A stretch of 64,000 nt of DNA, from contig NC_080171.1 of the NCBI RefSeq assembly GCF_950295315.1, forward strand, positions 94,954,470 to 95,018,469, in the 5' to 3' direction. Source of the stretch: Erinaceus europaeus. Its lineage: Eukaryota > Chordata > Mammalia > Eulipotyphla > Erinaceidae. Shown piece after piece: positions 1 to 64,000 of this stretch. The notes beneath the pieces were generated by a model. It was not told where the DNA came from. It did not search any database and saw only the letters and a program-made list of their open reading frames with translations. Each line of letters starts with the position of its first letter. The first letter of the stretch is position 1. A program made the translations under genes and the position numbers.

Positions 1-310
1 TATATGTATACATGCTGGCTTGCTTGCTTATTTTAGGGCCTACCATTTGTTCTGATTGAATGAATGTTCCACATGATCTTGGAAGGTCTGTATGTTTTGT
101 TCCTATGGGTAAAGTGTGTAAAACCTACTTTTTTATCACTAAGAGATCACTGTGTGCTTCACTCTACATTTATTTTTTTTTGCAAACGATGCCACATCTT
201 GTTCCCTGTAGTTTGGGTTTGTGCACACATTCTACATTCTAGATCATGGAGCTCTTTCAGGGAATGACTTTTATTCCTTTTTTTTTTTTTTTAAGTGTTG
301 GACTTTTTTT
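1..310 (+). other. RABGAP1 intron, single-copy sequence
   Basis: T-rich intronic DNA with no exon-like segment that I recognise. The short open frames here have no coding character. Confidence 0.6.
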
Positions 311-584
311 TTTAAGATTAAAAAAATTATTTATTCCCTTTTGTTGCCCTTTTTTATTGTTGTTGTTATTGATGTCATCATTGTTGTATAGGACAGAGAG
401 AAGTGAAGAAAGGAGGGGAAGACAGAGAGGGGGAGAGAAAGATAGACATCTGCAGACCTGTTTCACCGCCTGTGAAGCGACTCCCCTGCAGGTGGGGATC
501 CGGGGGCTTGAACCGGGATCCTTATTTGGGTCCTTGCACTTTATGCCATGTGCACTTAACCTGCTGCGCTACCACCTGACTCCC
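311..584 (-). mobile_element. Family A (ERI-type) SINE
   Basis: Head at the right end (CTGACTCCC), A/T-rich tail at the left. Contains the reverse of the CTCCCCACCTGCAGGGGAG core with changes. Confidence 0.85.
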
Positions 585-759
585 ATGACTTTTATTCTTA
601 CAGTTGCCTCCTTTGGTCTCTGGTAGTAAACGGTTTGCTCTGAAATCTCTTCTGTCTGACACAAATACAGCCACTCCAGCTTTTCACAATACCACATAGT
701 ATGTGCAGTAACTGCCCTTTTCACTTTTAACATATACGTGTCATGTTGAAGATGAGTTG

Positions 760-872
760 GTAGTAGCAGGGCAGGTGGCACAGTGGTTAAAGCACTTGTG
801 TGTGAGGTCCGGAGTTTGAGAACCCAGCACTGCATATGCTCTAGCCTGCCTCCCTTTCTCATTAAAGAGAAA
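760..872 (+). mobile_element. Family C SINE
   Basis: GGCACAGTGGTTAAAGCAC, then GTGAGGTCCGGAGTTTGAG; diverged. Confidence 0.65.
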
Positions 873-918
873 CCTTTAAGATGAGTTTTTATAGCCACTA
901 TATAGTTGGGTTTTGATT

Positions 919-1204
919 TTTTTAAATATATATTTATTTATTCCCTTTTGCTTCCCTGGCTGTTTTATTCTTATAGTTATTATTGTTGTTGTTATTGATG
1001 TCGTCATTATTGGATAGGACAGAGAGAAATGGAGACAGGAGGGGAAGACAGAGGGGGAGAGAAAGACATCTACAGACCTGCCTTACCGCCTGTGAAGCGA
1101 CTCCCCTGCAGGTGGGGAGCTGGGGGCTCGAACTGGGATCCTTCTGCCAGTCCTTGCACTTTGTGCCACCTGCGCTTAACCCACTGCACTACCTCCCGAC
1201 TCCC
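919..1204 (-). mobile_element. Family A SINE
   Basis: Full-length in reverse, from the A/T tail to CCCGACTCCC. Its frame gives one of the recurrent RTERNGDRRGRQRG-type spurious translations. Confidence 0.85.
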
Positions 1205-1206
1205 AA

Positions 1207-1362
1207 TTTTTTAAAAATCTTTTTAAAGATAGAGATAACAGAGAGGAGGAGAGAGTGTGTAGGAAAGAAACCACAGCACTGAAAAGTCCTTTAGTGTGCT
1301 GGTGTCTGGGTTCAAACTTGGGTTGTGCTCATGGCAGATGTGCTACTTTGTTGACCCTGGGT
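1207..1362 (-). mobile_element. Older SINE-like fragment (family F)
   Basis: AAAGATAGAGATAACAGAG leading to GTGTCTGGGTTCAAACTTGG and CATGGCAGATGTGCTACTTT, the layout of a reversed tRNA-derived SINE. Confidence 0.4.
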
Positions 1363-1545
1363 TCATTGGTTTTTGTTTTTGTTTTTTTTTTAAATTCAGC
1401 CTCATACTCTTTTAATTGGGATATTTAGATCAGTTATTTTAATGTAATTATATAATTAGTGGGTTATTTATACAAGAAAGAAGAAGAAATTGATCCAGTA
1501 AGTCCACTTGCATGAGACCCTGGGGCTCATTCTCTGTGCCACAAA

Positions 1546-1547
<2 letters not shown>

Positions 1548-1590
<43 letters not shown>
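1548..1590 (+). repeat. (AG)n microsatellite
   Basis: About 20 AG units between diverged SINE sequences. Confidence 0.95.
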
Positions 1591-1592
<2 letters not shown>

Positions 1593-1596
1593 CCAA

Positions 1597-1702
1597 GTAG
1601 AGATAGCATAAGTTAGGTAAAGTGACTTTTCATGCCTGAGGCTCTAAGGTCCTACCATAGTACCACCATGAATGAGAGTTGAGTAATGCTCTGGCAAAAA
1701 AA
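1597..1702 (+). mobile_element. Family D SINE
   Basis: GATAGCATAAGTTAGG, CATGCCTGAGGCTCTAAGGT and GTTGAGTAATGCTCTGGC with an A tail. Confidence 0.75.
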
Positions 1703-1752
1703 AAAGGAAGGGAGAGAGAAAGAAAAGAAGGGACATTTAAAGTCTAGAAAAA

Positions 1753-2007
1753 TATTGGCCCGGGCAATAGCGCAAAAGGACCTGCGTAAAGATCCCGATT
1801 CAAGCCCCCGGCTCCCCACCTGCAGGGAGGTCACTTCAGAGTCTTTCTCCCTGTCTGTCCTCTTTTGATTTCTTTCCGTCCTATCCAACAACCACAACAG
1901 CAATAACAATAGTAGCAACAACAGGGCAACAAAAATGGGGGGAAAATGGCCTCCAGGAGCAGTGGATTTGTAATGTACACACCGAGCCCCAGCAATAACC
2001 CTGGAGC

Positions 2008-2008
<1 letters not shown>
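1753..2008 (+). mobile_element. Family A SINE, long form, internally shortened
   Basis: CCCCGGCTCCCCACCTGCAG core and the long 3' segment (GGAGCAGTGGATTTGTAATG, CAATAACCCTGGAG), followed directly by a CA microsatellite. Confidence 0.85.
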
Positions 2009-2042
<34 letters not shown>

Positions 2043-2044
2043 CA
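2009..2044 (+). repeat. (CA)n microsatellite at a SINE tail
   Basis: About 17 CA units starting at the end of the family A SINE, suggesting growth from the A-rich tail. Confidence 0.95.
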
Positions 2045-2990
<946 letters not shown>

Positions 2991-3770
2991 TAGGCGGTGA
3001 GCAGGTGGCTTCCTTGTTGGCCTGGGAACCTGTAGTTTCTGTCCAATAGCTTTTTCTTTTTACTACGTAAACTCATAGTGACTTTAATATTTAAAACACA
3101 TAAGGAAGCAGTGAGGCAAACACTGACCTTCATTGGGGGGGGAGAAATTCATGTGTATCAGCATCTGAATGTAACAAAAGAGGTTTAGCATCTTGGCAGA
3201 CCTTGCATAGAACCCGGCTTTCCGCCTGCCTGTCCACTGGCATATCACCCCAGAACAGACTCTGGAAGGCCTTTCCTGAGCTAGTTGTCCACAGACACTG
3301 AGGGCCCAGACGTGGCAGCCATAGGAAGAGTTCCGAGTGTCCCTCTACCCACCTCATTCCCCGTGCTTAGGCTCTTCTCATGTCAGGACTGCCTGAGAGG
3401 AAGACAAAGCACTTTGTACATAATCCAGGAGGCACTGAGGCAGCAGCAGCAGTCTGACTTGCTCTTGGCTCTGTGTTTGGTTGGTGCTGCCTCAGCTCAG
3501 GTTCACAGGCTGCCTTGCACCAGGGAGGACCTTCAGCAAAAGCACCCAGCTGACATGGGCTTTAGTGTTTTGGGATGTGACTGAGCCTTCCCCCTCCTGG
3601 TAACAGGAGTGGGCGCAGTACTGCCAAGAGTGAAGGAAGAAGGTGGAGAATTAGAGCCTTCCCAAAGTTAAGTCGGAAACTTTTTTGGAAAGCCCGGCAT
3701 TATATAAGTAGTTCCAGAACTTCCTTTGTATTTCCCCTAACACACTCTTTTTATATATGTATGCACGCAG

Positions 3771-3854
3771 TTAAAAGAAATGTGTCGTCGGGAACTGGAC
3801 AAGGCAGAATCTGAGATTAAAAAGAATAGTTCTATCATCGGTGATTACAAGCAG
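3771..3854 (+). CDS. RABGAP1: RABGAP1 coding exon, coiled-coil segment
   Basis: An 84-bp phase-0 exon encodes 28 residues (LKEMCRRELDKAESEIKK, then NSSIIGDYKQ). It is preceded by a pyrimidine-rich tract ending GCACGCAG and followed by GTAGGT. The translation continues the coiled coil with no stop. It is too short to stand out as an open reading frame and was found by reading the splice sites and frame. Confidence 0.92.
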
Positions 3855-4364
3855 GTAGGTCCATGCATCCCGAGGTCAGGCTGTGTACTCTGAAGTCCTG
3901 ATTGCCTGGGTAAATGTATCTCCCTCACATCCAGAGCCTAAAGCATCCTGGTTTCACGTCCTGGCTCTGCCACTTGCATGGTGCCAGTAAATGATAGCTG
4001 TGCTGCACTAGCATTCCAGGCACTGAGTTATGGCCTAATGTTCATATATGTTTGGCCATATGATATAAAGCTGGTCTTCTCCCTGGTTGGTGGACGTGCC
4101 AGCACCTAACGAAATTGAATTTGTTCCATCCTACTGTCTGATCTCTGGCCCATGAACCTGTCGAATGTTAAACCTCTGGTCATGAAGCCCAGTGCCAGTC
4201 AGTCCTTGCGAGTTCTAGGCTGACAGATGCAGAGCTGCCACAGCCAGAGGAAGAAGCACTGGTCGTCTTTGAGCTCGGCCCCTTCCACGGTAGCAGCCTG
4301 CCATCATGATTCCGCCTAGTGTAGTTGAGCTTCCACTGTAGAGTTCATCCGGAATGGAGATCAT

Positions 4365-4535
4365 GCTGGGTAGTGGCATACCTAGTAGAGCACGCACATT
4401 ACCATGCTTGAGGGGAAGGGTTCAAGCCCCTGGTCCCCACCTGCAGGAGGGAAGCCTCATGGGTGTTGGAGCAGGGCTGCAGGTGTTTCTCTTTCTCCCC
4501 CTTCCCTGTTTCTGTGTCAAATGAAAAAGAAAAAT
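4365..4535 (+). mobile_element. Family B SINE
   Basis: GGGTAGTGGCATACCTAGTA, then GGTCCCCACCTGCAGGAGG and an A-rich end; old. Confidence 0.75.
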
Positions 4536-4592
4536 GAAGACATGCCTTTTTAAAAAAGAAATGTTCATTTGATATTGCACTTGTCTCTTTAG

Positions 4593-4664
4593 ATTTGCTC
4601 TCAGTTGAGTGAAAGACTGGAGAAACAGCAGACAGCTAATAAAGTGGAAATTGAGAAAATTCGG
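4593..4664 (+). CDS. RABGAP1: RABGAP1 coding exon, coiled-coil segment
   Basis: A 72-bp phase-0 exon encodes 24 residues (ICSQLSERLEKQQTANKVEI, then EKIR). The acceptor is TTGTCTCTTTAG and the donor CGG|GTAAGT, a consensus donor. It continues in frame into the exon at 6507; the 1.84-kb intron between them holds a LINE 3' end and a family D SINE. Confidence 0.92.
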
Positions 4665-4849
4665 GTAAGTCTTCCCAAATGCTTTATACTACCCAAATCA
4701 GCTTAGGGCTTTATTCAGCTCAATAAATCTTGGAAGGAGTCTCTTTGCTTTGATTTCTTAAGTGAAATGTCCCAATTTCTCTGTCTCTATTCAAAAACAA
4801 ACTAATTAATTAAATAGAACTGGGATTCAAGAAGAATTTAAAAAAAGAA

Positions 4850-5092
4850 GACAGGCTGAAAGTATGGCTCGACCTGCCAATGCCCATGTCCAGTGGAGAC
4901 GCAATTACAGAAGCCAGACCTTCCACCTTCTGCACCCCCATGATGACCCTGGGTCCATACTCCCAGAGGGATAAAGAACAGGAAAGCTTCCAATGGTGGG
5001 GATGGGATACAGAACTCTGGTGATGGGACTTGTGTGGAATTGTACCCCTCTTATCCTAAAATCTTGTTGATCATTATTAAATCAATTAAAAA
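4850..5092 (+). mobile_element. LINE 3' end, type X
   Basis: Contains GGGATACAGAACTCTGGTG and GAATTGTACCCCTCTTATCC, ending in an A-rich tail. Copies with the same ending are at 36500 and 43780, so it is a repeat family; it is probably an L1 3' UTR, but I did not see the attached ORF2. Confidence 0.6.
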
Positions 5093-5814
5093 GGATGCAG
5101 TGTACATTAATGTTAAAAAAAAAAATGTCCCAAGATGTCCAGATGTCATTCATATAAGCAGGTGATTGTAGCAGTGCCACACTGAAGTGATAAGCCCTGC
5201 TAGTAACAGATTTTGCTTGAGTTGAGAGTATGGAGCTTGGACCATATTGTTATTTTCACTCCTCATGTTGTTGTCTTGGATGAAACACCTGCCCCTGCAT
5301 CTAAGCTGAATTGATCAAATGTGATAACTTTGTACCAGCTTTATTTCAGTGTAGGACCTTTATAACTTGGTGCTTTCTTTCTCTAAGCTACACCTGTACT
5401 AGAGCACTCCTCCAGTTTAACTAGGATGAGGGGCTTACCGAACGATGCTTCTCTAAGCTATTTACAGCTCCCTAGACAGGAATGTGGGGGGTTCTGTGTA
5501 CATAGCTGTGCTAGCACAAAACCTTCTACCTGGAGCAAGACAAGACCCAGCCTCCATCACAATTAGTAGCTAAACAACAGTGTCTGTTTTTGAAAGATGA
5601 TTTGTCTTCTGAATCTAAATTTAAATTGACTCTAGCAAGTCCCACTGGAAAGTTAAGTTCTTTTAGTCTTTCTTCATGAATCATCACCATTACTAACAGT
5701 TTGGTATTTCAGTCTTCATACTGTATTTACTTTAAATGCAAAAGTTCTGAAATACTTGCTTCCCCATAGTCAAATTTCTGAAATCTTTTTGCTATTTATT
5801 TTTGTTTTTTAATT

Positions 5815-5922
5815 AGAGCACTGCTCAGTTTTGGCTTATGGTGGTGCTGGGGATTGAACTTGGGATGGAGCCTCAGGCATGAAAGTCTTCTTTACATAAC
5901 CATTATGCTATTTCTCAGGGCA
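5815..5922 (-). mobile_element. Family D SINE
   Basis: Reverse orientation: GAGCACTGCTCAGTTTTGGC through CAGGCATGAAAGTC to CATAACCATTATGC. Confidence 0.8.
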
Positions 5923-6506
5923 TGTTTTTTAGTCAGTGACGTTTTGTGGCTTAACTGGTAAATATTTTCTATAGGAACATGTTTCTTTCTGTCACTAACA
6001 CTTGATGAAATACAGTATACTTGTAACTACCCTTTATGTACAGTTCATATCTCCATTCACATAGTGTAGTTTTAATCATTTATCATGCTATGAAAATATT
6101 ACTCAAAACCTTTTTTAAAAGCAGCACACGGCCTTTTGTAAATAATAGCCCAGTACATTTGCTTATCCAAAGGCTGTCCTTCTCATTTTTCCTACCTCTA
6201 ATTCTGTAGTGGGAATTCTTGCACATAATTATTTAGTCACTGTGTTCAATTTATTTTTTTTTTTTTTTAGCCAAGGCTCCTAGAAGTGAGATTACTGGAT
6301 CAAGAACTAAGAATATTTGTATTCTTTTTGGTACACCGGGTCGCTTTTCCAATTGGGTGTCTGCCAGTTTACAAATAGCATAGTTTAAAAAAATGTAGTG
6401 CTCAGCAGAGAAGCCAGCACCCCCGACTCCAGAATGAAGTTGCTCAGACTTTCCTAGAGAGCCAGTTTCTCTTCTTTGCCTCTTTACATCTGACATTCAA
6501 TTTCAG

Positions 6507-6704
6507 CAAAAAGTGGATGATTGTGAGCGCTGCCGAGAGTTTTTCAACAAAGAAGGGCGTATTAAGAGCATCAGCTCAGCTAAAGACGTTTTAGATGAGG
6601 ACACAGATGAAGAAAAGGAAACACTCAAGAACCAGCTCAGAGAGATGGAACTCGAATTGGCACAAACCAAGCTTCAGTTGGTGGAAGCTGAGTGTAAAAT
6701 ACAG
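6507..6704 (+). CDS. RABGAP1: RABGAP1 coding exon, largest of the visible set
   Basis: A 198-bp phase-0 exon encodes 66 residues, including QKVDDCERCREFFNKEG, then an acidic stretch (DEDTDEEKE) and a second helical run (LREMELELAQTKLQLVEAEC). Acceptor ATTTCAG, donor CAG|GTAACG. The open frame runs on past the donor to 6788, but the intronic part loses the coiled-coil character and is not coding. The C-x2-C pair in DCERC is a local oddity of the family, not an evident zinc site. Confidence 0.95.
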
Positions 6705-6869
6705 GTAACGAACTGCAGCAGAGAGCCTCCTCTCTTCTTGGTGTATAGAGACTTGGAGCCGATTTTCTGGAGTAGACAGAATGTATGACCTTGATTTAGT
6801 TATTTTGCCAAAATTTGGCCATAATTTTGGATTTTGACTATAATACTCAAGTAAAGAAGCCCATTCCTT

Positions 6870-7214
6870 TTCTTTTTGTTAATTTTTTAAAAATTTATGA
6901 GTACAAGATTGTACTGGTTACAAGATTGTAAAATCACAGGGTAGAATCACCACCACCAAAGCAAGGTGTCCCCACTTTCCTACCTCCCAAAGATTATCAT
7001 AAAGCACCCAGAGAACTGTAGTTTGCACAAAGTCTTAGAGTTTGTTTGCTTCTGTTTGTTTTTACAAGTTAATGTGTATCAGTTCTCTAGAGTCCACATG
7101 TGAGCGAAACCATCTGGTCTTTCATCTCTTTAAAAAATCACCTCCAGTTCCATCCATTTGTCCCAAAGGACCCAAAACCATTTTTGATGGCAGAGTAGTA
7201 TTCCATGGAATATG
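6870..7214 (-). mobile_element. Old L1 3' region, part 1
   Basis: The minus strand resembles the 3' region shared by old mammalian L1 (GTATTCCATGG, reverse of the GGAATACTACTCAGCC region; CAGTTCCATCCATTTG). It continues at 7351 after a family D SINE. Confidence 0.75.
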
Positions 7215-7350
7215 TATCCCAAGACTTTTTTTTTTTAAGCCAGAGCACTGCTCAGCTGTGGCTTATGGTAGTGCAGGGGATTGAACATGGGACTTTGGAG
7301 CCTCAGGCATGAGAGTCTTCTTTGCATTACCATAAGCTATCTACACCCAC
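7215..7350 (-). mobile_element. Family D SINE inside the old L1
   Basis: GCCAGAGCACTGCTCAGCTG through CAGGCATGAGAGTC. It interrupts the L1 3' region, so it is younger than that L1. Confidence 0.85.
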
Positions 7351-7620
7351 CCTTTTTAGTGTGTGTTTTTTTTTTTAAATACCATAATTTCTTTAATCAG
7401 TCATCTGTTGGTGGGCATTTAGCCTGTTTCCACTCTTTGGCTATTGTGGGTAATGCAGCTATGGAACATAGGGGTGCACATGTGCCTTTAAATTTGTGGC
7501 CTTTGGATAAATGGCCTTAGAGTGGTATTGCTGGGCCATAAGGCACTTCCATTTTTATTTAAGGCCTCTCCATACAGTCTTCCGGAGGGGCTGTACCAGC
7601 CTATTACTTTTGGTGGATCC
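7351..7620 (-). mobile_element. Old L1 3' region, part 2
   Basis: Contains the reverse of the classic L1 segment (CATCTGTTGGTGGGCATTTA, GGTGCACATGTGCC, GGTATTGCTGGGCCATA). Together with 6870-7214 it is one element split by a SINE. Confidence 0.8.
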
Positions 7621-7997
7621 TTGAGTATTATTTGGTCTGTCCTTAAGGTTTGGGCTTTTTCATGAAAATTAGCCATTAAGCTTAGAATAGTGGAACAAAC
7701 AGATGCACTGAAACCACAGCTGCACCGCCAAGCTCACTGGCCACTTGGTGACCTCTTTACTCTTGAGTTTCCTCAGCTGCAAGGAGTGATCTCTGTAGTT
7801 TGCTTTGAGGACTGCATAAGCTGATGCACGGAAGAGGCTCACTACAGTCTGAAGGCTTCTCAGAGCTTGACATCCCATCCTCCCTTAACTAGTTTGGTGA
7901 CTTTGGAAATAATATCTAATTTATCTGAGCTGTCATTTCTGATGAAGAAATTGGGTATATTTATTTATTTAATTGATAACTTTATGTAACTTTTTAA

Positions 7998-8183
7998 ATT
8001 ATCTTTATTTACTGGATAGAGACAGTCAGAAACTGAGAGGGGAGGGGGAAAGAGAGAGGGAGACAAACACCTGCAGCCCTGCTTCATTGTTCACAAAGCT
8101 TTCCCCTGCAGGTGAGGACCGGGGGCTTGAACCTGGGTCTTTGTGCATTGTAACATGTGCACTCAATCAGGTGGGCCACTGCC
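7998..8183 (-). mobile_element. Family B SINE
   Basis: GATAGAGACAGTCAGAAAC through CCCCTGCAGGTGAGG to CAATCAGGTGGGCCACTG. Confidence 0.85.
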
Positions 8184-8190
8184 TTGATTT

Positions 8191-8213
8191 TTAATATTAT
8201 TATTATTATTATT
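8191..8213 (+). repeat. (TTA)n microsatellite
   Basis: ATTATTATTATTATTATT between two reversed SINEs. Confidence 0.9.
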
Positions 8214-8524
8214 TTGCCTCCAGGGCTATTACTGGAGCTCAGTACCTGCACTACAAATCCACTGTTCCTGGAGGCTATTTTTCCCTTTTGTTGCCCTTGT
8301 TTATCATTATTATTGTTGTTGATATTGCTGTCGTTGTTGGATAGGACAGAGAGAAACGGAGAGAGGATGGGAAGACGGGGAGAAAAAGATACACCTGGAG
8401 ACCTGCTTCACCACTTGTGGAGCGACCCCCCTGCAGGTGGGGAGACGGGGGCTTGAAATGGGATCCTTGTGCCGGTCCTTATGCTTTGTGCCACTGCGCT
8501 TAACCCAGCACTATCACCCAGCCC
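8214..8524 (-). mobile_element. Family A SINE, long form
   Basis: Starts with the reversed long-form end (CTCCAGGGCTATTACTGG) and ends at the head near CACCCAGCCCC. Confidence 0.85.
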
Positions 8525-8539
8525 CTTGATTTTTATTTT

Positions 8540-8772
8540 TTAAGATAGAGGCAGAAAAATGAATGGACTACAGCACCAAGACTTCCTTAAGTACCGGGGG
8601 GCTGGCTCTAACCTGGGTTGCAAAGCAACACACTATCCAAGGGAGCTATTTCACTAACCAAGGGACCTATTTTGACCATTTTATACTTTTAATATTTATC
8701 TTCATTGTTAAGAGAGGTTGGAACCCTGCTCAGGCATGAAAGCTTGGTATACTCTGCTGTCTGTCCAGCCCC
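8540..8772 (-). mobile_element. Two old SINE-like fragments
   Basis: A family F-like piece (8540-8650) and a diverged family D piece (8681-8772, with CAGGCATGAAAGCTTGG). Both are heavily mutated. Confidence 0.4.
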
Positions 8773-9642
<870 letters not shown>

Positions 9643-10391
9643 GAGCAGCTGCTGCCTCTAGACACCTTCAGAAAATACGACACCTTTTGTTGCCTTCTTT
9701 GGCCAGATGTGTGATTCTGTGACATGTCCCAGGACCAGAATGTAGCTAAGCCAGATCCATAGAAGCATGTTGGTAGGTCATTGGACCAGAGCTCATGAAG
9801 TAGGCATTCTCCAGGGTAAGGCCCTCCTAACTACTGATACTAACAGGCCTGCTAGCTCAAGTGATGCTCTGGACACTAGAAAAACCACTCTTCGCTGTGG
9901 ATCTCCCAGGCCGCTTCTCAGTGTAGGTCAATACTTCACCCAGCCCAGAGGCTGAATTGACACTGTCAAGAGTTTGGGGATCCTTCAAGCTGGTTTTTTT
10001 CTAAGCCTTTCTTGTTTTAAATAACATACATGTCATGCATACATATATTATGTATGGATACATATATTGGCAGGGTCGCTCAAATAATTGTCTCAGTGCC
10101 AGCACAGGCATCTTGGGCAGACACGGAGAAGCACTTTGCTTTAAATAGGGGGTTTCATGGTTGAAGCCACTTCGTGTTGTTAACTATACAGTGAATGCAC
10201 AGGTGTTTGGTTTGACATTATTCACGTTTCTGATCAATTCTATGCAACTATTATAGTCCCTGTTGTTTTTTAGTGGTAGCTGCCAAAATGACTTGATAGG
10301 GCTAGGGTGGGTGACTTGACTGACTGTGAGACTGGGTTCATCATAACATGGACAAATCTTTTGCTTAATGTGTTATGTCTGTGTGTATGTC

Positions 10392-10428
10392 TGTACATAT
10401 ATATATATATATATATACATATATATAA
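10392..10428 (+). repeat. TA-repeat with embedded Pumilio motif in the RABGAP1 3' UTR
   Basis: TGTACATA at 10392-10399 fits the Pumilio element TGTANATA and leads into about 30 bases of alternating TA. Part of the match may be a by-product of the TA repeat. Confidence 0.5.
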
Positions 10429-11222
10429 TTGACAGTGTTTTAATCCCCAACCAGGACTGACCTGCACAACTGAATTGTTTATTTGGGCACTTAACTTCAC
10501 TCAAGGCTTGTTGAGCTCTTCTCTTCTCGCTGCCGTTATGAGAACTGTGAAGAGCTCCCTCACTTCAAGGTTCCCAGTGTTTTTGCACAACAGATTGTAT
10601 AATTGAGAGAGGCACTGAGGTCTGTGTGTGTTTGTGTAAATGTGAGTGTGTGCAGGACACACAACGCCACAAGGCTCCCATCCTGCTCACCTGTCCCTCC
10701 CTGCCGGGTCCCCTGGACCCCTCTGGAGTGTGGCTGGGTGTGAACCTCACTGTCGAGATGGGCTGCAAGTTCTCCAAGTATGGAAGGGGGTTTAGCACCT
10801 TTTAAAAATATGTGCAACTTACTTTTTAATTTATATAGTGAGACACTGACAGGCTGTCTTGTAGATCATTGTTTTCTCTGCATACAGTATGGAGATAGCT
10901 GGTTACAGGAGGCACTGGTTTGTATATAAAGACACTTGGGTTGTTTTGTATTTCTTTTCCTGTTGGCTGTACTAACTGCTTGCTGAGGCCATCTGTGTCA
11001 GGAAGGTAACAAGTGGCAACCCCCTACCCCCCACCTTCCACCCCCTCCCCCACTCCTGTGTCTTTCTCGTTCAGTTACCAGAACAACTTTAAGCCCATCT
11101 AAAACTAGGTGTGTGGACATTGTGCTAGGGTAGTTCAAGTGTGTCAACTCTATGAACTGAAATATAAACAAGTAAAATTGTATTACTATTTCTTTTGTTG
11201 GTTTTATTTTAACAGCATATCC

Positions 11223-11228
11223 ATTAAA
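11223..11228 (+). terminator. Candidate RABGAP1 poly(A) signal ATTAAA
   Basis: ATTAAA lies 1.58 kb after the RABGAP1 stop and is followed by T/G-rich sequence (TTTTGGTACA, then GTGTTGTATAA). ATTAAA is the commonest variant of AATAAA. An alternative AATAAA is at 11535-11540, directly before an A-rich run. Which one is used cannot be told from sequence. Confidence 0.4.
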
Positions 11229-11249
11229 TATTTTGGTACAAACAGTATC

Positions 11250-11863
11250 GTGTTGTATAAACCGCTGTTATCATTGTATCTATGCCTCACCCCATTCCCA
11301 CCAAGCAGCTCCCCACCACTCCCTCAGACTTTCTGAATAGCTAAGGTGTGTTGCACCATGGGAGGTATGAGAAGTCACAAGTTCTACCCTGTGGAAGGCT
11401 AATGCCTATGCTTTTATTTGCACAGAAGCTCTTGTCCAAGAAAACTAAACGGTATAGTGAGTACAGGAGGCAAAGGTGGCATTATGACTTGAAAGACAAA
11501 AAAGCATCTTCTAGTGTAGAAATGAGAGGAAATTAATAAAAAGGAAAAAAAAAAAGCCAGTCCTTTTTAAAGCACAAATGTGGAAGGGGGATGTGGACCA
11601 AGAGCTGAAAAGCAGAGAATGTGAAGTTCCATTATACTTTGCTAGGACTCTCAGCAAGTGAAGCGGTATATGGACAGACAAGCTTTAGACAGCTTCTTTC
11701 TATTGAATGGTGGTTCTCCCACAGCCCAGTAGTGCAGGAGTGAGGAGGCTTTCAGACCACATCACCTCCTTTCTCTGCAGCAGGAACAGCAGCAATGCTT
11801 GCCTATCCTTCCAGTTTCCCATGGATTCCCACCTATGCCCAGGCTTTAGACAGAAACAGGACA
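11250..11863 (+). other. Intergenic sequence beyond RABGAP1
   Basis: Single-copy; holds the alternative AATAAA at 11535-11540 with an A-run. No gene seen. Confidence 0.5.
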
Positions 11864-12147
11864 GGGAGCCGGGCAGTAGTGCAGCGTGTTAAGCACAGGT
11901 GGCTAGAAGAGTGAGGACCAGTGTAAGGATCCCGGTTCAAGCCCTCAGGGGAGTCTAACTGCAGGGGAGTCACTTTACAAGTGGTGAAGCAGGTCTGCAG
12001 GTGTCTGTCTTTCTCTCCCCCTCTGTCTTCCCCTCCTCTCTCCATTTCTCTCTGTCCCATCCAACGACGACGACTTCAATAACAACAATAATAAATACAA
12101 CAATGAAACAAGGGCAACAAAAGGGAATATTAAAAAAAAATTAAAAA
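11864..12147 (+). mobile_element. Family A SINE
   Basis: GGGAGCCGGGCAGTAGTGCA head, GGATCCCGGTTCAAGC B-box region, AACAAGGGCAACAAAAGGG tail. Confidence 0.9.
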
Positions 12148-12169
12148 AACAGGACAGGATGTAGGCTAT

Positions 12170-12475
12170 GAAGTGTTAAGTGCCTACAGTGGTGTAAGTG
12201 CACATGATGTGAAGCACGAGGACCAGCACAAGAATCCTGGTTCAAGCCCCCGGCTCCCCACCTGTTGGGGGGGGTCGCTTCACAAGCAGTGAAGCAGGTC
12301 TGCAGGTGTCTTTCCCTCCTCTCGATTTCTCTGTCCCATCCAACAACAACGACAGCAATAACAATGATAAAAAGGTCAACAAAAGGGAAAAGATAGCCTC
12401 GAGGAGCAGTGGATTTTGTAGTGCAGGCATTGAGCCCTGCACTACAAAACCCTGGAGACAAAAATTAAAAAAATG
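12170..12475 (+). mobile_element. Family A SINE, long form
   Basis: Diverged head, CCCCGGCTCCCCACCTG core and long end (GGAGCAGTGGATTTTGTAG). The end has a local inverted copy: GTAGTGCAGG and CCTGCACTAC. Confidence 0.85.
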
Positions 12476-12538
12476 TCTGTTTCTTCTAGAAAAACAATAA
12501 ATGGCTACTTGGAGTGGTGGAATTGTTCAGGCTGAGTT

Positions 12539-12540
<2 letters not shown>

Positions 12541-12582
<42 letters not shown>
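12541..12582 (+). repeat. (CA)n microsatellite
   Basis: 21 AC units, uninterrupted, in intergenic DNA. Confidence 0.97.
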
Positions 12583-12584
<2 letters not shown>

Positions 12585-13794
12585 CAAAAGGAACTCAGCA
12601 AAAATAGTCACCACGGCAACAGAGTTCATAAAGCAGCCATCTTGTTACACAGCCTTACGTGACAGAGATGAGGTCCTGCTGAGAGTGCAGACGCCTAGTT
12701 GAGACCCCGATTGAAAATAACTGCATACTGACACCCAGTGCTGATACTAGGCGAATGAGGTCCTGTGAATAGGGAATGCGTGACTGCAAGGGACATGGAA
12801 GTGTGACAGTTCTCTACAATGACAGGGAATGTGTTGAACAGAGAAGCAAGTTGATGACATCTGAGTAGATTAAACAGTAGTTAGCAATGTCATCTAACAG
12901 AGCCTGAGTGATGAGACTGGATACCTTTCCTGAAGACATCCAGACCAAGAAGTTTGAGATGAAGAATGACTGGAGATCTTTAAGCAAATACGCTTAAAAC
13001 TTATTGATGTTCCCTGTCAATGTTGTAAGAAGAAAGGCTGGAGAGAACTAGGGTCTGAGCAGAAAGGAAGGACAGATCTGAGGGAAAAAAATCTGGAAAG
13101 TCAATGTAACATGCTGAAAGATGAATTCAGTAAGATGAATTCAGCTTTTAGTGTCCCACACCATCTAGTCAGGATTTATGCGGACATCTCTATCATAGGG
13201 CTTCTGAACTTCAACATCACTGACATTTTGTAAATCAGTGGGTACTTAACAGCATAATTTTTGTTGAGGGGGCTGTCCCCAACCATAAACCAGTTGCATC
13301 TCCAGGTGTCATCAAATGTTCCAGAGCAGGAGCTCAGGGTGGGACTCACTCCTGGCTGAGAACCCCTGCTGAAGCTAGGAGGATGAGGTTGCCTGGGAAC
13401 GTGCAAGGACTAAATGGAGGCCAAAGTGGCGATCAGGAGGGAAGAGAGAGGACATGGACTAGGAGTAAGCATTCCTTGCAGAGGCCAGACCAGAAAAAGG
13501 CTCATTGGGTTTGATAAATAGCAAGTTGCTGCCGTTCTAGATGTTAGCAGAAACCTCTGAGGTGGGTGGTTATGGCAGAGGGGCCAAACTAGTGAGTTGA
13601 GGAGAGGGAGATTTTACCCCTGGCTGTGAGATGGGAAAGGTGGTGGCTGGAGGGGGTGAACACTGGTTTTAGTGGAGGTGCAGACTGGAGCTGCGCAGAT
13701 AGGCACTCTTCCCTTGACTGCTCTCAGAACACAGCACAGGCTGAGAGGACTAGCAGGGTGCAGAGCATTCTTAGTATCTCTTGATGGTAAAGGC
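12583..13794 (+). other. Intergenic single-copy stretch
   Basis: Purine-rich, without recognisable repeats or exons. The short open frames are not convincing. Confidence 0.5.
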
Positions 13795-13810
13795 AAATAA
13801 TGCATCAACA

Positions 13811-14022
13811 CTGGGGCCGGGTGGTGGCGCACCTGGTTGAGCGCACATGTTACAGTGTGCAAGGACCCAGGTTCGAGTCCACAGTCCCCACCTGCAGGGG
13901 GAAAGCTTCACAAGTGGTGAACCAAAGCTGCAGTTGTGTCTCTCTCTCACCCTCTCTATCCCTCCCTTCCCTCTCAATTTCTGACTGTCTCTATCCAATA
14001 AATAAATAAAAAACAAAACAAA
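13811..14022 (+). mobile_element. Family B SINE with 16-bp TSD
   Basis: Near-complete copy: GGTGGTGGCGCACCTGGTTG, CCCAGGTTCGAGTCC B-box, CTATCCAATAAATAAATAA tail. Perfect TSD AAATAATGCATCAACA at 13795-13810 and 14023-14038. Confidence 0.95.
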
Positions 14023-14164
14023 AAATAATGCATCAACATAAAAGGCAAAAAGCACCTGTCTCATAGTCTTCAAGAGGCACTGTTTCCCAGCTATTCTGAA
14101 TCCCAAATCTCAGCATGGAGAGTGTAAGCCCACATCTATCAAGGGGGGTAAGAAGCTACACTCA

Positions 14165-14517
14165 AGGGGGTCGGGCGGTGGCGCAGTGGATTAAGCGCAT
14201 GTGGTACAAAGTGCAGGGACCGGCGTAAGGATCCTGGTTCGAGTCCCCGGCTCCCCACCTGCAGAGGAGTCGCTTCACAGGTGGTGAAGCAGGTCTGCAG
14301 GTGTCTATCTTTCTCTCCCCGCTTCTGTCTTCCCCTCCTCTCTCCATTTCTCTCTGTCCTATCCAACAACGAACAACATCAACAATGGCAATAATAATAA
14401 CCACAACGAGGCTACAACAACAAGGGCAACAAAAAGGGGGAAAAATGGCCTCCAGGAGCAGTGGATTCATGGTGCAGGCACCGAGCCCAGCAATAACCCT
14501 GGAGGGGAAAAAAAAAA
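14165..14517 (+). mobile_element. Family A SINE, long form, with TSD
   Basis: TCGGGCGGTGGCGCAGTGG head, GGTTCGAGTCCCC B-box, long end CAATAACCCTGGAGGGG. TSD AAGCTACACTCA at 14153-14164 and 14518-14529. Confidence 0.95.
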
Positions 14518-14566
14518 AAGCTACACTCACAAGACCAAGTGTCTTATAGATCATTTCCCCCAATAA

Positions 14567-14570
<4 letters not shown>

Positions 14571-14606
<36 letters not shown>
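14571..14606 (+). repeat. (CA)n microsatellite
   Basis: 18 AC units after CAATAAAGTA; the flank may be an old LINE or SINE tail. Confidence 0.97.
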
Positions 14607-14607
<1 letters not shown>

Positions 14608-15054
14608 AAATGAACAGCAATGCTTCCAGCTCTGACTGACCCAACAGTTGTGAAAACCAGTCTCTTGTCTACAAATCAGCAAGTGACATGGGTCCCAGTT
14701 GCCTGACTCCTCACCTCATCTGACAGCTACTAGTTCTTTTGCTCATATACACAAAAGTTCTTGAGGGGTGAGAACACAAAACCAGGAAGATGAATATGTG
14801 AGGCACTGGCTCCCAGAACAAGAGGACTAAAACCTTCAGGAGTCAAACCCATGCCCCAAGGTTAAGCAAAGAAACTGGAAACCATTGTGACCCATGCCCC
14901 ATGGCTAAAACAGTGACTACCAGTGACTACAAGGGTGGCTGCATACGAACCCTCAAAACTTCACTAGAAGTACACCTGACAGAAAGCCATGACACTGGGT
15001 CCAAGGCCAGACTCCAAACTTTGAAAGTGCTTAGCCTTTCGGACTTGTATTTTT
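14607..15054 (+). other. Intergenic single-copy stretch
   Basis: No repeat or gene recognised. A short direct repeat CAGTGACTAC occurs twice near 14910-14930. Confidence 0.5.
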
Positions 15055-15312
15055 CAGTGCCACCTGAGTTATCACTGGGGTTGGGTGCCGGTACTATACA
15101 TCCCCTGCTCTCGGTGGCCACTTTTATTTTAATTGGGTAGGACAGAGAGAAATTAAGGTGATAGGGAGAGAGAGAGAAGAAAAAGAGAAACACCTGCAGA
15201 CCTACTTTACCACTTGTGAAGACTCTCCGCTGCTGGTGGGGAGCTGGGGCTCGAAGGTGGGTCCTTGCAGATGGTGACGTGTGTGCTTAACTTGGTGCAC
15301 CAACCAGGCCCT
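15055..15312 (-). mobile_element. Old family A/B-like SINE, long form
   Basis: Reversed long end (TTATCACTGGGGTTGGGTGC) and a B-like head at the right (CTTAACTTGGTGCACC). The mixture suggests a hybrid subfamily. Confidence 0.6.
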
Positions 15313-15502
15313 GGCCCCCGCCTTTCTAACTTTCCATAACACGAGGTGGGTCCAATGCCTATCTCACAGGGGTTTCTAAGTTACTGTTAAGCTCCTGTCT
15401 CTTCTTTAACCTGTGGTCATCAGAATATCCCTAAGCGAAGTGATACTATGCTTAGAACTGAGTATCAAGTAATCTGCAATTTCAACCATTTGTAGTAAGA
15501 AA

Positions 15503-15676
15503 TTATTTTATTTATTGATAGAGAAATTGAGAAGGGAATGGGAGATAGAGAGGGGGAGACAGAGACACCTGCAGTGCTACTTCACCACTCATGAAGCTTT
15601 CCCCCGGCAGGTGGGGACCAGGGGCTTGGATCTGGATCCTTGTGCACCGTAGTGTGTGCACTTAACCAGGTGCGCC
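15503..15676 (-). mobile_element. Family B SINE
   Basis: TTTATTGATAGAGAAATTGA to CTTAACCAGGTGCGCC. Confidence 0.8.
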
Positions 15677-16719
15677 TCAATTTCAATCATTTGTTAGCTG
15701 TGATCAATTCCATCTCTTTCAAAACCAAGAATAAGAAAAGTAATATTCCTTCCCTTCATCTCCCACCCTCCCTCCAACTTCAACTAAGTTTTTCTATGTC
15801 AGTCACGGCCAGGAAAGACTAGCTGTCCCTGTAGCCCAGGAGTAAACCTGGATGGGAGCCAGACAGCTAAGGCGGGAGCAGCAGTGAGCCTGACATAGTC
15901 GATTCTAGAGCTGTTGTAAATCCCAACTGGTGGTGTCCCAAGGAGATGGTTCCTATTTCATGCACACATACATGTATGCGTGCGTGCGTGCGTGCAGAGA
16001 GAGAGAGAATGGAACCTTGCTTGTATGATTCCACTGCTCTAGGCCACCTAATTCTTTATGCAGATCCAGGAGAGACATCACAGTATCACGCTGCTGTTCA
16101 TGGAACTTTCTCTGGTGTCATGTATGGTGATCCCATGTGGGACCAGGGCTTAAATCAAGGTTCCCAAGCATGGCAAGGGGTGTGTGTGCGTACACTAACA
16201 TATACACTGTCTTTGTCCCCACGGCTCTTCACTTACCTGGAAGGAGGCAGCAGAAGTCCCTGGTCCTTTGTCCTCATCCTTCAGAAGAGTCTGTAGGGCA
16301 GCTCCTGGGCAAGAGCTAGTAGTAGCTTTGAGTGAGAATTGCCCCGTTCTCTTGGGCAAGTCACTGTATCTCAGCCTTAGGTGTCCTAAGTAGGCATGCC
16401 CGAACTGAGTGAGTTGTGTGGAAACCCGATTAATTCTAGGGGCTTATACACAATTCAGCACCAGTAACTCATCATTCACTGCACTAGGTGTTGGATGACA
16501 GTTCCAGACTGAGTTAACTCTAGGAACAGAATATGACACACTGGCCCCACTGCTCAGACTACTGACCTCAATAAAAAGCCAAAGCTGCCCCCTTCCCCTG
16601 AAGCTTTCTTGGTCCCTCCACCCTTTGCATGAAGAGAAACTCCTACATGTACTGAGCTTTTAAGGATCACAAAAGTGGTCCTGCACTTTTTATCAGTCAG
16701 CCAGAGAACAGTTCAGCTT
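15677..16719 (+). other. Intergenic single-copy stretch
   Basis: Contains a small GTGC/GTGCG repeat at about 15975-15995. No gene recognised. Confidence 0.5.
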
Positions 16720-19700
16720 GTTGCTGTATAAGACAGAAGCTTTTATTTTTATTCATCCAAATAGGGAAATGCAACATGTCACGGCATTACAGACAAACTG
16801 CAGCAGCCAAACAAGAGGATCAGTCTATGGCAGAGTCCAACGTGGTCAGTGTGAAGGAGCCACTGTGTGGGTGCTGCCTGTGGGAGCTGGGTGGGGTGGT
16901 AGAGTCCCTTTGGATGAAGGCCAGGCATCTCTTGGCGAGGCACTGGTGATAGTCCACACGTGCAGGCTGCTGCTTCAACCACGCTGAAGGTGTCAAGTTC
17001 AGACTTCTACATGTAATCAATGCCCCAGAGGGGAAGGACATCCAAGGTGGTCACGTTTCCCAATGTTAAATTTTAACATGATACACAACATAAAATTATT
17101 GCCAAGGACTTTGCACTGCAAATTGTACTATTTACATTTGCGTATTCAGGAAAAAAAACAACACAGTAAATAGATACATATAGATATTTTAAATAGAGTT
17201 CTAAAAGCTAACTTGGCCATCAACCAGACCAGTGAGTAAGCTACAGTCAGGAGTCCAATGTGATGTGTGTAACCGTGCAGCCAGGAAAGTTTTGTACCCT
17301 CAACTACACTTAACCTTCCCACAGCTCCTAACTCCCCCACCTCCCACACTTGGAGGCTGAGGAAATGTCAGAGATGAGCAGGGGCACTTGACCCCTTCTT
17401 AAACAGCCCAAAGCTTTAGATCTGGACATGCTGCCTCCTTCCCAGACAATGACTTCCGTTTGGAGTGGGTAAGAAGCAAGTGTTACAGGCCCCTCTGAAG
17501 AACTATTACACAGCAGGCAGACCAAGACAGTGGGTTCAGACTGAAAGACCGAGCCAGGTCCCAGACCAGTCCTTTCCACAGCCTAGACTGCCAAGAGCAC
17601 CCTTAGGGCCATGGCCAGTCAGCTTCCCAGTCGCTAGAAGTGTCCTTGCCCTACTTAGAGTTGTATTGGGAGACTTATTATCTCCTGAAAAGGTGCCTGG
17701 ACTCCAACCAGCCACCAACAGAAACCAAAGGTTGAGCACAAGCCAGCAGATGGGTCCTGAATGAAAGGCCTGAGCTCAAAGATAAATACGGCTATGGGCT
17801 GAATAATATGAAGTCTGCCTAAGGAAGGTGACTTGTGACTCAGAAGAAGCAAAGATGGACTAAAGCAGACATCCCACATCTGTCTGGAGGTTGGAGACAG
17901 CTCACAAGGTAAGACAAAACCACCGTTAGCTCCTGGAAGATGCAGACAGTAAGGCTCCTGGATGCCCGAGTTGGGCTCCCCAGTTGAGTTTCAGTAAGTT
18001 TCCTTCAAAAAGGGCAGACTTAATGGTATGAATGGTCATTAGGCCACTTCCCACACAGATGAAGCAGGTTCCATGGAGGAAGCCACCAAATGGAGTGAAT
18101 GAAGGAGCAAGTGTCTCTCAGTGTCCCCTCTACGAAGTGGAGGGATGGGGTGGATCTTACTGACCACAGAGGACATAGCACAAGATATCATGATGGTCAC
18201 GGACAGAGATGCAGTAAATGGCAGCACTTCAGATGTGTAGGGAGAATTTTTTTTATCATGATTTGCCTGGCTAACTTGCAAATTGTACCTCACCTGTCGG
18301 CTGTCATAGGGCTAGGGCTGCAGCTGAGGGAGCTATGAGAAAAATATGATCAGTTTAGAAAGGGGCACAAATGTGTCCAAGTGTCAGGAATAAGCATATT
18401 TAGATCAACGTTGTGCTCCTGACTCACCAAACCAAAACCTCCTTAGGGATGTCTGTGCGCAGTAGGAACAGGGCAGTTCTCAAGCAGAAGAATTGTGCTC
18501 AGCCTGGAAATATGGAGAGCACTTTCTCCAGAGCAAAAGGGAGAGGAGGTTGGACTGTTAAATGCAACTTTCTAAATTACAAATGGAGAAGAGACTGCTC
18601 AAAGATAGATTTCTTAGATATATGAAGTTCCTATTCCTCTTGGGTTACTTCCACAAAGGATAAAAAGAAAAAGCAGACTCCCAGAAAAAGCAGTCCAAAG
18701 AAGAACTTTCTGACCATCTGATTCCCTAAGCAAGAAAATGACAGATGACATGATAGCTACAACAGCGCAGGGACCCAGGCCAGACTCAAGATCCAGAAGT
18801 GAACTGGCATTTGTATGGGGCCCAACACACCCACTAGCTGTGCACTCTCTGATGATAGGCCAGGTCTGACACGGCAACAGAGGCAGACATGCCACAGCTA
18901 GGGCTGATCTCTAGCCCTGCTAGGCTCATCTTTGCCCCTCCCCACTCCTGTAAGCCCAGGAATGGCTCTAGAAAATATATAGGTAGGTGTGTTTCTCCTT
19001 AAAGATGAGAAGTTAAACATAACAGTTTCAAGAACCAGAGCCCCCACCCCCACCCCCAGCCACGAGAGAGAGACTAGGCAGCAAAAACTGAAGTACAGCC
19101 CCAAGAGGAGTCTGAATGGGTTGAGACAGCTGCCAGAGTGGCTCCTAGGCACAGCTTGTCTGACACATCCACAGGCCTCAGCTGATTCCCAGACGCAAAA
19201 AAGTCAACTTCAACTTCCCTAACTCTGAGTTGTGGGGTCTCCTGCCTAAGGCTCCCCATGTTCCCACGTCCACCCACAGAGGCCTATACCTAACTCAGGC
19301 CATTTCTATACTCAGGACAGCATCAGACTTCCCTCCCCACCCCCCCCACCCCCAGTGTCCACAGGCTATCAGGAAGCTCATAACTGGCACAGCACCCAGC
19401 GTCTCATCTGGAGCTGGTGCTACCACCTCGGAGCTATGTGGCCTTGGGCAAGACTCCCTTCTTCCAGGTGTGTGGGAGCTCAGTGGGAAGGGTGCCTATG
19501 CAGCATACACATGGAGCCTCTCCAGTTCCCACGGGCCCTTTAATGGTCAGGGCACACGGATCACATCCTCCAGGCTGCTGTCCTTATTACAAGGGAACAT
19601 GGCGGCTGGCTCACACCCCTGACACCTTACTGATGCCCTGTAGTTAGTAGCTCACTTCTAGTCTGGGGGAAAGTACTCTGGAAGTAGAAAGCACTGTATT

Positions 19701-19750
19701 ATATACATGTATAGTTTATTTTCACTGCCCCAACTACACAGCACCTTGGG
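16720..19750 (-). ncRNA. Candidate minus-strand lncRNA 3' part at the MIR600HG position
   Basis: The region has no SINE from about 15.7 to 20.77 kb, and its left edge on the minus strand has two overlapping AATAAA-type signals (16753-16748 and 16747-16742, as AATAAAAATAAAAGC). In human, as I remember it, the minus-strand lncRNA MIR600HG lies between the RABGAP1 and STRBP 3' ends, which is exactly this slot. I see no conserved open frame: those up to about 130 codons overlap on both strands and look random. I could not find a mir-600 hairpin. The right boundary, splicing and expression are unknown. Confidence 0.25.
16742..16753 (-). terminator. Tandem AATAAA poly(A) signals, minus strand
   Basis: Two AATAAA hexamers back to back on the minus strand, with a transcript end expected near 16720. 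They are too far (16 kb) from the STRBP stop to be its usual end, hence the suggestion of a separate lncRNA. Confidence 0.35.
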
Positions 19751-20771
19751 GCAGGCAGCAAGTCTACTTCATGTCAATCTCCCTTTCACTCAATAGAGGG
19801 AAGGCTGGGGATATGCCTGAGCAGTATTTGCTTCTATCTGTTATCCATGTTTCTTGCCACCATGGTTCACAGACTTAAGGATAGAGACCATCATCTCTAT
19901 TTCTGCCCTGTGTATTGGCCAAGGGGCTGGTGCAGACAGACAGGAAGCAAATCTGCTCAGGAAAGCTTTCTTGACATATTGATTTGATTCTGAAGCAAAA
20001 GGGAGCCCATGTCTAGCATTTTACTCTCACAACAAGGTCCCAGGTCAAAATTAGATTTGATACAGACTGCTTCATTACTTTTGCTGTTTCAGGTAGCATC
20101 TAGGAGACCAGGAGAAGAAAAGCCTGGTGATGTGGACAGTTCTGTTACGCTCTAACTCAAAAGGGATTTTGATGCTCACTGGCCAATTAGTGCCAGTGGC
20201 TAGTAAAGCCAGCCACCTCTTCTGTGCCTTGCTCTTCCACAGTGGTACCAGTGCTTAACCAAACTCCTGGATAGCTGGGACTAAACCAAGGCACCATTTT
20301 TAACCACAGATCTGATCTTTTACCATCACACTGACATTTCCAACATGCATCTGTGATCACTTTATCCTCCTCTCACTGGCTCTCCATCACCCAACAGTGA
20401 AATCTATGCCGGCACTTGAGGTCACCTTTCAGAGGAATGCGCAGCACCTGGTTCTGAGTGCCCAGCACTCTGGATGCTTTGCCCTGTTTCTCTACTTCTC
20501 TTCTACCTCTTCCTGGGTTCCTGAGCCCTGTGCTTTCACCACCAGTTCTCACGTCAATGTGTGCTTCTCCCTCAAACTTAAGTTCCTCATGGGCAGGGAC
20601 TGCTCCCGCCCTATCCTCAATGCTCACAGAACAGATGCTCAGGAAGCCTTTGTAGGAAGATGGATGGGTCCGGCCAGCAGATGGAAGTTTTCAGTATGAT
20701 TAAACCAAAGGGTGAGTAATAAGTACAGCTGAAGGCAAGGGATGGCAAAATATGGCCCACTGATTGTTTTT

Positions 20772-21058
20772 TTTTCCCCCAATATTTATTTATTTATTCT
20801 CTTTTGTTGCCCTTGTTGCTTTATTGTTATAGTTATTATTGTTGTTGTTGCTGATGTTGTTAGATAGGCCAGAGAGAAATGGAGACAGGAGGGGAAGACA
20901 GAGGAGGAGAGAAAGATAGACACCTGCAGACCTGCTTCACCGCTTGTGAAGCGACTCCCCTGCAGGTGGGGAGCAAGGGGCTCAAACTGGGATCCTTATA
21001 CCAGTCCTTGTGCTTTGCACCATGTGCGCTTAATCCGCTGAGCTACCGCCCGACTCCC
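20772..21058 (-). mobile_element. Family A SINE with TSD
   Basis: Complete reversed copy; TSD CACTGATTGTTTTT at 20758-20771 and 21059-21072. Confidence 0.93.
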
Positions 21059-21699
21059 CACTGATTGTTTTTATGATTTTGTTGGACTGCAGCCTCACTC
21101 AGTTGATTATGCACTGTTTATGGCTCACCTTGTGCTATAAAGGCTAGGTAGCAGTGACACTAGTCCACAAAGATTAATTGTATGGCCTTTACATGGAAGG
21201 TTTGGTGACACTATGTCTAAGGTCATGTGACACACAGAGGGGTTTTGTGTGTAGGCCCAGTGAGTGTGCACAGACAGGCTGCATGTGTTTAGAAACAGGT
21301 GGTGGAGGCCACACTCAAGGCGATGGCATCAGTGTCTCGGTGTAACCTGTAGCCATTGAGGGCTGAGAGGTGACCTAAAGGCTGAAAATAAGTTTCATCT
21401 TCAGCCTATTATACCCACCTGAGTTACAGAATCACAGGCAAAGAACCCACTGTGACTCCTTGGGTTTTCCTGTCCATCTGTCTGGATGAATCAAGAGATG
21501 GCAGGATTGCCACAGACCCAAAGCAGACAGTCCTCAGTCATAATTCCATGGGGTTTATTTTCATCCTCCTTAATAGTTTTTCCCAATTTTGTAAATGAAG
21601 TCTGCACTTTCTCACTGGCTAAAAACCATGTTCTATATGATCTGATCCAATGAGTACCTGTCTTTGCCCAGTAAAGACTCAAAAATGACTTTTTCTTTC

Positions 21700-21815
21700 T
21701 TCCCAGGGCACTGCTCAGTTGTGGTTTACAGGAGTGCTGAGGACTGAACCTGAGAGCTTGAAGCCCCAGGCATGAAAGACTTTGCATAACCATTAGGCTG
21801 CTTCCCAAGCCCCAA
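21700..21815 (-). mobile_element. Family D SINE
   Basis: GGCACTGCTCAGTTGTGG to CATAACCATTAGGCTGC. Confidence 0.8.
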
Positions 21816-22037
21816 AGACTACATATTTTAAAAGGTGGAAATGTTCTGCATAAACAAACAGCCTGGAGGGCAGAAATGCAGGGGAAAAACTGTAAGGTGC
21901 CAACTCATCTGCCTGTAAACCTGAACCCAAGAGCGGCTTCTCAAAGGCTCACTGGAAACAACAAAAAAAAAAAAAAAAAAAAAAAATGGACCCACCCAAT
22001 TCTTGTTTCTTAGTCCAATGGAGATCTCAGCCTTTGT

Positions 22038-22158
22038 GGAGGGTAGACAGCATCATGGTTATGCAAACAGACTCTCATGCCTGAGACTCCAAGCTCTTAA
22101 GGTTCAATCCCTTGTACCACCATAAGCCAGAGCTGAGCAGTGCTTTGGTTAAAAAATC
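22038..22158 (+). mobile_element. Family D SINE
   Basis: CATCATGGTTATGCAAACAG to GCCAGAGCTGAGCAGTGCT. Opposite orientation to the copy at 21700, forming a loose inverted pair. Confidence 0.85.
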
Positions 22159-22343
22159 CTGCCACATAGCAATACCTCTCCCACACCCCCAGTGTGCACC
22201 CACCATTATCCTCTTCCTCCCTCTGCCTTTACCATCTTGATCCTAAGAACCACTGTCTTCTCAATCACCTATCAAAAGTAGTCCAGGAAAAATGCCTGGA
22301 TAGCCTCCACCCCTCTTGATGGGTGCTAGGGTTCTCTGACCCA

Positions 22344-22368
22344 GGGTGGTACCTCCGAAGGACCACCC
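22344..22368 (+). other. Short near-perfect hairpin
   Basis: GGGTGGT pairs with ACCACCC, with an inner CCT/AGG pairing and a CCGA loop. It is too short for a miRNA precursor. Confidence 0.5.
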
Positions 22369-24019
22369 TCGAAGCTAAGTCTAGGAGTAAGTCTGGCCTG
22401 CTGTGAGATACCATTCCTGTCTCTTTACCCACTTGGGTATAGCCCTCACATCAGACTCCCTGACCTCTCACTTAGCATCTGCAATAACCTCTGCTTCCAT
22501 TCATTGTCCAAATGGATCCTTCAGAATTCTCTATTTTGTTAGACCTTAACCACTGAAGGGCACAGCATCAAAAGCCTTTCATGAAAAATTGCCCTGAACT
22601 ACATATTCTATCTGCCACTAGACCCTGCTGACCACCCTGTAACAAGGAACTCCGTGCTGCCCTGAGAAGCCATGCCCTGTGCACACATGCTGCCTGCCTC
22701 CCCCACCCCCAATCTCCTCAGTACCCTACTGGGAAAGCTCTTTCAATTGCACTTTGAGATGCTTCCAGCTTTCCTGAATTTCATGGGTGCCAACTTCCAG
22801 AGGTTTCTATCCTCCCAGATGATGCTGACCACATACACACTTCCTTAGTGTAGCCTCCAAGGATGCTAGCTGACGAAATTTCAGATTATCTACTTTAAGG
22901 CTACCCTACCCAGTGAGATCTAGGCATTGTAACACTCTGGAAAATATGCCACTGAGGTTTACCCTTTGGTTAGAGCATAGTGCCAGTTTATTAGAAACAG
23001 GTAACAGCCAGCAGCCAAAATGCAGAAGAAGCTGAGCATAAAAACACTTCTAACAGTGTTTCCTTCCCTGCTGCCTAAACCCCCACCCCCCACCCCCGTT
23101 TCTCTCCAGTGGGAATTACTAATTTGACCTTGATCAAACAGGGTTCAATTACAATATAAAAAGATAGTCTATAGAAATATACCCCAACCCTACTGGTTGG
23201 GGGGAGGGGGAGGAAGAGAGGCAAGGGAGGGACGGAGGGAGAGGGATGGAATCACCTTTGGAGTTAATCCTAGAAGTCTGGTACATAGCTAAGCAGAAGG
23301 TCTTACAGAGGGGAGTCTGTTGTAAAAACGTTTGGCTAGGCTTGGCCACTTACTAGCAGTATAATTCCAGGTGAGTCATTTTTCCTAAGCTTCTATTTCC
23401 TCATCTGTAAATGCAGAACAAGTCTAGATTCTACAGTTATGCAACTAGCATCTCATTCTAGAGACAGTATCTATTAATGATAAAATCAGCAGAGGAAATG
23501 TTACTTCTTTTGTGTTTATAGTTTAAAATCACACTTGTTTTGCAACAAGATGGGTGGTATGGAGAGTTCTCTGGGTTTCAATTTCTTTGACTATAGAGTG
23601 GGCACAGCTGTCAATAGCAGAAAATGAACAGTAACTGGGAAAAGGTTTTGCTAGTGGTGGTCTATTACTGCCAGTACTTTTCCTCCTTTACACACATGTC
23701 ACTGCCCTAGAACCCAGAAACCTGGCTTTAAAAGCTTGCTTCTTCCTGCTCCCCTCCAGGATTATAGGTGGTTGCCCAGGAAAATGGTCAATTGTCAAGA
23801 ATGATGATGACCTGGGGTGAGAGAGGGGCATACTTCCCTGAATAGTGTGGTGTATTCATTCCCACACCCACCTACCCAGCTGGCAGTACTCAGCCAGAGT
23901 CAAGGAAAGAAGGAGTCTGCAAAAGGCCTGAGAATCAGACAAGTTCAGCAGACTGGTTCACATGCGCAGTGACTTCACTACCATCCCAGCAGGGCACATA
24001 AGTACAGGGTCCACCTTAC
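22369..24019 (+). other. Single-copy stretch left of the STRBP 3' end
   Basis: No exon recognised. Contains CCACCCCC runs near 23080 and a purine-rich tract at about 23195-23245. Confidence 0.45.
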
Positions 24020-24032
24020 AAGAAAGTCTGCT

Positions 24033-24271
24033 GGGAGTCGGGCGGTAGCGCACGCAGCAGGTTGAGCGCACATGGCGCAAAGCACAAGGACTGGCGTAAG
24101 GATCCCGGTTAGAGGCCCCGGCTCCCCACCTGCAGGGGAGTCACTTCACAAGTGGTGAAGCAGATCTGCAGGTGTCTTTTTCTCCCCCTCCCCTCTCCAA
24201 ATAACAACAATAACTACAACAATGAAAAAACAACAAGGGCAACAAAAGGGGAAAATATATATATATAAAAG
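24033..24271 (+). mobile_element. Family A SINE with TSD
   Basis: GGGAGTCGGGCGGTAGCGCA head and AACAAGGGCAACAAAAGGGG tail. TSD AAGAAAGTCTGCT at 24020-24032 and 24272-24284. The B box is mutated to GGTTAGAGGCC. Confidence 0.93.
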
Positions 24272-24579
24272 AAGAAAGTCTGCTAAGTTCAGGCAGGCAG
24301 TTTTCCCTAAAGCCTTAAGCTATGGGGAAACCTCCTGGCAAATCACAACAGGCCATTGCAATCTGCCACTCCTCCCATCTTTCCTTATTACTTGACCACA
24401 AATACCTCCCCATACGTAAAATCCCAACATTGGCTGTAGCCCCTCCATGCCACTTTCCCTTCCACCCAGTAAGTCAAACCTCATCACCCTACAAAGTATG
24501 GACCACATCTCTTAAGGCATCTCCATCACCAATCTCAGACCAGAGAGAATGACTCAAAGAAAAAAGATGAGCTAAAAAA

Positions 24580-24585
24580 TTTATT
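24580..24585 (-). terminator. Candidate distal STRBP poly(A) signal AATAAA
   Basis: Minus-strand CAGTAATAAATTTTTT. It would end the long low-repeat tract to its right. Only transcript ends can decide. Confidence 0.25.
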
Positions 24586-27105
24586 ACTGATATTCAAACA
24601 GATAAAAACAAGCTTCAAATAGAAAAATACAAAGGCTTCCTGTTTATACAGTCACAACTTGTTCTCCCAGTCTATCTTCCCAGTTTGTTAAATCTTTTTC
24701 AACAGTTCTGAAAAAGGCCATTTTTAGGCAAGAATCTCTATATCTATATCTATAAGCCAGAGAGCCCAGATTCCAGCACCGGATATGAGGCCTGGCTTTG
24801 AGCTCAACACATCTAGTGACAGTGAGGCTGAGGTCTTGGCTAGTGTTCAGGTCCTCCTTACAGCTCTACCACACACTAGCCCTAAGGCCTGTGGACCCAG
24901 CAGGCCCCAGTTCTGCACTACCCAGGTTCTAATTCACAGCATAGTATATAGGAAGGGGCTCTGACACTGAACCAAGCAAACACACTTTTTTCCGTTTCTG
25001 AGTAGCAGTCCTAAAAAATGCCTAACTTTGGGGGGGGAGGACCTATACTTAGCACTACATGAAGTTTTTCTTCTGTCAAAAAATAAATAAACAAGCCAAA
25101 CTTGTTGTGCCTTTTCATCTGCAAAACAGGGATAATACAACCTCCAACAAAACTGCTTGAGACTAAGTAAGAATATTCAGTCCCTGGTGCAATGTCAACG
25201 TTGTCATCTATCCTCACTCTCTTTTTCTTCCATTCCTGACTTCTTCAATCTGCTGCCTACAACTTCAAGTGAGCTAAGCTGAAGGTTACTGTCAATTTAA
25301 TTACTTGAGACATCTAGTCAACATTAGAAAGCAGAGCTCATTCAGTCAAACCATACAAAAAGATCCAAGGTCAGCAAGACTTAAAGAGCAGCCAGGTCCT
25401 AGGTAGTGCTAAGGGAACATCCTCAAGGAAGTCAGGTTGATCTTATTACAACCCTGAAGACCACGGGGAGGGTGGTGTGTGTGTCTCTGGACCATACATT
25501 GCCGATTAGGATAAACTAACCAGGCACGCTTCAGCTGCCTGGGCAGATGGAGGCAGTCTCCACACTACCCACCAGCAGAAGCAGCATGGTGTTTTATAGC
25601 AATGGCTGAGTTCTGCCAAGAAAAGTCAAAACCAGCTTTAAGGACCAGTGACTAAGATATTAACAATTGATTGGTTATGATTAAAAAAAAAAAAAAGTCC
25701 TCCCTCAACCTTGGCTCAGCGAGGCGATGACTCCACCAGTCACACTGAAGAATGGGCTGTCTTCTGTCAGCACACTACATAAGTAATGCTTACATTTAAG
25801 AAAATTTCTCAACTATACTGCAAATCGATATTATCAGCCTTTGAAGGCAACACCAACTTATTTTATACAAGCCAAAAACATTACAGAGTCAATCTGTATT
25901 GCCCAATTCATTTGCTATAAACAGACAGAGAGGCACCTGCAACCTTTCTCCTGAGACTCTCAAAGTCTAGGCAGGAATGGATGGATGGAAGATATAAATA
26001 CCCTTTATTCCATTCAAAGATGTACATTTCATCATTTATTATTATTGCTAAAAAGCAACTTTCCTAACTATACTTAAATACACAAATGGACAGATTTAGA
26101 TAGACAGTCCCCCCTACCCCCAAGACTCACACAAAAAAGGGAGAGCTCATATAGTGATAAGAGGAGGTATTTTTTGCACAGACAAGCTGCAGGACTTCTA
26201 TTCAGAAAAGCATCTAAGTAAGTAGCCTTATAATCACCCCGCCTCATCTTTTTCTTTTCTGTAATTTATAATAACTTGTTTTCAAACTGCCAAATGCTGT
26301 TGAGCTCTGAAAATGTTGCATTCTAGAGACAGATATTTGTACTTTTTTCTTAATGTAAGAACCCTATAATAAGTAGGTTGATGGTGTAAATTCAAGAAGT
26401 TACACAAACCCTTAAATTTAAAGCAAGTACTGATGAACCCCTGGTAGTAAATTGATGATTAAACATCATAGCAGAAAAATATGCATTTTCATTCAGCATA
26501 GATCTCTGGTCATCTCCCTCTGCTAGCTCTCACTAAGTATTTGCTCTGTGTTTCTTGTCTACCCTCCATGTGTAAGGAGTACCCTCCCCAAGCTTGGGAG
26601 CATCCCAAACCTGTCATCACCAAGGAACCAACACAACTTCTTCTTGAACAGGCTACATACTTCCTTGTCATCTACTTTCCAACAAAGCCTTGTCTCTTAC
26701 ACATACTTCCGTATCACCTTGGCCAACTACGGTCACCAGAGTTGACATTTACTGAGCCACTTACTATGTGCCAGATGCTATTCAAAAACAATTTATGGGT
26801 ATTAATTCATCGAATTCCTAAGCTCTATGGGAATTTGCTAAAGGGAGAGAAATATTTTGCCCAGCTTTCTGCATGGTTTCTAGTTACTATTTCTAGCTAG
26901 GCTGTAATGCTTACATAACATAATTTGCATTATGGTGCTATTTTCAAAACTCTCCAAAGATCACTGTTGCAGGCATCAATGGAAGCTGTACTTTCTACCT
27001 AAAATGATAATGTGGGGAACATATCTTTTCTTACAATTAACTCAGCCCAGATTGGTGACTTGGAACAGTCTTTATGGAAAATGCTCTTAGGAAAGGAACT
27101 TGCTG

Positions 27106-27315
27106 AGGCTGGGTGGTGGTGCACCTGGTTGAGCACATATATTAACAATGCGCAAGGACCCGGGTTTGAGTTCCCAGTTCCCACCTGCAGGGGAAGTTTT
27201 GAGAGTGGTGAAGCAGTGCTGCAGGTGTCTTTCTTTCTCTCTTCCTCTCTATCTCCCTCTACCCTCTCTACTATCTCTATCCAATGAGTAAAGATGATAA
27301 TTTAAAAAAAAAAAA
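27106..27315 (+). mobile_element. Family B SINE
   Basis: GGGTGGTGGTGCACCTGGTT and GACCCGGGTTTGAG with an A tail. In the putative STRBP 3' UTR it is antisense to transcription. Confidence 0.9.
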
Positions 27316-27924
27316 GGAAAGGGTCTCATTCTTATATAAGAAGTGTAGTTCTGTGCTGTGTAAATAACTACTAGAGAAAAGCACCAGCATCAGAGCTCAC
27401 CTTAGTGGTAGATCACTTTTGGATTCTACAGTTTTAATTCATTTACCACCCATCACTCTTTTAGGCCTCCTAGTAACAGTGACAAGCCTATGATCACTAG
27501 GTGATATGCTATCACATGCTTATAGGATATAAGTCTGAACATACATTCTTTTTTGTTTTGAATGATTTTAGACCTCTGGTTTCTGCTAAAGCCTGCAAAG
27601 AGGCTCTGCAAAATGGGAATTACAGGGAGACTGTTCACAAAGCAGGCTGTTCAGAGCTCTCAATGTTTATGAATTCTTAGGAACCTAGATTGTTAGGAAT
27701 CTAATTGCTTGCAGGGTGGGATCTCCTCAGTTCACTGCCTCACTACAAAGATTTTCCTCCACTGTAGCTATTAATGAAACCTAAGAAAAGGGGGAGGGGC
27801 TTATACTAAATGACTGAGTGAATCTAAAGACAAAGTTCTCATTTTCACCAAAAAAAAAAAAGACTGGTATTTAAACCTATTACTTGCTTGTTACTATGCT
27901 ATAAAATTGCTTTAAAAGAACAAG

Positions 27925-28133
27925 GTTGAGCTGAGACACAGCTCAATGGGCAGGGCATGTGCCTTGCATACAGCCCAGGTCCAAGTTCCAGCACCACATG
28001 GGAGTGATGTGACACCAAGGATGCTCTATTGTTGTGGGGTCTCTTCCTTTCTCTATCTGTCTGAAAAGGGCAGGTCAGGAGTAGTAAAATCCTACATGAA
28101 TGAGGCCCAGGCTTCATAAAATAAATAATAAAT
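27925..28133 (+). mobile_element. Family E SINE with TSD
   Basis: CAGCTCAATGGGCAGGGCAT and CAGGTCCAAGTTCCAGCACC, ending in AATAAATAATAAAT. TSD AAAAGAACAAG at 27914-27924 and 28134-28144. Confidence 0.85.
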
Positions 28134-31100
28134 AAAAGAACAAGAGTATTTGCTATTCATTTCATTCAGTTCACTCACTAGAGCAGAGGTTCATGAGTAT
28201 AAACTACAGTTGGTTTCAGGCTCTAAAAACTGCTAGGGAACTAATTTTCAAATGACGTCCATTCCAATAATGTTAGAGGACCCATATTATTAAATAAATT
28301 ATATATAAGCTATTAACTAAGCAAATTATCTTTCAACGCTGTTAATGCATTATTTGTCTCTTACCTAAGATATTTACAGTAGGCCCAAGTCCACAAGTGA
28401 GGGAGACTCCAGATTTATAATGCTTCCACTGGGCAGAGTCTTTGACTTTAATACCCAGAGAAGGCACACAAAATGGACACTCAACTACTGGATCAGGTCT
28501 GGAATGTACTTGGTTCTAGTAAGCTAGACTTCATACAACCTTTAATAGATGCCAAAGCCACAGTAAACACACATACAGATTCTGTATGGAGGGAAAAAAG
28601 TTGTTCCAGCAACCTTCGAAGTTAATAATAAAAGAGAAAACTGCTACTTAGAGACAAAATAATTCATTTTAATCTCTATATATATGTATATATCAAATAC
28701 AGCTTTTGTAAAGACCATCTAACACATATGAAATGTAATATATGGGATACACTAAATGAAGCAAATTCTAACCCTCATATTTTTAATTTACATGAATTCC
28801 ATGACTGTTGCATAAAGTGGGACCTAAATCATTTCGCTGTTTGACCTAGAAACAAAAGATGAACTGTCTATTTGGTCTCTGCAGACTGGGTAGTCTCCAT
28901 TCCAAGTCTTTCCAACATTCTGCAAACAGCTTAACTCAATGAAACTTTTTTTTCCATAGTTACCTTAGTATTTTGGTTTAGTTCATTTTCTATTGCTTTT
29001 TTTTTTTTTTTTTTTAAAGTTTATGGCTTCTTGCTGCTGTTGTATTGGGGCATACAACACAGATCAGAGATTTTCATTTCCCAGAGAAGTTTCTCTCTTT
29101 GAGAAATTGGCACTTTGATCCTCAGCTTGTGTAATAGCTACATAAAAAATGGATCCTTACCAGCACTGTTACCAATCTTTTTACTTATGAAGTCCTAGCA
29201 CTTTGGCCAAGAGTGAGCCCTGACATTAAAATCTTACTGGGTGAACTCTTCCCCACCACTGAACTCTTTTAAATAGGAACATGTGTGTGGTTCACATTTA
29301 CATTACACCGTAAGTTTCTACACACATATGTGCACTTAACTCAGCAGAAATCTCTACTGAGTAAAAAAAATAATTACAAGGGTATTAAAACAAATGTTGA
29401 AAATAATTATTTTACATTTAGGTCATTAAAAAATCTTAAGGTAATCTGATGACATAAGACCTAAGAGATCAAATACATCATATATGATTGTCATATATGC
29501 ATGTTCTGTTCATTGATTTTTAATTATTTTTTTCTTTAATCAGAAAATAAAAGAGCTTACCTTTGTATACTGAGATCACAGCTTACAGTCACTATATCTC
29601 AGCCTATTTTATACAAGTGATATGGCTACGAAGGTCCGAGGAGAACGAGAATAAAGTGAGATAAACGTGCTGAAAACTGCTTAAAAGTATTAACCTGAAA
29701 TACACAGAGGGTCCAACACCAGTTTTAAAAATACATTAACAAGGTATTCCCAGCTCTTCAATTAATAACGGTGACTGACTGATTCATGAATTTCACACAT
29801 TCACCCAAACTTTAAAAAAAGAAGAGAAGCTAAACACTGGCAATATCTATTAGTGGTTTGTTCCCCAGGTTAACAATTTGAGAGACTATGACTTTAGGAC
29901 TCCTTGCCTCACTGCACCATGCACTGCACCTCGTCAGCATGAGGTATGTTGGGAATCTATTGGACCATTAATCTTGCACAAGTAAAGGGGGTGCTCCTGC
30001 AGCCTAAAGAAACACAGGTTGCAGGTCACATCCCTGGCTGGGCACCAGCCCCCATGCAAAGAATATGGCTTCAAGGAGGACCCCATCTCTGAGAAATTAT
30101 AATAGCACTAACTGACGCAGTCAGGAATGCAACTATAGAATTTATGTGCTAAAAAAGTTTAAAAACTATCAGAAGATAGCACAGCTCACACACGAATTCT
30201 AAATTCTACAATGGTCTGTAAACTCCCTGACAAGAGACTATGCTGGGATGGATTAGGAACAGATATTGCTAGATTGTCAAAGGAAAAGTTTTAAAACAGA
30301 CACCGTGGCTTTGAATAAAGTATTGCTCTTCTTTAAAATGCTCAGTCAATGCTTTCCAAAAGAAGGTTATCAGAGTGGTGTATCTGAAAGCTGGAAAGCC
30401 TCAGGGGGTCACACTGCTCTTAAGACCAAGACATAGAAATTGCATTTCAAGCCAGACAACCTGATGGTTCTAGAAGTCAGAGAAGAAACCTTGAGGGCCC
30501 AAGTGAATAATAAATGGTGCGACGCTCAGAGGCTGGCAATAGGGGCTGTCAATGAAAAAACCACCTACAGTAGAGAAAAGAGCAGAGAAGCAAAACTTTA
30601 TGTTAATTTCACAGAATTTGGTGAAGCCAAGAGCTTCATTTATATTTCTTTGCTCTTTTCAGCTAGAAGTGGAATTTTCATTACAAAATGGAGGGGTAGG
30701 AAGGGCAAAGGGTTGGGGGGGAAGGGACACTTAATTCATTACAAAATTTAAACAGTTGAACTTGCATGGTTACCACTTCTAACAAAGGACTCAATATTTT
30801 AAGTAAAGCAGAGAAATGTAAAAGTTTGCAGCAACTGGGCAGGTTTACAACATGGTTAGTAACTTCCAACAAACAACAAAAAAAAAAAAAAAAAAAAGGA
30901 CTTGGTATAAACCATTTGAAATGACTGCCATCATGTTGGAAAACAGCACAGCTCCCTTTTTTTGCCATTATTAAGGGGTTGAGTTATGAAACCGAGTCAG
31001 CTACTTCAAAAGAATTTTCTAAAGAGAAATCTCCAAAGAGATTCCAACATGGAATGCAAATTTGATTAGCAATTTCAAATAACAATACAGCTAAAGCTGT

Positions 31101-32513
31101 CAATTAATAGTATTCCAAAAATGAAGAGGACTTAAATTTAATTACAAACTGGATACTACCAGCCATGCTTTTTCTTCTCAGTGATGGCTTCGTTTCATCC
31201 ATAGGTCAGCAAAACGAATCAATGAAACATAAAAACTCCCAGCTGAAATGGGCCCTCTTGTTTATGTCTAGCCACTAATGCACAGGATGAAAATGAGATA
31301 AATTCACAGCTATTTCTAGCAAGTGATGAAGTTTTATTAAAGTATCACCCACCACTATTAAGGACAAAAGACCAAGCAGCAAAAGTAACAAACCATTATA
31401 TATAGTAAGTATATATCAGAAGTGACATTTGTTTTAAATTGCCCCTTCTATTCTCATTTAGTGATCCCAAAGAAATCTGTTATATCAATTTGCATGTTTT
31501 GTAAAGCCTATCACTGGTAGGCATCATTCAACTAAAAATAAGGAAAGCTAATTTATAACTAATATAGGTGTGGGACCACACTTTCTCCTTCATGGGGGGG
31601 TGGGTACCTTAATGAAACCATTACCTTATAGTAACATCATAGGCTTTCCAAACAAGGTGAGAATGCAAGTGGAAGACTCAGGTCTGCACCCTTTACAGAA
31701 CAGCACAATGTTACTGACTGATCATTTTTCACCAGCTTAATCAGGTATCTTAAAAATAAATGCTGACCCATGGCTGAAACCTGTCACTTTTCACAGCAGC
31801 ACTCAACAAGAACTGGGACAATTGAAGAGCAAGTTTTTATGGGGACCCTGTTGCTGCTTTAGATTCTGATGTAATTGAAGAGAAAAGAAACCCTTCAATG
31901 AATCCCAGAAAAGTCAATAATCTTTTATCTACATGAAAAAAGCCAGGGAGTGAACACAGTATCTTACAGAGTGAAGAAGGCCACAAGAACAAGAGAGGGT
32001 GATTGATCAATTAATTTATTATTTTTTAAAACTTGGAAATTCGTAAACTAAAATAATCACATTCTTCCTTTCCCCATCTCTGGGTGGTGCCATCATTAAT
32101 AAGCAATGCTATGATAACAGAATATACCTTTATCATGGGGATGCCCTTGTACAAGTGGGTACAAAAGGCTTACAGAATATACTGGCTCAAACTAACAATT
32201 GCTTTTGCTTTGTTTTAGCAGTTTGCTTACAAATGAATGGACTTCTAGGGCTTAATTATTAAGTTTCAATTCCTTGAAATTTGATACCAAAACATATCAA
32301 AAATAATAAGCTAAAACAATATCCAAACCCATATTTTATTGGCTTTAATTACACACTTTAATATTTACAAAGTTAAATGAAAAGTATCTATTATATTTAA
32401 AAAAAAATAACTACAGCCCGAATTAAAGTGCCCTGGGGCAAATACATATCAATCAGCTAAGAATCAGTGACTGCATCAGGAACCAGGCAGTACTCTGTGT
32501 TACAACAAAGCAG

Positions 32514-32519
32514 TTTATT
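32514..32519 (-). terminator. Candidate proximal STRBP poly(A) signal AATAAA
   Basis: On the minus strand AATAAA is followed by CTGCTTTGTTGT, a T/G-rich stretch of the kind bound by CstF. It is 350 nt beyond the stop codon. Several other AATAAA hexamers occur further on. Confidence 0.35.
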
Positions 32520-32868
32520 TGTGATCAGTGTTTGAGACTCTATACATCCTTCACAAATTTAATTTTACATAATCTGATACTCCTCTTAAAACTTAAACTT
32601 TAAACTGCTAGACTTGTTTCCTTAGAACAGAAGGGCTGGTATAAGTTATTTTCCAGAAATGAGGTACCGTTTCACAGAACTAGTTTCTTTTTTGTTTTCA
32701 AGTTTTAGAGAACTAAATTTGCATTTGTTAAAATCAAAAAGTAGGAAAGATGTTCTTTACAAATAATTTTGATCAAGTATGTGTTCAAAGAAAGCAGAAT
32801 AAAAAGGTTTTTTTCTCTTCTGTATTTTACTATATTGTTGTTCAATAGTAATTAGCTTCTGTCATTTG

Positions 32869-32945
32869 CTAAAAGAATGAGTAGTGGGGAACAGGATATG
32901 TTGGGAATTTCATAACGGGTAACAGAACCATTCTCTTGGGTAAAC
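32869..32945 (-). CDS. STRBP: STRBP terminal coding exon with stop codon
   Basis: Read on the minus strand, the acceptor TTTCTCTGTAG precedes two bases completing a Gly codon, then [20 protein letters not shown] and YSFF and the TAG stop at 32871-32869. This aromatic C-terminus is that of spermatid perinuclear RNA-binding protein (STRBP/SPNR), a relative of ILF3/NF90 that binds double-stranded RNA and microtubules in male germ cells and is also expressed in brain. The total coding sequence visible (974 nt over eight exons) gives 323 residues, about the last half of the 672-residue human protein. Confidence 0.95.
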
Positions 32946-35537
32946 CTACAGAGAAAAGAAACGGAGAGGACTCCAAATAAGTTTAATAATCCAGTAAAAA
33001 TTTCAGGTAAAAAAATCTTAACAGTAATTCTCATTAACCTTTTCCAGATTAGTCAGTCAACATGTACCATTTGGAAGAGGCCCATAAATATTTCACACAT
33101 CTCCTATTTTGATAATATTTTCCACTCAAAATTAAGATGCTTATATCATAGAATGAATGATATTCAGAAAGTAACTTTACTTGAGTGAGTTGAATCCCAC
33201 AGATCAAAAGCAATGCTGATTCAGATTCTAAAGAGATATTTGAAATCCATAGTGGTCTGAAATTTGGAGTATCATATACTGCAGAAGAAACAGGAATTAA
33301 GATTCCAAGCACAGCTTTCTGTGCAGGCCTCAGCTCCCCAGAAAAACGGAGTTGTTACTAAGTATTTACCTTCTTCAGGGTTATTGCCAATATTGGCATG
33401 GCAAATCTGGAAAGATTAATAGCTTTCTTAATTTTGTAATTAATAAGTTCTTGTGGCCTCACAAACATCTGCATACTCAAGCGTGATTTGAAATCTGCTC
33501 CTATTCCTATGCTAATGTTTAACCTAATGGAGAAATCACAAAGCAGCAACAGCAGGTATTCAAGAGCACCAGATGATCAAAGGGAAATTACCCCACATGC
33601 AACAGCTTTACAAAGGCCAAAAGACATATTTACCTTACAGCCAAAATAAAGCATCATTTTAGTAGGTTGGCATCACAGTAACATTTAAGAACCAAATCTT
33701 TTATGTGAAAAATGGGGGCATCAAGTTTCACCAGCTTTGGAAGTCAGTTATATGGCACAGGGAAGAGAGGAGCCTTCTGAAGTAGGGGCTCAGAGGCCAC
33801 AGGGTGAAAGTATGTTAAAGGAAAGGGAGGAACAAGAGAGAAAAATTAAAAAGATTGAGGAAAAACATGAATGTTGCTTAGAACCTAGTTATAAAAATGT
33901 TTTAAAGGGAAAATTCAAACTCAATAAAAGCTGTCATTGACAGTGTGAGCCATAACCATGTCCAAAAGAAAGACACATCATTAAAGAACCTGTCCTAAGG
34001 GGCAGGCACTTTGGCATTCACATAAGACATGGTAATAAGTGGGTCTAATGAGATAAAATTTTATTTGCATAAATTGACCAGACCTAATTCATAAGAAGAA
34101 TGAAGTGGTCAAAATATCCAGAACTTGGCTGAATGGTACAAAACATAGGGCCAAATCAGAGTTAGAAAGTTTAAATTTAGAATAAACTCTAGGTGAAAGC
34201 ATACTCATGGATGAATCCCCAGTTCCCAGGAAAGGGGAGTATGGGGAACGCTTGATCAAATCTGAGTGTGTCACAGGATACAGTCAGGTAAAGGAAGAAA
34301 CTTCAGATTCTCTGCACTTTGTCATAGAGAAGCAACTTATAAAGTCTGACCCTTGCAACGTCTCCAATTCTTTTCAGAATATAAACTGTCTATCTTAGTG
34401 GGGAAAGTGATCAATTTGTTAACTTACGACTCATTTCTACAGTTAGGAAATCAGATGAAGCTTCAATTTAGCAGTGTTTTAAGGACCTACAATTTTCATT
34501 CAAACAGAAATGAAAAAGCTGATGCATGACAAGAAAAAAGGGCAATGAAGAGACTTGAGGTTCATGTAGAGGATTGATGCCACTAGTAGCAGCAGTATAG
34601 TCACGGTCTTTGCCTTCTGTGGACATGCACGCCCAGCCCGAGACTGCAATGATACACTTGAACTCATGTGTGCACACTTACACTGCTACATTCCTGCACT
34701 CTTTCTTAACACACACCCCCACACACACGCACTGGCGCAGGTACACACGTAAGTCCTCTTCTCTCATACACAAACATCCTGCTAACATGTAGCACCTGAG
34801 TTAGGAAAAAAGTCTAAGAAAGCATATCACTGACTCCAAACCTATTGCCTCCATTGCCACATAAACCTCATTCAAAAGTTATCCAAAGGGCCACTGAGGT
34901 TTACTTCTGTGTTCGCTTTGCTTTTTTTTTTTTCCTGGGGGTGTGTGTGTGTGTCAGAAGACACATCTAGGACTTTTTTTTTTTCTTTCTAATATGTACT
35001 ACAAATTTTATGCAGTAAACACCTAGGTAATATTACTGGTGATAATCCATGTACCACCTTCTTTATAGGACCCATTTATTCCATATCTAAAGCAAATTTT
35101 ATGGGGGAGGATGATGGCTACAAATTTTAAGTAAACATTTCCTGTTCCTGACTCAATGCACAGTTTCAAACCAGAGACTTAAATGTTGCTATCTAACTGG
35201 GAGGAAGTCTAAGAAATGGATATGGCCCTTCAGTAGCCTTTGAATGGAGTATAAGTTGGCTGTAAGAAGAACTACTTAAAATATTTACTTTCAGTATGGT
35301 CAGAAACAGGCAATTATAACAAGCAGTCCTTCAATCAGGCAAAGCAGAGAAGAGCAACTCCAACCAAACCAAGAACCACAAGGTTGTGGCATTTTCAAAG
35401 GGAATTTAAGTTGGGTCACTAGAATAAAGAGGTCTGAGATCCTTCAAGTCATTTACAGAAACCCTAGATAGAAACTGTGCTTTGTACTGTTGTGAGAGAA
35501 TGGCTAACAAGAGAAATTAGTAAGATGTTGTACATAC
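32946..35537 (-). other. STRBP intron
   Basis: 2.6 kb of mostly single-copy AT-rich DNA with no clear SINE. It holds short CA tracts near 34710. No additional exon recognised. Confidence 0.5.
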
Positions 35538-35582
35538 CATAGGCAGGGGCAGCTGTGCTGTAACCATAAGGGGTTCCATAGC
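35538..35582 (-). CDS. STRBP: STRBP small coding exon (45 bp)
   Basis: Minus-strand exon: acceptor TTTGCATTAG, then GC completing a Gly codon, then YGTPYGYSTAAPAY and the first base of the next Gly; donor GTATGT. It encodes the Tyr/Gly-rich tail between the RG-rich segment and the aromatic end. It is flanked by introns of 2.6 and 3.8 kb and would be missed by open-frame searches. Confidence 0.93.
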
Positions 35583-36499
35583 CTAATGCAAAGAAGAAAG
35601 CAGATCAGTACAGGGCAAAGGAAAATGGGCATTGGTTCAGCTCACAGGCCCGGAGGACTTTTACATGCTAGAGGAATGAGAGTCAATCTAACCCTGCTTA
35701 GAACAGAAGCTTTCTACCATGGCCTACAAGACTCTCCAAACCTACTAGAATATCCCGTTTCTGACTGTGCTTTACCACACTACATTGTTACAGACTGGTT
35801 TGTTGATTGTGCTCCCTGCTAAAATGGCAGAGATCACTGTGCATCACTCAAACCAGACAGAATGTCTGGCATATAGAGCCATTCCCTACATAAGGTTTGT
35901 TGAATAAAAGTATACCTAGAACCACTCTAATTACTAAATTTCAGTATTAGAAACAGAACTTTCTAGATCTCTTTCAGCAAGCAGTAACAGAACCCCTACT
36001 ATCATTAAGAAGGGCACATAGGTCATGTTGTGACCTCAAAGACAAGGTTCACATCTACTTGATATCTGAATTCCAGCCCTACTACAGGGTCTCCTAATTA
36101 ATGTTTGTGAAAATGGCATTACCACTGATATCTATGTTAAAGGCTCATGTTGTCACAAAGACAAAAATCAAGTACAAAGAACACACACCGTCTCTCCTGG
36201 GCTATTACTTTGCAAAAATGCTCACTTGTCCTGTCATGCCTACCGCTATCCCTATAACCCATTCCTCACGTTTTACAGAATGATGCCCATAAGTAAATTT
36301 TGATAGTCCATACTCTCAGAGATGGAGAAATAATAGAAGATAACCAGAGGGCTCTGAACTCCGTTAGGACCCTGAGAGAGAACAGGAAAAGAGGAAGGAC
36401 ATTTGGAAATAGTAATAGGTGTGGGTGTGACTTGGAAGGTAAGACAGGACAGGACCATAGTGCGTGTGCGTGTGCAAATATATACATATAAATATAGAC
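35583..36499 (-). other. STRBP intron, left part
   Basis: Single-copy; no exon-like segment. Confidence 0.5.
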
Positions 36500-36668
36500 A
36501 GACAGTTATAGAAACAATGGTCAACCCATATCTGCAAACTTGGGAGAACTACTGTAGCTTCCAATGGAGGGAATGAGGACACAGAATTCTGGTGGTGGGA
36601 ATGGTACAGAATTATACCTTGTTATTTTGTAAATCAATATTGTCACTAATAAAATTTAATAATAAATA
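36500..36668 (+). mobile_element. LINE 3' end, type X
   Basis: Contains CAGTTATAGAAACAATGGTC, then CAGAATTCTGGTGGTGGGAA and an AATAAA-rich end. Confidence 0.6.
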
Positions 36669-37804
36669 AAGTTTTATTCTGTCACTTTTCTCCTTGAAAT
36701 TCTTCATGACTTCCCACTGCTCACAGGATTCCAAGACAAAAGTCCAAACTATAGCTTCCAGGGCAGGGAATGATCGCAGCTTTTCTTTAAATCATTTCCT
36801 ATCTACTGTCTCCAATGCTCTCCACACTGCTGACATTTTGGGTTTCTTTAGTTCTTCAAATGAAGCACAATCCATACCACCAGCACCACATGGTCTCACA
36901 TGCTGTTCCCCATGTGTAACACTCTTGTGCTTAGTCTTCTTTAACTCCTAACTCATTCTTCAAAGCTCATTTCAATTTCAGAGAAGCACTTAAAGACCCA
37001 AAAGACTAGCTCAGTATTTCTTTGCTTTCTGTTGTTATGACTGACCGGATTTCTTTGTTGCATCCTCTCACAGCAACATGTCATTCTTTCATTATAATTT
37101 TCTCATGTAATTGTGATTACCTGACTAATACATCTCACCTTTAGGCCCTAAGTTGCATGAAAGTAAAATCTATGTCTGCCACACAATATATGAAAAAGCA
37201 AGTATACTCTTTATAGGACACACCTTCTAGTTGTGACCCTACCAGGATAGATTGCAAAGTCTGTGACCTCTATGAAACTTCCCGAATATTCTATTATAAT
37301 TCTTTCTTAGGAAAAAAAAATATCTAAGCAAACTTTTAAGGAGTGTTACATTATAACTGGGCTAAAACCTAATCCTTCTGACAATTTCACCTTGACCAAC
37401 AAGTGGTTTACTTTTCAAGTTAAAAGTTCCATACTTTCAATATTACAGAGAACTTGTTTTTAATGAGACAGCTGTACATCGATCACCAAAAATGACATAA
37501 GAATTAGACCAGAAGTTTAAGAGAGGGTATCTTTCCCCATTTCTTTTTCAAATCATGTGATAAAATATAAAGAATATAAACTCTGGACTTACAACCATCT
37601 CATCTACATTCAAATCTCTGTTATCTACTATCTTATAATGGATTACTTGCCTTAACTCCCTAAATGTTACTTTCCTCACCTGAAAAATTGAACTATTAAA
37701 TTTGATGTTTAGTAAACACTGAATAAAATAAGCATCATTTTGGTACTTTTTATAAGCTTTTAATGGTTCCCAAACATTTAGTTAAAGAAGTGGCAGTAAT
37801 CCAG
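36669..37804 (-). other. STRBP intron, single-copy stretch
   Basis: AT-rich with no repeat recognised. Confidence 0.5.
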
Positions 37805-37960
37805 GCTAGGAGATAGCTCAGTAGGTAAAAAATATATACCTTAATCATTCAGGAGGTCCTGGGTCCAATTTCTAACACCCCATGGACAACATCAAAGAGA
37901 ACTCCATTAATGGGGAAGCTGTCTTTTGATGTCTCTCTCTACATACTGCTAGTTCTCACA
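37805..37960 (+). mobile_element. Family E SINE
   Basis: GGAGATAGCTCAGTAGGTAA and GGTCCTGGGTCCAATTTC; diverged. Confidence 0.65.
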
Positions 37961-38204
37961 GTGACCTACATATTTATTAGCATGGTATTACAGTCAGCTC
38001 TCCGATGAGTTGGTGTAAGGGTGATATATGTTTTGTTCATGGAAAATGGCAGCACAGTTTATCTCATTTCTGTAGTCAGTTGATGTACACTATACTAATA
38101 TATACATACATATATACATATATATCCTTTATTGTGTACCTCACAGTACATATCCTGGATTTTTTATTATAGTGCAATATACAGCACACTACTGAATAAA
38201 CTTT

Positions 38205-38472
38205 TAAAAAATATTTATTCCCTTTTGTTGCCCTTGTTATTTTATTGTTGTAGTTATTATTGTTGCGGTCATTGGGTAGCCCAGAGAGAAATGGAGAGAG
38301 GAGGGGAAGACAGAGAGGGGGAGAGAAAGATAGACAGCTGCAGACCTGCTTCACCACTTGTGAAGCGACTCCCCTGCAGGTGGGGAGCCGGGGGCTTGAA
38401 CCGGGATCTTATACTGGTCTTTGCGCTTTGAGCCACTTGCGCTTAACCCGCTGCGCTACCACCCGACTCCCC
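38205..38472 (-). mobile_element. Family A SINE
   Basis: Complete reversed copy ending CACCCGACTCCCC. Confidence 0.92.
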
Positions 38473-38783
38473 GAATATACATTTTTAAATGTCATAATGA
38501 TGCAAGTGTGACATTAAACTATCTAGAGATGGTTGAGAAACTCTCTGCCAGTACGGTATGTTATGTCTGAAATAAGGGTAAGAGGCATGTCCCTGTTTAT
38601 CAACTAGCTTTTAGGAACAGAATCCAGTGACTCAGTGAGGAATACCTGTATAGAGTTAAAAAAAAAAAAAAAGCTAGGCTGGGGAATTTACATGGCAGTA
38701 TCATGTATACAAGGCCTTTGGTTTATTTCTCAACACTACATTAAAAAGAAATGTCAATAATGCTAGAATTCACCATAAAAACC

Positions 38784-39045
38784 TTTAAAAAATATTTATT
38801 TATTCCCTTTTGTTGCCCTTGTTTTATTGTTGTTGTTATTGGATAGGATAGAGAGAAATGGATAGAGGAGGGTAAGACAGAGAGGGAAAGAGAAAGACAG
38901 ACACCTGCAGACCTGCTTCACCGCTTGTGAAGAGACCCCCCCACCCCTGCAGGTGGGGAGCAGGGGCTTGAAATGGGATCCTTACGCTGGTCCTTGCGCT
39001 TTGCACCACCTGCGCTTAAAACACTGTGCTACCGCCCAACTCCCC
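38784..39045 (-). mobile_element. Family A SINE
   Basis: Reversed copy with an extra C-rich insertion (CCCCCCCACCCC) in the core; ends CGCCCAACTCCCC. Confidence 0.92.
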
Positions 39046-39401
39046 ACCATAGCAACCTCTTAACAGCAGTTTTCCTCTCTTGCTATTGCCAACCTATTCT
39101 CTATGTCCACATTGGATAAACCCTGCTCAAGTGTCAACCTCTCAATCTAACACCTTTTACATTTCTAATTGTCAAAAGATTTCTCCTCAATAAAGTACAA
39201 TGTTTCTCCACTGTCACCTCGCTTCAAGAAGTCTCTAGTCACTCAGTATTTTTTTGTTGTTTGAATTTCTGTGCACAACCATCTTATCTACCATGCTATT
39301 TATCTACTTAGAAATTGTATAATCCTAGAAAACAAAGCAGACACTGTTATATGAACTCTGGCCCAGAAAAGGAAGCAGAACTCTAAATGGTTATACTATA
39401 C

Positions 39402-39525
39402 CTGGAGCTATATAGCCAGGAGCAGCTGTAGCCCCAACAAAAGCTCCCCTTGTTAGAGTTCCTCTTCCTCTGCCCCGAACAGCTTGGACTGCTGCGGATA
39501 CAGCTGTATTCACAACTCCTTTTGC
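39402..39525 (-). CDS. STRBP: STRBP coding exon, RG-rich segment
   Basis: A 124-bp exon starts in phase 0 and leaves one base over. It encodes [20 protein letters not shown], then [12 protein letters not shown] and TAAPGYIAP. The RGRGRG motif matches RGG/RG-type RNA-binding tails of the ILF3 family, known as arginine methylation substrates. Acceptor TTTTTAATAG, donor CCAG|GTATAG. Confidence 0.95.
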
Positions 39526-39940
39526 CTATTAAAAATAATACATTTTCATTACTGAGAGAATTGCAAACTATTGGGTTGTCATGATGCATTTTTGCACAGA
39601 AAAAATGCCATGACTTTCCTGACAACCCAATATTATCACTTCTGCAATGTATTAACTCAGAAATTTGAGCCTGTAGAAGGGACAGTAAGCTGTCTGTGAT
39701 CCTGAGCTCTTATCACCTGTGTAACGAAAATGATAGCTACTTTTCATAGTTGTTCTGGAGAATGTCGGGAACTTAGAAACATGAAACAAAGCTTCTTTTT
39801 CCCTAAATGGTTACTCAGAAAGAACTCAATTTCTACATTTAAATGTCAGTGGTCAAATTACATCCAAAGCCATTTTAGGACTGACTGAAGTAATTATAGA
39901 CTTTTGACACCTAGGTCAAATTAATTTGTCTTTCCACAGA

Positions 39941-39968
39941 CAAAATAAAATAAAATAAAATAAAATAA
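39941..39968 (+). repeat. (AAAAT)n microsatellite
   Basis: Five or six AAAAT units. Confidence 0.9.
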
Positions 39969-40475
39969 ATACAGCAAACCACCTACATTTTGCCAAGCAT
40001 CTGAATGGAGTATAAAACAAAACTGACCTAGACCAAGACAAGAAGACAAAGATGTGGATGTCATTGTTCCTGCTCTAAGTAACTGAGATTTTAGGAAGGT
40101 GATGTAATTTCTTTGAGTCTGTGTTTGTATGATTTACCAATCATTAAATAAAAACCACTTCAAGGATCAGAAAGAGAGCTCACTGAGTAGGGTGCCTGTA
40201 TTATGGCAATGGAGAAAGCTCTGGTGTTGTGGTATCACTCCCTTACTTTGTCTCTATCCAAATGAAAGATGGCAAAGAACAGCAGAATTACACATTAATC
40301 AGGCTCTAGTTCCAATCCAATAACGCCACACTGAAAGTCTCTTCTCACTCTAAAATGACATGGGGCTCTGGTAAAATTACATTATCTCTCTGTTTTTGGA
40401 GTTCTCCACTAACTGTAAAATGAGAAAGTAATCATCATACTGTTCTCCTTACTTAGGAATAGAAAGAACAACTGA

Positions 40476-40750
40476 GGGAGTCGGGCGGCAGTACAGCAGG
40501 TTAAGTGCAGGTGGTGCAAAGCACAAGGACCAGTATAAGGATCCCGGTTCGAGCCCCTGGCTCCCTGCCTGCAGGGAGTCGCTTCACAGGTGGTGAAGCA
40601 GGTCTGCAGGTGTCTATCTTTCTCTCCCCCTGTCTTTCCTCCTCTCTCCATTTCTCTCTGTCCTATCCAATAACAATGGCATCAATAAAAACAATAACTA
40701 CAACAATAAAAAACAAGGGCAACAAAAGGGAATAAATAAAAATTAAAAAA
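40476..40750 (+). mobile_element. Family A SINE
   Basis: GGGAGTCGGGCGGCAGTACA head, GATCCCGGTTCGAGCCCC B-box region; flanked by AGAAAGAAC repeats consistent with a TSD. Confidence 0.92.
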
Positions 40751-41496
40751 AGAAAGAACTGAGAAAATCTAGATACAAAACTAGTAGAATAAATTACAAA
40801 CAAGAATAGGTAAGTCAGAGCGTTAATAGTGGCTGACAAACAAAACTGAAATTTTAAGGAAACTCAAGATATTTACCTGTATTATGTTTATTTTTTATAT
40901 AAGGATGCAATAAAAATTCAAGCTAGAAACTACTCAAATTCCCTATAACATCTAAGGTGCAGGGAAGGAAGAGCAGAGATTCAGAACTTATTGTTTGACA
41001 AAGTTAACAGTATTTCAGACAACTCCAGTAGTGCAGGCACACACTGAACTGAGACAGAAAAATCATCATCCTTTCATTCCTCATCAGATAATTTCTATGG
41101 CTAGAGTGAGTGGTAGAAAAGAGCTTAATCATGCATGGGAAATTACAACTTCTCCTTTGGCCTGAGGGGGGCGAAAAAAAAAAACTCAAACCACAAGGAC
41201 TTCTACCATCAATTAGCTGTATTTCTAAACATCAACACTTTTGTGTCCTTGGTCTTCCTTTTCCTCAACTGTAAAATGAGATCAACTCTAGTTTCCTATA
41301 ATGGACTTAGAACATGAAAAAGAAACTTAAACAGAACTTTAATTCAGAATCTTCTTTCCACTAGTCTAAACATTTTCCTTTTTTTCAATCATATAATATA
41401 GATATTAAAATACTAGCACTCTTCGCATGAGAAAACATGACTCACGGTTTTTAATATAACTTTTTACCCCTCAAAATAATGCATATGGTACATGTC

Positions 41497-41548
41497 CAGA
41501 AAAAAATTTCTTTCTCTGATAGGACAGAAATGGAGAGGGGAGAGGGAG

Positions 41549-41590
<42 letters not shown>

Positions 41591-41704
41591 CACTGTTTCA
41601 CCATTTGTGAACCTTTTCCCCTGCAGATGGGGAACAAGGGCTTGAACCCAGGTCCTTGCACATGGTAACATATATGCTCAACAAGGTGTGTCGGTGCCTG
41701 GCCC
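41497..41704 (-). mobile_element. Family B SINE with internal CA expansion
   Basis: Reversed copy whose pyrimidine-rich body has grown into a (CA)n run at 41551-41588. Confidence 0.85.
41551..41588 (+). repeat. (CA)n microsatellite inside a SINE
   Basis: About 19 CA units replacing the GAGAGG body of the SINE. Confidence 0.95.
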
Positions 41705-41734
41705 CTTAGAAAAACTGTACTTTTAAAATCTAAA

Positions 41735-41917
41735 AATTTTATGCTATTATTAGGATAGAGACAGCCAGAAACTGTGGTAGAGAGGCAAAGAGGAAGAGGA
41801 TAATTTGTTGCACTGCTTCACTGTTCATGAAGTGTCCCTGCTGCAATAGGGCTTGAAGCTGGGTCCTTGCACATAGTACTACATATTCTTAGCCTGGTGC
41901 GCCACTGCCCAGCTCCA
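41735..41917 (-). mobile_element. Family B SINE
   Basis: GATAGAGACAGCCAGAAAC to CTGGTGCGCCACTGCCCAG. Confidence 0.85.
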
Positions 41918-42089
41918 GAATGCCACCTTGTCTAAATGCTTTGCTACGATACTGTGTCTTTAGCAGCACTAACATACCCAAGTTTTACAGTGCCTCACTA
42001 AAAATGGCTTGACAACTCTCAAATTATGTGTGCGCCTGCGCGTGTCCAGTTTGTATGAATGATTCCATTGCTCCTAAACAACTTTTTCA

Positions 42090-42275
42090 TTTTTTAAAGA
42101 ATTTTAGATAAAGAGACAGAGATAAGAAATACTCCAGTGCAAATTCTATTATATGCGTAAGTAACTGTTCCTGGTGCCATCCAGAGTACTCCCATGAGGT
42201 GCTGAGGCTCAAAACCAGATCCCTGTGCACAATAAAGTGAGCATGTGCTCTACTGCTGGAGCTATATCCCAGCTC
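42090..42275 (-). mobile_element. Older SINE-like repeat (family F)
   Basis: AGATAAAGAGACAGAGATAA, then CCATGAGGTGCTGAGGCTCA and GGAGCTATATCCCAGCTCC. Confidence 0.5.
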
Positions 42276-42428
42276 CACTCAAATAATACTAACTACCACT
42301 CTTTAAATATATAATTTGCCTACAGAAACCATGAGATAGGGAAACTGATCATATTTGTGATATTTATAAACTAAATCCAAAAAAAAGACTACCAAATTCA
42401 AGAAAAAGAAACAACTTCAGAAAAAGCT

Positions 42429-42592
42429 GTGGTCAGGAGGTAGTGCAGAGAATAAAGCATTGGATTCTCAACCCTGAGGTCCCAAGTTTGATCCCCAGCA
42501 GCACATGTTATCAGAGTGATGTCTGGTTCTTTCTCTCAAATAATAAATAATCAAAAAAAAAAAAAAAGAAAGAAAGAAAGAAAAAGAAAGGA
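42429..42592 (+). mobile_element. Family C SINE with TSD
   Basis: GTCAGGAGGTAGTGCAGAG and GATCCCCAGCAGCACATG, tail expanded to (GAAA)n. TSD AGAAAAAGCT at 42419-42428 and 42593-42602. It ends 60 bp from the STRBP exon at 42663. Confidence 0.88.
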
Positions 42593-42659
42593 AGAAAAAG
42601 CTAAATGAAATGAAAATTAAATTCTAGTAATATATTTCAAAGACTTGATGCACAACTCA

Positions 42660-42803
<144 letters not shown>

Positions 42804-42990
42804 CTAAAACCAAGAACACTCTATGGTTATCATATGCAGTACTTCTATGTAGTTTTCATTTAAGTATATCATAACACAGAAAATAGCAAAGGTCAAATAA
42901 TGACAACAAGAGGTGATGCAGTCTAAAGCATTTGACACACAAGCTCAAGCTTATCCCTTTAAGGAGAAAAATTAAGTTGGCTTGTATCTA

Positions 42991-43134
<144 letters not shown>

Positions 43135-43207
43135 CTAAAAGAAGGTTCAATTGAGAAAGATAATGGGTATAAAGTCCCTCCCACCACCAACCCAAGAGCT
43201 TTATTAG

Positions 43208-43331
43208 TAAGAAAGAAGGGGGTAAAGAGACAATTTAAGTATCACTCTGGCACATGCAAAGCTGGGGATCAAACTTGGGACCTCATGCTTGAAAGTCCAA
43301 TGCTTTATCCACTGCACCACCTCCTGCCCCC
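43208..43331 (-). mobile_element. Family C SINE
   Basis: GGGACCTCATGCTTGAAAGT and TATCCACTGCACCACCTCC, 74 bp from the STRBP exon at 43000-43134. Confidence 0.88.
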
Positions 43332-43439
43332 TTCCTTTTTTTAATCTGCTGGGTTTTGTACCTACAAAATTCTACTGCTCTTGGCAGATTCCTATCCACC
43401 AACCCTGACCATACCCATTTTAATTTCAGACAAATACAT

Positions 43440-43601
43440 GAAAGGAGGGGGAGTGTGTAGCGGGGAGAGGGAGACATAGCCTGGATCTACATTTATGAAG
43501 CTTCCCAGGTGCAGGCGCTCCCATGTAGTTGTAGGAGCTCAAACTCAGGCCCATGCACATGATAAAATGTATGCTTTACTGGATGGGCTATCTCCTGGCA
43601 C
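43440..43601 (-). mobile_element. Older SINE-like repeat (family F)
   Basis: GGAGCTCAAACTCAGGCCCA to GGATGGGCTATCTCCTGGC. Confidence 0.5.
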
Positions 43602-43779
43602 TAGTATTAGGTCTATTAGCATACATATATACTATGTCTCTGTTGAACAGAAAGCTCGATTTTTAAAAATTTACTTATTTAGACTATTAGGAGCAAGGAC
43701 ATGTGATCACCTCCATATAGGAATAGTATAGGAATAGCAAAAATACGTAAAATAAGTATGAGAACTCTACAGCCAATAA

Positions 43780-43950
43780 AAATAGATAGGCAGTTATAGA
43801 AATAATAGTCAACCCGTATCTGTGATCTTGAGAGAACAGTTTCTAATGGAGGGAATGGGGACAGAGAACTCTTGTGGTGGGAACGGTATGGAATTGTACC
43901 AGTTATCTCATAATTTTGGAAATCAGCATTAAATCACTAATAAAATAAAA
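43780..43950 (+). mobile_element. LINE 3' end, type X
   Basis: Contains GGCAGTTATAGAAATAATAG and CTCTTGTGGTGGGAACGG, with an A-rich end. A family C SINE follows directly. Confidence 0.6.
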
Positions 43951-43954
43951 AATA

Positions 43955-44106
43955 GTGGTCCAGGAGGTGGCGCAGTGGATAGGGCATTGGATTCTCAACT
44001 ATGAGGTCCTGAGTTCGATCCACAGTAGCACACGTACCAGAGTGATGTCTGGTTCTTTCTCTCCTACTGGCTTTCTCATGAATAAATAAATTCTTTAAAA
44101 AAATAA
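43955..44106 (+). mobile_element. Family C SINE
   Basis: GGTCCAGGAGGTGGCGCAGT and TCCTGAGTTCGATCCACAG. It lies between two LINE 3' end types. Confidence 0.92.
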
Positions 44107-44160
44107 TAAAACATTAATCCCCCAATAAAGAAATTTAAAAGAAATTAAAAAATAAAAATA
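44107..44160 (+). mobile_element. LINE 3' end remnant, type Y
   Basis: AACATTAATCCCCCAATAAA is shared with the ends at 50758 and 52475. It is separated from upstream LINE sequence by the family C SINE. Confidence 0.45.
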
Positions 44161-45320
44161 AAGTCAGTCATCTGGTTAACCTATCTGTGAAACAAAACTG
44201 TTACAATAGATGAGTATTCAAGAGATTAATGGTAAGGTACTCTTACTGTTATATGGCATTGTAGGGTCTGGCCTGTGGTGCTCATGATGTAAAAATAGTA
44301 CTCTAAATGACTAACAAGCTGAAATTCACATAATACCTAAGCACTCACTGTTTTTCATCTATAGGGTTAGAAAGAAATAACTCACTTGGTAGATGAGACA
44401 CACCTTTCAGTCTTCCTAAAAACATTTAAGGGCATCTAAAGTAACAATAGTAGGCTAGTTCCTAGTAGGCTGCAGAATGTATATTCTGAAATTTAAAGGT
44501 AACAAAAATAGGGATGCATTATCCTTAAGAAGCTGCAGTACAGTGGGAAGGACAGGTATAATCACTGTAAAGGTTTATTATACAAGAGACGTCCATTGTG
44601 AGAACACACTAGAAACATAATTTTCTAGAGCAATCAGGGCAGTTTTGCTGGAAATAAAACATGCATTTCTCACCTTCCTCTTTATACCAAACCATCATAA
44701 AGAGAAAAACAAGAAAAGCATTGTAAACAGAAGAAACAGCAATGCAAAGGCTCAAGAAAAGAACATTTGTTTGGGAAGTGCAAGTTAATTTGTCTTAAAC
44801 AGTCCTTTACACAGGAAGTGAGGAGAGGAAGGCAGAACCCACTTAGAAATACCTCGAGGGAGTCAAAACATAAAGGACTTTATGTTATGTAAATGAGCTT
44901 TCACTTTATCATGGGCAATAGGGAGTCACTGAAATATTAATATTGAAAAATGCATAGCTAGATTTTCATTGTAGAAGTCACTTTGAAGGGTACGATTAGA
45001 AAAAAGAAAAGCATTTCATGTGAGAATGTGAAGGTCAAATGAAGTATGAGGACACCAAAACCAGCAATTCATAAGACACTACAAATTTAATTTTGAGAAA
45101 GAAAAGGCCAAATTATTGAATTATTTTAGAGGTTGGAGATCATGCTGACTTCCACCACAGTAGCTGCTCAAAAACAAACAAACAAACAAAACAAATAAAT
45201 GAGTACCCAAAAGAATGATTACAAATATAATATTCTTCATTTTCTTGTGGCACATATTATATCACCACTTCTGTACTAAATTTTTTTCATTCTTTATATT
45301 CTAGAGAAACAAGAAAGAGT
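44161..45320 (-). other. STRBP intron, single-copy stretch
   Basis: No exon or young repeat recognised; (ACAAA)n-like tract near 45173-45200. Confidence 0.5.
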
Positions 45321-45329
45321 GAAGAATAC

Positions 45330-45477
45330 CATAGCACCAATGTTCTACCCAGGGAATCTCACCCCCTATCTCCTACCACAATGCTGTCTATGGTGCTATC
45401 ATGTGGTACCAGGACTTGAACCCAGGGACCTGTCCATGTAAGGCATGTCCTGCCATGTGAGCTACCTCCCTTTGCAG
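45330..45477 (-). mobile_element. Older SINE-like repeat (family F)
   Basis: CCAGGACTTGAACCCAGGGA to GTGAGCTACCTCCCTTTGC. Confidence 0.45.
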
Positions 45478-45689
45478 CTAAGTTGAATTTTTCAGAGAAT
45501 GACACCAAAGCACCAAAGCAGCCTACAGAACTTGAATGAGTCATGTGCTTGGCAAAGCTGACACACTATCCAGATAAGCCATTCTGCTAACCCCCAACAA
45601 ACGATCTTAATAAAATACTCTGATTTAGTTAATGCAATAGAAGTGAAATATTGTACAATTTTAAAAGACATATTTAATTAGAATTCTCA

Positions 45690-45822
45690 GGGGCTGGAGA
45701 GATAGATAGCATAAAGGTTATGCAAATGACTTTCATGCCTGAGGCTCTGAGGTCCCAGGTTTAATCCCCAGCACCACCATAAACCAGAGTTGAGCACTGC
45801 TCTGATAAAATAAAAATATTTA
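45690..45822 (+). mobile_element. Family D SINE
   Basis: GGGGCTGGAGAGATAGATAG and CCAGAGTTGAGCACTGCTCT. Confidence 0.85.
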
Positions 45823-46856
45823 GCATTCCTGAGTTTTTGCAACAAAAATAACTTTTGGAATAATTTTCACAATCTATATATTTCAAATTTCCACTCTCAT
45901 CTGTAAAAGGTAGTGAGTAGTTTTTGAAACTAGGTCTGTGGTGCTCACACTGTTTTCCAGATGTATAATCATCATTATAAAAGAGTCAAGACATAAACTA
46001 TGACATATCTAAATAGTTACTACCATTTTAAATCAAAATCGGTTTTCTTCCCCTTAGCCTCTCCTACTAATACATTGTACAGAAGCAAAGTATAGGTGTA
46101 ATCACTACCACAGTCTTCATGTACTTATATGGCTATGCATGTAGTCCACACTGCTTATCTTCCCTTCGCAATTCCTTTAGAACTCAATATTCTGAGCTTC
46201 ATATTTAAGGTGTTTGTTCATCTCTTAGTGTTTAGAACTCTGCCAGCAAAACACCTTTCTCCAGTCTGTGACTGGCACTTAATGAATGACAATCATCTCA
46301 AGAGCTGGGTGCCAAATCTCCTATCCTCTACAGTATCACATGAAGAGCCAGGAATATCTTTTGCAGGTCTCTATACCCATTATATCCCCTTTATACTGGC
46401 CCACCTAGCACTTCTCAAATATTTATTTCAAAACTCTCAGATTATCAATAGCTCCTATTTCTTTGGCCTAGAATTCCTATTTCCCTACTTCATCCCCACA
46501 TAGCAAATCCTACTCACCATGTAAATCTTATTTCTTATTTTACTCCTTTTAATTTAACATGAGTGTGAGGTACACAATCAGTTACTCAAGATTTTGCATT
46601 ATTACATTGATTTTGCAATCGTGGTACTTACCAGATTACATTCTAACTAGGTATAAACATATTGTTATTTTCACCTGAGAGCATCTTAAAGTTCTGGACA
46701 CACTATTGCTAGCATTTTGTAGTAAGCAGATATTAAAGTGGGGGCTATGAATCAGGAAAAAAAACCGAGTTCACTAAATTCTTAATGCATACTCCTTATA
46801 AATGAAAAAATTAAAATATATTTATGTAAGATCTGTTACTTTATAGTTGTTTCTCT
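45823..46856 (-). other. STRBP intron, single-copy stretch
   Basis: Holds a 124-codon open frame on the plus strand at 46129-46503 that I judge non-coding. Confidence 0.5.
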
Positions 46857-47240
46857 GCAGCCCAGGGAGGTGGTGTATAAGTAGAGTGGCAGGACATTGC
46901 ATGTGGCAGAGTGATGCTTTAATTTTTTTATTTTTTAAATATTTATTTTCTCTTTTGTCCCCCTTATTTTATTGTTGTAGTTACTGTTATTGATGTCATC
47001 GTTGTTAGATAGGACAGAGAGAAATGGAGAGAAGAGGGGAAGACAGAGAGGGGAAGAGATAGACACCTGCAGACCTGTTTCAACACCTGTAAAGCGACTC
47101 CCCTGCAGGTGGGGAGCCGGGAGCTTGAACCGGGGTACTCACACTGGTACTTGCACTTCGCGCCACGTGTGCTTAACCCACTGTGCTACCGCCTGACTCC
47201 CGATGCTCTGATATTCTATCTCTCTCAATAGGTAGCTTAG
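46857..47240 (+). mobile_element. Family C SINE split by a family A SINE
   Basis: Family C pieces at 46857-46917 (AGCCCAGGGAGGTGGTGTAT) and 47202-47240 join at GAGTGATGCT; the A element lies between. Confidence 0.75.
46918..47201 (-). mobile_element. Family A SINE nested in family C
   Basis: Reversed copy, ends CGCCTGACTCCC. TSD GATGCT at 46912-46917 and 47202-47207. Confidence 0.9.
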
Positions 47241-47992
47241 AAACAATGCAAAGCAAAAAACAAAAGAAACAAACCGTTTCCTTAAGGAGAGTACAAAAAC
47301 ACAAGGCACCATTAACTCACAAATATGCCATATATACTTAATACTTGGCCTCATCCCATTCTATTACCTGTGGCAATCATCTCATAGGTTAAAGCTTATT
47401 CAGGGTCTCAATAAAAACTATATCAGGCTGGAACAACTCAGTGATAATCTACTGCCCTCTACAGTTTAATTTAACATGAAATAATCCTGGATTTTCTCCT
47501 CTAAATTATTGGTTTATCACTGTTCAGTTATTATTGATATTCTTGATACATCATAATTATAAAATACTGGCAACAAGTCCCACTGACCAGCAAAAAAAGG
47601 AATGTTAGTTAAATTAGGGTGCATTAATGTGTTGAGCATAATAGTTATGTTTTTATTTTTAGAGTTAAATGAAAAAAAACTGCATGAAAGTATCATTTCC
47701 TTCATAAAAATACTCACAGACCCAAGGTATTGCCTGTGGAGATGGTGTCACAGTTGGAAAAAGGACTAGAAAGCTGTATCAGGGAAGAGGGTAGCTCCAA
47801 AATATGGGAAAAGTATATAAATCTTGTTCACTGTAAACCCCATCAATTTGATCTGCTGACTATGGAATCAGCACAGGAGCCCATGTTACCTCTGCATCCC
47901 TGTAGGGCTGAGCTTGCATTCTGCGGTCACTGCTAGGAACATTCCAGGCTGCACTAATTAAAAAAAATACTCATAAAAAAAAAAAAGGCTCC
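47241..47992 (-). other. STRBP intron, single-copy stretch
   Basis: Nothing recognised. Confidence 0.45.
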
Positions 47993-48130
47993 TAGTGGTC
48001 TGGGAGGTGGCATAATGGATCAAGTGCTAGATCCTCAAGCATGAGGTCCTGAGTTTGATCCCTGACAAATATACCAGAGTGTTGATCTGGTCTGACCTCC
48101 CCCTCTCTCTCAGTAATAAAATACATCTAT
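47993..48130 (+). mobile_element. Family C SINE
   Basis: GGTCTGGGAGGTGGCATAAT and GAGGTCCTGAGTTTGATCCC. Confidence 0.88.
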
Positions 48131-48295
48131 GGGGGGGAAAGCTGGATAGAAATAAATCAAAATATTATGAATGGTTCCTTCTGGAAAATGTATATGTGCT
48201 TATATGTTTTTTAGATTTCTATCCACCTTTTGAATCTTTCAATTCCTCTAATAAACATTTATTCATTTCCAAAGGAAAACGATATATAAGCATAC

Positions 48296-48454
48296 CTCTA
48301 AGGTACTGGAGGTTTCAGTTGTAGAATTTCCAGTATTATTGCTTGAATTTGAAGACACTGTTTCATTTTTGCCTTCATTATCTGATTTTTCATCAGAACT
48401 CATACATTCAATATCTGCATCAAAGCCTGTTGGATATCCCATTGCCTGCAATAC
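48296..48454 (-). CDS. STRBP: STRBP coding exon, end of dsRBD1 and acidic/Ser linker
   Basis: A 159-bp phase-0 exon encodes [20 protein letters not shown], then [20 protein letters not shown] and [13 protein letters not shown]. The first residues finish helix 2 of dsRBD1; the rest is a low-complexity Ser/Thr/Asn and acidic linker between the two dsRBDs, rich in possible phosphorylation sites. Acceptor TTTGTACAG, donor GAG|GTATGC. Confidence 0.95.
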
Positions 48455-48624
48455 CTGTACAAATTACACTGAAACTCAGTTTTATTCAAACACCAGAGAG
48501 CAATTAAGCAGTACAGACTAACTAAAAACTGAGACTAACATTTTTCTTCCAAAATATCTGAATCCATGAAACACCTTTCAAGACGAAATACTTGCTTAAG
48601 TAAAATTTATTTTATCCATTTTTT

Positions 48625-48930
48625 GGGGGGGGAGTGGCGCCGATGGCAACAGAGCACAGTTGTTGGCATATGGGTTTAATCTCTCATCTCCCCATGCAAG
48701 TTCTCTGCAGTACACTCTCAGCCACTACTTAGGTTCTTTTCCATCACCACGCAATAGAACCCCAAGATTCTCCTCACCACCTTCACCCACCCTCTTTCCC
48801 CAAAGTCCTTTGCTATGGTGCAATATGCCCCACACAGTCCAAGTTTCACTTTGTGTTTTCCCTTTCTGTACACCTGTAAGTGAGACCATCTGGTATTTCG
48901 GGTTAATCAAGTTTTATCTACCAGGACATC
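48625..48930 (-). mobile_element. L1 3' region fragment
   Basis: Contains CCCCAAAGTCCTTTGC, CCAAGTTTCACTTTGTGTTT and GTGAGACCATCTGGTATTTC, which fit the reverse of an L1 3' untranslated region. Confidence 0.55.
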
Positions 48931-49059
48931 ATTGGATAATTATTAAAATTTTCTGAAAGTAATTAGATTTGAATAGAATATGACAGAAATGTAAATATGG
49001 TTTTTATAGCACTAAAGTCCTGCACATGAACAATTTCACTACTCACAGGCCAATTTTTT

Positions 49060-49182
49060 CATTCTTTTTTACTTTAGATGGAGGGAAGTCACTATGATAT
49101 GTCCATAATGCTAGAGCTTGAACCCAGCATTTACAATGACAAGATACATGTCCTACTGAGTGAGCTACCCCTAACTGCCAGA
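49060..49182 (-). mobile_element. Older SINE-like repeat (family F)
   Basis: AGAGCTTGAACCCAGCATTT to CTACTGAGTGAGCTACCCC. Confidence 0.45.
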
Positions 49183-49740
49183 AATGCAAATCTGAAGTTG
49201 AGCCACGTTCATTGAATTTGGAGGTGAGAATTTGAAAAATAAATAGCACAAGCAAGTAGGTGAGGGAAAAAGTAAAATAGCACACTGGAATAATTTTTAT
49301 AATTCTTAATTTTTTTAAACTTGTAAAATAGGAAGTTTGATTCACTTGCCTCAATACAGAGCAGAAAAAGGACCAAGACTTTGTTTTTACCTTTGGATCA
49401 ATTTGTCTATTAATTATAATATCTCAAGCTTTTTACCATAGATTTCCTTGCCTTTAAGAGAAACTACTATCAAAACTTGAAAGAAATGTCTATGTTTATT
49501 CTTCAGACAAGATGACTTTCCATTCAATGTTTGACATTTCTCAAACATTTTAAAAATACATCGTTCAGAACAGTAAGTATGTTCACGTGTGTGAACACAC
49601 TTGCAAACCTACATTTCAATACCTCTTTCAAGGTTATACTGATTTTCAGATGTACACAAAGGAATATATTTTTATAAGTCTCTTTCAAACAAGTTAACGA
49701 CAAACTGTCAGTTAATATTATCACAGAAGATATAGATACA
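49183..49740 (-). other. STRBP intron, single-copy stretch
   Basis: No exon or repeat recognised. Confidence 0.45.
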
Positions 49741-50160
49741 GGGGCTAGATGGTGGTGTACCTGGTTGAGTGCACATGTTACAATGCCCAAGTAGAACAGT
49801 ACACTACTTAACAACTATTGGGTCAAAGAGGAAATAAAGGAAGAAATCAAAATGTTTCGAGAGTTCAATGAAAATGAACTCTCAAAACAAACTATCAAAA
49901 TATTTGGGACACAGCTAAGGCAGTACTGAGAGGGAAGTTCATAGCCATACAAGCACACATTAGGAAACAAGAAAAAGCATAAGTAAACAATGCCCAAGGA
50001 GACAGGTTCAAACCCCTTGGTCCCCACCTGCAGGGGAAAAGCTTTGCGAGTGGTGAAGCAATGTTGCAGGTGTCTCTCTGTTTCTCTCCTCCTCTATGAC
50101 CCACTTCCCTCTTGAGTATGGTTGTTTCTATCAATAAAATAAAATTAAAAAAAAATAAAA
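49741..50160 (+). mobile_element. Family B SINE interrupted by the L1 fragment
   Basis: The head is at 49741-49791 (GGTGGTGTACCTGGTTGAG) and the rest, with TCCCCACCTGCAGGGG and an A-rich tail, at 49999-50160. The two halves join perfectly once the L1 piece and one TSD copy are discounted. Confidence 0.9.
49792..49986 (+). mobile_element. Internal L1 ORF2 fragment inserted in a SINE
   Basis: The 195 bp closely match the L1 at about 63570-63755 (shared stretches such as CAGTACACTACTTAACAAC and AGGAAGAAATCAAAATGTTT). The fragment lacks both L1 ends and is flanked by a perfect 12-bp repeat ACAATGCCCAAG (49780-49791, 49987-49998), inside a family B SINE. It ends in an A-rich part of ORF2 (GAAACAAGAAAAAGCAT). 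Confidence 0.9.
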
Positions 50161-50757
50161 TAAAAAGATACAGATACAGGTTCCTAAAGATTCCTCCTAT
50201 ATTTGTTTCAGCTTTTAATTAATGTTTTATGTTGTTGGTGTGAAAAAGCAACATTTTAAATCTTTACTATCTCAATTATACCTAATAGATATCTTAAAGA
50301 GATTGCTATGGTAGTCATGAAAATGAGATGCTGGGCAGCCCAACTCTTTTAAACAATGGCATATTATATAAAGCATTCAGTCCATATAAATAAAATAGCA
50401 ATATTCTAGGCAAAAAGTGAGCAAGTAGAAGTCTATATCAAAAACTTGAAATAAATTTGGTGAATTTACATGGGGAATCTGGCATTCTATTGAAGAATTC
50501 AAGTCATAAATTCATGAGAGTCATTGGGAATAAAGCCAAGAGCTTCTCACCACCCTTAAAAAAAATTGTATGTTCTGAAAGTATTTAGGTAGTAATCTGT
50601 ACTAACATCATTTGGTTATATCCTTGTGTATATTTAATAAAGAAAACATTCTCCACTGCCAGAGCTCTGCAAATACACAGTCCCTGGGAAAATCTTATCT
50701 GTAAGACAACTGGAATTGACACTAGGTAACACCAGCTATAAATCAAAAGCCAAAAGT
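50161..50757 (-). other. STRBP intron, single-copy stretch
   Basis: No exon or repeat recognised. Confidence 0.45.
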
Positions 50758-50945
50758 GCACCAAAGTAAAAGACTCTGGGATGGGAGGGGGGGTTATGGT
50801 CCTGGAACATGATGGCAGAGGAGGACCCAGAGAGGGCTGAATTGTTATGTGGAAAGCTTGAGAAATGTTACATGTGTACAAACTACTATATTTTAGTGTT
50901 GACTGCAAAACATTAACCCCCCCACCTGAGGGGGAAAAAAGCCAA
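50758..50945 (+). mobile_element. LINE 3' end, type Y
   Basis: CACCAAAGTAAAAGACTCTG, then GTTATGTGGAAAGC and CAAAACATTAACCCCCC. It shares its start and end with 52475-52640. Confidence 0.6.
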
Positions 50946-52109
50946 AAGTGACAAGTAAATTTTATTGGTTAACTCCAAAAAAAAGTAAAGGCATGCAGCT
51001 TTCCTACTTTAGCAAAGAAAGCTAAAATAGTTTGAGTGAATTCTATAATACTCTTTTCTTCCCTTTTCTCACTTACCAATTCATTTATTTACTTATTATG
51101 GTGACATATTTCAATAAATTTATAATATTATAACAAAAATTTCAAATTCAGCCATAATCTAAAAATTTTTGAGTATAATCTAAAATTATTAACCATAGAA
51201 GTAAAATAAATTTAAAAGAAATCTATATAAGTATGAACATAAAAGTAAGATGTTACCAGATCTCTGGAGCTAAATTGTTTGGAGATCAGTGTTAAGGCTA
51301 AAATATACAACAAACAAGCTGGTTTGCCAAAAATGTTTGAATATTCAAGTGTAGGGCAAACAAATCAAACTTATTATGTATATTAATAGAGCTAAAAAAT
51401 CGCAAGATTACTCCTGGAAACAAAGTAACCTATAAAGTGAAGTATAACCTTACTTTTTACCTTCTAGAAGGGGACTGAAACTGAGAAAGATGATATCCTT
51501 GAAGACTGGGGCCAGGACTGAGTGAAAACACACTCTATCCCATAGTTCTCATTCAAAAATAATAACCCTGGCTTTAAATGGTAGACATCTGATGGTTCCC
51601 AGAGTCTCATCAAAGAGCCTATTACTTCCCTTCTAGCTGGTTACCATAAAATGATACGGATGCTTTTCAAAGAAAGTAACTGCCTAGTCCCTAAAGGATT
51701 ATTTTGTGAGGGACTGTTAGAAAAAAGGACTGGAACAGGAATGAGAAACTGGTCACTAATCTCTACCACTTAATGTGCCTGCCACTGTGTTGCCAAGGCT
51801 CCTGTGGAGTTAACTGAGTTCTTCTTGCTTTTTATTTGATATTCTTCTATGATGTGTCTTTAATAGAAACCCCCCACCACCATCTAAGGAGTCAGGAATT
51901 CAAGGACATATATTTCTGTTTTCCAAATTCTGTAAAATTTACACATATTTTTATAAACAAACAAACAAAAAAAAGAATGTGGTCCAGAAGTGATGTCTAT
52001 ATTCTCTTTAAAATCCTGATATTTTCTATTAATTTGCTATTGGAAAGTAGGCATTCAATTATTTATAACATAATAAAACAATCATTGACAAGTAAAATAA
52101 GTATCATAC
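50946..52109 (-). other. STRBP intron next to the dsRBD1 exon
   Basis: AT-rich, single-copy, no SINE in 1.1 kb. Confidence 0.5.
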
Positions 52110-52309
52110 CTTCACTGCTACATGAAGTTTTGCTGTTTTCTTAGATGGTCCTGAGGCTTCATATGTTGTACCATCCACGTCTACAGACATTGTGAAGACA
52201 GGGGCATGAACAGGGCCAGACTGAGATAAGAGCTTATACTGAAGCCCAGGCCTGATCTGATTGAGCCTCATTAGTGCATTCATAAGGTCTATTGCTTTAC
52301 TGTCCAGAA
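52110..52309 (-). CDS. STRBP: STRBP coding exon, dsRBD1
   Basis: A 200-bp exon starts with two bases completing an Ile codon, then [60 protein letters not shown] and LHVAVK. This is almost a whole double-stranded RNA-binding domain: helix 1 (MNALMRLNQ), three strands, and the RNA-contacting GPSKKTAK turn. ILF3 has the same layout, but the residues match STRBP. Acceptor TTCTTTAACAG, donor AAG|GTATGA. Confidence 0.96.
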
Positions 52310-52474
52310 CTGTTAAAGAAAGAGGAATGACACTGGAGCTTAGAATTACTGTGTTTTAATCATAACATTTAAATGGACACCATAAATTTATCAAACTTTT
52401 AAAGAGCTGCAAACGGAGTTGGAAAAACAAGATCAGAAGATAAAACACAAGTAGAACCTGAACTGAAATTGGCG

Positions 52475-52640
52475 TATTGCACCAAAGTAAAAGACTCTGG
52501 GGTGGGTGGGGGGAGAATACAGGTCCAAAAAGGATGACAGAGGACCTAGTGGGGGTTGTACTGTTATGTGGAAAACTGGTAAACTATTGTACTTACTGTT
52601 GAACGTAAACATTAATTCCCCAATAAAGAAATTTTAAAAA
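52475..52640 (+). mobile_element. LINE 3' end, type Y
   Basis: GCACCAAAGTAAAAGACTCT, TGTTATGTGGAAAACTGG and ATTAATTCCCCAATAAAG. It lies in the STRBP intron just beyond the dsRBD1 exon. Confidence 0.6.
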
Positions 52641-52854
52641 ACTTATCAAATATTTATAAGAATTTCAAAACATATATACAATTTAACTTCATAATTATAA
52701 ATTTCTAAAATTATATGCTACCATCAGTATAAGAATATGCATTACTATATCTACATAGTAATTTCAGCCTGTTAATATTAATATATCTTAAGACTATGAA
52801 GCGTCAAAAACAGACCATATTTTATCTTCAACTCCTCAGTTTATATCAATTCTT

Positions 52855-53107
52855 TTTTTAAAAAATATTTATTCCCTTGTTATGACTGTTATAGTTATTA
52901 TTGTTGCTCTTGATATCGTCGTTGTTGGATAGGACAGAGAGAAATGGAGAGAGGAGGGGAAAAGAGGGAAGAGAAAGACACCTGCAGACCTGCTTCAGTG
53001 CTTGTGAAGCAACTCCCCTGCAGGTGGGGAGCTGGGGGCTTGAACCGGGATCCTTACGCTGATCCTTGCGCTTGGCGCCATGTGCACTGTGCTACTGTCC
53101 AACTCCT
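52855..53107 (-). mobile_element. Family A SINE with 17-bp TSD
   Basis: Reversed, slightly shortened copy. TSD at 52838-52854 and 53108-53124 (AGTTTATAYCAATTCTT, one mismatch). Confidence 0.92.
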
Positions 53108-53169
53108 AGTTTATACCAATTCTTAAAATTCTAATTCAAATCAGTTTGTAATTTTCATTTTTATACATA

Positions 53170-53323
53170 GCTTTTTTTTTTTTAAGAGAGAGAGAAAAAC
53201 AGAGAGAATGACCACAGTACTGCTCAGCTCTGGTTTTATGGCAGGGCTGGAGACTGAACTTGGGACCTAAGAGCTTCAGGCATAAAAAGTCTTTTGCATA
53301 ACCATTATGCTGTCTCCCCAGCC
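53170..53323 (-). mobile_element. Family D SINE
   Basis: Long T/A tail, then CAGTACTGCTCAGCTCTGG to GCATAACCATTATGCTGTC; 63 bp from the STRBP exon at 53387. Confidence 0.88.
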
Positions 53324-53386
53324 ACTACAAATTTCAAAGACTACAAATTCTATCTAGTTCACATTTAGAAGAAAAGTTTTACACAC

Positions 53387-53479
53387 TTTTCCTTAAGTTT
53401 CGTTTCATCTTCTTATTAGGATCTTTATCATCCCCTAATCCATCTTCAAATGGCCTTTTCAGAGCCGAGGACCCAGCAC
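53387..53479 (-). CDS. STRBP: STRBP coding exon, basic nuclear localisation segment
   Basis: A 93-bp exon enters with two bases of a split codon ending GT and leaves with one base (A of the Ile codon completed at 52309). It encodes [20 protein letters not shown] and [13 protein letters not shown] plus KKMKR separated by an acidic spacer resembles the bipartite nuclear localisation signal between the DZF and dsRBD regions in ILF3-family proteins. It is the most upstream STRBP exon I can find; the DZF exons must lie beyond 64000. Donor A|GTGTGT is non-ideal but GT. Confidence 0.92.
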
Positions 53480-53823
53480 CTAAATAAGATAAAATACTAA
53501 AGATTCATTATCAGCCAAAACAGTGAGTCCACTTACTCTTATCAAATATATCTAAAATGTTCAGAACAGCAAATTTAGGAATCACCATGACCATACCCAG
53601 CTTTCATAAATTAAATTAGCAAATTAAGAGCCATGTGAAAGCAGAAAATGGTAAGTTTTTAATAACACCCCTTTTAACATATTCCTACTTATGCTTATGT
53701 ATACATGTATCTATGCATACATTCACATATGAATAAACAAAAAGTCTAGAAAAGGTATATATCAAAATGGTTTTTTAAATTTTTTTAAATGTATTTATTT
53801 TCCCTTTTGTTGTCCTTGTTGTT

Positions 53824-53903
53824 TTTCATTGTTGTATTATTACTGTTTTCATTGTGTTTCATTGTTGTATTATTACTGTTTTCATTGTTGTATTATTACT
53901 GTT
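53824..53903 (+). repeat. Short tandem repeat at the 5' junction of the retrotransposon
   Basis: Three copies of a unit starting TTTCATTGTTGTATTATTAC with spacings of about 33 and 23 bases lie between the SINE tail and the element. The unit resembles the SINE sequence ATTGTTGTAGTTATTATTG, so it is an expansion of SINE sequence directly abutting the insertion. Confidence 0.8.
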
Positions 53904-55083
53904 GAAGAATTTAAAGACGGGTGCTGTCTTTGTTGATCTCACAGCAGCCTATGACACGGTCTGGCACCGTGGTCTCCTAGTCAAGATCTCAAGATGCCTG
54001 CCTCCATGGGTGGCCAACACTATATCGTTTCTTCTCCAAAACTTAAGATTCCGGGTGCATCTGGGTGACAAGTCTAGCAGATGGAGACTTGTCTCAAGTG
54101 GCCTCCCCCAGGGCTCTGTTCTGGCTCCTACACTATTTAATATTTACATCAATGACCTCCCAGAAACTTCTTCAAGGAAGTTCATCTACGCCGATGACAT
54201 CTGCTGTGCAACTCAGGCATCCAAGTTCGACATCCTCGAGGAAACACTCACGAAAGACATGTCTCTGATATCTGATTACTGTAAAAAATGGCGACTAATC
54301 CCTAGCACTGCAAAAACGGTATCATCTGTTTTCCATCTACACCATGCCTTGGCCTCACGTGAGCTTAATGTGCAGCTTGGCGATACGAGAATCCGGCATG
54401 AAGCCCAGCCAGTCTATCTTGGCATTACTCTCGATCACACTCTGTCATTTCACAAACATCTCATAAAAACTGCAGCAAAGGTGGGCGCGAGGAATCACAT
54501 CATTGCAAGACTGGCCAGCTCCTCATGGGGCGCGAGCGCTTCCACACTACGATCATCATCTTTGGCATTATGCTATTCCACTGCAGAATACTGTGCCCCA
54601 GTATGGTTCCGTAGCCCCCATGTTCACTTGGTCGATTCCAAATTATATTCCTCCATGAGGATAATTTCTGGAACCATCCGTTCCACCCCGGTTCCATGGC
54701 TGCCAGTTCTTAGCAACATCGCCCCGCCAGATATTCATCGGGATGCAGCATCATCTAAGTTCATTTCCCACGTCTATGCTCGACCGGACCTGCCAATATA
54801 CGCGGATATCTTCACCCACCCTGTTCAATGCTTGACGTCTCGTCACCCAATCTGGTCCCCTACGCCTACACTGAACTTCTCTGTTCCAGTCTCTTGGAAA
54901 CAGAGTTGGCAGTCAGCTGAGGTAAAGAACAAACACCTCATCACAGACCCCTGCAAGCGTCAACCCGGCTTTGACCTAGCACGTTATGATTGGGCTCTCC
55001 TCAATCGCTATCGAACAGGCCATGGCCGGTGCGCCACTATGTTCCATCGCTGGGGAGCCAGAGGGGAGCCAGAGACGACCTGA
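53854..55083 (+). pseudogene. 409-codon reverse-transcriptase open frame, frameshifted near its end
   Basis: The first 17 codons, including the ATG, come from the T-rich SINE/tandem-repeat flank (MFHCCIITVFIVVLLLL, accidentally hydrophobic). Retrotransposon sequence starts at codon 18. Codons 18-about 400 carry RT motifs A, B and YADD, the thumb and the start of the C-terminal region (LNRYRTGHGRCATMFHRWGA). An 11-bp tandem duplication then shifts the frame and ends the protein at 55083; the original frame continues to a stop at 55223 with the Cys/His motif. The lack of endonuclease and 5' region makes it non-autonomous. Confidence 0.8.
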
Positions 55084-55231
55084 ACTGCCCCTGCGGCTCC
55101 AGACAGACTATGACCCACATAGTCAACGACTGCCACCTCTCCAGATTCAAAGGAGGTCTCGAAACTTTACATCAGGCTCAACCTGACGCTGTTGACTGGC
55201 TATGGAAGAAGGGCAAACGCTAGAAGAAGAA
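53904..55231 (+). mobile_element. 5'-truncated non-LTR retrotransposon of non-typical mammalian type
   Basis: The element begins inside the reverse transcriptase palm: FVDLTAAYDTVWHRG (motif A, catalytic Asp), GLPQGSVLAPTLFNIYINDL (motif B region) and FIYADDICC (catalytic YADD), then thumb sequence with YLGITLDHTLSFHKH and LCYSTAEYCAPVW. After a frame break, a C-terminal Cys/His cluster (CPCG to HIVNDC) and a TAG stop follow. The 3' end is a short AGAAGAAGAA tail, not poly(A). It is flanked by ACTGTT at 53898-53903 and 55232-55237 (6-bp TSD) and lies within a family A SINE. The domain order is that of single-endonuclease LINEs of the Jockey/CR1/RTEX group, with closest remembered relatives in invertebrates and fish; the exact clade is not settled. 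Base composition is visibly richer in G+C than its surroundings. Confidence 0.85.
55052..55073 (+). repeat. 11-bp tandem duplication that breaks the RT frame
   Basis: GGGGAGCCAGA occurs twice in direct succession (55052-55062 and 55063-55073). Counting only one copy keeps the frame open into the C-terminal Cys/His region, so this duplication is the only lesion seen in the surviving part. Confidence 0.9.
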
Positions 55232-55507
55232 ACTGTTGTTATTGATGTTGTCATTGTTGTATAGGACAGAGAGAAATGGAGAGAGGAGGGGAAGACAGAG
55301 AGGGGGAGAGAAAGATAAGACACCTGCAGACCTGCTTCACCGCCTGTGAAGCAACTCCCCTACAGGTGGGGAGCCGGGGGCTCAAACCGGGATCCTTTTG
55401 CCTGTCCTTGCGCTTTGCACCACGTGCGCTTAACCCGGTGCACTACTGCCCAACTCCCTATATCAAAATGTTTAAGGCAATTGTCCAGTTATAAGATTCA
55501 CTAAAAA

Positions 55508-55530
55508 CATATATATATATATATATATTT
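55508..55530 (+). repeat. (TA)n microsatellite
   Basis: About 11 TA units. Confidence 0.9.
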
Positions 55531-55534
55531 ACTT

Positions 55535-55790
55535 TTATGAGATAAATATGTAGACAGAAAGACAGAGATGACAGAGCACTCATCAGCACTGGTTTATGGT
55601 ACTGTCCGGGAATGAATCTGGGCTTAAGGTTCATTTCCACTAATGTACTTTCAAGTATTAAGTAACTTAAAATTTCATGTATTATTTTTTTAATTCACGT
55701 TAGGGTCAGGAGATGGTTCAGTAGTAGACTATACATATGTTCACCTTGAATATTGAAGCTTTCAGTCTTATCCCCAATACCATATAAAAT
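55535..55790. mobile_element. Two old SINE-like fragments
   Basis: A reversed D/F-like piece (55535-55640, GACAGAGATGACAGAGCAC) and a forward piece (55702-55790, GGTCAGGAGATGGTTCAGT). Confidence 0.4.
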
Positions 55791-55996
55791 TCAAATCTAA
55801 TCTTACGCTTTTGGAAATCTGTTTCATACTACAAAATATTCTAGCTATTCAAATTTTATTCAAAAACTTATTTGCAGTTCACCTTCAACATAAGGTTTCT
55901 TGAGCTTTTCTCCCACATCAACTTTCTAAGTGTTTCTATTCATACTAGAAATTTTTTTAAAAAGTTACCAAATGTGCTCATGTGTCATTCACTACC

Positions 55997-56017
55997 ATAT
56001 ATATATATATATATATC
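55997..56017 (+). repeat. (TA)n microsatellite
   Basis: About 10 TA units. Confidence 0.9.
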
Positions 56018-56324
56018 TTATGTTTCTTAGTGGTCTATGATGGTCAAAGGTATGTTTCTATTTGTCTTGTATATTATGAACTAAAATACCACTTAGAAAT
56101 GCCTCTTATGGATATGAGTAAAAAACTAACTAAACCGGTATTAATCAATTTCTTGGATAAAGCAGTTAGTTAGGTATAAGGCAAGAGCTCTGGCTGTCCA
56201 AATTAAAAAGCAGTGTAAAAATTTATCAACCTGCCCTAACATTAAGTACTTCCCTGTCTTTAACTCAAAAGTTGGCTGTTGGGTTTACCTGAAAAAAAGT
56301 TATACCTAATGTTGGACTGAAAAA

Positions 56325-56420
56325 GCATGAGGTCCTGAGAATGATCCCTATACTTCACATACCAGAAGAATCCTCAGGCTGTCTCTCTCATGTTAATCAG
56401 AAAATAAACAAATATTATTA
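56325..56420 (+). mobile_element. Family C SINE, 5'-truncated
   Basis: AAAGCATGAGGTCCTGAGAA to CTGTCTCTCTCATG. Confidence 0.6.
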
Positions 56421-56529
56421 TTATTTAAAGTTATGCCCAACCAAGATTCATGTCATTAGACTATATCTAGTGAAACCTTAAAATGCTACAGGGATTACCT
56501 ACACATTCTCTGTTAAGATTTATTGTCCC

Positions 56530-56813
56530 GGGAGTCGGGCTGTAGCGCAGCGGGTTAAGCGCAGGTGGCGCAAAGCACGAGGACCGGCATAAGGATCCCG
56601 GTTCGAACCCCGGCTCCCCACCTGCAGGGGAGTCGCTTCACAGGCGGTGAAGCAGGTCTGCAGGTGTCTTTCTCTCCTCCTCTCTGTCTTCCCCTCCTCT
56701 CTCCATTTCTCTCTGTCCTATCCAACAATGACAACAACAATAATAACTACAACAATAAAACAACAAGGGCAACAAAAGGGAATAAATAAATAAAAATAAA
56801 TATTAAAAAAAAA
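56530..56813 (+). mobile_element. Young family A SINE with intact Pol III boxes and TSD
   Basis: A box TAGCGCAGCGG at 56543-56553 and B box GGTTCGAACCC at 56600-56610 both fit the tRNA promoter consensus. Perfect TSD AAGATTTATTGTCCC at 56515-56529 and 56814-56828. Nearly the same sequence as the copy at 59228. Confidence 0.96.
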
Positions 56814-56828
56814 AAGATTTATTGTCCC

Positions 56829-57360
56829 TTGAGGTAAATGTTGACTTTGACATTTGTTTTAGTCTTTCCCATTCAGGTCAATCAATTCTGATGCTCTCTT
56901 CAACAAAAGGTACTATATATTTGTATCTGCTAACTGCTGTGTTTTATTTGTAATATATAAATCTATGAGTGTGCCAAGCTCCCAGAACACTGTCTTTTAA
57001 AAGACAAAAGTTGAAAAGGAATGGCATCTATTCAGTCAGTTTCCAAATTAAAAATCACTCTGATTGCCTGGAAATCACAAGCTGGGTTGCATGAACAGAT
57101 CTATTTTCTAGATCCTTCAGCTACACAAATAGACCTCTATGGACTAAGCTTCATTCTTCCATCCCAGTTATTAAAAAACCTGAAATTAATCACAGTAGAA
57201 ATCTGAAGAATAAATAGGGTTGTTTTATAAAATGCAAATAGTTTCCAACTTCAAAAAGGAATATCTAAAAATGAAAAGTGATGATTTGAGAGACAATATT
57301 TTTTCAGAATAGCATGCAAGTCATTAAAATATGCCAGACATTGTTCCTTTTTTGTCTAAA
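56829..57360 (-). other. STRBP intron, single-copy stretch
   Basis: I looked for DZF-domain exons here and found none. Confidence 0.45.
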
Positions 57361-57558
57361 TATTTTTATTGCCTTTATTTATTTGTTGGATTGAGACAGC
57401 CAGAAATCAAGAGGAAGGGAGTGATAGAGAGGGAACGAGACAGAGACACCCGCAATACTGCTTCACCACTCACAAAGGTTTCCCCCTGCAGGTGGGGTTC
57501 AGGGGCTTGAACCTGGGTTCTTGCACATATATATTATATTATGTGTACTCAACCAGTC
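57361..57558 (-). mobile_element. Family B SINE
   Basis: TTGGATTGAGACAGCCAGAA to GTGTACTCAACCAG. Confidence 0.85.
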
Positions 57559-57644
57559 TCCATATACTAATACTTTACATGCATTAATATATTTAATCCT
57601 TACAGCATCCTGTTAAACCTATACTTTTAAGATTCTCAATATAG

Positions 57645-57970
57645 GGGCCAGGAGGTGGCATACCTATTTGAATGCACACGTTGCCAAACTGGAGGTTTAA
57701 ACCCTCAGTCCCCTCCTGCAGGGGAGAAGCTTCATAGTGGCAAAATAGTGCTGCAGGTGTCTCTTTATTTCCTCCTCCCCTCTCAATTTGCTCTGTACTA
57801 ACAACTTTAAAAAAGGGGGGGGGGATAAGAAAAAAATGTAAAAGGAAAGGGAAGTGGGAAAGGGGAAAGGAAAGAGAAAATGATAAAGGGAAATATGGCC
57901 ATTGTGAGCACTGGATTTGTCATGTAGGCACTGAACCACATCAATAACCCTGGCAATAAAAAATAAAATA
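57645..57970 (+). mobile_element. Composite SINE: family B head with family A long-form end
   Basis: B-type head (GGCCAGGAGGTGGCATACCT) and core, then a purine-rich stretch, then the long-form end (GAGCACTGGATTTGTCATG, CAATAACCCTGGC). Confidence 0.75.
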
Positions 57971-58059
57971 AAGTTATTTTATGAGCTTAGTATTCATCCA
58001 ACAATGAATAGTAACTGAATTTTTTTTTTAATATGGGCAATTTCCCTGTCTTTATTTTG

Positions 58060-58375
58060 CCACCAGGATTATCACTAGGGTTCAGTGCTTATAAAAGTCC
58101 ACTACTTCTGGTAGCAATTTTTATTCCTAGTTTTTTTTTTTCTTTTCCTTTTTCTTTTTTTAAACTGTCACTAGGGTTATTGATGTGGCTCCATGCCAGC
58201 ATGAAGAGTCCAAGTAAGAAAGGTATTACTGATAAGGTTATGTATATATTTATTATTTATCAGATAGATGACAAAGGGAGTGGGGAGACATGGGGGGAGA
58301 GGGATACCTGCAGGCCTGCTTCACCACTCATGAAACTTTCCCCCTGGAGATAGGAACTAACTTGGCATGAAGAAG
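58060..58375 (-). mobile_element. Old SINE, long form, reversed
   Basis: Reversed long end (GCCACCAGGATTATCACTAG, seen again as GTCACTAGGGTTATTGATG at 58166), then CCTGCTTCACCACTCATGAA. Probably two overlapping or nested old copies. Confidence 0.6.
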
Positions 58376-58677
58376 GGTGTGGTAGTAAATAAGGCAGAAA
58401 GTTAAATCTATGAAGCAACAGTTCTTAATCCTACTCAATACTAGCTGCCACTAACTCACCAGAAGAACTTTTACAAAATATGGATGTTCTACTATGTCAT
58501 GAAAAAGTAAGTAAATTACAGGGGAAAGAAAAACAAATAATCCTCTCCTGATAAGAAGAATTATTAAACCTTGACAAGATAAAAATAATACTTATTTCTG
58601 GAAAGTAAGGAAATACAGAGCCAAGATCTAGGAAGGGGAAAGAAAACACTGTAGGAAATAGGAAATCCTATTTCAAT

Positions 58678-58840
58678 GGTCTGGGAGGTGGCACAGTGGA
58701 TAAAACATTAGACGCCAAGCATGAGATTCTGAGTTCAATTCCCAGCTGCACATGTGCCAGAGTGATGTCCGGTTCTTTCTCTCCTCCTATTTTTCTCATT
58801 AACAAATAAATAAGATCTTTTTTAAAAAAAAAAAAAAATC
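58678..58840 (+). mobile_element. Family C SINE
   Basis: GGTCTGGGAGGTGGCACAGT to a long A-run. Confidence 0.92.
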
Positions 58841-59227
58841 ACATTTCAGCTAGAGGCATCTTCTAAATCCAAAATAACTCACCAAGAACAAAACAGAGTA
58901 CCTTAAAAGGCACCCCATTCTCAGAGATAAAAATCTGAAGTTCAAAGTCTATCAAGAAAGGAAAGCCTATTAAGTTCCTCATGCTTGGAATAGGGTCAAA
59001 GCAGTGCACTTGGAGGTTAAGTCTATCAAGTGGATAGGATAGAAAACCAGTTTCAAATTATTTTCATTAACAGATGCAAGACTGCCAGTTCTACTAGCCA
59101 TCTCCTAGAAACAAATTCAAATCTTCGTTAGAGTAAGATATTACTTTAGACTTTATGCTCTCTGTAATTTTTCATTTTAAATCTCTAGCATTTATAATAG
59201 CCAAATACATAAGAAAAAAGTACAATA
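58841..59227 (-). other. STRBP intron, single-copy stretch
   Basis: No repeat. A short minus-strand open piece near 58900-58950 was considered as an exon and rejected. Confidence 0.45.
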
Positions 59228-59504
59228 GGGAGTCGGGCTGTAGCGCAGCGGGTTAAGCCCAGGTGGCGCAAAGCACAAGGACTGGCATAAGGATCCCGGT
59301 TCAAACCCTGGCTCCCCACTTGCAGGGGAGTCGCTTCACAGGCGGTGAAGCAGATCTGCAGGTGTCTTTCTCTCCTCCTCTCTGTCTTCCCCTCCTCTCT
59401 CCATTTCTCTCTGTCCTATCCAACAATGACAACAACAATAATAACTACAACAATAAAACAACAAGGGCAACAAAAGGGAATAAATAAAATAAAATAAAAT
59501 AAAC
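59228..59504 (+). mobile_element. Young family A SINE with TSD
   Basis: Same diagnostic head (TCGGGCTGTAGCGCAGCGGG) and tail as the copy at 56530. TSD TACAATA at 59221-59227 and 59505-59511. B box GGTTCAAACCC carries a CG decay. Confidence 0.95.
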
Positions 59505-59604
59505 TACAATAAAAAGATAAGAGAAGGAACAGAAAAACAGAAAGCTACAACATGGACCGAGATGATAGCGTTTTCAAGAACAAACTTTATTTAAAAGAAT
59601 GATG

Positions 59605-59736
59605 AGTTGGGGTAGATAGGATAATGGTTATGCAAAGAAAGTATGGTGTATGAGGCTCCAAAGTCCCAGGTTCTATCCCCCTGCACCACCATAAGCCAGG
59701 GCTGAGCAATGCTCTAGTTTAAAAAAAAAAAAAAAT
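59605..59736 (+). mobile_element. Family D SINE
   Basis: GGATAATGGTTATGCAAAG to GCCAGGGCTGAGCAATGCTC with an A-run. Confidence 0.88.
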
Positions 59737-59751
59737 CAAAATGCAAAAATT

Positions 59752-59876
59752 AAAGAGCCAGGAAGACAGCAGAAAGACATTCATGCCTGAGTCATCAAAA
59801 GTTTCAGGGCCCAATCCCCAGCAACTCCATAAGCCAGAGCTGAGTAGTGCTCAAGTAAAAAAAGAAAAAAAAAAGT
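59752..59876 (+). mobile_element. Family D SINE
   Basis: GAGCCAGGAAGACAGCAGAA to GCCAGAGCTGAGTAGTGCTC; in tandem with the previous copy. Confidence 0.85.
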
Positions 59877-60359
59877 AACTAACAAAAGTTTATTTTTTTA
59901 AATTTAAAATAAATTCTCACAAAAGACCCCAAACATTTAAAATTGTCAGATATGCAAGAGAAAATAGATAATTCACAATGAATTATCATTAACACATTAA
60001 CACAATGAATAATCATGAAGTGACAAGTAAAGAAAATTCTGGCTACCAACTGCAGAAAAAGAACATAGGAATCAGAGTCAGCAGACTTTCAGAGAACTTA
60101 TCATTCTCAAAAACTGATTATATACTGTGCCAAAAAATATGTCTTAGCAAATATCAAAAGACAATACATAAAAAGCATGTTCTTAAAGAGTATACTAGAA
60201 TAAGAAATCAAATAATAAAGAGATAAACAGAACAACTTCATTAGTCTGGAAAGTAAGGAATGGCATTTAAATAGCTCATACTAGTAACAATTAATAACAA
60301 GGGAATTTTTAATAACAATAACAAGGGAATTAATAAAATGGAATTTTTTATTTACAGTT
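59877..60359 (-). other. STRBP intron, A-rich stretch of unknown origin
   Basis: A 73-codon open frame at 60005-60226 has Lys/Ile-rich sequence that looks like decayed transposon coding sequence, but I cannot name the family. Confidence 0.3.
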
Positions 60360-60641
60360 TTTATATATTTATTTATTCTCTTTTGTTGCCCTTGTTTTAT
60401 TGTTGTAGTTATTATTGCTGTTGTTATTGATGTCATCATTGTTGGATAGGACAGAAAGAAACGAAGAGAGGAGAGGAAGACAGAGAGGAGAGAGAAAGAT
60501 AAGACACCTGCAGACCTGCTTCACTGCTTGTGAAGCAACTCCACTGTAGGTGGAGAGCCAGGGGCTCAAACCGGGATCCTTATGTTGGTCCTTGTGCTTT
60601 GCACCACTTGCACTTAACCCTCTGTGCTACCACCCACTCCC
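60360..60641 (-). mobile_element. Family A SINE
   Basis: Complete reversed copy ending CCACCCACTCCC. Confidence 0.9.
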
Positions 60642-60904
60642 ATGAGGGAATTTTTAAAAGTTTAACTAAACAATGATGAAAATGGCAATGTCGAATAGCA
60701 TAATGCACATAAATCAATACTTAAAGAAAAATTCAGTCTCAGTAGTAAATATACATAGAAGGATATAAACCAATTCAAAAGTTACTTAAAAAGTGAAAAG
60801 ACTAGTAATTTAAATCCAAAAGAGAGAACTGCTGGAAGAATTCCATTTGTAGGCAAAAAAGGTTACAGTGTAGTGGACAAAAAGAAAATTGGCTTTAGAA
60901 GATT

Positions 60905-63900
60905 ATGAAGAAGTGAGACTTCCAGAGGCAGGGCTACAGAATAGTAGCAGCTGCTTTGCTCTCCTTTCCTCTCCCTGGTCAACTAGGAATATCAAAGAAG
61001 ATCACCTGAGACCTCAACAAGACAAGACTAGGACTGCTTTAGTCACCGGTGAGTGAAAACACCTGTGGCTCGTGGACTGAGAGGGGTTTAAGGGGAGATT
61101 CCTAGGGCTAAAGCCCATTATCTACTCCCGAGTGGCTGCTAACAGTCCAGCAGTTTGCCAGTTGAGGAGTCACCTCCAGTCTGTTATACCAACAGAAAAA
61201 CTGCTGAAGGGAGGAGAGGACTTCCCTAATACTCACCAAATGCAACTGTGAGTCTCCATTCCTAGTGCCCTTTGGAGGTTGGGTCAGCAGTGGGGAGGCC
61301 CTGTGCTGACATCTGGGCCAGACAACTGACCAGGAAACTCAGGAGAAGATATACTCGGTGACTGGGGTGGAGTGGGGTGTGTATAGTGGGAGCCCATTGT
61401 TCCACTGATGAGAACATGGTGACTAATAGCCTCAGAACCCACAGACAATAAACAGGACTTGTTTAGAAACTCACTGGACCAAGCAGTGCTGCCCAACTTG
61501 GCTCTCACTGGCAGCAGAGACGTTGAATTGAGCCTTGGGCTTTAGAGCCTTGGGCTTTAGATCCTTGGGATGTGGAGTCTCTTTGAATAACCACTGTACA
61601 ATCTCTCCCCCACCCAGCTTATACCTCTTGGTCAGGAGTGAGTGATTAAGCTAAAAAAACCTACCTATAGGTAAAAAGCCTTCAGGCTACCATAACCTAC
61701 AGGGAAGAAAAAGAACAAAAGAGGTTTTAACAGCCCCAGTGCTTCAACTGAGGGACTGAGACAACATTGAAACAACTGTTAATTTCCACAACTGTGAACT
61801 CTATAAATTCCTTACTTAGACACAAGTCAATCCTGGCAAGAGTGATCAGTGGATTGAAAAGTACAGAGAGGGACCTCATAACAAACTATACACAATGGTT
61901 AAACCAAGAAGAAACATTGGAGAAATGAAACAGGGCAAAAGCCCAGCAAAACCAACTCCCCAGGAGTAGAAGCACATAAGAATGAGGACAACATCCAAAC
62001 ACTAATTGAGGCATTAGGCACAGGAATGAGGAAAAAGACTGAAAGAAAAGTCATCAGAAATAGGGAAACAGCAAATGAGATTCTGAAAACAAAACAAACA
62101 AACAAAAAAAACACTACCTACCTCCAGATAATTAGAGAGAGCTGAAAGTTGAAATAGCTAAGAGCACAACTAGCTGAACAAGCTAATACAGTATCAGAAG
62201 AAGGTAACAAAATAGCTGAGCTACAGAAAATAACAGAAGGGGGGAGGGGCAGAAAACAGAATTAGCAAGACTGAGGACAAATTAGAGAAAACTAAGAAAG
62301 AAATCTCAAAAAGAGATTAGAGATACTGAAAACAACAGCAGACATGTGGGATGACTTCAAAAGAAATAATATACACATTATAGGCCTACCAGAGGAAGAA
62401 AGAGAGGAAGGGGAAGAAAGCATTCTACAGGACATGATAGAACTTCCCTAGACTAGACAACATAAAAGACATAAAGGTTCAAGAAACCCAGAGGGTCCCA
62501 AACAAATAACCCAGATGTAAAGACATCAAGACATGTCATACTTAGAATGAAAAGGAATAAAGATAAAGGATTCTGAAGGCAAAAACAAAGAGTCACCTAC
62601 AGAGGAAAACCCTTAAGGTTTGTAGCAGATTTCTGTCAAGGCTTTCAATCAGGACTACTGTAGCCTGCTAGACCATCATCCAAATTAGATGGAGCCATAA
62701 AAACCTTCTCAGACAAGCAACAGTTGGAGGAATCAACCATCACCAAGCCTACCCTGAAAGAAGTTCTGAAAGGTCTCCTATAAACAGTCAGACCACCATA
62801 AATATGCCATATATCAGAACACTCTAAAAATCTACAAGAATAGTGTTCAAATATCTTAAGTCCTTGATATCAATAAATGTCAATGGCCTGAATTCATCTA
62901 TTAAAAGGCACAGAGTAGGAAGATGGATCAGAAAACACAACCAAACAATATGCTATCTACAGGAAACCCACCTAACTCAACAAGACAAACTCAGACTCAA
63001 AGTGAAAGGATGGAAAACTATCATACAAGCCAATGGCCCATAAAAAAGGGCAGGAACAGCTAATATCGTATCTGAATAGCTATTCTCGTATCTGACACGC
63101 TAGACCTTAAAATAAGTAAAATTTTAAAAGATAGGGATAGACATTACTTAATGCTTAGAGGATTAGTCAATCAAGAGGACTAAAAGATTATTAACATCTA
63201 TGCACCCAATGAGACCACATCTAAATACATCAAACGTCTACTGAAACAGCTACAGCAAAATATTAACAACACAGTAATAGTAGGGGTCTTCAACACCCAA
63301 CTGTCTTAACTTGACAGATCATCCTGGCAGAAAATATATTAAAAAATGAGGAAGCTAAATGAAGAAATAGATAAAGTAGAACTACTGGCCTATTCAAGTC
63401 CACATGGGTCATTCTCAAGGATAGACCATATGTTAGTCCACAAAGACAGCATCAGCAAATTCAAGAATACTGAAATCATCCCAAGCATCTTCTTAGATGA
63501 CAGTGGAATTAAATTAACACTTTTAACAATAAACAAAAAAATTGGTAAAAGTCCCAAAATATGAAAACTCAACAGTACACTACTTAACAACTGCTGGGCC
63601 AAAGAAGAAATTAAGGAAGAAATCAAAATGTTTGGAGAGTTCAGTGAAAATGAAGACACGAGCTACCAAAATATTTGGGACACAAGTAAGGCACTACTGA
63701 GAGGGAAATTCATAGCCATACAAGCACACATTTGGAAACAAAAAAAACTCAAATCAACAATCTGATTGCACACCTTAAAGACCTAGAAGAATAAGAACAA
63801 AGCAAGCAGAAGGACTGAGATAACTAAAGTTAGGGCAGAAGTAAATAACATTAAAAATAAGAAAACCATACAAAAGATCAACGAAGCTAAATGTTGGTTC

Positions 63901-64000
63901 TTCGAAAGAGCAAACAAAACTGATAAACCTTTAGCCAGACTCACACACAAAAAAAGGAGAAGAACCACATAAATCAGATTGTTAATAAAAGAGGAGCTAT
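60905..64000 (+). mobile_element. Decayed LINE-1 with 5' region, ORF1 and ORF2 start, running off the window
   Basis: A G+C-richer 5' region begins near 60915 (CTTCCAGAGGCAGGGCTAC). ORF1 starts at ATG 61895 (MVKPRRNIGEMKQGK) and is broken by a stop after 24 codons; its RRM part is recognisable near 62350-62450 (RNNIHIIGLPEEEREEG). ORF2 begins near 62843 with the endonuclease start (SINVNGLNSSIKRHRVGRWI, LQETHL). The catalytic GDFN motif reads GVFN here (near 63285) and SRIDHML is kept near 63420. Multiple stops and frameshifts show it is dead. L1 encodes an RNA-binding chaperone (ORF1) and endonuclease/RT (ORF2). Confidence 0.9.

Follow-up and report, generated by a model that had tools for sequence, protein, structure and literature searches.

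We found that the window (the whole stretch of DNA analysed, 64 kb) carries on its plus strand a 1,328-bp fragment of a non-LTR retrotransposon, which we regard with considerable confidence as a dead, 5'-truncated copy of a Vingi-clade element, from the family reportedly described as Vingi-1_EE/Vingi-1_AAl. The Vingi membership is very probable in view of the context, the domain make-up, the absence of an RNase H match and the literature, and the identity of the insert as Vingi-1_EE is very probable as well. The original prediction of a non-LTR retrotransposon from beyond the usual mammalian set is supported; the insert has an RVT_1 match in its open frame (Pfam, E = 2.5e-17), a target-site duplication (TSD) and a 5' truncation. 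The element is very probably foreign to most mammals, yet a member of an already reported family, so that the find is real and not new: Vingi was reportedly named, from hedgehogs, by Kojima, Kapitonov and Jurka (2011, MBE 28:17-20), and with hedgehog Vingi on record since that year no novelty can be claimed for the element. The features of the locus are collected in Table 1.

Table 1. Features of the insert and of the repeat that it interrupts (positions in the window).
Feature	Positions	Strand	Basis
Host repeat, part of its tail, left flank, with the TSD at its end	53777..53903	-	extent by eye
Target-site duplication, left copy, ACTGTT	53898..53903	.	
5'-truncated non-LTR retrotransposon copy (very probably Vingi-type)	53904..55231	+	RVT_1, P0001, TSD
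Open frame: RT from KNLKTGAVFVDLTAAYDTVW via YADD and the post-RT region, into the frameshift	53905..55080	+	RVT_1; P0001
Stop-to-stop frame; C-terminal CPCG...HIVNDC...KKGKR past the duplication; TAG at 55221-55223	54990..55223	+	
11-bp tandem duplication, GGGGAGCCAGA twice, shifting the frame	55052..55073	+	P0001 protein continues without the extra unit
3' end AGAAGAAGAA, short GAA-repeat tail, no poly(A)	55222..55231	+	
Target-site duplication, right copy, ACTGTT	55232..55237	.	
Host repeat, body, right flank	55238..55461	-	empty-site alignment

The insert begins with GAAGAATTTAAAGACGGG and ends with CGCTAGAAGAAGAA. It is bounded by two copies of ACTGTT, whose identity spans exactly 6 bp, and its 3' end is closed by GAA repeats. 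Since AAGAAGAA lies directly 3' of the TAG stop, the insert is almost without a 3' untranslated region and has a short GAA-repeat tail. Target-primed reverse transcription, the established mechanism of APE-type LINEs, is marked by a TSD, a 5' truncation and a 3' repeat tail. These three and a reverse transcriptase (RT) domain, the four hallmarks of a non-LTR retrotransposon, were all found in the insert. Both the 6-bp TSD ACTGTT and the 3' tail other than poly(A) had been claimed beforehand; the former was borne out at both edges of the insert and the latter by the GAA repeats at its end. A blastn search of the rest of the 64-kb window revealed no second copy of the insert (best E = 0.071, over 24 bp).

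The insert codes for an RT core from KNLKTGAVFVDL on. Its open stretch comprises 392 codons; when the insert was resampled 500 times under a first-order Markov model, the longest stretch was 288 codons and the mean 122. The 409 codons given in the original prediction exceed what is open inside the insert. A single open frame holds FVDLTAAYDTVW, GLPQGSVLAP and YADD together with the thumb motifs LDHTLSFHKH, YSTAEYCAPVW and WLPVLSNI, so that every RT motif pointed out earlier was recovered, in one frame. The RVT_1 model was matched from position 71 on, indicating that the front of the RT and all upstream parts are missing, and the insert retains roughly the 3'-terminal 43% of an ORF that in full-length relatives encodes about 1,000 aa. 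The predicted CPCG/HIVNDC cluster was found, though not in the frame of the RT, and the description of the frame as nearly intact holds for the 392 open codons, but not for an ORF of which only about 43% is left and which is frameshifted. Neither of the two window frames gave an RNase H match at E<=1. Comparison with the PDB yielded eight weak RT matches, the best to an R2 protein (E = 0.0038), and NCBIfam a group II intron RT model that scored 34 bits where the cut-off is 300; neither helped the classification.

The DNA around the insert was examined as a rejoined empty site. Both flanks with one TSD copy read continuously as part of a local interspersed repeat, presumably the tRNA-type SINE of hedgehogs. 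In the rest of the window, 24 places resemble the rejoined site (E<=1e-10), and 10 of them cross the junction contiguously, with 79-88% identity over 240-252 bp; the rejoined flanks align to these 10 copies from about 53877 on. The left flank is simple and repetitive: a 33-bp unit of the repeat tail (53819-53907) has two good tandem copies, 97% alike, and a third match, shifted and 76% alike, the whole array reaching the insertion point. Because ACTGTT occurs more than once in this flank, the 6-bp TSD alone is weak evidence; the empty-site test outweighs it as evidence of insertion, and the join is consistent with the TSD. The insertion into a hedgehog SINE that had been put forward is thus confirmed as far as the interrupted repeat is concerned; the name of the SINE is our presumption, and the hedgehog origin of the window depends on it.

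Two exon-like stretches were also noticed in the window. One, at 53389-53480 on the minus strand and 424 bp from the insert, has a TTTAG acceptor, a reading frame and a donor (all by eye) and resembles STRBP; if it belongs to that gene, the insert would sit antisense in an intron; its product had no match in the PDB or Pfam. The other, at 6438-6788 on the plus strand, is an exon-like ORF, VDDCERCREFFNKEGRIKSISSAKDVLDEDTDEEKETLKNQLREMELELAQTKLQLVEAECKIQ, resembling the coiled coil at the C-terminus of RABGAP1 or RABGAP1L; in Pfam it gave nothing above the cut-off.

Relatives of the element were sought by protein searches with the window frame (the best 120 of 1,752 matches) and with P0001, a protein from a 2,072-bp ENA contig (the best 120 of 2,384 matches, scoring being confined to the 7,983 candidates with the most words in common). 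All four full-length relatives scanned (981-1,003 aa) contain an endonuclease (PF03372/PF14529) and an RT (PF00078); of this protein of about 1,000 aa, the window copy has the part from the RT onward only. RNase H gave no match at E<=0.1 in P0001 (a partial protein) or in these four relatives, and in the precomputed Pfam column it appears for none of the 196 listed proteins, many of them partial. The CxCG...H...C end occurs in P0123, P0125 and P0131, the relatives whose C-termini were compared. DNA of the relatives was found in no viral contig (2 stretches with the P0001 pattern and 27 from alignment A1). The search of genome contigs returned a single contig, L001 (1 of 49 stretches), from a bacterial metagenome-assembled genome (MAG). 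This contig is filed under a Flavobacteriales MAG and codes, at 2649-3725, for an RT relative with 30% identity; it is likely to be a eukaryotic contig that was binned wrongly.

A quick maximum-likelihood tree with SH-aLRT supports and no bootstrap was built from 145 of 197 rows (the window and the listed relatives). Rows were removed if they covered fewer than 330 columns of the window frame or exceeded 85% identity to a retained row, the six organism-named rows and P0004, P0015, P0025 and P0060 being exempt. The window frame pairs with P0001 (SH-aLRT 100) within a set of 6 rows (95), which in turn lies within a clade of 52 rows (99). This clade takes in both named fish (Synaphobranchus and Cirrhinus); the four named arthropods (Nilaparvata, Bradysia, Phlebotomus and Cordylochernes) all fall outside it. 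As the named arthropods are only 46-48% identical and fall outside the clade of the element, an arthropod source is not favoured, and the ticks or mites once suggested as donors find no support here. This evidence is weak: among the 196 relatives listed, no more than 6 are organism-named, so that the fish-side placement argues only weakly against an arthropod donor, and the case is weakened further because Vingi is reported from a locust, where passages of the source describe a narrow divergence range and a recent invasion (PMC3391268). Insect-like Mariner transposons that moved to the hedgehog, described in an excerpt of PMC3517439, also run counter to disfavouring arthropods.

P0001 is the closest of the matches listed, 96-97% identical to the window frame (376 of 390 residues), whereas every other listed relative shows at most 60% identity to the window frame and 63% to P0001. 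Ahead of the duplication, the window and P0001 differ at 11 of 386 residues; past it, there are three further differences (P to L, Y to S and R to W). At four of the 11, P0001 positions 194, 325, 425 and 456, the window is without a well conserved arginine, kept in 180/184, 177/195, 188/193 and 187/188 relatives, respectively. A change of CGN to CAN or TGN fits three of the four losses, by the smallest codon distance, P0001 being known as a protein only. At residues 195 and 406, it is P0001 that deviates and not the window, which argues that P0001 is another copy rather than the ancestor; the remaining five, at positions that are variable or two-state, could not be clearly polarised. The observed/expected CpG ratio is 0.638 in the insert versus 0.177 elsewhere in the window, a contrast to which the G+C content (50% versus 40%) contributes. 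CpG retention is therefore a sign of youth and gives no date. Together with the 97% identity to its sister copy P0001, it supports a young age for the insert. Of the recent arrival proposed originally, the youth of the copy stands, but the youth of a copy does not date the arrival of its family. It is improbable that P0001 comes from a prey animal, a parasite or an aquatic organism rather than a hedgehog, as a near-identical donor or co-recipient; if it did, Vingi would have passed between lineages very recently.

The features described above are consistent with an origin of the insert by target-primed reverse transcription. The autonomous element would encode a single protein of about 1,000 aa that combines an apurinic-like endonuclease and an RT with the C-terminal CxCG...H...C cluster and lacks RNase H. 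Its endonuclease would introduce a nick at the target site, in this case the AT-rich SINE tail, and the RT would then prime on the GAA-repeat 3' end of the element RNA. A halt of synthesis at about 1.3 kb would leave the 3' fragment with its 6-bp TSD. We infer these steps from the anatomy of the locus. The later decay of the copy, by the 11-bp tandem duplication and CpG-type substitutions, is visible in the sequence.

With regard to classification, members of the Vingi clade have a single ORF of about 1,000 codons for a protein with endonuclease and RT. Lack of RNase H distinguishes Vingi from Ingi and I; it is shared with Jockey and CR1. The Ingi clade (trypanosome ingi), said to be its sister, resembles the element as an endonuclease and RT non-LTR element, but differs by an RNase H, for which no match was found in the relatives here. 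Compared by description, Vingi-1_EE/Vingi-1_AAl is a non-LTR element reported from hedgehogs, with young copies on record and, like the relatives scanned, an RT without RNase H; the insert is a young copy in repeat-rich DNA, presumably of a hedgehog, and at this level no difference between the two was found. P0044 (eel), P0104 (carp), P0121, P0123, P0125 and P0131 share the RT and, where full-length, the endonuclease, at 56-61% protein identity. In the literature, Vingi is stated to be carried by hedgehogs and reptiles in a passage of PMC5753468, and excerpts of PMC3183009 report the derivative Vingi-1N3_EE in Erinaceus europaeus with 311 copies under 1% divergence. A 2025 study of the African hedgehog lists 4,476 copies labelled 'I-Jockey', and the word Vingi is absent from its main text, in the portion available (PMC12026660). 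RTE1_Sar of the common shrew is, like hedgehog Vingi, a eulipotyphlan non-LTR element attributed to horizontal transfer, but it belongs to the RTE clade, has a proposed nematode source and was not detected in the hedgehog, according to extracts of PMC6542046. We would guess that the 'I-Jockey' copies of the African hedgehog are the same elements under another label.

Following the literature, we consider horizontal transfer of the hedgehog Vingi family likely. Vertical inheritance since early amniotes, with loss in other mammals, is compatible with the Vingi reading; we hold it to be unlikely, though worth serious consideration. Kojima, Kapitonov and Jurka reportedly regarded vertical transfer as still possible, which favours this explanation. 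It also draws on the X12_LINE repeat, the one Vingi-type repeat mentioned for the human genome in an excerpt of PMC5753468, which reports Vingi in reptiles too, and on one pre-amniote Vingi protein fossil in the human genome (from a passage of PMC9004415). Against it, the hedgehog Vingi is placed among 'older likely horizontal transfers', with families common to several species, in the relevant extract of PMC3183009. The youth of the copy and the roughly 60% identity of the next relatives suit a vertical or a horizontal origin alike.

A further explanation is that the insert is a Jockey, CR1, I/Nimb or similar element, newly transferred from an arthropod and independent of Vingi. The position of the insert beyond the usual mammalian set, the youth of the copy, the arthropod relatives at 46-48% identity and the Mariner transposons noted above as received by the hedgehog lineage would agree with it, and the missing RNase H is compatible with Jockey or CR1. 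Nevertheless, we find this explanation very doubtful, as a foreign Vingi family is already recorded in hedgehogs, the four named arthropods all lie outside the 52-row clade that unites the element with both named fish, and an I-type element would be expected to carry the RNase H that was not found. That foreign DNA was joined to mammalian DNA by an assembly artefact or contamination has next to no probability: the sole near-identical listed protein does lie on a 2-kb contig of unstated source, but the element is bound by the 6-bp TSD and the GAA tail, the empty site is intact at 10 other places, and the copy is 5'-truncated as a retrotransposed copy would be and has decay that is absent from P0001.

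Taken together, the Vingi-clade assignment remains the reading that we prefer, and it would mean that a reading of the raw sequence alone picked out a case of likely horizontal transfer into mammals that has very probably been published already.
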